64,000 nt of DNA from contig NPFB01000012.1 in NCBI GenBank assembly GCA_014084085.1, positions 1,007,429 through 1,071,428 of the forward strand. The letters run 5' to 3'. Positions 1 to 64,000 of the stretch are shown in pieces (within the stretch, counting starts at the first letter, position 1; each line of letters opens with the position of its first letter). The translations under genes were made by a program, and so were the position numbers. The notes beneath the pieces were generated by a model. It did not search any database. It saw nothing but the letters and a program-made list of their open reading frames with translations, and had not been told where the DNA came from. Source of the stretch: Hondaea fermentalgiana. Taxonomy: Eukaryota > Sar > Bigyra > Thraustochytrida > Thraustochytriidae.

Positions 1-906
1 GCGGGTTCTGGATGTCGGCCTCGTGATGTCCCTCGTAGCTGGGCTTGCTCTGATGTGAGCGCTCCCTCAATGCAACGCTCCGAATTCATCATTTTTAACA
101 TGATTCTAAACATGATTCTACAGGCCTTGGGTTTACATAGTTTTGCCTGCCAATACATTCAGTCTTCTTTCTTCGTTTTACGTGCAGAAGTGATTTTTTT
201 TTTAAACTAGGCGAGTCTTGCTTAATCTCAGATGTTGCGTCTCTTCAAAACAGCCGTATTCTCTCTTTGGCAACGTCTTTGCATTGGTATCTCTGTGAGA
301 CCCGAGACACCTTGAAGATGATTTGTCCTCTCTCCTAATCTGTATTCATCATTCATCATGCTGTTCGAAAGGTGCGTTTCACAAATTCCAATCAGGTCCC
401 AATTAGGAAGCAGGCAGCGTACCACAAGTATAGTCTGTCTTGAGCTCGCAAGTTGTTTTGGGAGAGAGAATGGACGCGGTGAAATAAGGCTGACACTCGT
501 ACTCACCAGCTTGCTTCGATTTCCATGGTTCTTGCCAAAAGCCTGCTGACCACGACAACATCGTCTGTCTCGCACAAGGTTCCATTGCGCGTACACGCAT
601 ACTATAATCCCAAACTTGGGGTTGAAGTCACAATACTTCTTCTTTAAAAGCGGAAAATAAGTAAAAGTCTGCTACTTGAGCTAGAGTATGCATCAATAGA
701 GAAACGGGACTTTCGTCTTTGGGAACAGATAGACCGATATTTTCAAGCACATTTTCCAGGGCCCTACCTTGCCAGACCTGTGTGTCACACGCGGGTTCAG
801 AACATAGAAGAACGAACCACGACACTTGTGCAATCTCAAACCAAAGCATACGCTTGCTAGCCTTTATCTTCAAAACATCTTCGGTAACGATGATTGTGGA
901 CTCCGC
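1..906. other. Non-coding / unresolved left edge
   Basis: No gene is supported here. The first 210 bases are open in one plus frame and another plus frame ends at a TGA at 55-57 after a short hydrophobic stretch, so the 3' end of a gene lying off the left edge is possible but unproven. The 628-870 part may hold a last exon of the neighbouring WD40 gene (see findings). Confidence 0.4.
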
Positions 907-2469
907 TCACTTGTACACACCAATACGTCCTGCGCGACAGCCAAAGACGACAAGATCTTGAGGGGAAACTGGGTCAACGTGAATTACTTCGACGGCGCAA
1001 ATGCAATTCGGGTTTTCCCAAGTGGCAAGACATGCGCCTGTCCGAATATCGACCATATGAATGACATTGTCTGTGGAAACCGAAACGACAAGGGTGTCGT
1101 TGACGACACGCACAAATTGTACTCCACGCTTGTGCTGATATTTAGCGATGATCCGGCCAGAAAGGTCGAAGAGAATCCAGCTTCGATCCCATGAAGAGGA
1201 AAGAATGTGGCCATCCCGCGTACAAGAGACTGAAACAACAACGCCTCGATGCCCGCGGCACACGCCTACTTCCAGACCGTGCCGTACGTCCCAAAGACGT
1301 ACAGACGTGTCGCGCGAGCCAGAGACGAGGATTTCATGACGCGAGTCTGGGAGACGCATGGTCGCAAGCGTCTGGACAGGGCCAGCGTGCCCACGAAGAA
1401 CACCCCGTCCTCGCATCTGGCCAGGGCCGACGCGACAACGCCACATACGAATAGTACAGTCCGTGGAGGCGCTTGCCAAATCGGCGCCATTCCTGCCTTG
1501 ACGCAGGGCACAAAGAGCAGTCACAGGTCCTTGATGGCCTTTGCAAGAACCAATACATTCACCCGTGCTTGCATCCCAAAGACGCACAATGCCATCCGAC
1601 CAGCCCGTGGCCAAAACAAGGCTGTTTGCGTGTCTATCGACCCGCGTCATGCACGTGACGCGTGCTGAGCCGGAGATCTCGGGATGGTCATCTGTGAGAA
1701 CCACGACGCGCTCCTCGCCAGGCAAAAGGTCCCCTGTTCTGACGAGTGCCAAAGAAGATTTCCATGCGCAGGCAACGCGCCAAGGTGAAAGCGCAAAGAC
1801 CTTGACAAGGGGTTCGCCAGCCGGGGCAACTGGTTCCCGGAGAATGAGTCTGCCTGAGTCTAAGTCATTTAATTGCAGAATGCCTTCTCTTGACCCGCTC
1901 GCAATGATGCTTGCAGATGCGCTCATGCATGTCATCTCGCCATGCTCAAAGTACGCTTTGGGGTCGAGCATTTCGCTCCATTGGGCGTGCAGCCCAGGAC
2001 GGCGGTGCCGAGCCACGTCAAGACGCTGAACAAAGTCGTCCCTTTCGCCGAGAGTCGGCACGAGCTGTACGTACAAGTGCTCTTCCAGAAATGGTAGAGA
2101 GCTCTCTCCCCGATGCCCAATTCGCTGAAATGCTTTCGCCAAGCCAGGTCTGTGAATTGTGGACTTATCGATGAGATCTCCAAGCGTTTGCAGCTGGCCG
2201 GCTTCGGCAATCGCTCGGACCCACTCTACTTGCGCAGCGAGGAGCGCGACTGCTTCGGCAAGCGCGAGACGATGCATTGTGCCGTCGCATGAAGCTTCAT
2301 TCTCATGGTCCACGAATGAGTTCTCCATGAGGTTGACTGCTGCGAACGCATGTGCAAGGTCCTCGGGCGTCAAAAACTCTGCAATGCAGGCCACGAGCGC
2401 CGGGTCGCCGAGGCGCAGGTACGCGCCAAGTCGCGACTCTCGAGGTTTTTGCAGTTCTTGCTCTTGCAT
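907..2469 (-). CDS. F-box-like / WD40-repeat protein
   Basis: About 520 residues from the first ATG (2467-2469); the open frame runs further upstream but without an ATG. The N-terminal part holds a stretch resembling an F-box (a D-P-A-L-V-A-C-I-A-E-F-L run followed by helical sequence). From about residue 200 on there is a series of WD40 blades with clear signatures such as GIVRLWDASTGE, CTIRMW and TSVRLWDVRHG. Known F-box/WD40 proteins pick substrates for SCF ubiquitin ligases; that role is inferred here because the F-box match is weak. The WD40 propeller is seen directly. The frame ends GRIGVYK, a normal blade end, although a short intron and one more exon downstream cannot be excluded. The gene diverges from the hydrolase gene at 3233, with a gap between them. 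Confidence 0.75.
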   Translation of the reverse strand: MQEQELQKPRESRLGAYLRLGDPALVACIAEFLTPEDLAHAFAAVNLMENSFVDHENEASCDGTMHRLALAEAVALLAAQVEWVRAIAEAGQLQTLGDLIDKSTIHRPGLAKAFQRIGHRGESSLPFLEEHLYVQLVPTLGERDDFVQRLDVARHRRPGLHAQWSEMLDPKAYFEHGEMTCMSASASIIASGSREGILQLNDLDSGRLILREPVAPAGEPLVKVFALSPWRVACAWKSSLALVRTGDLLPGEERVVVLTDDHPEISGSARVTCMTRVDRHANSLVLATGWSDGIVRLWDASTGECIGSCKGHQGPVTALCALRQGRNGADLASASTDCTIRMWRCRVGPGQMRGRGVLRGHAGPVQTLATMRLPDSRHEILVSGSRDTSVRLWDVRHGLEVGVCRGHRGVVVSVSCTRDGHILSSSWDRSWILFDLSGRIIAKYQHKRGVQFVRVVNDTLVVSVSTDNVIHMVDIRTGACLATWENPNCICAVEVIHVDPVSPQDLVVFGCRAGRIGVYK

Positions 2470-2715
2470 CGTGTTTTCGCGAGCGAGTCGCTCTGGTCTC
2501 GCCGCCTCGCCGCTCTTCTCCTTGCCCTTGCGCCGAGAACGCGTGCGGGACAAGCCGAGCGCTCGCTCGCTGGCCCGCTCGTGCAAACCTCACACGCGAG
2601 TCCACCGGCCACGGCTGGCGGTTCTCCGTCTAGAAAAGCACTCCCGGATGCTGCGGTCGCGCGCAGCCTTTCGCCGCGGTCCTTCGCTGCGTCCTGCCTC
2701 GCCCACCCGATGCAG

Positions 2716-2767
2716 CTCTGCTCTGCTCTGCTCTGCTCTGCTCTGCTCTGCTCTGCTCTGCTCTGCT
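2716..2767. repeat. (CTCTG)n pentanucleotide microsatellite
   Basis: Just over ten uninterrupted copies of CTCTG run straight into the N gap, so the true length is unknown. The repeat probably caused the assembly break. Confidence 0.95.
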
Positions 2768-2867
2768 NNNNNNNNNNNNNNNNNNNNNNNNNNNNNNNNN
2801 NNNNNNNNNNNNNNNNNNNNNNNNNNNNNNNNNNNNNNNNNNNNNNNNNNNNNNNNNNNNNNNNNNN
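2768..2867. other. Assembly gap (100 N)
   Basis: Exactly 100 N, a conventional gap of unknown size. It is flanked by the CTCTG repeat on the left and an 8-base C run on the right. Confidence 0.99.
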
Positions 2868-3232
2868 CCCCCCCCGCCTCGGCAAGCAATCAACTCCGCG
2901 GTCCGCGGCGAACCTTCGCTGTTCGCGGCCGAGCCCCGGCCGGGTTTCCTCGTTCCCTCGTTCGGCTCTGGCGGCTTCCTGTCGATCCGCGCGCAGCTGC
3001 AGCTGCAGCAGGCTGGTCGCGCATCTCGCGACGCGCTTGTGCCGCAGGCAGCAGCAGCAGCAGCAAACCGCGATCTCCGCGACGCATTCCCGCGAGCTTT
3101 CTTCGCTGCCCGGGACGACGAGACAGAGAGACAGACGGCAGACAGAGATTGAGACGGACCCTCGCCAAGAAGAACGAGAACAGGAGCGAGCGACTCGGAC
3201 TCGGAGCGCGAGGGGCACAACTGATTCCCTTC

Positions 3233-4447
3233 ATGCGCGCGGCGCTGGCACGACTCGGGCCCGTGCGACAGCTGCTTGTCCGGGAGCAGCGGACGCGCGC
3301 GCTTGCCTCGGCGACAGCGGCGGTGGACCTGCGGCCGCCCCGGAGGAGGTGCGGCAGCATCATGGGCGGCTCTGTCTCGCAGGAGCGCCTTAACAACGTG
3401 CAGGACGAAGTCCTCGCGCGCATCGCAGGCCACACCCGCGACGTCGACGGCGTCCCGGTAGCCTTTGAGCGCGTGCGTACCGTGGTCGGCGAAGATGAAG
3501 GAGGAGCAGAGGTGGTGCACTCCATTGAGTGCCATCGTGTAGACAGCAAGGCGACCTCCAATGCCATGACGGCAACGACGAACAACAAGCCCATCGTCAT
3601 GTTGCATGGCTACGGCGCAGGAAGCCTGCTGTTTGCAAACAACATGGCAAGGATTGCCCAGCGTACAGGGCGCCCCGTGATCGCTGTCGATTGGCTCGGC
3701 TGCGCAGGCTCGGGTCGCCCGCCATGGATTGCCAAGAACGAAAACGAAGCGATCGACTGGTTCATTGAGCCTCTCGAGCGCTGGCGCGAACAACGCGGCA
3801 TCGAAAAGTTCGACGTTGTTGGTCACAGTCTCGGTGCCTACCTTGCGGCGCACTATGCTCTGCGAGGGGGTAAAAATCATATCGACAAACTGGTACTTGC
3901 CAGTCCTTTTGGCCTGCCAGCGCGTCCAGAGGACATCAATGCTCAACCCCGCTCTTTCTTTTTCCGAACCATCCTTTGGCTCTGGGAGCAAGGCGCAAAT
4001 CCGCACCATCTCATTCGTGGCTCTGGGTTCTACGGACGTAGGCTCGTGGAAGGATTCTTCCAGAATCGATTTGGCTCGCGTACGCTCGGCTTTAAAGGTC
4101 TTGACGAAAACGACGAGGCCACCAACGGTCTCCTCGTCGACTACATGTACCAAATCAGTGCTGCCCCGGCAAGTGGCGAGCATGCACTTTCCACGATTAT
4201 GCATCCCATGGCGTACGCAAAGCGCCCTCTCGTCGACGATTTGCCCAAAATCACCGGCATGGACGTTATGGTCGTCTTTGGCAGCCGTGACTGGATGGCG
4301 CGCGATCTTGGATCCGCGGAGCATGCGCTTTCGCAGATGAACTCGCCTCGCAACGCCCTTCGCGTCATTCCTGGAACCCATCACGTCTATCTCAACGAGG
4401 TTTTTGATGACGATGTGACTGCCTTTTTCGATGGCGCGAAGCGATAG
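3233..4447 (+). CDS. Alpha/beta hydrolase, ABHD4/ABHD5 (CGI-58)-like
   Basis: 404 residues from ATG 3233; a second in-frame ATG at 3362 would give 361 residues beginning MGGSVSQE, and the first 43 residues could then be a targeting leader or 5' UTR. The core has the nucleophile elbow GHSLGAYLAAHY (Ser about residue 199 from 3233), a late acid in FGSRDWM, and a C-terminal GTHHVYLNE carrying the catalytic His. The layout resembles the CGI-58/ABHD4/CLD1 family, which acts on (lyso)phospholipids, cardiolipin or lipid droplets. In that family the motif HX4D follows the last His; here the matching position is Glu (HVYLNE), a conservative change. Unlike animal CGI-58, the nucleophile Ser is present, so a true esterase or lipase activity is likely. 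Substrate is not determinable. Confidence 0.85.
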   Translation: MRAALARLGPVRQLLVREQRTRALASATAAVDLRPPRRRCGSIMGGSVSQERLNNVQDEVLARIAGHTRDVDGVPVAFERVRTVVGEDEGGAEVVHSIECHRVDSKATSNAMTATTNNKPIVMLHGYGAGSLLFANNMARIAQRTGRPVIAVDWLGCAGSGRPPWIAKNENEAIDWFIEPLERWREQRGIEKFDVVGHSLGAYLAAHYALRGGKNHIDKLVLASPFGLPARPEDINAQPRSFFFRTILWLWEQGANPHHLIRGSGFYGRRLVEGFFQNRFGSRTLGFKGLDENDEATNGLLVDYMYQISAAPASGEHALSTIMHPMAYAKRPLVDDLPKITGMDVMVVFGSRDWMARDLGSAEHALSQMNSPRNALRVIPGTHHVYLNEVFDDDVTAFFDGAKR

Positions 4448-4769
4448 AATCAACGTTTAGACCCGGCAGCTCTCATTCCTTCCTGCCTTCTTTGCTGCCT
4501 TCTTTTTTGTTCAATAAGATAATTCAATCCGTATACGTCTGCCTGTTTTTATGGCTGACTGTCACTCACTTCACAACATATTCTTCTCTTTTTGGAATGA
4601 TTTGCAACAAGGCGTCCTTGTTCCTCTCCAGCTTCTCTTCGCAAGCATGCCATGTCATCAGAGATGACACGGGATATCAAAAAATTAATATTGCATAGGC
4701 CTTCTCGTCTTTAGCCCTGATCAGGTCCCAAGGGCAAGCTAGGGCTGATTCCTGCAACGTTGCGTAGTA
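4448..4769. other. Convergent 3' region
   Basis: AT-richer spacer between two convergent genes. It presumably holds both 3' UTRs and polyadenylation sites. Nothing else is seen. Confidence 0.5.
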
Positions 4770-6155
4770 TTAGGTCACCGGAAGTGAAGGATTGCGAAGG
4801 TATTGAACGGCCTTGGGGAGGATTTTCACATTGATGCTCTTCACATTCTTGACAATGGAGCCTGTCGTGTCCACCGGGAGTGGAGTTGATGGCAAAATTT
4901 TCATCTCGCGAACGCGATACATTTGGACCAAGGGCAATTTGCCCGCATCGCCCTTTTCGAAGGCCATGGCAGCGCGCATCATTTGCCAGCGAGAGTTGTT
5001 GGCATTCATGGCCACGACGGTAGCCTGTCCGTCGCCAAAGCCAGTCTCGGGCGCAAAGCACGAGTCGTTTGCAATCCAGGAGAGCGTCGTCCAGGTGATC
5101 AAGACGAATGGACCAGGGATCTCGAGCCAACCAGGGTGGCCTGCTGCTTCGGAGAGCTCTGCAGTGTCATTGTACCCATGTTTGGTGGCAAGTTCAAGCC
5201 GCTGCTCCTTGGAGAGCTCGCACGGGCGAACGAGCAAACGGGCTTTCACCACTCTGCGCAGAGCAAACAGGGTCAAGAGGGCCAAGGTTTCCTTGAGCGT
5301 CTTGCCGAGAAAGCGCCAGCGGTACTCGGTAAGGTCGTTGTAGTCGCATACGAAGCCGACAGACGTGCACATGACGTCGTAGATGCGGCGCTTCGTGGAC
5401 GTTTGCTCCTTGCTGCCTTCAGCGAATTCGAGGTCGACAGCAGCCAGGTCAAGATGACTAGTATTGTTGCCTTCGCCGTCACCAGCAATGAGCTGCGAAA
5501 TGGCCTCGTATGCAGTTGCGCATTCGGTAGTACGTGCAATGCCGTTCGAGGTTCCCACCGGGATGTGTGCAATGCGCAAGGTCTCAAGAACCTTGCGTGC
5601 GCCGTCCTTGTCCAGATCCATCGAGCCGCCGGTGAGACCGCTGATGATACCATTGATAACCTCGAAAAAGGTCCCGTCTCCGCCCATGACAAGAACGCCT
5701 CCATCGGGAAAGGCATCCTTGTCACCGTCCTTGTACGCCTTGCCCATGCTTTCGCCGAGCTCAGTTACATGTTCGGTGCTCTTGGTCATGACCATGTCAA
5801 CGGTTGCCCCCGCACTTCGAAGCAGAGGAAAGGCAACCTTGGCGTACTGCCATTTCCCATTCTTGTTGCCGCTCGTAGGGTTCACGATGCAAAACACCTT
5901 GCGGCCCTGAACGGCAGACTTTTCGGGCGCCTTGTACAGTCTGACAAGGCGCTCATCGACCTTTTCAATGATGCGAAAGGGGTCCGTCAAGAAGAAGAGC
6001 ACAAATGTAAACAGTCCAAGGAGCAACAGATCCGCAAGCTGGCTGTCAATTTCTACCACGGACCCTCCCAGCCACTCTGGCAGCTCGACTTCGTACGTCT
6101 TGGCGGCTGCAGCGGCGGCCACGATGCCATCATCCACTTGGTCGCCGGAGCTCAT
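4770..6155 (-). CDS. Sphingosine/diacylglycerol-kinase-like lipid kinase
   Basis: 461 residues from ATG 6153-6155. A hydrophobic segment at about residues 41-56 suggests membrane association. The DAGK catalytic domain begins with VFCIVNPTSGNKNGKW (about 87-102) and holds the nucleotide-binding GGDGTFFEVINGI (158-170) and the IPVGTSNGIA loop. These are the C1-C3 blocks of sphingosine and ceramide kinases, which phosphorylate long-chain bases or ceramide. The C-terminal block where sphingosine kinases usually carry an Asp-Gly-Glu triad reads GSIVKNVKSINVKILP, so that triad is not evident. The substrate therefore cannot be assigned between sphingosine, ceramide and diacylglycerol. Convergent with the hydrolase gene upstream, another lipid enzyme. 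Confidence 0.85.
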   Translation of the reverse strand: MSSGDQVDDGIVAAAAAAKTYEVELPEWLGGSVVEIDSQLADLLLLGLFTFVLFFLTDPFRIIEKVDERLVRLYKAPEKSAVQGRKVFCIVNPTSGNKNGKWQYAKVAFPLLRSAGATVDMVMTKSTEHVTELGESMGKAYKDGDKDAFPDGGVLVMGGDGTFFEVINGIISGLTGGSMDLDKDGARKVLETLRIAHIPVGTSNGIARTTECATAYEAISQLIAGDGEGNNTSHLDLAAVDLEFAEGSKEQTSTKRRIYDVMCTSVGFVCDYNDLTEYRWRFLGKTLKETLALLTLFALRRVVKARLLVRPCELSKEQRLELATKHGYNDTAELSEAAGHPGWLEIPGPFVLITWTTLSWIANDSCFAPETGFGDGQATVVAMNANNSRWQMMRAAMAFEKGDAGKLPLVQMYRVREMKILPSTPLPVDTTGSIVKNVKSINVKILPKAVQYLRNPSLPVT

Positions 6156-6397
6156 CTCTTCGCGGTCGCAAGCGAGGTGCTTGTATTCTCGATCGCCAGC
6201 CAGTCAGCCAGTCAGTCAGCCAGCTTTGCAAGCTTCTCCTCCCGCTTAAGCTGTCGCCAGGGGCGGCAGCACAAGCTTGCCTCTCGCGCTGCGTCCAGCT
6301 GCAGAGCTCGCGGTTCGGGCTTTGCAGGGCTGATGCCGTGGCGCATCTAGGCCTATCTCGTAGTAGGAGTGACGAGAGACGGGTAGTAGGTAAGAAT

Positions 6398-6518
6398 TTA
6401 CCGTACATCTCAATGGTACGTAATTGTAATACCGTACATTTCTGATACGGTATTGCTAACTTTGTTTCAATAACGTACCGCTGAGGTACGTTATGATAAC
6501 TTACTTACAGTTACTAAC
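6398..6518. repeat. Palindrome array, left part
   Basis: Three inverted repeats in a row: 6398-6423 (TTACcGTAC / GGTACGTAA, imperfect), 6430-6452 (TACCGTA, 9-bp spacer, TACGGTA) and 6472-6492 (AACGTACC gctga GGTACGTT, perfect). They are followed by the TAACTTACTTA tail also seen in the right part. They are diverged copies of the 41-bp unit at 8486-8640; the transposon splits the array. Confidence 0.85.
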
Positions 6519-6521
6519 TTA

Positions 6522-6567
6522 GGGCAATTGCAATAAGCCGCTTTTTGGCGCCACAAGCCAAAAATTT
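6522..6567 (+). repeat. Left terminal inverted repeat
   Basis: Pairs with 8432-8477 on the opposite strand; the match is near perfect from position 11 of the end through the GCCGCTTTTTGGCGC block and resumes in the AAGCCAAA..ATTT part. The outer ten bases are diverged. A TTA duplication precedes it. Confidence 0.85.
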
Positions 6568-6864
6568 GGCTTCTTGAAAGATGACTCTTGAAAAGGTTTT
6601 TACCGACAGAGCCATGCTGGCCAGCATGGCTCAGATTATAAGAATTTCTTTCAATTTTCTTTTGTAGAGACGTGAGAATCTGTGGTATATGCACCTTTCG
6701 TTCTCATGAGAACCCTAGCATTTTCTAGCCTAACGACAAGAGAAACGATGATCCTTCTTTACTGTTAGTGCACTGGATTGCAACGCTGCGCTCCAAATCG
6801 ATCGACAAAGCAGATACTTCGGGCTGTGCGCGCGGTCGGTGGCGTCATCGTAGTTGTCGCGACA

Positions 6865-8166
6865 ATGGCAAGCAGCTACGACGTAGAGGATTGCGACGGG
6901 GCCGCGACCTGCAATGAGGTTGCGACTAGTCTAGTCCAGGACCTATCTTGTGGTGAGCCGAACGCGCGCAGAGAGAGAGGTGAGCGAGAGGGTGAGCTTG
7001 GTGAGCGTGGCGGCAACGAGAGAGCGGAAGCGAGCGATCGCTCTGGTGCCTATCCTCCATGCATGGACATCGGAAACGATCACGATCCTTCCCACAAGCC
7101 TCGCGGCAGCGACACCCCTCGAAGCACCTCCCGTGGCGGCAGGGGCTTCTCGTACGCGAAGGCTGAAGATGAATGTCTCATCTCTGCATACGTAAATGTC
7201 TCAGAGGACAGTATCCGTGGAACGAACCAAAAGGCGGAGGAATTCTGGAACTCCGTGCAGGCCAAGATGCTGGAGCTCATGGCGCGAAAAAATGTGGCGT
7301 CCCGTTCCCCAGTTGTCCGCACGTCGATTGCACTTAGAAATCGCGTGCGGACTATCGAGCGGGAGTGCAAGCGATACATATTCTGCAACTTGCAGGCTCG
7401 CAAAACGACGAGGAGCAGCGGCTGGTCTGAATCAGACTATGTTGAGCGAGCCGAGAAGCTGTACTTTGAGGAGGGCCTTGCCAAAACTGGTAAGGACGCA
7501 AACTCCCTGAGCGCAAAAGAATCTGCTGCCCTGAAATTTAAGTTCGCCCACGTCATTGACATTATTCAGCAGATGGAGTCACTCTCCCGCATCGCGGCGT
7601 CGACCGAACTGTCCGAGCCCAGCCATGTCGTGCCTGGAAGCGACGACGACCACAGCGACGACGACCACAGCGACGTCTCTCACTCGGACGAAGAGGAAGA
7701 CAGTCCTACCATCTTGCGTTCAACATCAACATCTTCTAGTTCTGATTGCTTCAGCCAAACCTCCGAAAGCTCCTCGATCTCGAGCACGGAGTCAGCATGG
7801 GGATATATGAAGAAGAGGCGTGCGCGCTTGCAGGCTTCAAAACGGGCATTTGGCAACAAAAAAGTGACCCTTCGAGCGAATCAAGCGAAGAAAGCTCGGA
7901 TTAGAGAAAACATGCACGCAGCTGCTGCACTGGAGGTGCTCGAAAGCGAGAAGCGTTTGTCCGGGCTCATTATGACTGTTTTGAGAGAGCACAAAGACTT
8001 TCAGTTGTCGATCTCGCAGATCAATAGCAAGCGCAGTGCGTTACAGCTCAGGTTTTTCCGCGGTGTCATCACCGACGAAGAATTCAGCACGGAACTGGAC
8101 AAAATTGAAGCCGAACGGTCAATGTTGAGGATGGATCAAGCCGACGCAACAGGGTGTGCGGAATGA
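6865..8166 (+). CDS. Myb/SANT-like, NAM-associated-domain protein of the transposon
   Basis: 433 residues from ATG 6865; the frame is open upstream but without ATG. The N-terminal 90 residues are charged and low complexity. Residues of about 92-225 look like the trihelix/NAM-associated domain: a FSYAKAEDECLISAYVNVSE start, then RGTNQKAEEFWNSV, RSPVVRTSIALRNRV and SGWSESDYVERAEKLYFEE, matching the pattern (E-D-x-x-L-I-x-A-Y / T-N-Q-K-x-x-x-F-W / R-S / S-G-x-S-E-x-D) of Myb-like proteins encoded by PIF/Harbinger elements and of plant NAM-like proteins. An Asp/His/Ser-rich linker (GSDDDHSDDDHSD) and a basic coiled-coil C-terminus follow. The likely role is DNA binding at the element ends and bringing in the transposase. 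A host-recruited function is an alternative. Confidence 0.7.
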   Translation: MASSYDVEDCDGAATCNEVATSLVQDLSCGEPNARRERGEREGELGERGGNERAEASDRSGAYPPCMDIGNDHDPSHKPRGSDTPRSTSRGGRGFSYAKAEDECLISAYVNVSEDSIRGTNQKAEEFWNSVQAKMLELMARKNVASRSPVVRTSIALRNRVRTIERECKRYIFCNLQARKTTRSSGWSESDYVERAEKLYFEEGLAKTGKDANSLSAKESAALKFKFAHVIDIIQQMESLSRIAASTELSEPSHVVPGSDDDHSDDDHSDVSHSDEEEDSPTILRSTSTSSSSDCFSQTSESSSISSTESAWGYMKKRRARLQASKRAFGNKKVTLRANQAKKARIRENMHAAAALEVLESEKRLSGLIMTVLREHKDFQLSISQINSKRSALQLRFFRGVITDEEFSTELDKIEAERSMLRMDQADATGCAE

Positions 8167-8431
8167 TTGTGCTCGTGCCTGTACTGCGCACCTCAACCGC
8201 AGTGTCGAGTTCATTTGTGCGATTGCAGAGTCGTCGCTTGTGCTGCTCGATTCTTCACTGGCACTGGCAGCCTGAGTGGTCGTTAAAGTAGGAAAAATTT
8301 AGTCATCGCTACCGTACGTCTTATCGTATGCAAGGAGGGAGACTGTGACGTTGAGTCCCCAAAAGAATGCCCGATTTTCCCGCTCGTAAACAATCGTCTA
8401 ATTTATCGCGTGCTTTTACGCTCTACTTTTG

Positions 8432-8477
8432 AAATCTTTGGCTTTGTGCGCCAAAAAGCGGCTTATTTATTAGGCTC
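8432..8477 (-). repeat. Right terminal inverted repeat
   Basis: Inverted partner of 6522-6567; it is followed directly by the second TTA duplication. Confidence 0.85.
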
Positions 8478-8485
8478 TTATGTTT

Positions 8486-8672
8486 ACGTACTACCGCGTA
8501 GATACGTTATTGCTAACTTACTTATAATTACGTACCGCGTAGGTACGTTATTGCTAACTTACTTATGATTACGTACCGCGGAGGTACGTTATTGCTAACT
8601 TACTTATGATTGCGTACCGCGAAGGTACGTTATCGCTACCCTGGCCTCCGCTACCGTACAGTCACGGTACGC
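8486..8672. repeat. 41-bp palindromic tandem repeat array, right part
   Basis: Unit of exactly 41 bp: a dyad ACGTACC gcgta GGTACGT followed by TATTGCTAACTTACTTATGATT. The dyads at 8530, 8571 and 8612 are intact, the first at 8486 is disturbed, and a last inverted pair lies at 8652-8672 (TACCGTAC / CGGTACG). The array ends about 155 bp before the DHODH start codon, so it lies in that promoter region. The 5-bp spacers vary while the arms are kept. Confidence 0.9.
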
Positions 8673-8827
8673 AATTGGCATGTGGCGGGCGCGGGCGGGC
8701 GGGCAAGCAGCAACAGCCGTGCAGACAGACAGACCCCAAGCGAGGAGGGCTGGGACCCGGTGGCTGCGCGCGGCAGACAGGGCGAGAGCGACCGGACGAA
8801 GGGGCTGGAGACAAAGAGGCTGCGAGA

Positions 8828-10009
8828 ATGGCCGGCACGATGAGGTTCGCGCGGAACGCGCTGCTAGGCGGCTGGGCGGGCATCGGGTGCGCCGTCGGCT
8901 ACGGCTACTGGACCCAGGACGAGCGCGTCTTCAACCAGGTCATCATGCCCATGGTGCACACGTTCACGGACGGAGAGCAGGCGCACCGACTGGGCGTATT
9001 GGCCGCCAAGTACAAGCTGATTCCGCGACCCACCAAGAATGAGGGCCTCGACCTGGCGCTCAAGCAATCGTTGTGGGATCTTGAGTTTGCTAATCCAGTG
9101 GGCTTGGCAGCAGGCTTTGACAAGAACGCAGAAGGCGTCGAAGGCATGGCTCGCACTGGATTTGGCTTTGTCGAAATCGGCAGCGTGACTCCAGAGCCAC
9201 AGCCAGGAAATCCGAAACCGCGCGTCTTTCGCTTGCCGCAGGACCAGGCTGTCATCAATCGCTACGGCTTTAACAGCGACGGACACGCTGCCGTCAAGGC
9301 CAACCTTGAGGCGTACTTGTCTGACGCATCGCGCACGCCCTGCGTGCTGGGCATCAATCTGGGCAAGAACAAGACCTCCCCGAGCGCCATTGAGGACTAC
9401 GGCAAGGGTGTGCGCGAGTTTGCCACCATGGCAGACTATCTCGTTGTGAACATCTCAAGCCCCAACACGCCCGGCCTGCGTAACCTGCAGGCCAAGCGTG
9501 AGCTCGACGAACTCATTAGCAATGTGGTGCAGACCCGTGATGAGGTCTGCGCCGGCCGCCGCCGCACCCCTGTTGTGCTCAAGATCGCGCCCGATCTCAG
9601 CGAGGACGACAAGCAGGACATTGCCGATGTTGTCACTTCGCGAGGTGTGGATGGTCTCATCGTATCCAACACCACAATTGCCAGGCCAGAGACTCTCGTG
9701 AGCGACGCGCGTGGCGAAGTTGGAGGCCTGAGTGGAATGCCCGTCAAGGACAAGTCCACCGCAGTTATTCGCGACATGTACCGCCTCACGCAGGGCAAGG
9801 TTCCCATCATTGGCGTTGGCGGTATCAGCACAGGCATTGACGCTTACGAAAAGCTAAAGGCCGGCGCCTCGCTGGTTCAGTTGTACACTGCGCTCACATA
9901 TCAGGGTTTCCCGCTCGTGAATCGTCTCAACCGCGAACTCAAGGTTCTCATGGAGCGCGACGGCTATCATACGATTGCGGAAGTTGTGGGCAAGGACCAC
10001 GAAAAGTGA
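8828..10009 (+). CDS. DHODH: Dihydroorotate dehydrogenase, class 2 (mitochondrial)
   Basis: 393 residues from ATG 8828, close to the human length. It oxidises dihydroorotate to orotate with quinone as acceptor, the fourth step of pyrimidine synthesis, at the inner mitochondrial membrane. The N-terminus (RFARNALLGGWAGIGCAVGYGYW) looks like a targeting signal plus membrane helix, as in class 2 enzymes. Visible signatures are GLAAGFDKNAEGVEGM (FMN/substrate), NRYGFNSDG, the catalytic Ser in NISSPNTPGLR (about residue 211), KIAPDLSEDD, SNTT and GVGGISTG for the FMN phosphate. The Ser base and the long N-terminal extension exclude the cytosolic class 1A enzyme. The palindrome array lies directly upstream. 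Confidence 0.97.
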   Translation: MAGTMRFARNALLGGWAGIGCAVGYGYWTQDERVFNQVIMPMVHTFTDGEQAHRLGVLAAKYKLIPRPTKNEGLDLALKQSLWDLEFANPVGLAAGFDKNAEGVEGMARTGFGFVEIGSVTPEPQPGNPKPRVFRLPQDQAVINRYGFNSDGHAAVKANLEAYLSDASRTPCVLGINLGKNKTSPSAIEDYGKGVREFATMADYLVVNISSPNTPGLRNLQAKRELDELISNVVQTRDEVCAGRRRTPVVLKIAPDLSEDDKQDIADVVTSRGVDGLIVSNTTIARPETLVSDARGEVGGLSGMPVKDKSTAVIRDMYRLTQGKVPIIGVGGISTGIDAYEKLKAGASLVQLYTALTYQGFPLVNRLNRELKVLMERDGYHTIAEVVGKDHEK

Positions 10010-10399
10010 GCCTTTACTTTTATAAAACAGCACCTTTTCTATGATCAAAGACAACGGAATTGAATAGATTCCTTTGGATTTCTTGTTGAGTAACTTACAG
10101 CATCGTGTCATCGGCGATTAAAAAAAAAACAACAGCCATTGCAACACCGCAAAATAAAGAATCCTATAAAACGCTTCGTCTTGACTTTCGCAGATTTTTC
10201 AAAAACAGATTAGTGCCTCTCAGTGTGCGGCAAATCTCTCTCTACCTAGTCGGCCACGCCTCGCGCCTGATCTCGTAGTCATCAACATCGCTGGATTTTT
10301 TCTTCTTTTCGCTGGCTTTTCGTTACTTTTGAAGGCCCACCACTCTCTCTCTGTGGCCCAGCCGCAAGTTGATGCGCAGCGCACAGAACTTGAATTATC
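10010..10399. other. Intergenic region
   Basis: AT-rich 3' region of DHODH and the promoter of the next gene in the same direction. It holds an A-run at about 10120. No gene is seen. Confidence 0.5.
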
Positions 10400-11601
10400 A
10401 TGCTTCTTCGTGCAGGCCTGCGCGCGGTGGCGCGGCAGGGCCGTGGCAGCAGGCTCGCGGCCGCTTCGCAGACGCCCTGGAATCTCGCAGCAGGATCGCG
10501 AGTGGCGCCGGCGGCGGCCGCGAGTGCGTGGACGCCTCATGCACCAAGGCGCTGGCTGGCCACAGACGACAAGGCTGCGCCGCGCGCGGGGGACGAAGAG
10601 CAGCAGCAAAGCGTTGCTGTCGGTGCTCGTGCTCGTGCTACTGGTGCTGCTTCCGCTGAGAATGACGATGTGAAAATGAAGGAGGAACAGGATGGTGATG
10701 ATGAAGAGGATTGGGAGTGGGTCCCACCCAGCAAGAATCGCGCCTCGTCCGAGGACGAAAACCCTTCCGAGGACGGCGAGGACGCCAACGCCGAGCTTGA
10801 GGACCGCGATGTCCTAAATATTAAAGTCGACGAGGCCATGGACGCTGCGGTCTGGATGACGCAGAGTGAGGATAATGCCGAGGAAGACTATGCCCGACAC
10901 CGACGTAAGCGTGAGGCATCGTGGACGTGGGAGTCAGGCCTTGTTGAGCGAGAGTCCAAGCTGATTCGCGCCATTCCCGGAGAGCTCCTTACACTCGAGG
11001 AAGTAAAGGCGTGCCTCGAAGCCAATGGCGGGGAGAACATTGTGTCCGTCACTGGCGAGGAATCAGGAATGCGCGAGGACTCTGTGATTGTGACGGGTCG
11101 TTCTTCGCAGCACATTCTTCGTCTCGCCAAGATTTTGCACAAGTCCATGCGCAAGCGCGGCCTCCGCTCTTCGCACGAAAACAAGGTACGTTTTTCCTCC
11201 ATGCCTCCTCTTTCTTAAAAGTTGTTTTTCTCTTTCCTCTTTTGGAATCGATTGACAAGGTGCATGATGAACTGGACTGACTGACTGACTGACTGACTGA
11301 CTGACAATTACATTACGTGTGTGGTGTTATGTTTGTGCATGTATGTGTTGCGCGGACATAGCCTTATGATGCCGACGAGAATTGGGTCGTCCTCGACGCC
11401 GGCAGTATTCTAGTCCATGTGTTCACTCAAGAGGGGCGAGACTTCATGAAGCTCGACGATAAGCTCCTTCCTGACCGTCGCGACGAGCAGATGGAAGAAC
11501 ATAAGCAAGACATGTTTGAACGAAACACGGAAGATCGTGCGAAACGACGCAGGCGCTCAAAACGCAAGCGCATGCCTTATGACGAGGAGGACGCCATGTG
11601 A
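10400..11601 (+). CDS. RsfS/MALSU1-like ribosome silencing factor (2 exons)
   Basis: Exons 10400-11185 and 11362-11601 give 341 residues; the 176-nt intron is phase 0, with donor GTACGT and acceptor ATAG. The N-terminus (MLLRAGLRAVARQGRGSRLA) is an Arg-rich, acid-free mitochondrial presequence. An acidic low-complexity region follows. The C-terminal domain, from LTLEEVKACLEANGGENIV through DSVIVTGRSSQHILRLAKILHKSM to the exon 2 part ENWVVLDAGSILVHVFTQEGRDF, is the RsfS/Iojap fold. RsfS binds uL14 and keeps ribosomal subunits apart; MALSU1 does this in mitochondria during large-subunit assembly. The splice is strongly supported because the family-typical W-V-V-L-D-x-G-x-I-x-V-H-V-F motif lies in exon 2, in frame. 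A basic tail (RAKRRRRSKRKRM) ends the protein. Confidence 0.88.
11275..11305. repeat. (GACT)n microsatellite inside an intron
   Basis: About seven copies of a GACT tetranucleotide in the intron of the RsfS-like gene. Confidence 0.95.
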
Positions 11602-11708
11602 GACGACACGGCGTCTGCAAGGCCCAGTCGGAACTGATATCACTGCAGCTTTGCGAGTCACTCACCATCGAGCGTGCACTCGCTCGTGGCCATTTTCGGT
11701 CGACCAGG

Positions 11709-12331
11709 CTACTTGTCGCTAACATCATCGTAGTTGACAACGAAGAGCTCAGGCTTGCTGTAGTGTGTTACGATGGCCTGCGCCTTTTCTGCGGAAATCC
11801 CAAGCGACTCGAGCGTTCGCTGCGTCTCCTGCGCATTCGCCGCATTGTCAAAGGCGGCCTGGAGCTGCGATGGCGAAATGCGTTTCCGCTCCTCAGCCGT
11901 ACGCTGCCGCGTTTTGATGGCGTTGCTATGCGCAGCAAAAGAGACATGTCACACGAGTAGAACAAAGTTTGACCGTCAGTAATGATAGATTTTCCACTTT
12001 CTCTTGCCGGGTCTTCTCTGTCAACGTACCTGAAGTCGATGGCGGCGCTGCCGTCGCCGAACTGGGTCGGGAGACGCTGCTCCTTGACGTCGATCCAGTC
12101 GGCCATTTGCGAAAACGAGCTGATCATCTCCTTGTTCTCCGCCTTGATGCGCTCCTCCTGCTCAATGGCGGCCTGCCGCTCAGCCTCGCGCCGGCGCTGC
12201 TGCTCCTGCCGCCTGCGCTCCGCCTCGGCGTCCTCGCTGAGCGCGCGACGCCATGTCGCGTTGGCCATCTCGGCGCCGCATCCGCGCCATGCGCCCACGG
12301 CGCGCCGCGAGAGCGCCACGGACAGCAGCAT
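11709..12331 (-). CDS. Unknown small protein, possibly mitochondrial (2 exons)
   Basis: Exon 1 12331-12030 and exon 2 11925-11709 give 172 residues. The 104-nt intron (12029-11926) has donor GTACGT and acceptor ATAG, phase 2; reading through it instead gives an implausible Arg-rich tail. The N-terminus (MLLSVALSRRAVGAWRGC) could be a mitochondrial presequence; an alternative ATG at 12268 would remove it. A Gln/Arg/Glu-rich coiled coil follows (about residues 35-65), then a globular-looking part with MADWIDVKEQRLPTQFGDG and, in exon 2, ERKRISPSQLQAAFDNAANAQETQ and a C-terminus KPELFVVNYDDVSDK. I do not recognise the family. The gene is convergent with the RsfS-like gene (107 bp apart) and divergent from COA5. 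Confidence 0.6.
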
Positions 12332-12734
12332 TTCGCAAGGCGGGCAGATCTCCCGCGCTCCGCGCAGCAGCGACAGCGGCAGCGGCAGCGGCAGCAGCAG
12401 CAGCGGCGGCAGCAGCGGCAGCAGCAGCAGCAACGCAGCGGTGCCGCTCGAGCGAGTTGCGGATTTGAAATCGGATTTGAAATCGGATTTGAAACCGAGG
12501 TCTGTCTGTCTGTCTGTCTGTCTGCAGCGCCGCCAGGAACGAACGAAGTGGCCGCGACCAGATCGCTAAAGCCCGGAGACCGTCCGCCGCTCGCGCGAGG
12601 CCGCTCCGCGCGCAGGCGAAGTGCCGGAGGAGGGAAAGCCTGGCGCGCGTCCCCGGAGGCACGCCGACGGCGACGAGGACTCTTCCTTCGCGCAGAAGAG
12701 CAAGAGAAGCGAGCGAGCGAGCGAGAAGGACGAG
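12332..12734. other. Divergent promoter region with several repeats
   Basis: Shared upstream region of the unknown gene (minus) and COA5 (plus). It holds a CAG/CGG-rich stretch (about 12360-12435), three exact copies of the 12-mer GGATTTGAAATC (12461-12496, the third with one change) and a TCTG microsatellite (12500-12524). No gene is seen. Confidence 0.6.
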
Positions 12735-12944
12735 ATGGGCGGAGCGTCGCGGAGCTGCCAGGACGCCGCGGACTCGCTGAAGCGGTGCCTTCGCGAGAGC
12801 GACTGCGTGAAGAAGGAAGGGAAGAGCATGAAGGAGTGCGTGAAGCACGTGCAAGAGTGCGAGTCGCTCAAGAATGCCTACGTGGTCTGCAAGGCGAATC
12901 AACTCAACATGCGCTCTCGGATTCAAGGCCTCAAGGCATCATGA
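12735..12944 (+). CDS. COA5: Cytochrome c oxidase assembly factor COA5/PET191
   Basis: 69 residues from ATG 12735, very close to the 74 of human COA5; the frame is open upstream but only with a GTG. Twin CX9C motifs are visible: C-QDAADSLKR-C near the start and C-ESLKNAYVV-C near the end, with the family-typical SDCVKKEGKSMKECVKH between them and a NMRSRIQG ending. These cysteines form disulfides through the Mia40 import route into the intermembrane space, where the protein is needed for complex IV assembly. Confidence 0.95.
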   Translation: MGGASRSCQDAADSLKRCLRESDCVKKEGKSMKECVKHVQECESLKNAYVVCKANQLNMRSRIQGLKAS

Positions 12945-13672
12945 GGTGTCGAAAGCGGGCGCTCTTTTCCGTACGGATCGTGATATACATACTTGGAATC
13001 ATCCAGCCCGCACCCCTTTTCCTTGGGGAATGCGACTTCTTTGCGTCAGATATTGTAGTGTCGCAGCATTGGGGCAATCGATCTAAATCATCGGTCTACA
13101 TCATCGGCTCGCACCTGATTGCAATCGGGACTCGTCGGGAAACACTAGGCTTTTCGTTGATGTTCCTTTTATAATTTAAACGAAAACAGAGATGCACGTT
13201 TCTCTTGCTCGATAACTTCTGCTTTGACTTTTCAGGACACACCATCACGACGACCATGCGAACTTTTCGAAGTCGTCAAATTCAATCATCTCTCGCACAT
13301 GAGCAACTTCGTTTTGGGTGACGTACCATAGGCAGCAATCAATTTCTCCTCTGTCTTATTTCTGCCTCTCCACGCACGCCCCAAGCATCTTTTTGTCTGC
13401 TCTAACTGACTCGGACTTGACCGCGGAACGAGCCTTGATCGCGCAGTGGAATAGCAGCGTCCTTCTTCGAAGTTCAACTTGCGCGCACAGCAAACAAAAA
13501 AAAAAAGAAAAAGAGGAGAAAGAAGCTCGAGAGGGCCGGGCGCGCGCCGCGGTCTCCGCGCCCGGCGCCAGGACGAGTTCTGCACATCTGCCAGCCGCCC
13601 TGATCGAGCTGGGCTGGCCAAGTTGTCCGTCTCTTTGTCTCGTTTGTCAGGCAGGCAGAACGCTGTGCAATT
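12945..13672. other. Intergenic region
   Basis: 3' region of COA5 and promoter of the MscS gene. It contains an A-run at 13497-13510 and purine-rich sequence. Open frames on both strands lack recognisable features and are taken as chance. Confidence 0.5.
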
Positions 13673-15310
13673 ATGAGCACGAGCGACTGCGGCGACACAT
13701 GGACAAATAACGCAGCTTATTGCTGCTCAGCGCAGCCGAGCAAGAACTGCCAGTTCTGGGGCGTTGCGTACCAATGGCTCATTGTGACAGCATGTCTATG
13801 GGTCTTGGCAATGCTGGCAGACTACATTGTGAACTTGCTCATTGCGCTGCTGAGCTTAATCCTCACGAGATACAAACGGCGATCGTGGCTCCGTCCGCTG
13901 AAGCGCCATGTAGCTTCTTGGATGTCGCAATTGCTGCGCTGGGGTCTCGTATGGGCAGGCTTCGTGACTTTGCACATGCCGGACAGAGTGTACAGCATCT
14001 TTCGCTATTTTTTGTCCATTCCATTTTTCATCATCCTGCTACTCTTCATCAATGCCGCCTTTGCTGCGCTGTCCAAAATTGTGCGACTCGAGGCAGAGCG
14101 CGGCAACAGATCAGCCAGCAAAGCCAACGCCGAGGCGGACAAGGATGCCAAACGAGCCGCTTTCTCGAATACCACTGTTACCGCAGTGGACGATCCGCTG
14201 GCGCCCATGCTGTACGTTGACGACGAGGGCGTCGATCATGAAGCAGAGGGCAGTAACTCGCAGCAACGGGGTACTGATGGTGGGAACGAGCCATCGCTAC
14301 GCCATGCAATCGAAGAGGGCCTTCGTGTGGTAAAGTACGTCATCTTTTTGCTCATCATCGTGCTCGGCCTGCAGAGCAACGACGTTCCGGTCGTGTCGTT
14401 TTTCCAGAGCGCCACGATTTTTACGCTAAGTATAGTCTTTGCAGCGCAGCCCTGGATTCGAAATCTCATCGGGGGTCTCATGGTTCTTTTCGACGACAAA
14501 TTTGCAGAGGGAAATTACGTCCGCGTCGTTGGAGTTGAAGGCACAGTGCTGGACATTACGCTACGGACGACAAAGCTGCAGCGGCCGGACAAGTCTATAA
14601 TCTACGTTCCTAACTCGCGCGTGCTCGAGCAGCCTGTTACAAACTTCTCGCGCGGGTCCACTCGCTTGCTCGAGGTGCGCATGAAACTAAGCCCGGAGAC
14701 ACCTGGTGCAAAAATTCGCAAGCTCTTGTCCGAATTGGAGCACACCCTACAGACTTTGCATCCAGCCCTCACCTCGCATCCAGCGAATGCAAAGCACGGC
14801 AAGCTCGGCGATGCGACCGAGTTCTTTGTCGTGCTCGACCAAATGTTCGAGGTGCTCATTTGGACGCACACCAGTGGCTTGGACACGGAGGATAAACGAC
14901 ACGCGGACATTCAGTCGGAAATCATGCTCGCAGTCACCGACACAATGAGCAGTCTTGGCATCGAAAGCGAGGCACAATATCTTGCCCGCCCTCTCCGTGG
15001 TGTCAGACGGCGAGATCGGAGTCGTACGGATAGCAGCAGTCGTGATGATCTCGACAACAATGACGACGACAGCACAAACAGTGGCGGAAGAGGGGGTGAT
15101 TCAAGTCGACCTACATTTCGACGAGGATACAGACACGATGACGACAACGATGATGATACCGCCGGGGACGATCCTCCTGAACGTTATTCACGCCGGCCTT
15201 TGATTCGTGAGCGGGGTGCGGGCCCAAGCTTTTCGCAAGACGAGTACAATAACGACGACCTTGACCTCGGCATGGCCGGTTACCAACTTCTCGCAGACGC
15301 TGCGACCTAA
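13673..15310 (+). CDS. MscS-family mechanosensitive ion channel
   Basis: 545 residues from ATG 13673. Several membrane segments are visible: WLIVTACLWVLAMLADYIV, NLLIALLSLIL, LLRWGLVWAGFVTL, FFIILLLFINAAFAAL and VVKYVIFLLIIVLGL, then the pore-lining helix (ATIFTLSIVFAAQPWIRNLI). The soluble beta domain follows with the family signature GLMVLFDDKFAEGNYVRV and EGTVLDITLRTTKLQRPDKS-IIYVPNS. MscS channels open under membrane tension and release osmolytes. The C-terminal 100 residues are Asp/Arg/Asn-rich and disordered. The cell membrane cannot be told from an organelle membrane. Confidence 0.93.
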   Translation: MSTSDCGDTWTNNAAYCCSAQPSKNCQFWGVAYQWLIVTACLWVLAMLADYIVNLLIALLSLILTRYKRRSWLRPLKRHVASWMSQLLRWGLVWAGFVTLHMPDRVYSIFRYFLSIPFFIILLLFINAAFAALSKIVRLEAERGNRSASKANAEADKDAKRAAFSNTTVTAVDDPLAPMLYVDDEGVDHEAEGSNSQQRGTDGGNEPSLRHAIEEGLRVVKYVIFLLIIVLGLQSNDVPVVSFFQSATIFTLSIVFAAQPWIRNLIGGLMVLFDDKFAEGNYVRVVGVEGTVLDITLRTTKLQRPDKSIIYVPNSRVLEQPVTNFSRGSTRLLEVRMKLSPETPGAKIRKLLSELEHTLQTLHPALTSHPANAKHGKLGDATEFFVVLDQMFEVLIWTHTSGLDTEDKRHADIQSEIMLAVTDTMSSLGIESEAQYLARPLRGVRRRDRSRTDSSSRDDLDNNDDDSTNSGGRGGDSSRPTFRRGYRHDDDNDDDTAGDDPPERYSRRPLIRERGAGPSFSQDEYNNDDLDLGMAGYQLLADAAT

Positions 15311-15349
15311 AAAGAAAAGAAAAGAAAAGAGAAGAAAAGAAAGGAAAGA
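15310..15349. repeat. (AAAAG)n-like purine repeat
   Basis: Imperfect AAAAG/GAAAA copies directly at and after the MscS stop codon. The rest of the 293-bp convergent spacer to 15603 holds an AGCA tract (about 15400-15428) and an A-run (15579-15588). Confidence 0.85.
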
Positions 15350-15603
15350 ATGCGTTGCTGCTTGTTTCGTGCGTAGCGTACTTTGCACCAATCAAGATGT
15401 TGAGCAAGCAAGCAAGAACAAGCAAGCAATGTCGCCTGTCACTCACGACCTTTATAAATTTAACCCTAGTCTCGTTTTCGGTGATTCATAAAATAAGGCG
15501 TCGGCGCTAACGAGGGGCCTCAAGCTTTTGGAAACAATCTCCTTTTCCCCATGACAAACGAACAATTTTCACCCAAAAAAAAAAACAGAAAAAATGGACC
15601 AGA

Positions 15604-16755
15604 TTAGATATCTGAAGCCATGATACGGCCACTCTTGCCGCGCTCATCGCCATCTCTGTAGTACCTCTCGGGGTGCCTTTCGTCAACACTAATCAGAGAC
15701 GTAATGTTGAAAGGCCCATCAAAGTGCTTGCGACCGCGATTAATGCGCGCAACGACCTCCACAACAACCGCCAAGGTCGCAAAGGCAGCAGTGGAAGAAA
15801 ACACATAGCGGAAGATCTCGCTCTCGAAGCCGAGTGATCCAAGAAAGAGTGTGGCATTTACGCTCGAAGAGATCTTGACAGGAGAAATGCGCAAGATGAA
15901 GGCATGCAGAGCCGAGATAACGCGAATCTCGAGCCAGTCGTGGAGCCCGAGTATGGCTGCAAGCAGAGGAAGGAGCAGCGAGGTAATCACGTAGTACATG
16001 GCCTTTTCTGGATGATAGACGGCATTGTACTCAATGTTCCACAACGTATAAGCAACGATAAAGAGGGGCGAAAGGTTAGCACGAATCTCGCGCGTCGTCT
16101 CGTCGTAGCGTTCCATGACCGAGAAACCATAGCGCTTGGCGTACATGACCACCATGATGGTCAAGACGACCCCATTGCACCCGTTGATGATGTTGTACGG
16201 CTTCTTTTGCAGCAAAAACAGCTCCCAAACGAACTCTTCCACCATGTTGACCATGAAAACGCCGTGTCCCAGTACGCTGTACAAAACATTCATGCGGGTC
16301 TCGCCAAGAATGGGGAGCTGCACAATGCGGTTGGGGGGTGGGAAGACGTGTTTGATGAGCAGAAAGATGGTCGATGCGCCAATCAAAGACAGAATCTTCA
16401 TCCACACAAAGGCGTCGCGGCCCACAAGCACAGTCGAGGCTACGATTCCCATGGGCAGCAGGACGCCTAAAAGAAGATTGCCTAGAAAGTCAGATCGTAC
16501 GCCAAAGACGCGGAAAAACACCGTAGTATGCACGAGCGCAATGGGCTGCAGAATCCACGAGCCGATAAAGATGGTCAACATGAGTGCGCCGGCGGGACTG
16601 CTCGCGCCTGCGGCCGCAAAGAGCATATCGGACAACGATCCGTCGATCGGGCTCTCAAACGTTCCATGAGTCGTGTTGATGATGAAGCCATCCGCCTCGC
16701 TGGTTACCGCCAGCATCCTGCCCATCGCCGCGGCGCTCGCCGCGTCGTCGCCCAT
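15604..16755 (-). CDS. Polytopic membrane protein of unknown function
   Basis: 383 residues from ATG 16753-16755. Around eight hydrophobic segments are seen, for example ALMLTIFIGSWILQPIAL, FLGNLLLGVLLPMGIVASTVL, MKILSLIGASTIFLLI, GCNGVVLTIMVVMY, AMYYVITSLLLPLLAAILGL and AAFATLAVVVEVVA. Polar landmarks are NMVEEFVWELFLLQKKPYN, NLSPLFIVAYTLWNIEYNA and a C-terminal hydrophilic tail with ISVDERHPERYYRDGDE. The segments carry conserved-looking acidic and aromatic residues but I cannot name the family. Convergent with the MscS channel. Confidence 0.75.
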   Translation of the reverse strand: MGDDAASAAAMGRMLAVTSEADGFIINTTHGTFESPIDGSLSDMLFAAAGASSPAGALMLTIFIGSWILQPIALVHTTVFFRVFGVRSDFLGNLLLGVLLPMGIVASTVLVGRDAFVWMKILSLIGASTIFLLIKHVFPPPNRIVQLPILGETRMNVLYSVLGHGVFMVNMVEEFVWELFLLQKKPYNIINGCNGVVLTIMVVMYAKRYGFSVMERYDETTREIRANLSPLFIVAYTLWNIEYNAVYHPEKAMYYVITSLLLPLLAAILGLHDWLEIRVISALHAFILRISPVKISSSVNATLFLGSLGFESEIFRYVFSSTAAFATLAVVVEVVARINRGRKHFDGPFNITSLISVDERHPERYYRDGDERGKSGRIMASDI

Positions 16756-17670
16756 TGTTGAAGGCCCCAACGAGCGACTGATTGACTGACTTTACTGCAC
16801 GTGCCGCCGCACACCTCGTTGACGGCCCAGTCACGCTCTGAAGGAAGTAAAGGAAGCGGCCGTGGCGCGAGCGCGCGGCTACTTGGTGGCCGGCGCCTCG
16901 CGAGAGCTCGCGCACGGACCTCGCGGCCCCAAGTCGGCCGGCCGGGCGGTCCACGTCAAGAGCGAGCTTGACGTTCTGCTTGGGCCCGGCGCGACGGCGT
17001 CGGGGTCCGTTCGGGTAAACATTTAAGAGAGCTTTGCCGAATTTCCTCAATGACCCTCCTAATCCCTTATTGCTAGGTCGTATGTCCCGCGAGGCGAGGG
17101 AAAACACACACCTTTTTAATTTTTCCGATGTTGTTTTTATGGCTCAAGCTTTTGCGAGATGGAGCTTTACTACACCCCTACCATACGGGCTCACTCTCTG
17201 CACTACTGGGTTGAAATAAAAATTGCCGGCGAAGGGGGTGTTCTGCATTGGCAGACAAAAAAGGAATGAGGGGATCTGTCCTTTCTGGTTGAGAAACTAT
17301 TTCTGGGGCGAAAGATTGAAAAGGTTTGCACTCTTTCATCTTCGCCTCACTAGGAGTACATCGATAGATATGTCAGAGACATGGAACCAAACCGTCAGTG
17401 CAGCCATCTGCAGGTGTAAGTGGTTGTTGTAAAAATGTAAGGATGGCTAGAGCCTTGGTTCAATTATTAACATGTAGTTCTAGGCCCCAGACAAACTCTT
17501 TGTGTTTTGGGTATACTTACGAATTTAAGTGGATGCGATTCCTCTGTTGTCTGATTAGGATCCTTTCGCCCACTCCAAAATGCTCACTTCTGAGCTTGCA
17601 GACAAGCTTAATTTGTAATCGGGTATAAAAAAGAGTTGTGAAATTCATTTGATGTATGTATACGTGCTGC
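16756..17670. other. Intergenic region, two base compositions
   Basis: 16756-17020 is GC-rich and is the presumed 5' UTR and promoter of the membrane-protein gene. 17030-17670 is clearly AT-richer. It includes ATACTTAC at about 17511, which recalls the U1 snRNA start, but no other snRNA feature follows. No gene is supported. Confidence 0.5.
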
Positions 17671-18312
17671 TTACTCTGCTGCTGGTGCAGCAGCCTCACC
17701 CTCCTGGGCAGCGGGCGCCTCTGCGCCATTTTCATAGGTAGCCTCGGCTGCTTCTGCGCCTGCTGCGTCCGCTGCGTCCGTAGCCTCCGAAGCCTTGGAC
17801 TTTGCGGCTTCCTGGTCGCGCTTGAGCTGCTCCTTCATCTTGGCGCGGTCCTCCTTCCACTTGGAAGAGGATCCAGGACGACTACCTGAGCCACTGGCCT
17901 TGGAATCGGCAGCCGCAAGGTCAGAAGAGGAATCGCCGGCATTGGCGTCCGCTGCAGACTTTTTGGTGTCGCCCTTGCACACGGAAACGTGTTTTTCAAT
18001 ACGATCCGGGTTAAACTTGCGGTTACATTTGGGGCACGGCTCGCGCTCATCAGGGCCATCGTCCTCGTCGTCCTCCGCTGGAGGGGCCTCGATAGTCTTG
18101 AGAACCTCTTCGAGATGTACACCATCTTCGATTGTATTCTTGAGCAGGGCGCGAAGACGGTCAACCTCAGCCTTTGCAGTGACGCCACGCGGCGTGTCAA
18201 ACTCGCGCGTGTCTTTGTTGGCCTCCAACTTGATAGCATCGAGCTTGGCGCGCAGTGCTTCCGCCGTGGGCTGTGCCACCGGCGCACCGGTCACGGACGC
18301 TCCGTTACCCAT
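17671..18312 (-). CDS. C2HC zinc-finger protein, probably N-myristoylated
   Basis: 213 residues from ATG 18310-18312; upstream frame is open but without ATG. The start MGNGASVTG fits the N-myristoylation rule (Gly2, Ser6), which supports this start. A helical region with TPRGVTAKAEVDRLRALLKNTIEDG follows, then a single C2HC finger EPCPKCNRKFNPDRIEKHVSVC (about 105-128) of the ZC2HC1 type, then a Lys/Glu/Ala-rich coiled coil and an Ala/Glu-rich tail. Members of this class in protists are often flagellar or cytoskeletal; that is only a hint here. Confidence 0.8.
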   Translation of the reverse strand: MGNGASVTGAPVAQPTAEALRAKLDAIKLEANKDTREFDTPRGVTAKAEVDRLRALLKNTIEDGVHLEEVLKTIEAPPAEDDEDDGPDEREPCPKCNRKFNPDRIEKHVSVCKGDTKKSAADANAGDSSSDLAAADSKASGSGSRPGSSSKWKEDRAKMKEQLKRDQEAAKSKASEATDAADAAGAEAAEATYENGAEAPAAQEGEAAAPAAE

Positions 18313-18561
18313 GATATCTCTCGAGCGCGCTTTCACGACGTCGAGACTAGATGCCAAAGGTCAATACAATTACGAAGAAATCAAATGGAGAGCAGCGGGC
18401 TGCGACGCGAGGGAAGGCGACGCGGTCGGTCGCGTTGGGGGGTTCGGCGTAAGTGTCGTATGCGATTGAGTCTGCTTCGGCGGCGCGCCCTGCTGCTGCC
18501 GCTACCGCTGCTGCTGATGCTACTGGCCACGTGCGTTGAAGATCTGTTTTCCAACTTTGCC

Positions 18562-18590
18562 ACTTGCTTGCTTGCTTGCTTGCTTGCTTG
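18562..18590. repeat. (CTTG)n microsatellite
   Basis: Seven copies, upstream of the zinc-finger gene. Confidence 0.95.
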
Positions 18591-19613
18591 TAGCTTGCGT
18601 GCTTGCTTGCCGGCTTGTCTGTCTGTCTGCTGGTCAACCTAATTTGGCAGTGCCCGCCGGACTAGACGTTGAGCTGTCGCTCTTCTCTTCCAAGTTTTGC
18701 CCTATTGGTGTTGTGCACGCGCAGCATCCGATAGCCGTTGCCGTTTGGTCAACTCGATAGCCACTGTCCACTTGGTCACCTCCCGACTGACTCGCGAGTC
18801 GACAAATTCTTCCCAAGGAGCTGGTCCGTTTTCTGTGCGATTGAAAACGATTCTATGCCAGCAAACTTGACCTTGCGTGCGGCCCTTTCACCTGCGGTCT
18901 TTGATCCGATCCGTTGGCACGCGCGCCAACGCTCTCGAACGTACATAAGATATGTGGAAAGCAGACTCGATTTTTTCTTATAGGCCGGGATTTGTGGAGC
19001 TTGGCCCCGTGCATTTGGGTCTAGGATCGAGGCACGGGTTTGGGGAAGGCGAGGGGGGAGGGGGAGGAGGATGAAGGAGGGAAGGGGGATTGGGCAAGGG
19101 CGTTGCGGATCGACACCAAGACGACAAGACCAGGTTTGAGACTGGGTCGAGACGGATCGAAGTCTCCGCAGCCGCTTCATTCGTTATCCGAGTTACGATG
19201 CGCCTCGCCAGAACCGGTCGAGACTGGCTCGCCGACGAACTGATTGACTGACAGAGTGCGCCTCGACACCCAAATGAACTCCAGCATCTCTCATCAAGCC
19301 ACTACACCTATCCGTTGACACGAAGCCAGCCCTTTGTCCCTTCATCCCTGTACCACCAGGGCCCTTTCGCATCTTTTCCCCCCGCCTCCACAAAGAGGTC
19401 TAAAGCTCGATCGTCCAGCTCCGATAGACCCATTACTGCTCCGCGCTCAAAGACTGCATTCCGATCCTCTAACTCGCCCCGTAACCCTCCTCCAGCCCCA
19501 GCTTTTCGAGACGTAAGCAAGGAGGGGTAGACTGAAGGGGGCACAGAGGAAGAGTACGCGACACAGGATATGAAATCCGAAATTCCTTCGAGCCCATACT
19601 GCGCGCCTCGCCG

Positions 19614-19642
19614 CGATCGATCGATCGATTGATCGATCGATG
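19614..19642. repeat. (GATC)n microsatellite
   Basis: About seven copies with one T change. GATC is self-complementary, so the tract can fold into a hairpin. Confidence 0.95.
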
Positions 19643-19804
19643 GACTCTTTGGCCGACCGGGGCGACGCGACCTCTCGCGCGACCCGAGTCCGTCTGCTGC
19701 GTTAGGGTTTTCCCCGCCGGCCGAGCGAGTCGCCGGCAGGCGGAGGAGGCGGTGCTTCGAAGTTGCTTGGATTCGAATGCATTCATTTCACGAATGATCG
19801 TCCG

Positions 19805-19836
19805 TCGATCGATCGATCGATCGATCGATCGATCGG
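19805..19836. repeat. (GATC)n microsatellite
   Basis: Eight copies of the same unit as at 19614, about 190 bp away; a shorter tract follows at 19859. Confidence 0.95.
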
Positions 19837-20384
19837 TTGAACATTCGACATTCGACTGCGATCGATCGGGGGCATCAGCATACGGGCCGCTGTGAGCACG
19901 TCGCAGCTTCCTCCGGGCGGGAGGTGGGTTCCTTCCTTCCTCCTCGTCCCCCACTTCGCGCCGAGCAAAGCAAACCTGGTTTGGACGGGCGGATGTGTGA
20001 AATTCGTGCGCAAACCCGCGTGAAATTTGAAATTTGCATTTGAATTTGAATTCATTCGAGAGATCCCGGACCCAGCCAGACCCGATCGGGCGCAGACTCG
20101 AGCGAGCCTGGGACGCGCGCGACGGCGCGAAGCGAAGCCGCGGCAGGCGAGAGTCGCAAGGCTCTCCGCCGCACGCACTGCGCCGACGAGGGGGCGCCCA
20201 AGGTGGCGACTTTGTGAGGAGGCCACGGGACAGCTCGGTCGGCTCGACTCGACTCGGCGCGGCTCGCCTCACCTCACCTCCCACCCAAGCCACCCAGCAC
20301 CTGGGAGCAACAGACCCACAAGCCGCCGCGCGCAGCTTAGCAAGCTTTCTCAAGTTGAAGGTCGGCCTTCGTTCATCTGTTGAA

Positions 20385-20425
20385 GTTCGTTCGTTCGTTC
20401 GTTCGTTCGTTCATTCATTCGTTCA
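20385..20425. repeat. (GTTC)n microsatellite
   Basis: About ten copies, some changed to ATTC. Confidence 0.95.
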
Positions 20426-20583
20426 TCTGCACGCGTGCGTGCGTTGATCTTGGGATAGATAGACATCAACCACATCGCATCGCATCGGATTGCATTACAT
20501 TGCATCGCGCGCGTGCATCGCGCCGCAGCCGCGCAGGCTAGGAGACAGGCAGGCTGGTGACCAGGCCACCTCGCGCTCAGCTG

Positions 20584-20613
<30 letters not shown>
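20584..20613. repeat. (AATC)n microsatellite
   Basis: Seven uninterrupted copies. Confidence 0.95.
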
Positions 20614-20616
<3 letters not shown>

Positions 20617-21073
20617 TTCCACACTGCGCACGCACGGAGCGGAATACTTCTGGCTGCGCATTCCATTTCATCGCTTCTCGTCCACGAGGAAGTCCAAGTC
20701 GGAGGAGAGAAAGAAGTACCACCGCGCGCCGTCGCCGCGGCCTCCCTCCTTCTCTCGACCTCGATCTCTCGACCTCGGAGTCTAGGACGCGACCGACGAG
20801 CGAGCGTGTCACTCACTGCACGCCGCTGCCGGGACAAGCGCCGCAAGTAGGCCTAGCCTAAAGCGACAGCGACTCACCAGCAAGTCCAGGCGACACGCAC
20901 GCACGCACAGGCTGGTATAAGCAGGCAGGAAGGCAAGCAGGCAGGCAAACAACGAGGCCGACGCCGCGGCAGTGCAGGAAAGCCCGGTCCGCTCTGCGAG
21001 CGGCAGCGGCTGGAGCGCCCGCCCTCGCCGGGCAAGTCCGCCCGCGACAGTCGCCCCCTCGCCGGCAGGCGGG

Positions 21074-21107
21074 TGAGCGAGCGAGCGAGCGAGCGAGCGA
21101 GCGAGCG
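21074..21107. repeat. (GAGC)n microsatellite
   Basis: Eight copies about 90 bp before the ABCD start codon, probably in its 5' UTR or core promoter. Confidence 0.95.
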
Positions 21108-21192
21108 CGGTCCGTCGGCGCAGACTCGCAGGAGGCGACGCGCGAGCGGGCGCGGCAGAGACTCGAGGCAAGCAAGCACGTAGAGAGAGACC

Positions 21193-24100
21193 ATGAGCAG
21201 CAGCGCCAGCACCACGAGCACCGCGGCGGCGGTCCTGACGCAGACCAACCTGCGACGCGCGGCGCTCGTGGCCGCGCTCGCAGGCGGCCTCGTGGCCTAC
21301 AAGCAGCAGCAGGATGCAGCGCGCAAGAAGGCGCGCGCGGCCAAGGAGGCCGCCGCCGCAGCCGCCAACGGGGGCGAAGCTCCTGCAAAGTCCGGCAAAG
21401 GCAAGAAGAAGGGCAAGGGCGGAGGCGACCCGATGGCCCAAATCTTCTGGCGACTCTGGCCTTTCGGCCACAGCGCCAAGGCTCTGAAAAAAGACCCGGA
21501 CGCCAAGTCCGGTCAGCTCGAGCTGATTGCCATCTTTGCCATGTCTGTCCTGCGCACCTGGCATCAGAACCGCATGGTGTACGTCAAGCGTGACCTGATG
21601 CAGGCCACCTACCAGCGTGACCAGTCGCAGTTCCGCTCGGTGATCCGTCAGACGGTCATCCTCAGTGTGCTGAGCTCCGTCATCTTTGCCACGCACCGCT
21701 TCCTCAAGGAGCGCCTCACCCTGGTCTGGCGGCAAAAGCTCACTCGCCAGCTCCACCGCCAGTTCTTTAGCAACATGATGTACTACAAGATCAGCCACAT
21801 GAACAAGGGCGAAATCGCAGACGTTGAGGAGCGTATCACGCGCGACCCGCGTCGCTTCTGCAAGGGTCTTGCCGACGAAATGGAAAAGCTCTCTGCCTCG
21901 CTCACCAGCGGCATCTTCTTCACCTACAAGCTCGCGACCATTTCCAGTCCCCTTTACGCTGTGAGCCCGCTCATCTACTTTTACATTGCTTTCCAGGCGT
22001 CCGTCTCTCTGGCGCCCAACTGGAGCAAACGCTGGCGCACCATGCTCGACAAGCGTGCCATCTACCAAAAGAACCATGCCCGTCTGCTTTCGCATTCGGA
22101 GGCCATTGCTGCCTACCAGGGCGGCAACCGCGAGCGCGCCATCATTGAAGAGTCCTGGTCGGATTTTCTCAACTATGTCATGGTCTTTGTGCGCGACGCC
22201 GCGCTCTTTCAGTTCGTCACCTCGGCGCTCTTCGAGTACGGTGGCCACTCCTTCGCTCAGGCCCTCATTGTTGGCAAGTTCGTGGCGGGTGGCTCCGAAG
22301 TCAAGGAAGCGCTGCGTCAGGCCACCACCAAGAAGGAAAAGGTTGCGGCCAACGCCGAGCTCTTCTCGCACATCCGCTTCGTTACCGAGTACTTTATTCG
22401 CGCCATGTCTGCCCAGGGCACCATCATTGCTGTGCTGCGCACGCTCATGAACATGAAAGGCCCCGCCAAACGCCTCACCGAGCTCTTCAACACCATGGAC
22501 GAGTTTGAGCGCAAAAAAGCCACTTCCACGACGTTTATCAACAACCCCAAGCGCATCGAGTTCAAGGACGTCCAGGTGTACACGCCCACTGGCCATCTCC
22601 TCATCAAGGACCTCAACTTCCACATTGACGCCGGCACCTCCATGCTTCTCACGGGCGTCAACGGTAGCGGCAAGTCCTCCACCTTTCGCACGCTCGGATC
22701 TCTCTGGCCCGTTCCGGAGCCCGGCACCATCACCAAACCCGGTGGCGGCGAGCCCGGCCTCAATAAGGAGGTCTTTTACCTTCCGCAAAAGCCCTATGTT
22801 GCCCTCGGATCTCTCCAGGCCAACATGCTTTATCCTCTTCTCGAGCACCAGGCCGAAAAGATCCCCGACGAGCAGCTCGAGGCGCTCATGCACAAGGTCG
22901 ATCTCGGCTACCTGCTCGACCGCGAGGATGTGCGCCGTGGTCGCGAGGTCAACTGGGACTCGATTCTCAGCATGGGCGAAAAGCAACGTCTTGCCATGGC
23001 TCGCGTCTTCTTCCACAAGCCCCAGTTTCTCATTCTCGATGAGTGCTCCTCGGGTGTCTCGGCCTCTCTCGAGCGTCGCTTTTACGAGCAGCTCGAAGCT
23101 GAGGGCGTAACCTGCATTACCATCTCGCACCGCCCGGTGCTTGAGCGCTACCACGATGTGGTCCTCAACATTCTTGGCGATGGCGAGGGTGGCTGGGAGT
23201 GGCGCGAGACCAAGCGTGGCAAGGCGAAGCGTGAGCTCAAGGAGGAGGGCGTTGCCGAGGACCAGATCATTGAGCGTGCCGCAAAGGCTGCCGCCGTTGA
23301 CTCGGGCGAGTCCGCCGTCGGCGGCTACTCTGCCGCCTACCTCAAGGAAGGCCAAGGAGATGCTCTCCTCGAGCGCGAGCGTCTGCGTAAGCGCTCCGCT
23401 CCGTATGCAGAGGCTGCTGAAAAACTCAAGGCCACCACCGACAAGCTCGCCAAGACGACCAAGAACGGGCTGCCCATTGTCTCGACCCGCAAGCGTCTCG
23501 TCGATCTCATGCGCATTTTCTTGCCTCAGGGCTTGTCCATGCGTGATACCGAGGCCAAGCGCGTCCTCCTGCTCGCGAGCCTCATTGTCGGCAAGACCTT
23601 TTTGGCCGACGCCATCGCTCGCTTCGACGGCTACATTCTCTCCACGGTGACGCAGGACAGCTTTGGCGTCTTTGCGCGGGCCATGATCTCTGGCGCGCTC
23701 GCACGGACCTTTCTCAGTGTCTTTGATGCTCTTCTCATGAAGCACAAGTGGTTTCTCAACATGGCCTGGCGCTCGCGCCTCACCAAGGCCCTCATGGACC
23801 TTTACTTTAAGAGCAATGTCTTTTACGACGTCCAGAACCACGACACCCGCATCGACGATCCGGATGAGCGCATCGCCGAGCAGGTCGAGACCCTTTCAAT
23901 TTCGCTCACCGAGCTGTGGACCTCGCTGCTCAAGCCTGCCTTCGACATCACCTTCAACTCGATCATGTTGTACCGTGTGGTTGGCGCCGGCGGCATGACC
24001 TACGTCATTGGCTACATGGGCGGCGCTGCTGCTGTCATGCGCTTCATTGTGCCCAACTTTCGCGCCATTCAGCGCAAGGAGTTCGAGCTCGAGGGCCGCT

Positions 24101-25248
24101 TTCGCGCCGTGCACAACCGTCTCACCGTGCACACCGAGAGTGTCGCCTTTTTCGGTGGTGACGACGTTGAGCGTGAGATCGCCGATGGCCGTCTCGACGA
24201 CCTCGCCGCGCACATTAAGCAGTCGCAAATCCTCAACTTTCGATTCCAGCTCTTCCAGAACTTTAGCATCAAGCAGACCCCCGATCTCGTGGCCTTTGCT
24301 CTTCGGATGCTCTTTGCGCAGGGCTTTCACTCAGACGACTCGGTGCTCCGCGGCGATGGCTCCTACATCTCCTCCATGGGCGAGTACATTCAGCAGATTG
24401 TCATGGCCACCTTCAAGTCCTTTGGCGACGCCTTCGATCTTGCGGAGCAGCTCGGTCAGTTTGTTGGCACCCTCGAGAACGTGACCGATTTCTACTATGT
24501 CCTCCAGGAACTCTCCACGCAGCATGTGACCCAGGGAGAGCTCCGTTCTTCCGAGGACGGCTCGATCGAGTTCCACAACGTCGACATTGTTGCGCCCGGC
24601 AACCTCTGCGTCGCTTCCAATCTCAACTTCAAGGTCAACCCTGGCCACTCGCTCCTGGTGACTGGCCCGACGGCTTCGGGCAAGTCTTCGCTTCAGCGTG
24701 TTCTCGCGGGTCTCTGGCCGATTCCGCCCAAGGATGGCTCGGCCTTCATCTCTCGCCCCTGCGGTGAAGACGGCACCGTCACCCCTGCCGAGGTCTTCCT
24801 TGTCCCTCAGAAACCCTACTCTGTCCAGGGCTCGCTTGCCTCGCAGATTTGCTACCCGGAGGAGGTTTCCGAGCAAGACTTTACCCCGGAGCACGACAAA
24901 CACTTTCGCGAGTTGCTCTCCCTCGTTGGTGTCGAGTACCTTGTTGACCGCGAGGGCGGTTGGTTCGCTGTCGCCAAGTGGGAGGACACCCTCTCTCTTG
25001 GCGAGCAACAGCGCATTGGTATGGCGCGTCTCTTTTACCACGAACCCAAGTTTGCTGTCATTGACGAGGCCACTAGCGCGGTCTCTGTGGACGCCGAGCT
25101 CAAAGCTTATCAGATTGCCGCCAAGGCTGGTATCACGCTTATCACCATCTCGCAGCGCCTTGCTCTTCCCGAGTACCACGAGGAAGAGCTTCGTCTCGGA
25201 GACGAAGTCAACGAAGAGGGCTGGGAAATTGGTCCTATCAGCAAGTAG
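21193..25248 (+). CDS. Full-length peroxisomal ABC transporter, ABCD family
   Basis: 1351 residues from ATG 21193, in one exon. Two complete ABCD halves are fused, as in plant CTS/PXA1 (about 1340 residues) and unlike the half-transporters of animals and yeast. Each half has the ABCD membrane domain with the EAA-like loop (ERITRDPRRFCKGLADEME; DTRIDDPDERIAEQVETLS). NBD1 has Walker A GVNGSGKSS (about residue 490), signature LSMGEKQRLAMARV, Walker B FLILDECSSG and H-loop ISHRP. NBD2 has GPTASGKSS (about 1158), LSLGEQQRIGMARL, FAVIDEATSA and ISQRL, where Gln replaces the H-loop His. The family imports long-chain acyl-CoAs into peroxisomes for beta-oxidation. The N-terminal 75 residues are Lys/Ala-rich. 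Confidence 0.95.
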   Translation: MSSSASTTSTAAAVLTQTNLRRAALVAALAGGLVAYKQQQDAARKKARAAKEAAAAAANGGEAPAKSGKGKKKGKGGGDPMAQIFWRLWPFGHSAKALKKDPDAKSGQLELIAIFAMSVLRTWHQNRMVYVKRDLMQATYQRDQSQFRSVIRQTVILSVLSSVIFATHRFLKERLTLVWRQKLTRQLHRQFFSNMMYYKISHMNKGEIADVEERITRDPRRFCKGLADEMEKLSASLTSGIFFTYKLATISSPLYAVSPLIYFYIAFQASVSLAPNWSKRWRTMLDKRAIYQKNHARLLSHSEAIAAYQGGNRERAIIEESWSDFLNYVMVFVRDAALFQFVTSALFEYGGHSFAQALIVGKFVAGGSEVKEALRQATTKKEKVAANAELFSHIRFVTEYFIRAMSAQGTIIAVLRTLMNMKGPAKRLTELFNTMDEFERKKATSTTFINNPKRIEFKDVQVYTPTGHLLIKDLNFHIDAGTSMLLTGVNGSGKSSTFRTLGSLWPVPEPGTITKPGGGEPGLNKEVFYLPQKPYVALGSLQANMLYPLLEHQAEKIPDEQLEALMHKVDLGYLLDREDVRRGREVNWDSILSMGEKQRLAMARVFFHKPQFLILDECSSGVSASLERRFYEQLEAEGVTCITISHRPVLERYHDVVLNILGDGEGGWEWRETKRGKAKRELKEEGVAEDQIIERAAKAAAVDSGESAVGGYSAAYLKEGQGDALLERERLRKRSAPYAEAAEKLKATTDKLAKTTKNGLPIVSTRKRLVDLMRIFLPQGLSMRDTEAKRVLLLASLIVGKTFLADAIARFDGYILSTVTQDSFGVFARAMISGALARTFLSVFDALLMKHKWFLNMAWRSRLTKALMDLYFKSNVFYDVQNHDTRIDDPDERIAEQVETLSISLTELWTSLLKPAFDITFNSIMLYRVVGAGGMTYVIGYMGGAAAVMRFIVPNFRAIQRKEFELEGRFRAVHNRLTVHTESVAFFGGDDVEREIADGRLDDLAAHIKQSQILNFRFQLFQNFSIKQTPDLVAFALRMLFAQGFHSDDSVLRGDGSYISSMGEYIQQIVMATFKSFGDAFDLAEQLGQFVGTLENVTDFYYVLQELSTQHVTQGELRSSEDGSIEFHNVDIVAPGNLCVASNLNFKVNPGHSLLVTGPTASGKSSLQRVLAGLWPIPPKDGSAFISRPCGEDGTVTPAEVFLVPQKPYSVQGSLASQICYPEEVSEQDFTPEHDKHFRELLSLVGVEYLVDREGGWFAVAKWEDTLSLGEQQRIGMARLFYHEPKFAVIDEATSAVSVDAELKAYQIAAKAGITLITISQRLALPEYHEEELRLGDEVNEEGWEIGPISK

Positions 25249-25633
25249 ATCCTGTAGATTCTTGGCATCTGGGAAGCCGAGTCAGGTCACCTTCCCCCCA
25301 AACACGCATGCAAAAGGATGAAAGAATTTCAGCACGACGCGACGTCATCATTTAAGCTGGCATCATCTCAATTTCATACATCCGGCAATCATCCAAAGCA
25401 TCAAATTATCGGAAATCATAAAGAGAAATATTTGAAAACGCAAATTGGTCTTTTTCATCCATCATACCAATCAATCGTGTGCAAATTGACAGCCTCCACA
25501 CATCGTTCATGCATAATAATCATAAACGAACAAAAGTAAAAGGAATGCTTTGCGCTACTGCTGCTGCCGCTGCTGCTACTGCTGCTGCTGCTGCATCTAC
25601 CCTACTTTGATCGATCCTTGGGGGTCGAAGTCA
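25249..25633. other. Convergent 3' region
   Basis: AT-rich spacer with a GCTGCT/GCTACT stretch (about 25557-25595). No gene is seen. Confidence 0.5.
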
Positions 25634-28176
25634 TCAAGACGATGGCACTTGAAACGGAAATCGCGTTGGGGATCGGCGCGTGAGCGCGAGCCGGACCTGC
25701 TCGGCTGCAAGGTCCAATGAAAACTCCTCTAGAATCGTCGCACCGTCGTTCGAGCGAAGTGTGATGGAACGCGAGGCCACTTCCTTGTCCCCAATCACAC
25801 CAATCACACTATAAGGCGCCTGCTGGGCGTTCCGCACGCGCTTCGCCAGTGAGTTGTTCGAAGCATCAACAGTGACGGTGAGTCCTGCTGCGCTGGGACT
25901 CGTCATAAAATCAGCCTCTGGCGCAGCACCTGCGCGAAGCTGCTTGGCAGCAGCTTCGGCAGCCTCGACATGACTTTTGTCGACAGGCAAAATTGCAACC
26001 TGTCGCGGGCTCAGCCAAAAAGGCCACTTTCCATTCGTGTGCTCGAGCAGAATAGCCAGAAACCGCTCCACAGACCCGAGCACGGCGCGGTGAATCATCA
26101 CCGGCCGCTGGCGCGAACCGTCCGGAGCAACGTACTCGAGGTCGAAGCGTTCTGGCAGCTGAAAGTCGAGCTGGACAGTGGCGCACTGGTGCGAGCGCCC
26201 GAGGGCATCGGTGACAGAAATGTCGATCTTCGGGCCATAAAAAGCCGCCTCGCCGGGATCCCGGATCCACGGCAATTCTGTAGCCTCCAAGACCTTTTCT
26301 AACGCATCTTCGGCTCGGTCCCACTCCTCGTCGCTTCCGATGCTCTTGCCATCGAGGGGTCGCGTTGAAAGGGCCATCTTGAAATTGAATCCAAAGAGAT
26401 CCTTGTACACGGTCTTGACAAAGTCGATGCACGAAAGAATCTCCTCCTCAATCTGCGAAGGCAGACAAAAGATATGCGCGTCATCCTGGTGAAAGCGACG
26501 CAAGCGCGTGAGTCCGCCAAGTGCCCCCGAGGCTTCGTTGCGGTGGAGCGCTGAAAAGTCAGCAATACGCACAGGCAGCTCACGGAAAGATCTGTGCGTC
26601 TGTGCGAAAAGAACGCAGTGGCCCGGACAGTTCATAGGCTTCAATCCCATTTCGTGCTCGTCTTCGTCCGACTCGCGGCTCGAGGTCGGTCCATGTGCGC
26701 AGGCACCATGGTTGTGCGCAATATCAAGGTCGGGGTCCTCCGTGACCGTATCGGCCTCTGTTTCTGAAGCGTTTGCGGGCGGAAGGTCTGGGTCAGCGTG
26801 TCCCGACACACGAAACATGTTCTCCTTGTAGTTTTGCAAATGGCCCGAGCGCTTCCACAGCGAGCTTCGGTACATGAGCGGGGTCATGACCTCCTCGTAT
26901 CCCCGCGCGGCATACTGGTCGCGCAGCATGGCCACGAGGCGATTGTAGATGATGGTTCCATGCGGCAATACAAACGCGCTTCCAGGGCTGACGGGATCAA
27001 AGGAAAACAAGCCTTGCTTACGGCCAAGCACGCGATGGTCGCGCTCCGAGGCCATTTTTGTACGCTCCGTCCAATCCAAGAGAGAGGACTTTTCCGGAAA
27101 CGAGATGCCATAGACGCGCTGCGCATGATAGCCGTCATTGAGTCCTGCGGCGCGCAGAACCGTGTGTCCGGCGCGCCCGAGCGTCGCAGCGCTCGGCACG
27201 TGCGGTCCGCGGCAGAGGTCGATAAAATCCCCTAGGCGGTACGCCGTGAGACGGGCGTCGGGTCCCAGACGCTCAATCATTTCCAGCTTGCGTTCATTGT
27301 AGCGAAACATTTCACGCGCGACATCTGCGGGCAGTTCCAAACGTTCGAATTGCGGACTGCCCTTGAGCGCCTTGGTGGCCTGCTTGTTGATGTTTTTGAT
27401 GTCTTCCGGCGTGATTCCGTGGGCGCTCTGTGCGTCCTGCTTGTAGGCAAAGTCGTAAAAGAAGCCTCCTTGTGCAGGTGCGACGAGACTATCGTCTGCG
27501 CCGGTCGTCTCAGCCTCGAGCGCGGGACCGTCATCGAGCATGATTTCCCCATGCCCGAGCTCGATCTCGAGGGCGTGGCCCAGAACATGCGCACTCGAGT
27601 GCCAAAAAGTCGCGCGTCCCTCGGGCGAGCCAAAGTCAAGACCTTCCACCTGCACCACACCGGCGCCAGCCTCGATTTCCTCTTCTCGGCCTTCAAGGAC
27701 GCTGGCGAGCGGGCTCGCGAGGTCTGCAAGTACGCTCGTGGCTGCGTCTTTGCCAAAGCTCACACGAGCGACCACGAGGTCCTTGGCCTGCATCCACGGC
27801 AGGTCCTGGGGCGCCGTCGTCGTCGCGTCAACGCCTTGCGCAACCTCGTGTTCGCCTGGCGCGCGCACCTCGCGGACGTGCAGTGGTGGTAGCACGGGCC
27901 CGCGCTCCTCTTGTCTGGCGCGCTCGGCGTCCCAGACGGCCTTGCGATGGTCCACGATGGCCTTGGACGCCTCGCTGCGTCTTCTGCGCTCCTCCGCGGC
28001 CGCCTTCTTGTCGCCGCCGCCGCCGCCGCCGCCGCTCGCGAGCCNNNNNNNNNNNNNNNNNNNNNNNNNNNNNNNNNNNNNNNNNNNNNNNNNNNNNNNN
28101 NNNNNNNNNNNNNNNNNNNNNNNNNNNNNNNNNNNNNNNNNNNNCGCGCCAGCGCCAGCCGCGCCTGCGCGAGCAT
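25634..28176 (-). CDS. Threonyl-tRNA synthetase (start interrupted by gap)
   Basis: Class II synthetase that charges tRNA-Thr. The body is complete on the minus strand from about 27,900 to the stop at 25634. In order: editing (N2) domain with HSSAHVLGHALEIE and GFFYDF, CRGPHVPS; catalytic core with GLKPMNCPGHC (zinc Cys), motif 2 RNEASGALGGLTRLRRFHQDDAH, motif 3 MIHRAVLGSVERF; C-terminal anticodon-binding domain starting PRQVAILPVDKSH. About 45 acidic residues are inserted just before the zinc-binding Cys motif. Only a shortened TGS-like region is visible. The N-terminus crosses the 100-N gap; the only plausible start seen is ATG 28176-28174 (MLAQARLALAR), whose frame relation to the body cannot be checked. 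One gene may serve cytosol and mitochondria. Confidence 0.9.
28045..28144. other. Assembly gap (100 N)
   Basis: Exactly 100 N inside the 5' coding part of the ThrRS gene, next to a CCG run that encodes a poly-Gly stretch on the minus strand. Confidence 0.99.
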
Positions 28177-28811
28177 CTCGCGCGCCGCCTCGCTCGCCCG
28201 TCGCTCGGTCCCGCCGCGAGGCCGCGAGGTCGCGAGGTCGCGCGCGGAGTTTGGCTTGCGGGAATGGTCTCCTCGCGGCGTCTCGCGGCCTTCGGCCAGG
28301 CCCACTTCGGCCGGAGTACAGCTTGAAGCCTCCGTGGGAGAGAGACGGACGGGCGACCTCGAGACGATGAGCAGCTGCAGCCCGAAGGCCGTCGCCCGCG
28401 GCTTCTGCGCGTACGACGACCACGGGAGGCCTACTTGGGACGGGAAACAGCAGGTCCTGCAAGCGGCAGCATCGCCTGGCCTCGAAGATGCTCTCGATGT
28501 ATGACTGACGAGTGACCGCTCTCGCCCCGTCGCCGTGCTAATCTTTTGGGCTATTGGGTCACGCTGACGTAAGAGGGGCAGACATACTTCCTCGGTCCGA
28601 GCGAGCATGGGGAGATCGAGCCCAGCGCAGGCGCTTGTCTGGCGAGAGACCGACCCTCGTCGTGAGAAAGGAGCTGCGAAGAGCACAAGAAAGGCAAAGC
28701 GATGTTTGCGACGCGTATCGCCACGCTGCTAGTTGCAGGGCCATTGTCTTTTTGGGGTCTCATGTTTCTGGTCTGTATCTCGCCACATTTGTGAATTTTC
28801 CGCAAAATCCA
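28177..28811. other. Divergent promoter region
   Basis: Shared upstream region of ThrRS (minus) and the CocE-like hydrolase (plus). Open frames run through it on both strands but none begins with a supported ATG. No repeats of note. Confidence 0.5.
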
Positions 28812-30725
28812 ATGAAGATGGCCGGGACCGCGACCGCGACGCGCGCGCTTCGCAGATGCGTGGTCTCTGGCGGTCTGCTGGCGCTTGCCATTCTAGCGCT
28901 TGCAACGCCTCGCGCGCTTGCCGAAGAGCACAGCCAAGTTTGGACAGCGGAATCCCAGCTAGAACCGCAACCTGGCCCAAGAACCGTCGACAGCCTGCTT
29001 ACAGGCGAAGGCATCTGGCCCAAGCTTGCGGGTTTTGACAAGTTCATTCACCGCGCAAAGGATGCGATCACTGGCCAGACGCAGCAGGGCGAGCCGGAAC
29101 GCTTTGTGTCGCGCCACCAAGTCGCCATGCGGGATGGCGTGCTTCTCGACACAGTGGTCATCCGTCCAAGCTTGGAACTAGGTGAGAGGCGCCCCACGCT
29201 ACTTGCCAGATCGCCGTACGGTCCAACATCCGATCAAATCGCAGATCTCTTTGTCGCATCCAACGACATGGTGGCCGTGATTCAAGACCAGCGGGGCACG
29301 TTCTTGAGCGGGGGCAAATTCAGCATGTGGAAAAACGACGGCGAGGATGGCTACGACACTATGGCCTGGATCGCAAAGCAATCGTGGAGCAATGGCGAGG
29401 TTTACACTGCGGGCATCAGCGCCGACGCATGCGGTGCTTTTGCGCAAATAGTGTCGCGACCGCCTTGGCTCAAGGGCCAGTTTCTCATGCTTGCGTCAGG
29501 AAATGCGCACGAAACCATTTATCCAGGCGGCGCATTTCGCGAGGGCCTCATTGAAGGCTGGATGGCGTCCATGGCTGCATCCACGCGCGGACATTCCCTT
29601 TTGCAAACGCTGCCAGAGATCAAGGCGCACGAAGCGCTCAGCAGTTGGTACAGTAAAGTCGAGGCTGACAACTTTGTCGAAGGTGTCGCGTGGCCAACGG
29701 TCCACCTTTCTGGATGGTGGGACATTTTCTGCGGTCATCACCTTCGCGCCTTTGACGCCTTGTCGGCGCGTAGTCATCCGGCCGTGCGCCGCAATCATAC
29801 AATCTTCGTGGGACCTTCAGGTCACTGTGAGCTCTTCAATCCAATTTCTACAACCTCTTTGCACGAGTCCAAGGCTTGGGTCAACGCCTATGGATACGTT
29901 ACCGAGGCGTTTGCAGGCCGGTGGGGCCCCTTTCGACGCAGAGTAAAACGTGTCAACTTTTTCGTCCAGGGGCCTACACATTTCGACGGCAACTGGCCTC
30001 ACGACGGAAACTATTGGACTTCACTCGACGACTGGCCTCTTTCAAAGCCCTGGAGACTCTATTTGGCAGACGAAAACACTCTTTCCTCATCTCCTGCCGC
30101 AGCTGCAAGCAATCCAGGCATCCTTCGATTCCGCTATCATCCAAGTCGGCCTGTGCCCACCCGAGGCGGCACGAATCTGATTCTTGCAATGCTGGGCCAC
30201 GGCTGCGGCTCTGAGGACCAATCAGCAAACGAGAAACGCGACGACGTCCTCGTTTTTACGACTCCTCGTCTAAAAGACTCCGTAGCGGTGACTGGACGGA
30301 TTTTTGCCAATCTCTTTGTGTCAAGCTCTGCTCGCGACACAGACTTCGTCGTCTCGCTGACGGACGTATATCCCGATGGGGAGCGATCCATGCTTGTCCG
30401 TTCTGGAATGCAGCGCATGCGCTGGCGAGACGACCCGCGTTGGGTGAGCAAACCCATGGAGCCAGGCAAGGTTTATAACATCTCGCTGGACCTCTGGCCG
30501 ACTTCGTATGTCTTCAATCGAGAGCACTCTATTCGTGTCACGGTGACTTCCTCTTCGGCCCCTTACTACAAGCCCAATCCGAATTCGGATGAAGATATTG
30601 ACGAGGAACACTTTTGGGACCGTCGCAGTGCGACGAACGCGATTCACTTTTCCGCAGAGCATCCGTCGCACGTTGAGCTTCCCGTCGTGAAGCTTTATCA
30701 GCTGCCGCAAAACCACGACTTTTAA
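28812..30725 (+). CDS. Secreted CocE/NonD-family (S15-like) hydrolase
   Basis: 637 residues from ATG 28812 (a second ATG follows at 28818). A signal peptide is clear: basic start, VVSGGLLALAILALATPRALA, cleavage before EEHSQ. The alpha/beta hydrolase part has HQVAMRDGVLLDTVVIRP, ARSPYGP, the nucleophile in GISADACGAFAQ (Ser about residue 203), the acid in GWWDIFCGHHLRAFDAL and the His in VGPSGHCELF, all at the places expected for CocE / X-Pro dipeptidyl peptidase S15. A C-terminal jelly-roll domain (PepX_C) follows with VYNISLDLWPTSYVFNREHSIRVTV. Family members hydrolyse esters, amides or X-Pro peptides; the substrate cannot be read from sequence. It is likely secreted or in an endomembrane lumen. 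The family is best known from bacteria, so transfer is possible. Confidence 0.88.
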   Translation: MKMAGTATATRALRRCVVSGGLLALAILALATPRALAEEHSQVWTAESQLEPQPGPRTVDSLLTGEGIWPKLAGFDKFIHRAKDAITGQTQQGEPERFVSRHQVAMRDGVLLDTVVIRPSLELGERRPTLLARSPYGPTSDQIADLFVASNDMVAVIQDQRGTFLSGGKFSMWKNDGEDGYDTMAWIAKQSWSNGEVYTAGISADACGAFAQIVSRPPWLKGQFLMLASGNAHETIYPGGAFREGLIEGWMASMAASTRGHSLLQTLPEIKAHEALSSWYSKVEADNFVEGVAWPTVHLSGWWDIFCGHHLRAFDALSARSHPAVRRNHTIFVGPSGHCELFNPISTTSLHESKAWVNAYGYVTEAFAGRWGPFRRRVKRVNFFVQGPTHFDGNWPHDGNYWTSLDDWPLSKPWRLYLADENTLSSSPAAAASNPGILRFRYHPSRPVPTRGGTNLILAMLGHGCGSEDQSANEKRDDVLVFTTPRLKDSVAVTGRIFANLFVSSSARDTDFVVSLTDVYPDGERSMLVRSGMQRMRWRDDPRWVSKPMEPGKVYNISLDLWPTSYVFNREHSIRVTVTSSSAPYYKPNPNSDEDIDEEHFWDRRSATNAIHFSAEHPSHVELPVVKLYQLPQNHDF

Positions 30726-30878
30726 GTTGGACACTTTCCAGGTGTTGCCAGGCGAAAGAAGACGATCTTATTTATATATATGCAACCTCGATCTTTGGAG
30801 ATATTTGTCGGTTGCACAACGAATCGCGTAGAGGGTGAAGCTTTTCCAGTCATCGCAACATCACGACGTTTTTTTTTT

Positions 30879-31169
30879 TTAAAGTTGGACTTTTTCCACG
30901 TGTTGCCAGGCCAATCTCAATCCCCCATTCTTCAATCTTGAACAAAGGTCAAGCAAATCACTCGCTGTATGATCGTTATGCGTAGAGAGAGGGTCTTTAA
31001 ACACAACGTCTCTGTTCAAGCCCGTGAGTTTCTTGATAAAGAAGACAACTGATGTCCGCCCGCTCCGCCGTCCGTTGCTTCTTTCTGCGTCAGCAAAAAA
31101 GTAGCTCGCGTAGAGCTGCAAGCGATCGACCCCGTTCGTTATAGTGAGAAGTCCATTGAAAGCAGCCAT
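30879..31169 (-). CDS. Possible small protein of unknown function
   Basis: 96 residues from ATG 31167-31169 (MAAFNGLLTITNGVDRLQL ... AWQHVEKVQL). Composition is protein-like rather than Arg/Ala-dominated as in most chance frames of this genome, but there is no recognisable domain. The last 30 bases resemble sequence just after the stop of the neighbouring hydrolase gene. Could equally be a chance frame. Confidence 0.25.
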   Translation of the reverse strand: MAAFNGLLTITNGVDRLQLYASYFFADAERSNGRRSGRTSVVFFIKKLTGLNRDVVFKDPLSTHNDHTASDLLDLCSRLKNGGLRLAWQHVEKVQL

Positions 31170-32379
<1,210 letters not shown>

Positions 32380-33303
32380 GCCGTCTTTTTCCGAGGATTC
32401 TTTTCTCACCCTCCTCTTTCCCCAGTTTGCTGACGCCATTCATTGCAACATTTCACAAGAGCGTTCGTGTACAAGGGAAGGGAAGGAAAATAGGGGCGAG
32501 AAAGCGAATAAGTCATGCAGTGTTGGGGCACAACTTTTCCAGCATTGCGCGGCTCGAGGACATGGACCGCGCCGCTCTCGATGGAACACTTACTTTGAAC
32601 TGTGAGGCCAGAGACATGTTTTCGATCTGCGGGCCGCGGACCCATCTTCGTCTCGTGTACTCATCGTACACATGCCTCCGTGTGTTCTGCCCTTTTTCCC
32701 AGGCGCGTAAAAACTGCAATCTGTCTGCTACGGTCGTGTGACCATCAGCCATCGGACAATTGGAAAAAAATCAACAACCTTATCACCATTGATCGACATA
32801 ACTCTACCCTTTTCTCTTTTTCTCCTTTTCCAATTTTCTTTTCGCAAATCTACTCCTGAGATTGATATTATTGTCGTCGTGCGACCGATTCGCGCGCCCG
32901 CTCCCGCGCCCGCGGTGTCATTTTGCATGCATGACACTTGAGCGAGCATTATCGGCTCGCTCACTCGCTCTTCGTCTGGCTGGTTGGCGGCGCAGACCCC
33001 GATTGACTCGGACCCGACCGATCGATTGATTGATCGATCGATTCGCGCCGACGTAGGCTCGCTCGCTGGAGCAGCGACGGCTTGGCGTGGGCTTGAGTGC
33101 GCGTGTGTTTGTCAAGAGTATTTCGAAGAGCTGCGCAGAGTAGAGCCGCGCAAAGCAGCGCAGCGAAGAGGAGGCAAGTGCAGACCTTCGAGATTGGAGA
33201 GTCGAGGCGCTGCACGTGCGCGAACAGAACCACTACGCTTCGGCCCTCGCAAGGAAACTCTCTTCGAAGTACGAACGAGGCAACGCATACACAAACAGAG
33301 AAG
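32380..33303. other. Intergenic region
   Basis: 3' region of Rab6 and promoter/5' UTR of the AAMP-like gene. It includes a degenerate GATC/GATT tract (33018-33042) and several small overlapping frames with no recognisable content. Confidence 0.5.
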
Positions 33304-34656
33304 ATGGACGAGAGCATGGATCTCGAAACAAACGGCGCTGCTGCTTCGCAGCAGCAGAACCAGCAGCAAGGCACAAGCACAGGGGCCAGTGCCAGCAAGG
33401 GGGACGATGACGTCTGGGCCGTCAACGAAGACGACGTCGAGGAGGTGGATGACAGCAAGCCCTTTGTCCAAGGCCAAGATGCCAATGACGATGATGACGA
33501 TGACGATAATGTTGAATTGGCCGAAACAACCGAAGGCGAAGTCAAGGTTGGCACCGATGACGCAGAGGGCGAATCCCAAAGCGCAGAGCCGCCCCAAGTT
33601 CCGGCAGATGGTGCTGCATTTGCATTTACGCAACACTCAGATTCAGTGTACTGTGTAGCCCTGAGTGCAGATGGGTCCCGCGCCCTGAGTGGCGGCGGCG
33701 ACGATACAGCATACCTCTGGGGAACAAAGGACGGCACTCCTGTCGTCAAACTTAGTGGCCACACCGACACAATTGTAGACTGCGGCTTTTCCGCTGATGG
33801 GTCAATGTGCGCCACCAGTGGTTACGATGCAGCTGTGCGCGTATGGAACTCGGACACTGGCGCGCTTGTGACGACCCTTGACGGTCCATCAACCGAGATC
33901 GAGTGGATTCGCTGGCACCCGTCTGGCAATGTCCTCATGGGCGGCTCCGAGGATGCAACTATTTGGGTGTGGGACTTGACGCAGGGGCCCAGCTTTGGAC
34001 AATGTCTCGGCGTCCTGGCTGGCCACGAAGGGAGCGTAACGTGCGGACTTTTTACGCCAAACGGTAAGCGTATCGTGACGGGGTCTCTCGACGGTACGGT
34101 GCGTCTCTGGGATCCCAAGACCTGGACGTGCGCACACACCTTTGCTGGCCATGAGTGGCATCAAGGCGGCGTCGTGAGTCTTGTGTGCCATCCGTCGCAG
34201 CCGATGATCGCCGCCGGAGGCGTCGATGGCACTGTGCGTCTTGCGCGCCTTGAAACGCGCAAGATTGTCGCTTCGTTTCAGCACGATGCTCCCAAGGCAG
34301 GCGCCGCCGGCGAGGAAGAGGTTGGCTCGGTCGAGTCTGTTGACTTTTCGGACACCCTGCCGTTCGTGGCGTCGGGCGCAACAGATGGCACGGTCAAGAT
34401 TTGGGACCTCAATACGCAAACGTGCAGACAGGTTTTGCGTCATGAGGACGCAGTGGTTCGCGTGCGCTTTGTGCCGGGCTCGCCAACTCTGATTTCATGC
34501 TCTGCAGACGGAACAACGCGAATGTGGGACGCGCGATCTGGCCAGCAGATGCGCGTGCTCACGCATCATGGGAACATGGTTCTCAACTTTGCGATGCGCC
34601 CTGGTATATTTGTATCCTGCTCAGATGACCACACTTGCCGCGTGGTGCACGGCTAA
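33304..34656 (+). CDS. AAMP: AAMP/Sqt1-like WD40 protein
   Basis: 450 residues from ATG 33304, near the length of human AAMP (434) and yeast Sqt1. An acidic, Gln-rich N-terminus (MDESMDLETNG..., EDDVEEVDD, NDDDDDDDNVELAE) precedes a WD40 propeller that starts FAFTQHSDSVYCVALSADG and has GGDDTAYLWG, SGYDAAVRVWNSDTG, GSEDATIWVWDL, GSLDGTVRLWDPKTW, GATDGTVKIWDLNTQ and CSADGTTRMWDARSG. The acidic start plus eight blades is the Sqt1/AAMP layout. Sqt1 is a dedicated chaperone that guards newly made ribosomal protein uL16; AAMP is its animal counterpart. Cytosolic. Confidence 0.88.
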   Translation: MDESMDLETNGAAASQQQNQQQGTSTGASASKGDDDVWAVNEDDVEEVDDSKPFVQGQDANDDDDDDDNVELAETTEGEVKVGTDDAEGESQSAEPPQVPADGAAFAFTQHSDSVYCVALSADGSRALSGGGDDTAYLWGTKDGTPVVKLSGHTDTIVDCGFSADGSMCATSGYDAAVRVWNSDTGALVTTLDGPSTEIEWIRWHPSGNVLMGGSEDATIWVWDLTQGPSFGQCLGVLAGHEGSVTCGLFTPNGKRIVTGSLDGTVRLWDPKTWTCAHTFAGHEWHQGGVVSLVCHPSQPMIAAGGVDGTVRLARLETRKIVASFQHDAPKAGAAGEEEVGSVESVDFSDTLPFVASGATDGTVKIWDLNTQTCRQVLRHEDAVVRVRFVPGSPTLISCSADGTTRMWDARSGQQMRVLTHHGNMVLNFAMRPGIFVSCSDDHTCRVVHG

Positions 34657-34968
34657 ACAATTCACATTTTTTTTGGTCTAATGTTTGTTTCACTGCCAGA
34701 GCGAGCTCTGCGGTAGCACCATGTCTCTTCACTTTGTTCTTTCATTGGCTTGAATTGGACCAGCTCGATCATTACAATCTTTCAAAGCCAATTATAACAA
34801 AGGGCTTGCGAACGGAAAAAAGTAGTGCAAAATGCCTGGATAGGTGGGTGTACTACGCAGTAAAGTGGGAGAGGTGGAAAAGTCGGCTGGAATACACACG
34901 TTATGTGGCGGAGAAGAACGCTTGCTCTCTGCCTTGGCAGGGCTTGAGAACCCTGGTATGGATGGGGC
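34657..34968. other. Convergent 3' region
   Basis: Spacer between two convergent genes, with a T-run right after the first stop. Nothing else is seen. Confidence 0.5.
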
Positions 34969-36282
34969 TTAATCTTCGTCGGTATCACGCGCACAGCGAA
35001 ATCCCAGATTTTGAGAGCTGCTGTCGGCCGTGTTGTGCGAGCGCGCATCGACGCGATAGCGATAGCAGTACGAAATGTGGCACATGTAAGAGCCGCCCTT
35101 TTTGACGCGCTCGACAGCAGGATCGTCAATGCGGCCGGCAATCTCTACCTGGAAGTCGGTCAACATACCGCCGCCCGGCGCTGTGAGATGATGGCGCGTG
35201 TTCCATGCGTCAGCAACCCACTCCCACACGTTACCAATGATATTTTTCAGCCCAAACTTGTTCTGGGCGCCAAAGCTATCAACTGGACTCGCCCAGACGT
35301 AGCCGTCCTCTCCAGTATTGTTTTCAGGAAAGTGACCCTGCCAGAGATTTGCGCGGTGTGTTCCATTTGGCGTCATCTCGGCGCCCCAAGGAAAAAGCAC
35401 ACCCTCGAGATCGCCCTTGGCAGCGCGCTCGAACTCTGCTTCGCGGGGCAGACGCTTTCCTGCCCACTCGCAGTACGCGCGAGCGTCGTTATGTGTGACG
35501 TGCGTCACGGGATAGTCGAGCTTGTCCTGCAAGACGACGTCGCTGTCTGGGCCGTCGGGATGCAGCCAGTTCGCGCCATTCACCGGCGCCCACCACGGCA
35601 CCTCCTGAACTTGAACCGTGATTTCCTCGCGAAGCTTTTCGGAGAGGGTCCCAAGAAAGCAAAAGGACCAACCAAAGCTTTCGGCTTCTGTAACGTATTT
35701 TGTGTCGAGCACGAACTCGGCAAACTGTCGATTCGAGACCTCCATCTCGTCGAGCTCGAACTCGCTGAGTCGGACACGACGAGCGGGCCCTTCGGCGTCT
35801 CCGGGAATTTGCGGGTCATCTGTGCCCATAGTGAACTCACCCGCTGGGATAAAGACCATGGGCATGGGGCGCACAAGGTCAGGATCCATGTGGCCGGCCT
35901 CGATGTACGCTTGCAGTTCGTCAAACACAGGCGCGGAGTCAAGCTCGTGTTTCTCAGCTGAGGTGGTTTTCACGGAAGACTCTTGCTGCTGCGCTGTTTT
36001 CTGCTTGTCTTGTTCGAGCATGTCTCCGAGGGCAGACGCTCGGTTCTGCGCATCCGCGCATCCGCACGAGGCTTCCGCGTCGGCTTCTGCGTTGCCTTCG
36101 GCGTCTGCATTTCCCTCCTCGTCGTCGAATCTTGCCGCGCATCCGCCTTCGACGTCGTCTCTTGCTCCAGTCTCGATCGCCTCAGCAGCGTCGACTGCCG
36201 CAAGCGCAAGCGCGAGCACGAGCACCGCCACAAGCACGAGGGCAAGGGCCCGAGCTCGTCGAGTCGGCGCGAAGCGTCCCAT
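34969..36282 (-). CDS. SUMF1: Formylglycine-generating enzyme (sulfatase-modifying factor)
   Basis: 437 residues from ATG 36280-36282. An N-terminal signal peptide or anchor (RALALVLVAVLVLALALAAVDA) leads to an acidic Ala/Asp/Glu linker with CGCAD, then the FGE domain: PMVFIPAGEFTMGTD, DEMEVSNRQFAEFV, VTHVTHNDARAYCEWAGKRLPREAEFERAAKG, GNVWEWVADAW and the active-site segment GGSYMCHISYCYRYR. The two active cysteines are at about residues 401 and 406, with the same spacing as human Cys336/Cys341, followed by the conserved ARSHNTADSSSQNLGFRCA. FGE converts the active-site Cys of sulfatases to formylglycine in the ER, using oxygen and copper. Full catalytic set present. Confidence 0.96.
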   Translation of the reverse strand: MGRFAPTRRARALALVLVAVLVLALALAAVDAAEAIETGARDDVEGGCAARFDDEEGNADAEGNAEADAEASCGCADAQNRASALGDMLEQDKQKTAQQQESSVKTTSAEKHELDSAPVFDELQAYIEAGHMDPDLVRPMPMVFIPAGEFTMGTDDPQIPGDAEGPARRVRLSEFELDEMEVSNRQFAEFVLDTKYVTEAESFGWSFCFLGTLSEKLREEITVQVQEVPWWAPVNGANWLHPDGPDSDVVLQDKLDYPVTHVTHNDARAYCEWAGKRLPREAEFERAAKGDLEGVLFPWGAEMTPNGTHRANLWQGHFPENNTGEDGYVWASPVDSFGAQNKFGLKNIIGNVWEWVADAWNTRHHLTAPGGGMLTDFQVEIAGRIDDPAVERVKKGGSYMCHISYCYRYRVDARSHNTADSSSQNLGFRCARDTDED

Positions 36283-37222
36283 CCTGCTCTTCCTCTTCGA
36301 GCCTCGAGTTGAAGACTGTTTTGCCTTGCCGTGCCGTGGCGCCTATACGAGGCCCGCGCGCTGCCGGCTGCCGCTCGCCCGCCGCGCGCTTCCCCTCGGA
36401 CCCCGCGCGCGACGTCCAGGTCTCGCTCGCGTTCGACGTTTGCCGCCAGAGCCTGTCCGAGTCGCCCGGGGTCCAAAGACAACAACGAGAATCCCGCCCA
36501 TCGTGCGCAACCCCTTTTGGAAAGCACCTAAATCCCGCGCGGGGAAGATTCTAGTGTCCCGCCTCCCCCTCGCGGCACCGGGGAATCTCTCGCGCACGGT
36601 GCCCCCGCTACTGCGAACGGTGCACTGATCGCACGATTCCCCGCCACTGGGTAGATCTGCGCTTCAGCGTACACCTACGTGTAGGAAATGCCCGCGACCC
36701 CCCGCCGCGACTCCACTCGGGAGAATGGAATTTGTGAGTTTATCCGAGACTAAATCAGGTAAACAGCGCTCAGTGGCGCGGGTAGAGAAGTGCGCGAAGA
36801 CACACTGGGGCGCGAAAGGAGGAGCAGCGTGGAGGCGGCGCGCAGAGACGGGGCAACCCGTGAGGGCGGGGAAGATCCGCCGGCGCGGCGCTTTGCTGCC
36901 GCACATCCTGGCTGCAGGCGCAGGGCGCGGTTTGCGGCCCTGTGTGCGGCGCGGATAGGCGACTTGCGGCGGCGCGCGCAAGTGGGCTATCCGCGGCTGC
37001 AAGTGCGGCGCGGGTGGCGGCGGCGGCGCATCGCGAGGCCGCGGCGCCGCGCAGACAGACCGCTCTTCGCGCAGGCAGCAGGCACGCAGCAGCAGCAGCA
37101 GCAGCAGCAGCAGCGGCAGGCACGCACGCACGCGAGCGTCGAGAGCAGCTTGTCGTCGAAGCGGCGGCGTCTTCTTTCCCGGTGCGGCGAAGCAGACGCG
37201 TAGATTCATCAACTAAGCTAAG
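36283..37222. other. Divergent promoter region
   Basis: Very GC-rich shared upstream region of the FGE gene (minus) and F1 gamma (plus), with an AGC/CAG repeat at 37086-37114. Open frames on all strands are composition artefacts. Confidence 0.55.
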
Positions 37223-38167
37223 ATGCTCGGCAGGGTCGCGACGCGCGGGGTGTCGGCCGGCGGCGCCGTGAACAAGCTGCAGTCGCGCGGCTTCGCGGAG
37301 AACCTGAAGGAGATTCAGGTCCGCATCCAGTCGACCGAGAACATCCGCAAGATTACCGCGTCGATGAAGATGGTGAGTGCCGCCAAGCTCCGCGGCGACC
37401 AGGAGCGCCTCGATCAGGGCCGGCCATTCGGCAAGACCGTCGAGAAGCTCTTCAGCGCCACCCCTGGCGAGGACGACACCCCCGTGCCCCCCGCCCAGAG
37501 CCCCGTCTACGTCGTCGTGAGCTCTGACCGCGGTCTCTGCGGTGGTGTCAACTCGGCCGTGGCCAAGGTGACCAAGGCTGCCGTCGACAGTGACGTGGCC
37601 AACGGCCTCAGCCCCAAGATCTTCGTCATTGGTGACAAGGGTTCCGGCCCCCTCGTTCGCACGCACGGCGAGTACCTTCTTGGCCAGATCAACGAGCCCT
37701 GGAAGACCCCCGTCAACTTTGACAAGGCCTGCATCATTGCCAGCCGCATCATGGAGGCCTGCCCCGAGGCCGACTCCTACAACATCGTCTTCAACCGCTT
37801 TGTGTCCGCGATTGTCTACGAGACCGAGGTCAACAAGAACGTCAACTTTGCCGGCATTGGCAACGTTGACGACGAGTCTGCCGCCGAGAAGCCCTTCCCC
37901 CTCAACAAGTACGAGGGCGAACTCGAGTCTTCCGAGGAGCAGCTTCTCAACCTTACCGAGTACGGTCTCGCTGTCCAGCTCTACGGCTGCTTCATTGAGA
38001 ACGCCACCTCGGAGCAGTCCTCGCGTATGACTGCCATGGAGAACGCCAGCAAGAACGCCTCCGAGATGGTGGAGAAGCTCACTATCCGCTACAACCGCGC
38101 TCGCCAGGCCAAGATTACCACCGAGCTCATTGAGATTATCTCCGGTGCCGAGTCTCTTGAGGGCTAA
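37223..38167 (+). CDS. ATP5F1C: Mitochondrial ATP synthase F1 subunit gamma
   Basis: 314 residues from ATG 37223. The mitochondrial presequence (MLGRVATRGVSAGGAVNKLQSRGF) is followed by the gamma N-terminal helix (LKEIQVRIQSTENIRKITASMKMVSAAKL), the middle fold with VYVVVSSDRGLCGGVNSAV, and the C-terminal helix (ASEMVEKLTIRYNRARQAKITTELIEIISGAE). The two helices form the rotating shaft in the alpha3beta3 ring. Codon use is strongly biased to C/G-ending codons, as expected for a highly expressed gene. Confidence 0.98.
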   Translation: MLGRVATRGVSAGGAVNKLQSRGFAENLKEIQVRIQSTENIRKITASMKMVSAAKLRGDQERLDQGRPFGKTVEKLFSATPGEDDTPVPPAQSPVYVVVSSDRGLCGGVNSAVAKVTKAAVDSDVANGLSPKIFVIGDKGSGPLVRTHGEYLLGQINEPWKTPVNFDKACIIASRIMEACPEADSYNIVFNRFVSAIVYETEVNKNVNFAGIGNVDDESAAEKPFPLNKYEGELESSEEQLLNLTEYGLAVQLYGCFIENATSEQSSRMTAMENASKNASEMVEKLTIRYNRARQAKITTELIEIISGAESLEG

Positions 38168-38191
38168 AGTGCCGGTTGTTGATGACGTGGC

Positions 38192-38219
38192 CCCTCTCTC
38201 TCTCTCTCTCTCTCTCTCT
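38192..38219. repeat. (CT)n microsatellite
   Basis: About 14 copies in the 3' UTR of F1 gamma. Confidence 0.95.
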
Positions 38220-38374
38220 TACTTCTTTCCTTTCTCTCTTTTCGTTCGCGCCTTTCTCTATTTTCCGTCTCGATTCCAATCACGTCCTTGTACTCGGTTG
38301 AGGCGGAAGGTCTTAAGTCACGCTCGAAATCAGTCTAGAGATGGCTGGACGCCCGAGCAAGGCGTACATTCGCA

Positions 38375-38401
38375 CGTGCGTGCGTGCGTGCGTGCGTGCG
38401 C
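38375..38401. repeat. (GTGC)n microsatellite
   Basis: Six to seven copies. Confidence 0.95.
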
Positions 38402-38783
38402 GAGTGAGTGGCCGATTCGAGGAATGCCGGGTGAGGGTGCCAAGGCTGCGCAGACAAAATGTGGCAGGTTGTGCCTCGTCGGCTGGCCTGATCTCTATCT
38501 AGCTTTGACTACCCCATCACGAATCACGAATCAACAATTCACACCTGATAGCTTTTCTTGTTGGACTCTTTAATCCCATGACAACCTTCATTACAATTAC
38601 CCACTCCGATTCCCACGAATACATGACACGGAGACAAGCGCATCACCTTTTCTTCCATTGTTTTCCTACACTTGCTTGCTTCCTTGCTTGCTTGATTGAC
38701 GGACTGGTGCAAACAAAGTATAGACTAATAAAAATCGTTTCTTGTTCTCATCTTGACTACAAGTACGTGCCGCACGTGTCTTC

Positions 38784-40988
38784 TCACTGCAGCGGCGAAG
38801 GAGAAGACTGCAACGATTGCAAAACGAGAACGCTCAGAAACACGTTAAACCCAACAATCATCGCCATGAGAGCCAAAATGAACTTGTCCACGTGCTCCGA
38901 GACCGGGCTGAGCTCCTTCATCATGAATTCACCTTCGCCTTGCAATTCGTAGCCCAGTTTGCGATAGTAGTCGCGCACGCCAACGCCCGAAATGACGGCC
39001 ACGCGCCGATACCAGTGTCGTTGCGCAATTTTTTCGGCCTCGGCCATCAGTCGCGTCCCGATACCAGTGTGCTGAGCGTGCGTGCGTTTCGATTGCTCGG
39101 TCGGGATGAGCTGGCCATATACATGAAGCTCGCGAACGAGAGCAGCGCCATCAAGCTCGGAAAATGGAACAAACATTTGTGACGGATCTACGCGCGGTGG
39201 CTTAGCTGACGACGAAGTCGTCGACGGCGTTTTGGCCGCCGATTTCTTAGCAGGAGTCTGTCGCCGAACCGTTGGCGTCTTGCTTCTCTTACGACGCCGC
39301 AAACCCCCTCCTGAAGATGACACTGATGTTGCCGCATTGACTGTGCTTCGGCCACGATCTTCAGCTTCGCTTTCATCGTCGTTGTCACCGCCGCCGCCAT
39401 CCTCGCCATCCTCCTCGTCATCGTCACTGCTGTAGCCCGTGACCGAGGCGCTGCTCAGAGATGGAGGAAGAGCGCTCTCAACGCCACCTTCACGCAAAAG
39501 TACGCGCCGACCGGGAAGCCGAAGACGAAGGAAGCCAAGAATGGTCTCTGCCTCGTCGTTGACCTCATACGACAGAAAGAACTCTTGGGCGCCCTGTCCC
39601 TCGTACGAGCGCACAACGAGACTCACATCATCAGGAGACGGTGTCTGATTCCGCACCTCTCGACAACGAATGCAGCGACAGCGTTGGCCGTTGGCGAGAA
39701 GGCGCTTTTGTAGGACCTGACGCAGACTTGGATTGTCCACCCCGCCAAGAATGTATTGCGATGGAATGTCACGAATCACGCGGTTGAGCCGAATCCAAGG
39801 ATGAACCTTGGCCTTGGTTTCGAGGAGGACGTCCATTAGTTCGTCCTCCGGATAAGGCTTGTATTTGCCAGTCTCATACCAGCGTTGAATGACGGTCCAC
39901 GGGGTAGTCTCGCAAGGGTAGATCTTCCACTGATCGGCCTGAAAGTCAGGATCCGTCAAAACCTCGTCAAACATTTTCCGATCCACGTCCGGCGTCGATC
40001 CAGGCAGATTCGGCATCAAATGAATGTCGACCTTGTAGCATGCATCTTTGAGCAAACGTAGGGCATTGCGCACGTCCTCGCTCGTGCAGCCGCGATTGAT
40101 GCGTTTCAAGATGGCATTGTCCGTATGCTGCACGCCGAGCTGCACGCGCGTGCAGCCGTACCGGCGAAAGCGTTGGAGCTCTTGCGCGTTGATGCAGTCT
40201 GGACGCGTTTCGAGCGTGATACCGATGATTTTGCAGCGCGCGCGCTCGTTGAGGGCCTTTTCCTCGCTCAGAGACTTGCGGTCCCGTCCCGTGCCTTGCG
40301 TGTAAAAGGTGTTTGCCGCAAAAAAGAGGTCGCGAATAAATTCTTCCTGGTAGCTTACTGGGTACGACGCCCAGGTGCCGCCCAGAATGAGGAGCTCGAT
40401 TTTGTCCACCGGGTGACCGTTCATGGCAAGGGTCACAGCACGATCAAAAAATTGGAGAACTGGGTCGAAGCGGTTACGGTTGGCGCGTAAGACGGATGGC
40501 TCGTCGTGTAGGTATGAGCGAGGCTGGTCTGGCTCATTTGGGCAATAATAGCAGTTCCACTCGCAGGAAAATTTTTGTCCGTGCGGGTATGGGCTCGTGA
40601 GCACAGTGATGACGAGCACGCCAGAGTTGCTCTTGCCAGACTTTTTGACGAGCAACTTGCGCATGCTGACAACCTCGGGACCGCTCAGCTTGCCCTCCTC
40701 CTCGAGGGCCATCAGTACGTGTAAGAGCTCTGACTTGCGAAAGCTGCAAGGAAACTTGTGCATCCGTCGCACCTTGGAGGTGGCCTTGTTGAGCTCTTCG
40801 TTGGTCTGTGGGTTCAAGGCTATAAGCTCTTTGACAAAGATTTCGGCATGGCCGCGTTTCTCGTCTGGGACGAGCTGTTTCCACGTCTTGTAAATGTCTT
40901 CAAGATCCTCGTTGAACGTGAAGCGCTCAGCGGGCGTCTTCTTGTAGTCCTCTGGGTCTTGTGACGCGCGTCCATCTTGCGGCCCCAT
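38784..40988 (-). CDS. ELP3: Elp3-type tRNA-modifying radical SAM/acetyltransferase with tail anchor
   Basis: 734 residues from ATG 40986-40988; human ELP3 has 547. Elp3 starts the cm5U modification of wobble uridines in tRNA. The radical SAM part has the cluster motif FSCEWNCYYCPNEP (Cys142, 146, 149: CX3CX2C), whereas yeast and human ELP3 have CX9CX2C; GHPVDKIELLILGGTW, IIGITLETRPD and YGCTRVQLGVQ then follow. About 150 disordered residues (Asp/Glu/Ser then Lys/Arg) are inserted before the GNAT part, which has RELHVYGQLIPTEQ, QHTGIGTRLMAEAEKIA and VAVISGVGVRDYYRKLGYELQG. After the usual end, a hydrophobic helix FILALMAMIVGFNVFLSVLVL (about residues 703-723) and a short tail form a tail anchor. 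Toxoplasma Elp3 is a known tail-anchored protein on the outer mitochondrial membrane; similar placement here is inferred. Confidence 0.93.
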   Translation of the reverse strand: MGPQDGRASQDPEDYKKTPAERFTFNEDLEDIYKTWKQLVPDEKRGHAEIFVKELIALNPQTNEELNKATSKVRRMHKFPCSFRKSELLHVLMALEEEGKLSGPEVVSMRKLLVKKSGKSNSGVLVITVLTSPYPHGQKFSCEWNCYYCPNEPDQPRSYLHDEPSVLRANRNRFDPVLQFFDRAVTLAMNGHPVDKIELLILGGTWASYPVSYQEEFIRDLFFAANTFYTQGTGRDRKSLSEEKALNERARCKIIGITLETRPDCINAQELQRFRRYGCTRVQLGVQHTDNAILKRINRGCTSEDVRNALRLLKDACYKVDIHLMPNLPGSTPDVDRKMFDEVLTDPDFQADQWKIYPCETTPWTVIQRWYETGKYKPYPEDELMDVLLETKAKVHPWIRLNRVIRDIPSQYILGGVDNPSLRQVLQKRLLANGQRCRCIRCREVRNQTPSPDDVSLVVRSYEGQGAQEFFLSYEVNDEAETILGFLRLRLPGRRVLLREGGVESALPPSLSSASVTGYSSDDDEEDGEDGGGGDNDDESEAEDRGRSTVNAATSVSSSGGGLRRRKRSKTPTVRRQTPAKKSAAKTPSTTSSSAKPPRVDPSQMFVPFSELDGAALVRELHVYGQLIPTEQSKRTHAQHTGIGTRLMAEAEKIAQRHWYRRVAVISGVGVRDYYRKLGYELQGEGEFMMKELSPVSEHVDKFILALMAMIVGFNVFLSVLVLQSLQSSPSPLQ

Positions 40989-41454
40989 CTCTCAGTCTGC
41001 TACTTGGCTTGCGCGTCGAGTACGTGCAAGGAACGTCTGCTAGCTTTGCTGCCGCCTCGTCGGCCCTTCTTTCGCAGCGCCCGTGACCTCCGCAGCGTCC
41101 GCAGCGCGAGAGTTGGACACCGAGGTGAGAGCCTCTCTCGCGGCCGCCGTTCGTTTCCGGGATGGCGGGATGCGATGCGTTGCGGAAAAAGACAAGCAAG
41201 CCCTTGTCTCCACCCAGCCGTAGTAGATGAGCATCCAAAGTCGGAGCCAGGTCTATCTTGACCCTGCGTGTGCGTGTCTGTTACACTGCGACAGCGAGTT
41301 ATGCTCAACGTAGGATGAGGCCTAGGTGTCGGAATGCGATGATGTATGGATGCGATGGTTAGAATTTTTCGGAAAATCTGAGGGAAAATCTGCTTGCGTC
41401 GTCAACCAGAATTAGAATACATAAATAGTACAGAACTACCTACCAGGCCTAAAT
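40989..41454. other. Intergenic region
   Basis: Elp3 promoter and the 3' region of the polymerase gene, in tandem on the minus strand. No gene or clear repeat is seen. Confidence 0.5.
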
Positions 41455-43017
41455 TCACAGGACAGCCACTGCGTCGTTGTCGCTCGAGTCTTCATCGGCC
41501 AAATCTATCACAGATGAGTCCTTCGTCTTTTTGAAAGTCTTGGAGGAGGCCATGGAAGAACGGGACACAAAAGAGTCGAGCGTGCGCTGTCGCTTGGCAG
41601 GTCGCTGTGTCGAATTCTTGGCTGAAGAGACACCTTCGGAAGGTAGAATTGACGAGGAATTGAGGGAAAGAGGCTGTGGCGACTTCAAGCTTGGGCGAGA
41701 AGTCGACGTAGATGATGAAGACGCGCGAAACATTGCTACGAGACTGCGGCCTTGTACATCTTCAAAGGCAGTTGCATTGAGCGCGATGCGTGTGAGCGAG
41801 TTTGCCGAAGCAGGGAGATGCGACGTAACGATGCGGGCGAGTCGCGAGACGCCCGATTCTGACTGATCCAAGGGACAAGGAAAAGGCGACAGTCGTCTCG
41901 ACTCTAAAGTCTGCGACCCATAGCCAATCCGCCAGAGCACCGTGAGCGCATTCGGCGTGCGCTTTCTCCGATCACGTTCGTCCAAAAGACGACGCGTTAT
42001 GTCTTTGCAGAGCATGCGAATGACTTCCTGGCAAGCCGCGCTGCGTAAAGATGTGGGCACAAAGGAGCGCTCGGTCATTATGGACTTGCGAGGTCCGCGA
42101 ACTATCACCTGAGAATCATCACGGCAACGTGCAAGGTCACGCAACCAAGCCACTTTACCGGGGACAGAGCGAGCAAGATCGGCGTCGGAAATTATGTTGA
42201 GGTCGGCCAGCTTTTCGACGCCAAAGGCTTCCTGTATTTGGCTCCCGAGTTTGCCCTTGAGACCAGGCACAGACTTTAGGGCGGTCGATTGCGCAAGAGC
42301 AGTCGCCATCGAGGCAAAAATTATCGTCTGCGAATCAGGCGTGAGCTTGCGCTTGCTCACGAGTCGCGCAAGGAGCTTGTTGGGCCCGATACCGACGCTG
42401 ATGGTCATTCCGCCAAGTGTCTCCCGTACATGAGCACGTAGGTCGGCGGCAAGACTGCAGGCCGCAGCAGCGCGAGGACTCATGTCCGCTGCAGTGCGTT
42501 GATTGGATGTCTGGTCGCCAGGCGCCCACAAATAGACTAGCCTCGTGTCCCATGAGTGGTCGTCGTCGCAGTGCAGGTCAACGTGCGCAGTGGCCTCGAT
42601 GAAAAAGTCGTCAATGCTCGACTTTTCGACAACCAGTGTGCTTCGAAAGGACGCAAGGGCGTCGAGCAGATCTTCGCTACAGGTGCGATACCAGTCCGTG
42701 TCCATCGGAAGTATGGTGAGATCGGGACACTTGCGCATGACGCCCTCCATCGTGGCATCGGGGCGGTCCTTGAAGAACCGCAAATTCCGATGTCCCTGCG
42801 CGCCAATGCCGTCTCCTTTGCGCAGGCCCGCGCGCGAGGCTTCCTCGTTGAGCGCGACAAAGCCGCCGCTGTTGAACTGCGTCACAGCCACGGGTTTGCC
42901 TCGAAGCTCCGGCCTGCGGCGGGCTTCGCAGGCGCAGTAGAACCCGTCAACGTCAACGTGAAGCACCACGCGGCCGTCCAGGTCCTCCCCGCGTGAGGCA
43001 GAGCGCCCGGCCGACAT
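41455..43017 (-). CDS. Y-family translesion DNA polymerase
   Basis: 520 residues from ATG 43015-43017; the frame is open further upstream without ATG. The IMS domain starts VVLHVDVDGFYCACEARRRPEL (first catalytic Asp) and continues with KPVAVTQFNSGGFVALNEEASRAGL. The palm motif that is usually S-x-D-E reads SSIDDFFIE (about residue 133), so an Asp stands where the family has a catalytic Glu. GMTISVGIGPNKLLARLVSKRKLTPDSQTI is the conserved thumb entry, and the little-finger domain follows. The C-terminal tail is Ser/Lys-rich and contains QRTLDSFV (about 476-483), which fits a PCNA-binding PIP box. It is most like the eta/iota group; the exact subtype is uncertain. Nuclear bypass of damaged bases is the expected role. 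Confidence 0.88.
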   Translation of the reverse strand: MSAGRSASRGEDLDGRVVLHVDVDGFYCACEARRRPELRGKPVAVTQFNSGGFVALNEEASRAGLRKGDGIGAQGHRNLRFFKDRPDATMEGVMRKCPDLTILPMDTDWYRTCSEDLLDALASFRSTLVVEKSSIDDFFIEATAHVDLHCDDDHSWDTRLVYLWAPGDQTSNQRTAADMSPRAAAACSLAADLRAHVRETLGGMTISVGIGPNKLLARLVSKRKLTPDSQTIIFASMATALAQSTALKSVPGLKGKLGSQIQEAFGVEKLADLNIISDADLARSVPGKVAWLRDLARCRDDSQVIVRGPRKSIMTERSFVPTSLRSAACQEVIRMLCKDITRRLLDERDRRKRTPNALTVLWRIGYGSQTLESRRLSPFPCPLDQSESGVSRLARIVTSHLPASANSLTRIALNATAFEDVQGRSLVAMFRASSSSTSTSRPSLKSPQPLSLNSSSILPSEGVSSAKNSTQRPAKRQRTLDSFVSRSSMASSKTFKKTKDSSVIDLADEDSSDNDAVAVL

Positions 43018-43400
43018 GCGGCATCCGCGCAAAGAAGGCTCCTTCCTTCCCGCCAGACGCCCGCCTGGCTGCTTGGCCTGCCTGCCGAGCCTCGAGCCCG
43101 GCGCGAGCAAGGGTCCAGCTGCTCGAGAGCGTCTGCGTCTCGGAGAGGCTCCGAGGGGGTTTGGAATTTGCCGCCGTCGTCCCCGACTTGATCGCGAGCT
43201 GGTTTGTTTACGAACAAAGCGAAACAAAGGGAAACAAAGGGAAAGAAAGGGAAAGAAAGGGAGCCTAGCCTAGTGGGCCTACTATGAGCAGCAGTCGCAA
43301 GCAGGGGGGAAAAAATGCCAAACCACCGCAAGAATGAGCGAGACAAAGCGCAAACCGTCGAGCCCGACGCCGCGACGGCCGACGCTCGCGGCGCGAGAGC
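43018..43400. other. Divergent promoter shared by polymerase and CENP-T
   Basis: 383 bp between two divergent start codons. It contains four copies of a 10-mer GAAA(C/G)AAAGG (43221-43261). No gene is seen. A shared promoter for a repair polymerase and a kinetochore protein would fit S/G2 co-expression, which is inference. Confidence 0.6.
43221..43261. repeat. 10-bp purine repeat
   Basis: Four tandem copies of GAAACAAAGG/GAAAGAAAGG in the divergent promoter. Confidence 0.9.
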
Positions 43401-44254
43401 ATGGCAGACCCCGCGGAGACGCCGCGCACGCTGATCCGGGCGCTGGCGGCGGACTCCGAGCAGCGCGGTCCGAGGTCGCGCAGGGCGGCGGAGAAGAAGC
43501 AGTCGCCGTCGCCGTCGTCCTCGCGCTCGCAGGAGAAGCAGGCCGACCAAGACGACGGCCCCGCGGTGCGGACGCGGAGCGCGCGACGCACGGCGCCGGC
43601 GTCGGCGAGGAAGGCGAGAGGTGCGGACAATGACACGAGAGAAGGGCCTGCGGACCTCGAGAAGAAGGAGGAGGAAGAGGAGGAGAAGAAGATGACGACT
43701 CGCGAGAATGAACAAGAGGGTAGCGGGACTGAAGGCCGAGACGCGCGCGAAGAGCCCCAACATGCTGCGGAAGAGACACCTGCAAGCGTCTCGAGCACGG
43801 TGATGAAAAGAACGACAAGGTCAAGGATACCAAGGGAAACGCCTCGAACGATGATTCGAGCTTTTCTTAATGAGGCGCCTGAGATGGTGCGATCTCGAGA
43901 AAGCCTCGCGGCCGAAAAAGCGGCAGCAAACCAAGTCGGAGACGAAGCCCCGGCCAAAGCGGTAATCACAACCCGACGCACGTCTCCAAGGAGAAAACCA
44001 GTCATGAGCACTCCAGGTACACAGGTGCAAACAGTCAGCGTGGAAGATGCCGCGAAATTGTCCTCTCGAAATCGTGTGACTGACAATGACGATGACGACG
44101 ATGACGACGATGCATTTTTTGCGGTGTCAGCCGCAGCACCAAAGGAGTCAAAACTCGTGCAGGGCGCTGCCGACTCGCAACGTCAAGATCCGCTCGCGAA
44201 TCGTTCAGGAAATGCCGCCGTCACAGACGAAGGGCAAACGGGCAATGAGCGTCT

Positions 44255-44287
<33 letters not shown>

Positions 44288-45440
44288 GGATGAAGACGAA
44301 GATGCCTTCCGCGCAGCTGAAAAGGACCTGGCCATCGAGAGACGTCCGCGCCCTGATCGTCGTCGCCGGCGAAGAAGAACTTTGATTCCGCCAGAACTTC
44401 TCTCAGAGGAGAAGCCCAGTCGACGAGACGGATCTCTGCACGCAAGCGCGCAGCAGCAGCGTGAAGCTGAAGCCGCGGAAGTTCGGGCCGGACAACGCGC
44501 GCGAAGAGCGCTAATTGCTCCGGATTTGCCTTCCGAAGAAAAACCCCGCGGAAGTCTCCGCGATAAAGAGGATAATAGAAGTGCAGAAGTCATTGCCTTT
44601 CAACGTCCGCGAAGAGGAAAACGAGCTCTCGAAGATCCCTACGCACTCATTGCCACACCGATGGACGGCAGCGCGAGTAGTACAAAAACGGGCGAACCAC
44701 CTGCGTCAGCAGGCTCGTTTCCGGGCGCCTCGCCAGCCTCGATCCTTTCCGTCTCGGGTCCAGGCGCTACGCCCGCGTCATCAATCGCGCCTCTGTCTTT
44801 TTCTGCCGCAAGAGACATGTCATCCGAAAGCAAATCGCTGGCATCCGAGGCAACAGGCGCCTTTGCTACGCCATCGGTGCTGCCTAAATTTACGTTGCTT
44901 GCGGGCTCGACGCTTCAGGAGCGCGTGACGCCCGAGTGGCGAAAGCGAGCCATGGCGCGCCCCAACATGCCGCTGCCGCCACTCTTTGAGGAGGATGAAG
45001 AAGGCGAGGACATTCTTCCTGCACGGAAAAAGGTGCGCAAACGCAAGCCACGCGCAGATAGAGGAAAGTCGCGCGCGTCCGCGGAAGCCATCGTGGGGGG
45101 CGAAGAAGCCGCCAAGGTTCCACGCGTGCCGCACTTGCCAGACATTTTCGTGAAAAAGGTGTGGACAAATTTGCTGAAAGCTCGTGACTTTTCTTCAGAC
45201 GGAAATGCGACGGCACGCGCAGTGATGCGTGCATCGGCGGCGTTTTTTGAGCAGGCGGCCGATGATCTTGCAAGCTACGCGGACCACGGCGGCCGCCGCA
45301 CCATTGAAATGTCGGATGTGCGTTGTCTCTTTGCAAGACAACGCCTTATCGCAGGTGATCTCGATGAAGCTCTTGCTGACCTTGCGCGCAAACACTTGCC
45401 CCGCGAATTTGCAGACGAGGTCATCGACGCTCTTGAATGA
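43401..45440 (+). CDS. CENPT: Kinetochore protein CENP-T
   Basis: 679 residues from ATG 43401. The C-terminal about 105 residues are a histone fold with the CENP-T extension: LPDIFVKKVWTNLLKARDFS, RAVMRASAAFFEQAADDLASYAD, GGRRTIEMSDVRCLFARQRL, then DEALADLARKHLPREFADEVIDAL, which matches the vertebrate H-A-G-R-K-T-V ... R-R-Q-G-L ... R-H-L-P-L-E-Y pattern. The long N-terminal tail is disordered and carries two TPRT motifs, ETPRTLIRAL (about 6-15) and ETPRTMIRAF (about 146-155), matching the two CDK-regulated Ndc80-binding motifs of human CENP-T (TPRTLLRR, TPRTLLKN). A related internal repeat (RRTLIPPELLSEEKP / RRALIAPDLPSEEKP) lies in the middle. It links centromeric chromatin, with CENP-W, to microtubule-binding Ndc80. 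Confidence 0.9.
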
Positions 45441-45506
45441 TAGTTGTTCCAGGTTCCTTTTGCGGTCAGTACGCAAAAGAGTGTATTGTAATCTAATAAG
45501 ATTTGC

Positions 45507-46208
45507 TCAGACGGATTGACGTGAGGATTTTAAGTATGCGAGAACAACGGCAATGACAGCAGCAATGATGGCAAAGGATAACATGCCTAGCTTGCGCGCA
45601 GAATCAGTGCTGCCTTGTGCACTCTGCTCTCGCAGCTGCACACCGGGAGGCAGGGTTGATGATGAGACAGAACTTGGGACATAGCGAGACACTTCAACCA
45701 AGTCTTGAATTTTTCTTTCGCCTCGAGGAGCCACCAAGGGCGCTGTAGCCCGCAGTCTTGTTTCCGGGGCGAAACTCTTGCGCTTTGCGACGGTCCGTTC
45801 GAGATCCTCTGCAAGTGCTCTCGTGGCTCCTGCAACTGACGCATCCCAGGGTGTGACGGCTTGAATAAATAGAGATCCTCTTACTGCCCATTCGTCTCCG
45901 GCATTGCTGTCGTTGGTCCGTGTCGCGCATAGAATGGCAACCTCTGCGTCCTCGCATTCTCCCAGATGTTGTGAAAGCGAGCTTGTTGGCGGCAGCAGCT
46001 TGCCAGAGCTCTTTTCCAGCAGCACGATATCCGCGAGGTCGACGTTTTCGTCAACGTCCACGTAGGCCCACACTCTGCGCAATCTTGTTGACCCCATCGT
46101 TGACGGAGCTCTTGCGACGATCGTGCTGCCGTCCCGCGTCAAGCCCCCAGGCAACGTGTCCTCGCTCGGGCCGTCCTCGGCGGCGTGCAAGATTACGAGC
46201 GGGGCCAT
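45507..46208 (-). CDS. Tail-anchored protein of unknown function
   Basis: 233 residues from ATG 46206-46208. The N-terminal part looks globular (MAPLVILHAAEDG, TRLRRVWAYVDVDENVDLADIVLLEK, EDAEVAILCATRTND, VRGSLFIQAVTPWDASV). A linker with LREQSAQGS follows, then one C-terminal hydrophobic helix (MLSFAIIAAVIAVVLAYL) and the short basic tail KSSRQSV, the layout of a tail-anchored membrane protein facing the cytosol. I do not recognise the soluble domain. Convergent with CENP-T, only 66 bp apart. Confidence 0.7.
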   Translation of the reverse strand: MAPLVILHAAEDGPSEDTLPGGLTRDGSTIVARAPSTMGSTRLRRVWAYVDVDENVDLADIVLLEKSSGKLLPPTSSLSQHLGECEDAEVAILCATRTNDSNAGDEWAVRGSLFIQAVTPWDASVAGATRALAEDLERTVAKRKSFAPETRLRATAPLVAPRGERKIQDLVEVSRYVPSSVSSSTLPPGVQLREQSAQGSTDSARKLGMLSFAIIAAVIAVVLAYLKSSRQSV

Positions 46209-47100
46209 GGTGCTTGTGAGTGCCCGCCTCTTTCACCTTGGGCGATCCTATCGCGTCGCAACGCACTTTCGCGCGCGCACGCGAACGTGAACGTGGACGA
46301 AGAGGCTTGAGGGACACTTGCAGCTACGGGCGGCGCAGCGTCCAGCCGGAAACTGTCTGATGGTGACCTGACGAGACCAAAGACCAAAACAAAAATCTTC
46401 GAAAAAGAGAGAGAAGCGAGAGAAGGCGTAAGAAATCTTTTGGATTGGAGGAAAACGATCGGCACTGACCAAGCTTAACAGAAACCAAGCTTGTCGTTTT
46501 TCAGGATCGCGATCAGCAAGTCACAGAGACAAAACCACTCCTGACAGTGAGGCTTGTGGCCACTACAGTGCCTAGGACCAAGACCAGGCAGGACCGGCTC
46601 GGCCGGCTCGCTCTTATACAATGTTTACACAAGAGTCCGCGCGCTTCTTTGTTCGCGGCTCTTCCATTTTCCAAGACTCTGGCGTTCTCTTCCGTCCCTG
46701 AGAACAACATATCGCGCGATTCATTGTTATACTGCTGCTACTCTCAAGAATTCTTGTCTTGTCTTCCCGCCTCCCTCCGTCTTGCTCTCCTCGTACACTA
46801 CAGCCTTGAAGTCAAAGTGTGGCGTCCCATGGCCGTTCGTTCCCCCGCTCTCAGGCTGCGCTGCATCCCCGACCCCGTCCTTTTCGCATCTTCGCGCGCC
46901 GCGACGCCACCAACGTGGCGGGCTCTCTTTTCTTCGTGTCTCCAAACTCTTTGTCGTGGTCGCATCTCCTCTCCCGATTTCCAGCCCGTCGCATCGCGTA
47001 CGGGCTGATCGCACCTCACCGCGGCACGCGTGGCTCTGACAGGCCTGCAGCAGCGGTCATGGCGGCAGCGGCAGGCCGAAGCTAGCTAGCTCGTCACCTT

Positions 47101-47124
47101 GCAGCAGCTGCAGCTGCAGCTGCA
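47101..47124. repeat. (CAGCTG)n palindromic repeat
   Basis: Overlapping CAGCTG units, each its own reverse complement (also E-box-like CANNTG). Confidence 0.85.
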
Positions 47125-47238
47125 GACTCAGGACGAAAAGAATAGAGCTCGCTCCGGCCCTTTCCAGCCGCCTTCGCGCGAGAAAGGCCTGCTGCGGCAG
47201 CCTGAGCTGGAGTGGAATGCGATGGAGTTGACTGTGCG

Positions 47239-47261
47239 TTGAGTTGAGTTGAGTTGAGTTG
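47239..47261. repeat. (GAGTT)n pentanucleotide repeat
   Basis: Four to five copies. Confidence 0.9.
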
Positions 47262-47445
47262 GGCCTTGCCTTCGAGGTAGGTATAGATAGTACCCGTTTG
47301 TTGGTCGCCCGTGCCGCCACCGCGCAGCGTCATTAGTTCGGGCGGACAGAGGAGGCCGCAAGCGGACCCGCCTCGCGCCCAGTCCCCATTATTGTTTGTC
47401 GGAAAGAGCTGAGACTGGTAAGTCCGCAACGAGCAAGAGCAGGGA

Positions 47446-47466
47446 GCAGAGCAGAGCAGAGCAGGT
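47446..47466. repeat. (GCAGA)n pentanucleotide repeat
   Basis: About four copies of the complement of the CTCTG unit found at 2716-2767; a second short tract lies at 47618-47632. Confidence 0.9.
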
Positions 47467-47783
47467 TTGGCCCGAGGCCCAGCCGGGCGAGCTTGGCAGA
47501 GCCGCTCGCGCAGCCCTCACGGCGAGGTCGCGTCCCGCTCGAGGTGGAGAGCGAGGAGGAGCGAAAGCACGCGGCCGATTGGCAGCGGGCGAAAGAACCT
47601 GGACGTTCTTGGCGAGAGCAGAGCAGAGCAGGGACGGGTGCTTGTTTGGTTGTTCGCTCGCTTGGACGACTTGTGCTTGCGTTGACGCGCAAGCTTGGGC
47701 TTAATTTTGATTCAAGCTTGGGCGCGCGTGCGCCTGCGTAGAGGAAGATACTCGTTGCTAAAAGTTGCGCAAAGTGAGCGAGA

Positions 47784-50700
47784 ATGGAGCTGCAAGAGCG
47801 CAATAAACCGGAGACCAATGCAGTGGTGGCGCCCGGCGAAAGCCTCGCGAGCGTGCAGGACCCGTTGTCCGAGATGCTGGATGAGCAAAAGGAGGTCAAG
47901 GCAGGCAGCACCGAGGAGCTGCACCCGTTTCGGCCTCTTGATGACGTGTCGTGGATTTCCCGAGCCACCTTTTCGTGGTTCTGGCACGTACTGCGCACAG
48001 GACACCGTCGTGAAATCAAGCACGCGGAGCTAGCGAGGCTCGAGAAGAAAGACGATCCGAACCTTCTCTATGAACGCTTCGTATCTTTGTTTGAGCACGA
48101 GAAATCGCTGGCGGAGGCGAGGCTCAAAACGAAAAATGCCGCTCTTGCCACTGCCGGCAAGCCTCTGCGCAAGCTCGAGCAAGAGGTTCCCATGCTCAAG
48201 ATCATGATGAGCATGGTCGGTTGGGGTAATATTGGCATCGCTGCCTTTCTCTCGCTCCTGCAAAACGTGCTCAGCGTCATGACCCCGTTCATGAGCAAGT
48301 GGCTCATCGAGAGCCTCGCCGAGACCTCGGACGCCCCGGACAAGGCGCGTGCCGGGTACGCCGTAGGACTGATTGTCTTGCCCTTGGCTGCATCGTTGTG
48401 CCAGGCCCAAGCCATGTACATTTCGAAGCGTGGCTCGCAGCACCTCTTTGCCGTCTTTACGCAAGCCATCTTCAATAAGGCATTGCACCTGAGCAGCGCG
48501 TCACGCAATGAGTCCAGCTCTGGCCAAATTGTTAACCTCATGTCTACGGACGCTGGCTCTGCCATGGAACGGGCCATTTTGCTCATCTACCCACTTTTCA
48601 TTGCGCCTCCTCTCATCGCTATTCTTTTGTATCTTTTGTACCGCGAAATTGGAATCTCCACCTATGCAGGTCTCGGCTGTCTGGTAATTATCATGCCCAT
48701 CAACGTGTGCGTCTTCGTCTCGCTTATGCGCGTCTACCAGAAGATCATTGTGCTCACAGACGAGCGCATTAAGCTTTGTAATGAGGCTTTTCAGGCGATC
48801 CGCGTCCTGAAAATGTACGCCTGGGAGAGACCCTTCATGAAGAAGATTGCAGCAGTTCGCAGCAAGGAACTCGAACACCTCATGAAACACGCCTATCTCT
48901 TTGCAATCGGCATGAATGCCGTCTTTCTGCAAATGCCCTACTTTATTCAATTCTTCGCCTTCACGACCTACTTCCTCTTGGGCAACGCCTTCCTTCCGTG
49001 GTCAATCTTCACGGCCATTCAGCTTCTGCAGGTGCTTCGTCAAAGCTTTACACAGCTACCATCGGCCATCACGCAGCTGAGTCAGACCTTGGTGGCGCAG
49101 CGACGCATCAAGCGCTTCCTTTTGCTGCCTGAGCTCTCGCGCGAGGGCGCGTCTTTGAACGATTCGGGCCTGCAGGTCGGTGAAATGCGTCTCGAGAATG
49201 CCACCTTCAAGTGGGGCGAAGGCGTGCCCATTGACGAGATTGCGCCACCGAAGCGCCGCGGCAGACGCGGCGGGAAGCGCGGCAAAGCTCAAGACACTCC
49301 GGCTGTCGAGGATGAGCGACCTGCTGCTGATCAGGGCGAAGTCAACTCTGTAGTCCTGCACGACATTTCTATTGAGGTGCCGAAGGCCACGCAGACTGCA
49401 GTGGTTAGTGCTGTCGGGAGTGGCAAGAGTTCGCTACTGGCCGCGATGATTGGTGAGCTCGAGGTAGATTCTGGCTCGGTGCGATCCAATGGACGCATCG
49501 CCTATGCCCCGCAGCAGCCGTGGATTATCAGCGCGACCATTCGCGAGAACATTCTCTTTGGCAATGCGATGGAATCCGCACGCTACAAGGAGGTGATCAA
49601 AGCTTGCTCTTTGCGTTCAGACCTCAAACTCTTCCCCGAGGGCGACATGGCCTTTATTGGAGAGCGCGGCTTGAACCTGAGCGGTGGCCAAAAGGCGCGC
49701 ATTTCACTCGCGCGCGCCGTCTATGCCGACGCCGACATCGTGCTTTTGGACAATCCTCTGAGCGCGGTGGATAGCCACGTCGGCGCGGCAATCTTCAAAA
49801 ATTGCATCTGCGGACCTTTGCTAAAAGGGAAAACCCTCATCTGGGTCACGAACCAACTCGACAAGATCAAGGATCTCGACAACATCATTGTTCTCCACGA
49901 GGGGCGCATTGTGGCCCAAGGCAAGTTCCCTGCTGTCGAGTCAGCAGTGCGCAAGTACTTGCGCACCGAAGATCACGAGAGCAGTGGCAGCGGGGCAGCG
50001 CAAACCACGCAGGATGATTCGAATGCTCTCACGACGTCAAGTCCGCCGACCTCCCAAGGAGAGACTCCAGGCACGGACGAGCAGCGGCTGAGCGTGCTCG
50101 AAGACCCGGCCCACCCCGAACTGAGCGAGGAGGAGCGCGCCGCGATTGAGGAGGAAGCTGAGTCCGCGGAACTGGAGACGCTTCGGCTTGCTTCGACGCT
50201 GACGACTGGCTCCCTCGACAATCGCGTGTTCGATGAGTCGGACGTTGCTGCCAACAACCCTTTGTATGCCAAGGAGCAGGAGGCTGTGGGCACACTCAAG
50301 TTTTCGGTCCTCGTGTGGTTTGTTCGCGCTGCGGGCTCTTTCCTCTTTACTTTTGCTTTCTCGGTGTACATTTTGTACCTCTTTACGCCAGTGTTCTCGC
50401 AGTACATTCTCCAGTGGTGGACCGACGAGGTTCTGGCGTGCTACCAGACAGGCCCACCCTGCGAAGGACGTGGCGACTATTTCTGGTACTACATGTACCT
50501 GATGCTCTTTGTCGTCGGCATTGTGATGGTGATCTTTGCCGGTTTTTTTATTGCTCGTGCTCGCGTGGCGTCGTCGAGGCGGATTCATGACGATCTCTTG
50601 CGAGCAACGTTTGCGAGCGGCATTACGGATTTCTTTGATGTGGTTCCCATGGGTCGTATCCTCAATCGCTTCTCCAAGGACATTACCACGATTGATGTGA

Positions 50701-52100
50701 ATCTGAGCCAGATGCTCATGTTCGGCGTGGCGACCTTGGGATTTACCCTTGCCGCCTTTCTGGGTCTCATTCTTGGAACGAGCGGTCTCTTTGGCATTGT
50801 GGTTCTTCCTTGTATCGGGGCGTACGCCCTCGTGTACCGTTACACGCGCAAGAGCGCAATTCAGCTGCAGCGACTCGAGTCGACGTCGCGATCACCCATT
50901 TACAGCCAGTTCAGCGAGGTTTTAAATGGCCTGAAAACGGTGCGCGCTTTCCAGCAAGAAACTCGATTCAAGCTGCGCAACCGCGATGCACTGGAGTCCA
51001 ACATGAGGGCTTTCTTCCTCGTGCGCGTTGTGCTGCCCAGTTGGCTCATGGTTGCGGTCAACATTTTCGGTGTCTTTATCACTGGCTTCACGACGCTCTT
51101 TATCCTCACCACGGACCTCATTGCGGCGGGTCAGGCCGCTCTCGCGCTCACGTACGCAATCACCATCACGCAGACGCTCAATGCGACCACAATGGTCAAC
51201 ACAGAGATGGAGGTGATGATGAACTCTGTGGAACGCATCAAAAAGTTTGTCGATGACGCTGTTGTGGAAGATCCAATTCTTCGGGACGCGCCGCTGCTCG
51301 CGCTACAAGATGTCGATGGGGCGAACGCTTTGGACGTCCGTGTAGCCAGCGACCTCGACGATCAATGGCCGAGTTCAGGTCGAATCGAAATGCAGGGTCT
51401 TGTGATTGGCTACCGCAAGGGACCCGACGTGCTGCACGGCGTTTCGTTGACGATCGAACCCGGCGAGAAGATTGGCGTCTGCGGCCGGACGGGATCGGGC
51501 AAGTCCACGCTCCTCTCGGCACTCTTGCGCATCGTCGAGCCCCGGGCAGGCACCATTGTTGTCGATGGCGTTGACATTCGAAACATCACGCTTGAACAGC
51601 TGCGTAGTCGCATGGCCATTATCCCACAGGACCCAGTGTGTTTCATTGGCACGATTCGGCTCAATCTTGACCCTTTTGAAGATCACTCTGACGAAGCCAT
51701 CAACGAGTGTTTGCGTCAAGTACAGCTTGAGCAGTGGGTTGGCAAACTTGACACACCCGTGGCAGAAGGCGGCGAGAACATTTCCGTGGGCCAGCGCCAG
51801 ATGATCTGCTTTGGTCGCGCGATTTTGCGTCAGACAAAGGTTCTTCTCGTCGATGAAGCCACTGCGCACTTGGACGCCGGTACAGACGATCTCATCCAAA
51901 AGATGGTGCGCGAGGTTTTCCGCGAGCGCACCACAATTACGATTGCGCACCGTCTGCAGACGATCTTGGACTCGACGCGTATCCTTGTCATGGAAAATGG
52001 TCTTATTGGTGAATTTGACACGCCTGATGTCCTCACTGCTGATCCGGACTCGCGCCTCTCGCGTATGCTCGAGGCCGAGCGCTCCAAGGGTTCACACTAG
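47784..52100 (+). CDS. ABC transporter, ABCC/MRP family
   Basis: 1438 residues from ATG 47784, one exon. Layout is TMD1-NBD1-TMD2-NBD2 without the extra N-terminal TMD0. It begins with the ABCC-type linker helix PFRPLDDVSWISRATFSWFWHVL. NBD1: Walker A reads SAVGSGKSSLL (about residue 545; the first Gly is Ser), signature LSGGQKARISLARAV, Walker B IVLLDNPLSAVD (Asn at the catalytic Glu place) and WVTNQL (Asn for the H-loop His). NBD2 (Walker A GRTGSGKSTLL, about 1235) is intact: ISVGQRQMICFGRA, VLLVDEATAHLD, TIAHRL. So NBD1 is the degenerate site, as usual in ABCC but with more changes. The family exports glutathione, glucuronide or other organic-anion conjugates, or loads vacuoles. A Lys/Arg-rich insert sits before NBD1 and an acidic linker after it. 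Confidence 0.95.
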   Translation: MELQERNKPETNAVVAPGESLASVQDPLSEMLDEQKEVKAGSTEELHPFRPLDDVSWISRATFSWFWHVLRTGHRREIKHAELARLEKKDDPNLLYERFVSLFEHEKSLAEARLKTKNAALATAGKPLRKLEQEVPMLKIMMSMVGWGNIGIAAFLSLLQNVLSVMTPFMSKWLIESLAETSDAPDKARAGYAVGLIVLPLAASLCQAQAMYISKRGSQHLFAVFTQAIFNKALHLSSASRNESSSGQIVNLMSTDAGSAMERAILLIYPLFIAPPLIAILLYLLYREIGISTYAGLGCLVIIMPINVCVFVSLMRVYQKIIVLTDERIKLCNEAFQAIRVLKMYAWERPFMKKIAAVRSKELEHLMKHAYLFAIGMNAVFLQMPYFIQFFAFTTYFLLGNAFLPWSIFTAIQLLQVLRQSFTQLPSAITQLSQTLVAQRRIKRFLLLPELSREGASLNDSGLQVGEMRLENATFKWGEGVPIDEIAPPKRRGRRGGKRGKAQDTPAVEDERPAADQGEVNSVVLHDISIEVPKATQTAVVSAVGSGKSSLLAAMIGELEVDSGSVRSNGRIAYAPQQPWIISATIRENILFGNAMESARYKEVIKACSLRSDLKLFPEGDMAFIGERGLNLSGGQKARISLARAVYADADIVLLDNPLSAVDSHVGAAIFKNCICGPLLKGKTLIWVTNQLDKIKDLDNIIVLHEGRIVAQGKFPAVESAVRKYLRTEDHESSGSGAAQTTQDDSNALTTSSPPTSQGETPGTDEQRLSVLEDPAHPELSEEERAAIEEEAESAELETLRLASTLTTGSLDNRVFDESDVAANNPLYAKEQEAVGTLKFSVLVWFVRAAGSFLFTFAFSVYILYLFTPVFSQYILQWWTDEVLACYQTGPPCEGRGDYFWYYMYLMLFVVGIVMVIFAGFFIARARVASSRRIHDDLLRATFASGITDFFDVVPMGRILNRFSKDITTIDVNLSQMLMFGVATLGFTLAAFLGLILGTSGLFGIVVLPCIGAYALVYRYTRKSAIQLQRLESTSRSPIYSQFSEVLNGLKTVRAFQQETRFKLRNRDALESNMRAFFLVRVVLPSWLMVAVNIFGVFITGFTTLFILTTDLIAAGQAALALTYAITITQTLNATTMVNTEMEVMMNSVERIKKFVDDAVVEDPILRDAPLLALQDVDGANALDVRVASDLDDQWPSSGRIEMQGLVIGYRKGPDVLHGVSLTIEPGEKIGVCGRTGSGKSTLLSALLRIVEPRAGTIVVDGVDIRNITLEQLRSRMAIIPQDPVCFIGTIRLNLDPFEDHSDEAINECLRQVQLEQWVGKLDTPVAEGGENISVGQRQMICFGRAILRQTKVLLVDEATAHLDAGTDDLIQKMVREVFRERTTITIAHRLQTILDSTRILVMENGLIGEFDTPDVLTADPDSRLSRMLEAERSKGSH

Positions 52101-52667
52101 GTCTAGCTTTTGCAACACACCAACTTATTTGTCACGTCCCTGAGTCGTCCTTTCCCCTTTTCGCATAAGCCTCGTCTTCAGCATTAGGTGGACGTCTGCA
52201 ATGCCACGCGAACAAGCGGCAGCCGTTTCTCATTCATGCATAACCCACATGACCTGCAGGACTTGTGCTGTATTTTTACCATCTTCCTCTCCGCAAGTTC
52301 GCTTTTTTTCTTTTTGGTCAGGCTAGCTGGCCATCAGTCGACCAGGGCGAGGCACGGCGACGCCGAAAAGCCTTGGGCTCCTGGGGCTCGATTGGTCGGT
52401 GAATCCTGCATGCACGTTGGGCCTGCCTCCGGAATCCTCGCTGTCTGTCCACGTTGGCCAAAGCCCGCAAAGCGAGAACCGACGATGGATCGAGGTGGGT
52501 GAGGAACAAACTGCTTGCATGTTGACGGCGAGTGGAGCACAAGCCAAACAAGCAAGCACGCCAAGCAAACGACGAACGATCGAACCAACGAACCGAGGAG
52601 AGAAACAACCAGAGCGGAACGGACGAGCAGAGCCCCAACGCGAGCGCAGGCGCAGGGCCGCGCGGCC
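52101..52667. other. Intergenic region
   Basis: 3' region of the ABCC gene and 5' region of the SGNH gene. The SGNH frame is open through the last 150 bp but has no ATG before 52668. No gene is seen. Confidence 0.5.
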
Positions 52668-55586
52668 ATGGGCCAGACGCAGGGGACGCCGCGGCACCGG
52701 CGCGGGCGGCGGCGCGGGCAGCGCGGGCGCGGCGGCCTCGAGGACGGCGACGACGGCGAAGGCGGCCGCGGAGAAGGCGGCCGCGACACGCGCGCGCGCG
52801 GCGGCAGGAAGAGCAGCCGCGACGGCGAGCGCGAGCACGGCGACGCGGACCGCGACGAGGACCGCGACGCGGACCGCGACGGCGACGGCGACGGCGGCGC
52901 GGCCGAGGCCGAGGCCGAGGGCGAAGGCGGGCGCGCGAGGGGCGGCGGCGGAGCGCAGAAACGAGCGAGGAGGGCGAACGGGAGGGGCGCCGCGAACAGA
53001 GTGTCGCCGCGAAGGAGTCTGGTCGCCGCCGCGGCGAAGGGCAAGGGCCGCGCCGGGGACGAGGACGAGGCCACGAGCGACGAAGCCAGCCCCGAGGACA
53101 CAGACGATGAAGGGGGCGACTTGAGACATGGCAACGCAGACGGGAATGAGCGATCAAGATCAAGGCGGCGCTTGCGCAACGCTCGAGCCAGTTTGCACAG
53201 CGAGGCGTCGCCGTCCCAGAGAAGACCAAGACGTGCTGTCGCCGCGGCAGCGGCAGCAGCGGCAAGAGCGCGCTTGCAAGAAGAGGAGGAAAGTGACGGG
53301 GAGGAAGACCATCTCCATGATGATGACGACGATGATGATGACTTTTTCGAAGTGGACGCGGGCGGGTCTGACTCCGGCGAGGGAGGTGAGAACGGCGACG
53401 AAAACGATGACGACGACGACGACGACGATGACGAAGAGGAAGATAGTGAGGTAGACCATGTGTCCGGTAAGATCGCTCGAGCGACGCGTCAAAGTCGCAG
53501 AAATACCTCCGGGCTGTCTTCCAAATCTCTATCGCCAAGCCCGAGCCGACAAAGTCGCAGCAGTGGCAGAAATCAGCGCAGCGTTAAAAAAACCAACTCA
53601 ACGCGAAGGAAACTTCGGTCGAGCGCCACTGGATTTGATGTTGGGCCAGCCACACGTGGCCTGGGCAAAGAGCGAGTCCCCCAAAGGGTCAAGAAGGAAG
53701 CATCTCCCGGCCGACACGATCGTCAGAGACCTAGCAGGACCTATTCTCTCAAAACCATCCTCGAGGTTGACCAGGCGGGGTCCATCTCCAATCGCACGGA
53801 ACGAGGGACGATCTCTTCCAAAAGAGCCAGAGCCAAAGCCGCGCCCTTGCCTCGCAAGAGAAGGCCTTGGTCACGCGCCGAGCACGAAGATGAAGAAGAG
53901 CTCGAGCAAAGAGGAGAGGACGATATCGGAGACGAAGAAGAAGCGAGCGAAGAGGAGGAGAGACCTGTCAGAATCACGCTTGCCGCTGCTCGAGCCGTTC
54001 GGGCCTCGCCTCCGAAGAGCAAGATTGAAGCCGCCAAGAAGCCCCGGCGAAAACATCGAGGAGGCGTATCCCTCGACAGTGACAGTAGCGACGAAAGCAG
54101 CAGCAGTAGCAGCAAGAGCCGCAGCGAGACGAGCGAAAGTGACGATGAAGGAGAAGCGACAAAGGAACATTTGGGGTTTTTTAAACAGATGTCCACTGAG
54201 ACCGCTGACAAGGAAAGCGAACTCATGACAGACGGGGCAGTGCTCTTTTATGGAGACTCCATTACTTGGGGCATGGCACACAATTACACGGGCCGATATG
54301 AAAAGACATGGCCTCGTTTGTTGACGAAACGTCTGGACCAGTACAACTTGAAGGTGGTGGAGTCGGCACTCTGCAGCCGCACAACAGCCTTGGACGACGA
54401 CGGGAACGGCGAATGGCTGACAGGAGCGCAACCACACGACTTTAATGGTCTGGATCACTTTGTTCCAGAGTTCATTAGCGCGTGTCCCAAATGGCTAGTC
54501 GTGCTTCTTGGGACCAATGATCTGCGCACAAGCATTCGAAAACGCGTCAAGGCGAGGACTCGTCTCGACGCTCGTCAGATTGCCAAGAGCTGCGCCCGTG
54601 TGCCTTTGGCTGCGCGCGAAATTCATGCAAAGAATCCCTTTTTTCGCTCAGGTCTGCGCATCATTGTCGTGTGCCCGCCGCAAGTCAATTTGAATGCACT
54701 CGCGCGCGAGCTTGGGTACGATGATTCTTCAGCTCATATCGCTCAGGACTTTTCACGAGCTTATAAGCAAATGTGCGAAGAGCACGATTTCCTGTACGCC
54801 GAGGCGCCCGTGGACATGTCCTCCTCGATTGATGGGATTCACGTCACTGAGGAGGCGAACGAGCTGTACGCAGACGCAGTTTGGTCTATTTTCCACCGGG
54901 AACTCGGTCCTACGCCGGAGGAGGTGGAGCTGGCGCGCGTGCACGCGGCAGCGGCGAGTGGTCTTCTGCCCGAACTGCCTGGATCATTGCAGCTTCCCTT
55001 GAGTCAGCAGCAACGGCAGCGCAAAGCGAGGGCGGGGGGATTAGGCTTAGACCTGTTGTCGAACGTTGGTCCTGCTGGCTCTGGTTCACATGACGAGGCC
55101 GACCTCGCGGGCACTCGTTCTCTCAGTGTTTCCTCTTCGTCCATTCCCCTTGCTCCGCGTCAGCGCGCAAAGGGAAGTTTGAACGTCCCTCGCAAGAGAG
55201 CAAACAAGAAATTTGAAGGTGCGCAGGCGAAGAAACGGCGCACCAACGCATTATATCCTCCCCTGAGACCTTCGGATCCTTCGACAAGCAGTATGAAGCA
55301 GCAGTACTCGGCCAAGGAAGAGCTGGGGACCATTGCTGGCGTTCCGAAGCATGACATGAACAAGCGCATCGACATGGAGATCATGCTCGTGGACAAGTTT
55401 AGCCGCATTTGCTCCGTGCTTTCACCTGCAGACATCAACGATATCCTCGCGACCACGTCGAGTGCACAGGGCGAACCCTGGAGTGAGGTGGAGCGTATAC
55501 TTTCAAAGGCTTTGGCCAAAGTGCAGACGCTTGCTGGTGCTGAACTTGCGGAGCAGTTATCCAGAGTGATTGGCATCGCTCTTTGA
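52668..55586 (+). CDS. SGNH/GDSL-type hydrolase with a long charged N-terminal region
   Basis: 972 residues from ATG 52668. Residues 1 to about 510 are low complexity: Arg/Gly/Asp blocks, then acidic runs (about 220-265) and mixed basic/acidic Ser-rich stretches such as KSKIEAAKKPRRKHRGG and SSDESSSSSSKS. An SGNH hydrolase domain follows with all four blocks: GAVLFYGDSITWG (Ser about 530), the Gly block, VVLLGTNDLR (Asn about 616) and SSIDGIHVTEEA (Asp/His about 720-723). A Lys/Arg cluster (PRKRANKKFEGAQAKKRR) and a helical C-terminus (DKFSRICSVLSPADINDIL ... AELAEQLSRVIG) end it. SGNH enzymes act on esters, often acetylated sugars. There is no signal peptide, and the acidic and basic blocks suggest a nuclear or nucleolar protein, so the fusion is unusual. 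Confidence 0.85.
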   Translation: MGQTQGTPRHRRGRRRGQRGRGGLEDGDDGEGGRGEGGRDTRARGGRKSSRDGEREHGDADRDEDRDADRDGDGDGGAAEAEAEGEGGRARGGGGAQKRARRANGRGAANRVSPRRSLVAAAAKGKGRAGDEDEATSDEASPEDTDDEGGDLRHGNADGNERSRSRRRLRNARASLHSEASPSQRRPRRAVAAAAAAAARARLQEEEESDGEEDHLHDDDDDDDDFFEVDAGGSDSGEGGENGDENDDDDDDDDDEEEDSEVDHVSGKIARATRQSRRNTSGLSSKSLSPSPSRQSRSSGRNQRSVKKTNSTRRKLRSSATGFDVGPATRGLGKERVPQRVKKEASPGRHDRQRPSRTYSLKTILEVDQAGSISNRTERGTISSKRARAKAAPLPRKRRPWSRAEHEDEEELEQRGEDDIGDEEEASEEEERPVRITLAAARAVRASPPKSKIEAAKKPRRKHRGGVSLDSDSSDESSSSSSKSRSETSESDDEGEATKEHLGFFKQMSTETADKESELMTDGAVLFYGDSITWGMAHNYTGRYEKTWPRLLTKRLDQYNLKVVESALCSRTTALDDDGNGEWLTGAQPHDFNGLDHFVPEFISACPKWLVVLLGTNDLRTSIRKRVKARTRLDARQIAKSCARVPLAAREIHAKNPFFRSGLRIIVVCPPQVNLNALARELGYDDSSAHIAQDFSRAYKQMCEEHDFLYAEAPVDMSSSIDGIHVTEEANELYADAVWSIFHRELGPTPEEVELARVHAAAASGLLPELPGSLQLPLSQQQRQRKARAGGLGLDLLSNVGPAGSGSHDEADLAGTRSLSVSSSSIPLAPRQRAKGSLNVPRKRANKKFEGAQAKKRRTNALYPPLRPSDPSTSSMKQQYSAKEELGTIAGVPKHDMNKRIDMEIMLVDKFSRICSVLSPADINDILATTSSAQGEPWSEVERILSKALAKVQTLAGAELAEQLSRVIGIAL

Positions 55587-55711
55587 AGCAATCCCAAAAA
55601 CATTTCCTCGCGCCACTGTGAGTAATCTGTCCTGATTTCCTTTGGCAAACAGGGATTCAAAGGGGATCAAATGGAATTCAGCAAGTTGATTAGGAATCAA
55701 TGTACCTTATC

Positions 55712-56899
55712 TTACGGCGCAACCGGCACAGCTGTGACCGGGTTTTGCGCTTCAAGAAACGAGCGTATGAGTTTGTTCTTGGCGTACACGAGCCGGCGCG
55801 CATGGTCTTTTGCGCGGATGCGCTCCTTGATGCAATCGCGAGCTGCAGCCCGGACGCGCTCGGCCTCGACCCGTGTCGCGCGCTCAGCCTCGGCGATGCG
55901 CATCTTTTCTTCTTGGACGCGCGCGCGCGCGCGTTGGATTTGGGCGTGGATACGCCTGCGCTGAGCTTCTTGATCTGCAGGGGTTTGCTTGATTTCTTCT
56001 TGTTTGGCCGGGGTCACTTTTCCGCTCTCTCGCGACTGCTTTTGCTGCTTTTGCTGCTTTTGCTCCAACTCGCACGGCTGCTTTTGCTGCTGCTGCTTTT
56101 GCTGCTTTTGTTGCTGCTCGCGTTGCCGTTGCTGGGGAGTCAATTGCCGCTCGCTCCCTTGTTCAAGATGCTGAAGCTGTTTGTTGGGTCTTACCAAGGA
56201 CTCTGGGAGCCTTTTCGATTCGCTTGCGCGCGTCGTTTGACTCTGAGCCCCCAGGTAACTCGGCAGACGCGTATACTTTTCCTGCTGGGTCTCGTGTTTG
56301 ATCTTTTCCCCTAAAGATTCTGCCGCAATCGTCTCGACGCGGCGCCTTCTAGCATTCGTGGCTGTCTTTGTACATGTTGCGGAAGGCAAGGGGCTTGTGC
56401 CGGAGACTGCCTTTGCCTCGAGCGGAGCAATTTTGATGGCTCGTTTTTTGGTCTCCAGCACCACCTGTTGTTTGGTAGCTGAGATGCTTGGGGCATTGGG
56501 CTTTAACGCGCTGTTCGAAATCTCGCATCTTCGCCATGCCACGGTGCCGTCGTTTTTGACAATCACGGCGGCTTTTGCTGATGATGGTCGCTTCGCTATC
56601 GTTTTGTTCAAACCCTTTCGCGGCGCTCTAGTTTTCACGGTTTGCTTTCGCGCAAGAGATCGTTGCAGTCGCACCACCTTTTGCTTGCGAACCTCGTATT
56701 TGGGAGTGCGCGGGAGCGCTAGCTTGATTGAGTACGCTGCAAAGGCAGTCTGCATGGTCCCCGCGACACTGTCGAAGCCTGATTGTCCAGGCGGGGGCCA
56801 CGTGGCACCTCGCTGCATTCTGCGGCTCGCATCGACCGTGTCTTCCCGGGACCTTGTCGAGCGAGCGCTCGTCACGACGAGGTCCTGCTGCACCAACAT
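55712..56899 (-). CDS. Basic, Gln-rich coiled-coil protein, unknown
   Basis: 395 residues from ATG 56897-56899; the frame is open further up, and later ATGs at 56815 and 56758 are alternatives. The N-terminal half is Arg/Lys-rich with IKLALPRTPKYEVRKQKVV. The middle carries a run of QQKQQKQQQQKQ-type repeats, and the C-terminus is a long predicted helix rich in Arg/Ala/Glu (AQIQRARARVQEEKMRIAEAE, RVRAAARDCIKERIRAKDHAR). No domain is recognised. A cytoskeletal or basal-body protein is one guess. Convergent with the SGNH gene. Confidence 0.6.
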   Translation of the reverse strand: MLVQQDLVVTSARSTRSREDTVDASRRMQRGATWPPPGQSGFDSVAGTMQTAFAAYSIKLALPRTPKYEVRKQKVVRLQRSLARKQTVKTRAPRKGLNKTIAKRPSSAKAAVIVKNDGTVAWRRCEISNSALKPNAPSISATKQQVVLETKKRAIKIAPLEAKAVSGTSPLPSATCTKTATNARRRRVETIAAESLGEKIKHETQQEKYTRLPSYLGAQSQTTRASESKRLPESLVRPNKQLQHLEQGSERQLTPQQRQREQQQKQQKQQQQKQPCELEQKQQKQQKQSRESGKVTPAKQEEIKQTPADQEAQRRRIHAQIQRARARVQEEKMRIAEAERATRVEAERVRAAARDCIKERIRAKDHARRLVYAKNKLIRSFLEAQNPVTAVPVAP

Positions 56900-57410
56900 C
56901 TCCGCTCTTCTTGGACCTGTTGCGTCTGCAGCGGCAAGGCGGGCTCCGCCGATGGCAAGGAGAGCCGCCTGGCCGGTTGCCAGGCGCAGACACAAGACGG
57001 CCCTCGGTGCCAAACCCGCGAGCTCCTGGTCTGCCGTGCGGCATGGGCTGGCCTAGCCTGGCTGGAGCCTTCCCGCCAGCCTGCTCAAGACCTGGACGCC
57101 CGCGGAGGTTCGCGCCCGGTGAACACATATCGTGATGAGCCCAAATGGATCCCACCCATACTTCAATTCGAGAGTGCACACCTTGACAAAAACGAAGGGT
57201 GTGTACTATGATACCACCTGTGCTGATCAGGGTCCAATTCTTCGGGATGGGGTCCCGCGCCGCTAGTTGGTGATCATTGGCGGGCTATTCGTTTTTGAAA
57301 GAAAGGATGAAGAGAGAAATTGGAAAGGTGACATTCTGATTTTGATTTCTCGTTAGGAAATGTGGAAGGCTGGTGGTACTCACTCGATAGTACTCACATT
57401 TTGAGTCGGA
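56900..57410. other. Intergenic region
   Basis: Upstream of the Gln-rich gene and downstream of the first cysteine-rich gene, all on the minus strand. No gene is supported. Confidence 0.5.
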
Positions 57411-58545
57411 CTAATTATCCGGAATGATAATTTCGATCGCCTTGTCAGGCAATTCGGGCTTGGACGTATCGCTGAGATCACAAGTGCAAAGGGGGGACTG
57501 GCAGCAATTCTTCTTACATTTCTCCGATTCGCAAGTTCCAAACTCCTCTTGCATGCAGTTGTTGCATCCCGGTGTGGACCCAACGCCATTAATATTCCAG
57601 CATTGCGCGCTCGACTCGGTCTTGGCGTTCATGCAGCCGTATGCTTGACCCTTGTACTTGGGGCACCAAACGCATCTAATGAAGAATTTGAAAAAGAGGG
57701 TGAGTGTTCTACGTTCCTGAGAGTTTTTGATTGATGAATGAATGAATGATTGAGTGAAACAGGGATTAGAAAACGTACTCGTAAAAGTCATTGCTCTTTC
57801 CTTCGCATCCACTCGGCGTGTTGTCAAGCGGGTTGCTGCACGGAGACTTGTAGCAGCCCGGAGATTTGACGCCATTGATTTGTTCGTTTTGTTCTTGCGT
57901 GTACCAGACGCAACGTCCGCCAGTGTTCTGGATTGTACAGAGACCGTTGTTGATGCTACGTTCATTGAATTTGTCAAAATGAGGGCGGTTAGCCACTTCT
58001 TCTACGTCCACGTTTTGAAAAAGCGCAAGCGTGAGACCTACCGGTAACAGGGGTTTCTGATATTATACGACTTCCAAAGCAGAGGTTTGTTTTTTCCACA
58101 TGGGCAAAGAGAATTTGTTAGATGACATATAACCTTCGCGAGTAGTGTACAGACATCAAGAGCCGAGGTCAACGTACGGCATGCACTGATCGGGGACGTC
58201 GTCGTTGAGATGCCACCACACACAAGCGAGATTAGAAGCACATGCATCATAATTCTGCATGTCTGCGGCCGAGCAGTCGACGCCAGTTTGACCTTTTACC
58301 TCCGTGCTATTGATACAATCCGAAAAGGTTGTTGCCATTTCCATGTTGTAGATTTCCTCGCAAACAGGGGGCACAGAACTGGGCTTGCTGCGACGACGAC
58401 GACGACGCCCTCTGGCGCTCGAGCTCAGCGAGTTGAGCTCGTTCAGGGTCTCGAGAACATTTTGGCGCAGGCTCGCCGCCTCCACGCTGACCGTGAGCGC
58501 GACCAAGGCCAGCGCCAGCAGTAAGAACACCTTTGCGCACAGCAT
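57411..58545 (-). CDS. Secreted cysteine-rich protein, paralog A (4 exons)
   Basis: Exons 58545-58178, 58056-58042 (15-nt microexon), 57955-57779 and 57675-57411 give 274 residues; all three introns are phase 2. Donors are GTACGT, GTAGGT, GTACGT and acceptors CAG, TAG, TAG. A signal peptide (LCAKVFLLLALALVALTVSVEA) is followed by RGRRRRRRSK, a possible proprotein-convertase site, and then a domain with more than 20 cysteines. Repeated CxW modules are seen: ACVWWHL, GRCVWYTQEQ and ECVWCPKYKGQAYGC, and the end is Cys-rich (KKNCCQSPLCTCDL). The exon junctions are supported by the exact same structure in paralog B, which reads through in the same frame with high identity. Function unknown; likely extracellular or cell-surface. 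Confidence 0.85.
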
Positions 58546-58702
58546 TTCGCTCGTCGATTCTTCTCTTACGCCTTTGCTCGGGCTCGCCTCCTCCGTTTGC
58601 GCGCTCTTCTCAATGTACCTCTCGGTGTCTGCCGCTCGGCCAGTCACCAGGTTCGCGGTTTGTAGATGTGCTGCTTGTTTGCCTTCCTTCCTTCCTTGCT
58701 TC

Positions 58703-58739
<37 letters not shown>

Positions 58740-59070
58740 CCGAAAGAGAAGATTGCTGCACGCCGCGGCATAGGTTCGAGTATACACCGTAATCTTGTAG
58801 TACACGATCTTTGCAATTTTAACATGTGAACAACGCCCGCAATTTCACTTGCACACACGCCGACGGGGTCCGCGTCCGGTCCACCGACCAACCAACAATG
58901 GCGGTAGGAGTAGATATTCGGGTCGGACGAGCCAACAGACGCGACGGACGCTATTGATCTCTTCACATGGAGCACGCGAGGCCAGTGAAAGGCTCGCGAA
59001 GATGGCTCGAAGACAAGCGGATACTGGGCTTCGTATTTTCGTTTACATGATGTAGTGCTATATACGCTCT
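58546..59070. other. Promoter of paralog A / 3' region of paralog B
   Basis: Contains a TTCC/CTTG microsatellite (58683-58738) about 140 bp upstream of the paralog A start. No gene is seen. Confidence 0.6.
58683..58738. repeat. (CTTC/CTTG)n microsatellite
   Basis: Starts as CTTC and turns into CTTG; a related CTGC tract (60328-60357) lies at the same place upstream of paralog B. Confidence 0.95.
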
Positions 59071-60162
59071 TTAGCGGCCAGAGAGAATGTTGATGGCCAC
59101 CTCGTCAACCCCTCTCTCTCCTTCTGACAGATCGCAGAGGCAGAGAGGGGACTGGCAGCAATTCTGCCTGCACTGGGAGTCTTTGCAGGTGCCAAATTTT
59201 TTCTGCTTGCAGTCATTGCAGCCTGGCAAAGCGCCAGGGCCGTTCACATTCCAGCACTGCGCTTGCGAAGTGCTCTTGGCGTTCATGCAGCCATAGGCTT
59301 GACCCTCGTATTTTGGGCACCAGACGCAGCTGCATCGCGATCATGGTCCAAAAAGCAATACATTTCCGACGACAATGTTAGGCCCACTGCAATAATCTTC
59401 TTGCTGGATTTATCGTCTCGCTCAACTTACCCGTAGAACGCGTCCGACTTGTCAGCACAGCCACTAGGCGTGTTATCAAGAGGATTGCTGCAAGGAGATT
59501 TGTAGCATCCGGGGGCGTTGATGCCACGCACCTCCTTGTTCTGCTCGCGAGTATACCAGACGCAGCGCCCGCCCGTGTTCTGGATCGTGCAGAGACCGTT
59601 GTTGATTCTGTGGAACGCAGACCCTCGAGCAAGTTAGTGGAATGCTGCTTGTTTGTTTGCGAAAGCGTGTATCTGGTGTTTGTTTGGCTCAACGTACCGA
59701 AAGCATGGGTTTCTGGGAGCGTATCGAAATGAAAGTGAAGGAATAGGGAGAGCAAGGTCGCAAGGTTAGTTTTTTTCGTGTGCAAGCGGCAGGCCAAAAA
59801 TACAATCTGCGCAAATGCTTCAGCGTCGGCTGCGCAAGAGTGATCACTAGAACGTACGGCATGCAAAGGTCTTGGCCGAGAAGGTGCCACCAAGAGCACT
59901 CGGGTCGCGAGCTGCAGGCATCATAGTTTTGCAGTTCATCGGCGGAGCAATCGAACTCGTCCTGGGCCAGCACTTCAGCGTCGTTGGCGCACTGTGAGAA
60001 CTGCTCGAGAATGTCCTGCTCGTAGATGAATTCGCAAATTTCCGGAACGCTAGTGGAGTTCGACTTTCGCCTGCGTCTGCGAAGGTTGCGCAGGTGTTGC
60101 GCCTGCGCAGTCACGAGCAGCAAGGCTGCAAGGAAGAGTGAAAGTAAGGCCTGGCGCGCCAT
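59071..60162 (-). CDS. Secreted cysteine-rich protein, paralog B (4 exons)
   Basis: Exons 60162-59858, 59712-59698 (15-nt microexon), 59607-59431 and 59329-59071 give 251 residues, intron phases 2-2-2 as in paralog A. Donors are GTACGT, GTACGT, GTAAGT. Exon 3 is 177 nt in both genes. Signal peptide ARQALLSLFLAALLLVTAQA, then RNLRRRRRKS, then the cysteine domain with ECSWWHL, GRCVWYTREQ and GCVWCPKYEGQAYGC and the end RQNCCQSPLCLCDL. Identity to A is highest in exons 3 and 4 (SPCSNPLDNTPSGC is shared exactly) and lower in exon 1, outside the cysteines. Clearly a tandem duplicate in the same direction. Function unknown. Confidence 0.85.
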
Positions 60163-60327
60163 TCTTGCTTTGTGCGTGGCGTAGCTGACTGCTCCAGCAA
60201 ATGCTTCTCCTCTCTTCTTGCCTTCGCTCGACGGCTCCCACTTCTATTTGGCTGATTGTCCTTGGCGTTCGCGTTATCGATTTGCTTTCGTTGTGTTGTG
60301 ATTGTTTTGGTGAGAGATGCCTGTCCG

Positions 60328-60357
60328 TGCCTGCCTGCCTGCCTGCCTGCCTGCTTG
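60328..60357. repeat. (CTGC)n microsatellite
   Basis: About seven copies upstream of paralog B. Confidence 0.95.
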
Positions 60358-60785
60358 TCGCTCGCTTTTCGAGGGAGGGCTCTTTTCGCTTCGCTTCCAT
60401 GAAATGAACTACCGTTGTGATCGTTGGTTCGAACGTCCTGCCTGCACTTCATCCTCTTACTACTAGTGCGCGCACGTGCGTACAAGAGTGCTGGCTGCAT
60501 GTCTGACTGGCTAGTTGCCGTGGCTCATTTTCGATGAGGGAGACTGAAACGGTTGAAAAGCCCGCCGAAAGATGGACCTCGGGGCCGCGGAGTTCTCGAG
60601 AATGGGGAGTTCAAGGTGGAGAGCATTAGCGACATGAGTATAAGTGGCAGCAAAGACAGGTGGTTGAGACGCAAAGAAGCGAGAAACCTCGATTTTTAAA
60701 GTTGACAAAGTAGGGGAGGAAACTGACACACCAGCACCTCAGATACCGTAAGACGACCGCCTTGATGGCGCGGCTCCCTAACCGA

Positions 60786-60839
60786 CGCAGCGCAGCGCAG
60801 CGCAGCGCAGCGCAGCGCAGCGCAGCGCAGCGCAGCGCA
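60786..60839. repeat. (CGCAG)n pentanucleotide microsatellite
   Basis: Ten to eleven perfect copies. Confidence 0.97.
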
Positions 60840-60910
60840 TGGAGTCTGTACGTGTTGGCCATTGTTCGGTTTCTCTTGTATGGTCACCTGAATTGCTGAC
60901 TCAAACTTGC

Positions 60911-60934
60911 GTGCTTGCTTGCTTGCTTGCTTGC
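60911..60934. repeat. (CTTG)n microsatellite
   Basis: Five to six copies. Confidence 0.93.
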
Positions 60935-61423
60935 AGTTGCTTGCCTGCCAGCTTGCGTTGTCGCGTCACGGTGCCGCATCTGCAGCAGAGATGGCGTCCC
61001 TCGTTCATCTCACGTGCAGTGGGCGCCCAACGCGACGAGTAAGTCTCGCTCACCCTTGGCGAGGTCTTTTTCCGCGAAATCGTCCCAAAACAAACATAAA
61101 AAAGTTAAGAGGAATGAAAAATGTGTCCCCCCTTCCTAGGCTAGTCTTGCCGGCCGGCCCTCCACCTCCTCTTTTCTCCGCTCTGCCGTTGCGGCGCGCG
61201 CCGCGCGCAGCGATTTTGTTCTTATTATTAAGCTCCCCGTCGCATGAGGGAGCCCAAGCATGCACGGCACGATCGTTACTACCATGAGTTGTGCAAACAT
61301 GCTGCCGCGGCGTGCGAGAATTGGGGAAACAGGAAATAGAAGAAGCAGATGTGAGACGACCGTTGGTTTTGCGGGCGCACTGCAAAGGGCCACGCCGCAA
61401 TTCATGAACAAGGATGAAAAAAA

Positions 61424-61446
61424 GGGGGGGGGGGGGGGGGGGGGGG
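61424..61446. repeat. Poly-G run (23 bases)
   Basis: Uninterrupted run of G; the length may be a sequencing estimate. Such a run can form a G-quadruplex. Confidence 0.9.
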
Positions 61447-61707
61447 CGAAGTGGAGGGAAAGCAGGTCGAAGTGGAGGGAAAGCAGAAACCTTCGACGCC
61501 CATCGCATGACGGATTGCATTGGCCTCAATCGCACATTTGTGGAGCAACCACCATCCATTTCATTGATAAGAAGTGCTCGTTGGCACTGAAGCATGAGCC
61601 AGCCAATCCATCCGGGAAGAGAGGTAAGCTTCCGGAAGGAGAGCAAACCCGGAAATAGCCCACTGTCCGGTCAGTCAGCAGTACTTGCTGCGTTTGTTCT
61701 CTGTCAA

Positions 61708-63075
61708 TCAAGATGATGGCGCCATTCCGAGCTCAACAGCTGTTTTCATCCAAAAGGTGCCAATCGGCGCGCATTTCTCGAGACAGCATTGTGTTGTACA
61801 GTTTCGAGTATCGACATTGGCATCAAGCATAGCGCGGAGGTCGTCTTCAGACATGACGGATCCATCAGGCGACACAAATTCTTGGGCGGCATCAGGACCC
61901 ATGTCCACCTTCAATCCAGCTGCTGCGGCTTGCCGCTGGAGAATATTACGACCGACATTGTAGAGTCGGATGTCGTAGAGATTGACGGCGTGCCACCACT
62001 TGGCAAAGTCCAGAAGCTGAGGATCACCAGCCGTATTTTCCTCGAGACGCGCAAGAGCGCTGAGGCCGCCGTGGTTCGTGCCGTGATGTTCTCGAAACTC
62101 ATCGCTGCTATTGCCTCTCCATTGAAGCAAGTCGTGAATGAGCGTGATACTTGTCTCAAAGTGTTCGAGGATGCCAACGACAGCGAAGTCATGCTCGAGA
62201 CGATACCGCGCGATCTCATAGTGTTCATCTGTGAGCCTCCCGAACGGGACTTTGGCACAGGCTGGTCCACACACTGCCCGGGTTTGCCAGTTGTCGGGTA
62301 CATTGAGCGCAAAGTATAAGCGAATGGAACTCGCAGAGTTCGTAGATTTGCTCACACGACGGAGATCTTGCCACGAGGGCATTCCGTCGCTGTAGTGGCG
62401 TCGCCGCGAAGCGAAGGTACCAGGCGAGTTCTTGACGAGTTTGAGCACCTGTTCAAAGGCCATGTGAAAGTGCGACTCCATCCGTGCAAGCGGATCGCGC
62501 AGCATCGTCATGTATTTGATGTCGTTTCGCTCCGGAAGCTGTGCCGGCAAATACCATTCGCTAGCGAGAAAGGTGAGCCTGCGCCGCTTGTCTTTGTGAT
62601 ATTTGTCAATTAGACCTGCAAACTCATCGGGAGACCCGTTGGAGAATTTAATGCGCTCCTCGCCGCCATACATGTTGCAGTTTGTGTCACGCACGGCACG
62701 TTCTCGCTTGCATGCTAGATAACACATTGTCGTCCCGCCACTCTTGTGAATGTGCAGAAAGACGGCGACGAACTTTCGCTTGAAGACCCCTCGTTCGGCA
62801 GGGTCGCGCTCGCGATTCGCGACGAGTAGCGTTTCAGCGTTGTTCGCGAAGTTGTTGTCTTCGTCGTGCGCGTCAAGAGCGCCCTGGCCGCTCACGAGGT
62901 GCTCGAGCCCGACGAATCGCGTGAAAAGCGCTACGGCCACGAGAACGCTGAGAGCGACGGTGGCGGCGCACGACGCGAGGCGCCATGTCCTCGCGGTCGC
63001 CGGCAGCGGCCGTCGCTGCGTCTGCTGACACGCGTCGCTCTCTGAGCGCGCCGAGACCGGGCTCCGCACGCGCAT
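61708..63075 (-). CDS. Golgi-type carbohydrate sulfotransferase (type II membrane protein)
   Basis: 455 residues from ATG 63073-63075; the frame continues upstream without ATG. A short cytosolic tail, then one signal-anchor helix (CAATVALSVLVAVALFTRF), then a lumenal catalytic domain. The PAPS-binding sites are visible: 5' phosphosulfate loop VAVFLHIHKSGGTTMCYLAC and 3' phosphate site MTMLRDPLARMESHFHMAF. This is the layout of the heparan/chondroitin-type sulfotransferase superfamily that moves sulfate from PAPS to sugar hydroxyls in the Golgi. A Cys-rich C-terminal tail (NCTTQCCLEKCAPIGTFW) is shared with the partial gene next door. The sugar acceptor is unknown; sulfated galactan of the cell wall would fit a thraustochytrid. 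Confidence 0.87.
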   Translation of the reverse strand: MRVRSPVSARSESDACQQTQRRPLPATARTWRLASCAATVALSVLVAVALFTRFVGLEHLVSGQGALDAHDEDNNFANNAETLLVANRERDPAERGVFKRKFVAVFLHIHKSGGTTMCYLACKRERAVRDTNCNMYGGEERIKFSNGSPDEFAGLIDKYHKDKRRRLTFLASEWYLPAQLPERNDIKYMTMLRDPLARMESHFHMAFEQVLKLVKNSPGTFASRRRHYSDGMPSWQDLRRVSKSTNSASSIRLYFALNVPDNWQTRAVCGPACAKVPFGRLTDEHYEIARYRLEHDFAVVGILEHFETSITLIHDLLQWRGNSSDEFREHHGTNHGGLSALARLEENTAGDPQLLDFAKWWHAVNLYDIRLYNVGRNILQRQAAAAGLKVDMGPDAAQEFVSPDGSVMSEDDLRAMLDANVDTRNCTTQCCLEKCAPIGTFWMKTAVELGMAPSS

Positions 63076-63880
63076 CGGCCGCGCACTTGGTCCCGGAACG
63101 AGCGCCCCGTCCGCGACGCAGCCTGGCTCGCGCAGGCTGCGGCCGGAGCGGCCCCGGGCCTCGCGCCAGCGCCTTCGCGCGCGCCGCCTCAGCCGGAGCG
63201 GGCGGGCGGGCTCGCTGCGGCCGCGGCGGCTCGCGTCTGCATGGTCTGCGGCGAGGTCTGGCAGCGCAGTCCAGTCCAGTCCAGTCAGGGTGCACTGCGG
63301 ATCCACTACCAGCTGGGAGCAGAAGAGCCGCTCTCAGAGCGGCCGGGACACTCTTTGGAGGGCCGAACAAAGGCCGCGCTGGCTGTTCGCGGCCGGCGGG
63401 ACGCTTGGATTGGACGGGCGGTGCAGAAAGGAAAAGGTAAGTTGTGACTGTTCTCGTCTTGATTGAAAGTGAGGGTGCTTGGCTCGTCGATGGAAATCGT
63501 GATTTTGTTGACCTTGCATGTGAGGATCGACGAACAACGTGGCGGAAGGCGATGAAGCCGTCGTTGATGTCAAGCAGGTAGACAGGCAGGCAGGCAGGCT
63601 GATAAGGAAACCAGTGAAAGACGTCAACACCCTCGCATGAAGACTTCCAACAAAATGATTGCACAGTCTGCTTTGCCAGCCTTGCGATCCAGACTCACAG
63701 ATTAAAAAGGGCGCCTACAACAAGCAAAGGAGGCCAACTCGAACGGGAAAACCAACACTACAAATTTCAGTTGACAGGTTAAAAAAAAATGTGGGCGAGT
63801 TGTTTTTTTTTGGGGGGGGGGGCAGGCAGCGACAAAGTAAATGTGCAAAGCCCTCTGGCCAGAGCGTCTTCAAAAGAGGT
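63076..63880. other. Intergenic region between the two sulfotransferases
   Basis: GC-rich start (5' region of the first gene), a CCAGT repeat (63269-63287), an AGGC repeat (about 63581-63599) and a T/G run (63803-63822). No gene is seen. Confidence 0.5.
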
Positions 63881-64000
63881 CTAACACCACTTTCTGCGGA
63901 CCGGAACCATGTCAATTTGGCTAGCAACATTGTACCAATAGTTGCCTATGGGACCACACTGCTTGGTGCAGCACTGGGTGGAGCACGACACAGCGTACTC
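63881..64000 (-). CDS. Second sulfotransferase, C-terminal end only (runs off window)
   Basis: The last 39 codons and a TAG stop (63881-63883) on the minus strand. The residues SCSTQCCTKQCGPIGNYWYNV match the Cys-rich tail of the sulfotransferase at 61708-63075 (NCTTQCCLEKCAPIGTFWMKT) in order and spacing of all four cysteines and the PIG motif. The frame is open to the window edge. It is therefore a tandem paralog in the same direction, whose catalytic domain lies beyond the window. It is too short for domain assignment on its own. Confidence 0.8.
   Translation of the reverse strand, partial: EYAVSCSTQCCTKQCGPIGNYWYNVASQIDMVPVRRKWC

Follow-up and report, generated by a model that had tools for sequence, protein, structure and literature searches.

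Two neighboring genes of the marine thraustochytrid Hondaea fermentalgiana, which code for small secreted proteins rich in cysteine, each appear to carry a second exon of only 15 nt. Is so short a segment a real exon and, if so, is it an optional piece that adds or removes a cysteine, or a fixed part of the protein? The genes, called A and B here, are both encoded on the minus strand of a window (the whole stretch of 64,000 nucleotides that was analyzed) on contig C14 of the 36.0-Mb genome. Our preferred reading, to which we assign a probability of roughly 0.87, is that the 15-nt exon is real and normally always included. It would code for an N-P-C-(F/Y) segment that contributes one cysteine to the family's core pattern, with two short introns flanking it that were likely present before the genes were duplicated.

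Both genes consist of four exons. Exon 1 of gene B (59858-60162) begins with a start that by eye resembles a signal peptide, followed by an arginine-rich stretch and the first cysteines, and it ends ...TGC ATG CC in phase 2. Intron 1 (59713-59857; 145 nt, GTACGT...CTAAC...CAG) leads to the microexon (exon 2, 59698-59712), which codes for N-P-C-F plus split Pro and Arg codons. Intron 2 (59608-59697; 90 nt, GTACGT...CTAAC...CAG) is followed by exon 3 (59431-59607; 177 nt), and intron 3 (59330-59430; 101 nt, GTAAGT...CTAAC...CAG) by exon 4 (59071-59329), which includes the stop codon. In gene A, exon 1 (58178-58545) likewise has a signal-peptide-like start (by eye) and an arginine-rich stretch, and ends ...TGC ATG CC in phase 2. 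Intron 1 (58057-58177; 121 nt, GTACGT...CTAAC...CAG), the microexon (exon 2, 58042-58056; 15 nt, N-P-C-Y plus split Pro and Arg codons), intron 2 (57956-58041; 86 nt, GTAGGT...CTAAC...TAG) and exon 3 (57779-57955; 177 nt) follow. Intron 3 (57676-57778; 103 nt, GTACGT...TAG) is the only one of the six introns that lacks CTAAC where the others have it, 15-80 nt before the 3' end, and exon 4 (57411-57675) includes the stop codon. All three introns are in phase 2 in both genes. The last junctions (59431/59329 in B and 57779/57675 in A), which the preliminary description had not given, were set in this analysis, and with them the coding sequences are open over 251 (B) and 274 (A) amino acids.

Length-limited protein searches of the database, part of which scored about 8000 candidates, found neither A nor B among the annotated Hondaea proteins, so there is no annotator's model behind the gene models presented here. 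When A and B were joined as a single query in search of a fused annotation of the locus, four proteins were returned, none of which corresponds to the A/B locus. Elsewhere in the window, on the minus strand, an open reading frame upstream of gene B (61711-63306) has a weak match to galactose-3-O-sulfotransferase (24.8 bits against a cut-off of 27), and another (34972-36282) strongly matches the sulfatase-modifying factor, or formylglycine-generating enzyme, family (PF03781, E 2.2e-67). Runs of exactly 100 N at 2768-2867 and 28045-28144 are probably assembly gaps; artificial open frames span them.

The microexon of gene B (59712-59698 in the direction of transcription) reads AAACCCATGCTTTCG, with CCCAG before and GTACGT after it, and that of gene A (58056-58042) reads AAACCCCTGTTACCG, between ATCAG and GTAGGT. 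Inclusion gives C-M-P-N-P-C-(F/Y)-R-I-N-N-G-L-C; skipping gives C-M-P-I-N-N-G-L-C, still in frame. The preliminary description had placed the two exons at these positions, with these sequences, the four encoded residues and their one cysteine, phase 2 on either side, a skipped translation that stays in frame minus that cysteine, and CAG acceptors with GTACGT/GTAGGT donors in both copies. Our analysis reproduced each of these points. In A and B alike the segment is an internal exon of no more than 15 nt with canonical splice sites, as a microexon should be. It resembles the switch-like class in length, being a multiple of three whose skipping keeps the frame.

A string of this kind might also arise by chance. 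AG and GT are common, the frame is open on skipping, and an AG-N15-GT match could lie within one long intron, with exon 1 always joined to exon 3. We therefore compared candidate parses against a profile HMM built from 11 relatives; A and B were left out, P0002 and P0003 were omitted as copies, and P0008 and P0009 were not included. The candidates were internal exons no longer than 60 nt, in frame and free of stop codons, with AG and GT-or-GC borders, at least 30 nt from the exon 1 donor and the exon 3 acceptor. With this donor and acceptor held fixed, the 15-nt exon was the top of 15 parses in gene B (skipping counted), at 97.2 bits versus 77.6 bits for skipping, and the top of three in gene A, at 93.6 versus 80.3 bits. 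Skipping thus costs 19.6 bits (B) and 13.3 bits (A) of family-profile score, and when the stretch was shuffled base by base 300 times for each gene, the gain was never equalled.

Comparison of the two genes points in the same direction. The microexons are identical at 11 of 15 nucleotides in an ungapped alignment, which none of 2000 shuffles reached, whereas intron 2 aligns no better than its shuffles do. Exons 1-4 each align above all of 500 shuffles (z 4.4 for the 15-nt exon), and with the same aligner 317 and 152 of 500 shuffles reach the observed scores of introns 2 and 3, respectively. Intron 1 is weakly similar between the genes (4 of 500 shuffles reach its score), so conservation beside the microexon is not limited to exons. 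These contrasts rely on alignment-score controls and not on percent identity, as shuffled introns also gave approximately 70 % identity with that aligner. By these alignments, the microexon shows the same kind of conservation as the longer exons, and intron 1 retains a trace of common origin.

The introns that flank the microexon carry CTAAC in both genes, which again speaks against a chance match. The motif lies 15-80 nt from the 3' end in five of the six introns of A and B, compared with a shuffled mean of 0.57 and no round of 2000 reaching five, for a motif that was picked after inspection of these same introns. With the shuffle controls of the parse gain and of the 15-nt match, and with an included form that has the cysteine and spacing of all 13 relatives described below, we reject the chance exon as extremely improbable.

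Similar splicing signals were seen in other genes of this genome. Seven loci were compared, five of them from eight first inspected by eye, with L047 and L050 added and L053, L066, and L068 dropped. Five have a clear best intron (L063, L064, L065, L050, and L036) with a GTAAGT or GTACGT donor and CTRAC, which in four of them is no more than 80 nt from the 3' end; L031 and L047 have no clear intron. For L036, two single-intron solutions compete, with CTAAC approximately 100 nt from the 3' end. The preliminary description had spoken of a genome with few introns. This held for the proteasome family, in which 12 of 14 genes (two C10 rows treated as one gene) carry 182 or more of the 189 domain positions in a single open frame; in the Ras family, several genes are in pieces, for example on contigs C64, C125, C182, C198, and C200. 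Judged on the proteasome family, the genome is intron-poor. FF domains are found in PRP40, and a match to an FF domain was identified on contig C97. PRP40 is reported as needed for microexons in C. elegans in the available text of PMC8378409.

The relatives of A and B indicate what the exon encodes. Six paralogs in the same genome (L004, L007, L008, L009, L010, and L011) are all uninterrupted across the microexon stretch, and nine relatives (P0001-P0009) came from protein databases. Two of the nine, P0002 and P0003, are Hondaea fermentalgiana annotations of L004 and L011 and were counted once with them, leaving 13 distinct relatives. P0003 is contained whole in L011, letter for letter, and P0002 aligns to L004 in two pieces. 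The part of L004 that P0002 omits is an in-frame stretch of 186 nt that is open in the DNA, starts with GTCCAT, and has no CTRAY motif; it is possibly a false intron. The proteins of this family are secreted and rich in cysteine, and the members found come from thraustochytrids and environmental records. When viral contigs were searched for relatives, 17 stretches fit a pattern, and none codes for one.

The microexon cysteine is kept in all 13 distinct relatives, and 12 residues separate its flanking cysteines in every one of them. In A and B the spacing is 12 when the microexon is included and would fall to 7 on skipping. The first microexon residue is N or D in 13 of 13 relatives and the P is present in 11; none of the 13 resembles the skipped form. 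P0001 (from Mucochytrium quahogii), P0005, and P0008, which have the residues, are accompanied by MMETSP transcript records, these being records other than Hondaea and the comparison one of proteins, not of gene structures. Hence the cysteine and its spacing are conserved in all relatives (13/13) and the stretch is encoded without interruption where the introns are absent (6/6 paralogs), the pattern expected of a constitutive microexon.

The number of cysteines gives a second line of evidence. With the signal peptide cut by eye, the mature parts of A, B, P0001, and L004 each contain 24 cysteines, and skipping would leave 23 in A and B. Past the first 25 residues, the number is even (24, 18, or 32) in all 11 relatives with complete N-termini, a count that omits L007 and L009, which are pieces. 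Whole-protein totals are odd in three of the 13 (P0004, P0006, and L008), each of which has one cysteine within the first 25 residues. The invariance of the microexon cysteine and the even cysteine numbers suggest a structural residue, which is probably disulfide-bonded in the secreted protein.

These observations bear on the proposal, made in the preliminary description, that the exon could toggle a cysteine. Inclusion would then be regulated, and the form lacking one cysteine would be either functional or an off-state. The length of 15 nt, the phase 2 on both sides with a frame that survives skipping, and the retention of the exon by both paralogs are all compatible with such a switch. There is also a precedent for a regulated microexon that codes for cysteines in Xlr2 of Trichoderma virens, although there without exon 1-exon 3 reads (PMC11121469, as far as its accessible portion goes). 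Against a switch, the cysteine and its spacing are those of the included form in every relative, no relative matches the skipped form, skipping leaves an odd number of cysteines and lowers the profile score in both genes, and the stretch is no separate exon in the six paralogs of the same genome. We consider the switch very unlikely, and the proposed toggle is not supported by parity, cysteine conservation, or spacing. The more specific version, in which regulated inclusion in Hondaea would turn the secreted disulfide protein off or re-pair its bonds by in-frame loss of the invariant cysteine, and the paralogs would keep their introns for that purpose, seems to us no less improbable.

Constitutive inclusion, in our preferred reading, would work as follows. 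The 15-nt exon would supply N-P-C-(F/Y) and with it one cysteine of the family core pattern. As the cysteines are even in number, presumably all of them are in disulfides. The flanking introns are short (121 and 86 nt in A, 145 and 90 nt in B) and have ordinary donors, CTAAC, and CAG or TAG acceptors, and the splice sites are likely paired across each intron (intron definition). Each short intron would probably be recognized as a unit, and the tiny exon itself would then need no recognition. Background on microexon splicing that bears on this intron pairing is given in the part of PMC8831610 that was accessible. The invariant cysteine, its spacing, and the parity together argue for constitutive coding sequence and not for a cysteine toggle, and we infer from the genomic sequence that the exon is included in Hondaea mRNA. 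With less certainty, the coding exon was most likely continuous at first and received the two introns ahead of the A/B duplication.

How the introns arose can be approached with the family tree. In a tree of 13 rows, with four of ten inner branches open, one starred, three rows on very long branches, and P0008 and P0009 absent, A and B pair with 86/85 support among uninterrupted members, and the six others from the same genome are uninterrupted. One label change was found in 89 % of 200 bootstrap trees. Because A and B pair among uninterrupted members, a single gain would account for what otherwise takes several independent losses. Perhaps, then, the simplest reading of the sequences is that the introns were gained in one episode that preceded the tandem duplication. 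The reverse history concerns the origin only: the three introns would be ancestral, and the uninterrupted paralogs would have lost them, for instance by reverse transcription of mRNA. Loss may be common in an intron-poor genome, and loss of flanking introns that merges a microexon into a long exon has been described in plants (PMC8831610, in the text available). We regard ancestral introns as a possible history but not the favored one, given the pairing of A and B; the open branches, the long-branch rows, and the two relatives outside the tree mean that the tree is not decisive about the origin. An introner (repeat-derived) origin was also considered and rejected, as the many similar genomic copies typical of such introns were not found for intron 1 of A or B. 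Either intron matched only itself at E values up to 1, with simple repeats and very common words skipped, and a recent intron of the repeat type is therefore not indicated.

The cysteine-rich domain that contains the microexon residues has no clear Pfam name. A Pfam scan of nine members gave no family in more than one member, and scores stayed below both of the cut-offs that were displayed. A PSI (plexin) domain was rejected; PSI_Plexin-B matched one of the nine members and scored 17.9 bits, below the cut-off of 27. Among solved structures there was no match to the family profile at E values up to 1, and the AlphaFold model of P0001, from a seven-row alignment, was poor, with a mean pLDDT of 46.6. 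When profiles were compared for internal repeats, the microexon stretch and the next cysteine stretch aligned end to end, albeit weakly (E 0.0059, probability 6 %). In L009 (G000:C24, approximately 32971-33201, minus strand), a sulfatase match (PF00884, E 3.4e-11) and a PT repeat linker precede the cysteine-rich domain, which is on their C-terminal side.

Coding microexons are known from several systems. Examples from land plants are the exons of 9 nt found in genes for AP2 and invertase (PMC8831610, in its accessible part). The Hondaea case differs in that it comes from a thraustochytrid with an intron-poor genome and a different protein family, and in that its inclusion is deduced from sequence here. 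In Xlr2, a glucose-regulated microexon of 20 nt codes for two cysteines of the Zn(II)2Cys6 domain, according to the portion of PMC11121469 at hand. Both cases come from microbial eukaryotes, and in both a short exon encodes cysteine of a domain built on cysteines. The Xlr2 exon, unlike that of Hondaea, is glucose-regulated, is part of a transcription factor gene, and has a length that is not divisible by three; there is no sign of regulation in Hondaea. Animal neuronal microexons of the switch-like type (described in the accessible text of PMC8831610) share with the Hondaea exon the size class of 3-15 nt (as defined in that of PMC4739763) and a length divisible by three. They are alternatively included, whereas the Hondaea cysteine is invariant in the relatives found. 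Among the matches listed for microexon literature on thraustochytrids, stramenopiles, protists, and oomycetes, as far as their text was available, none reports a microexon in a thraustochytrid gene. The conserved coding microexon is thus of a known kind, and the thraustochytrids are a new lineage for it.

The finding carries a warning that gene models in intron-poor genomes may omit conserved residues. It makes a clear candidate for a coding exon of 15 nt in a stramenopile whose genome has few introns and whose own uninterrupted paralogs reveal what the exon codes for. With two introns placed 15 nt apart, this family may also offer a handle on how microexons are born.
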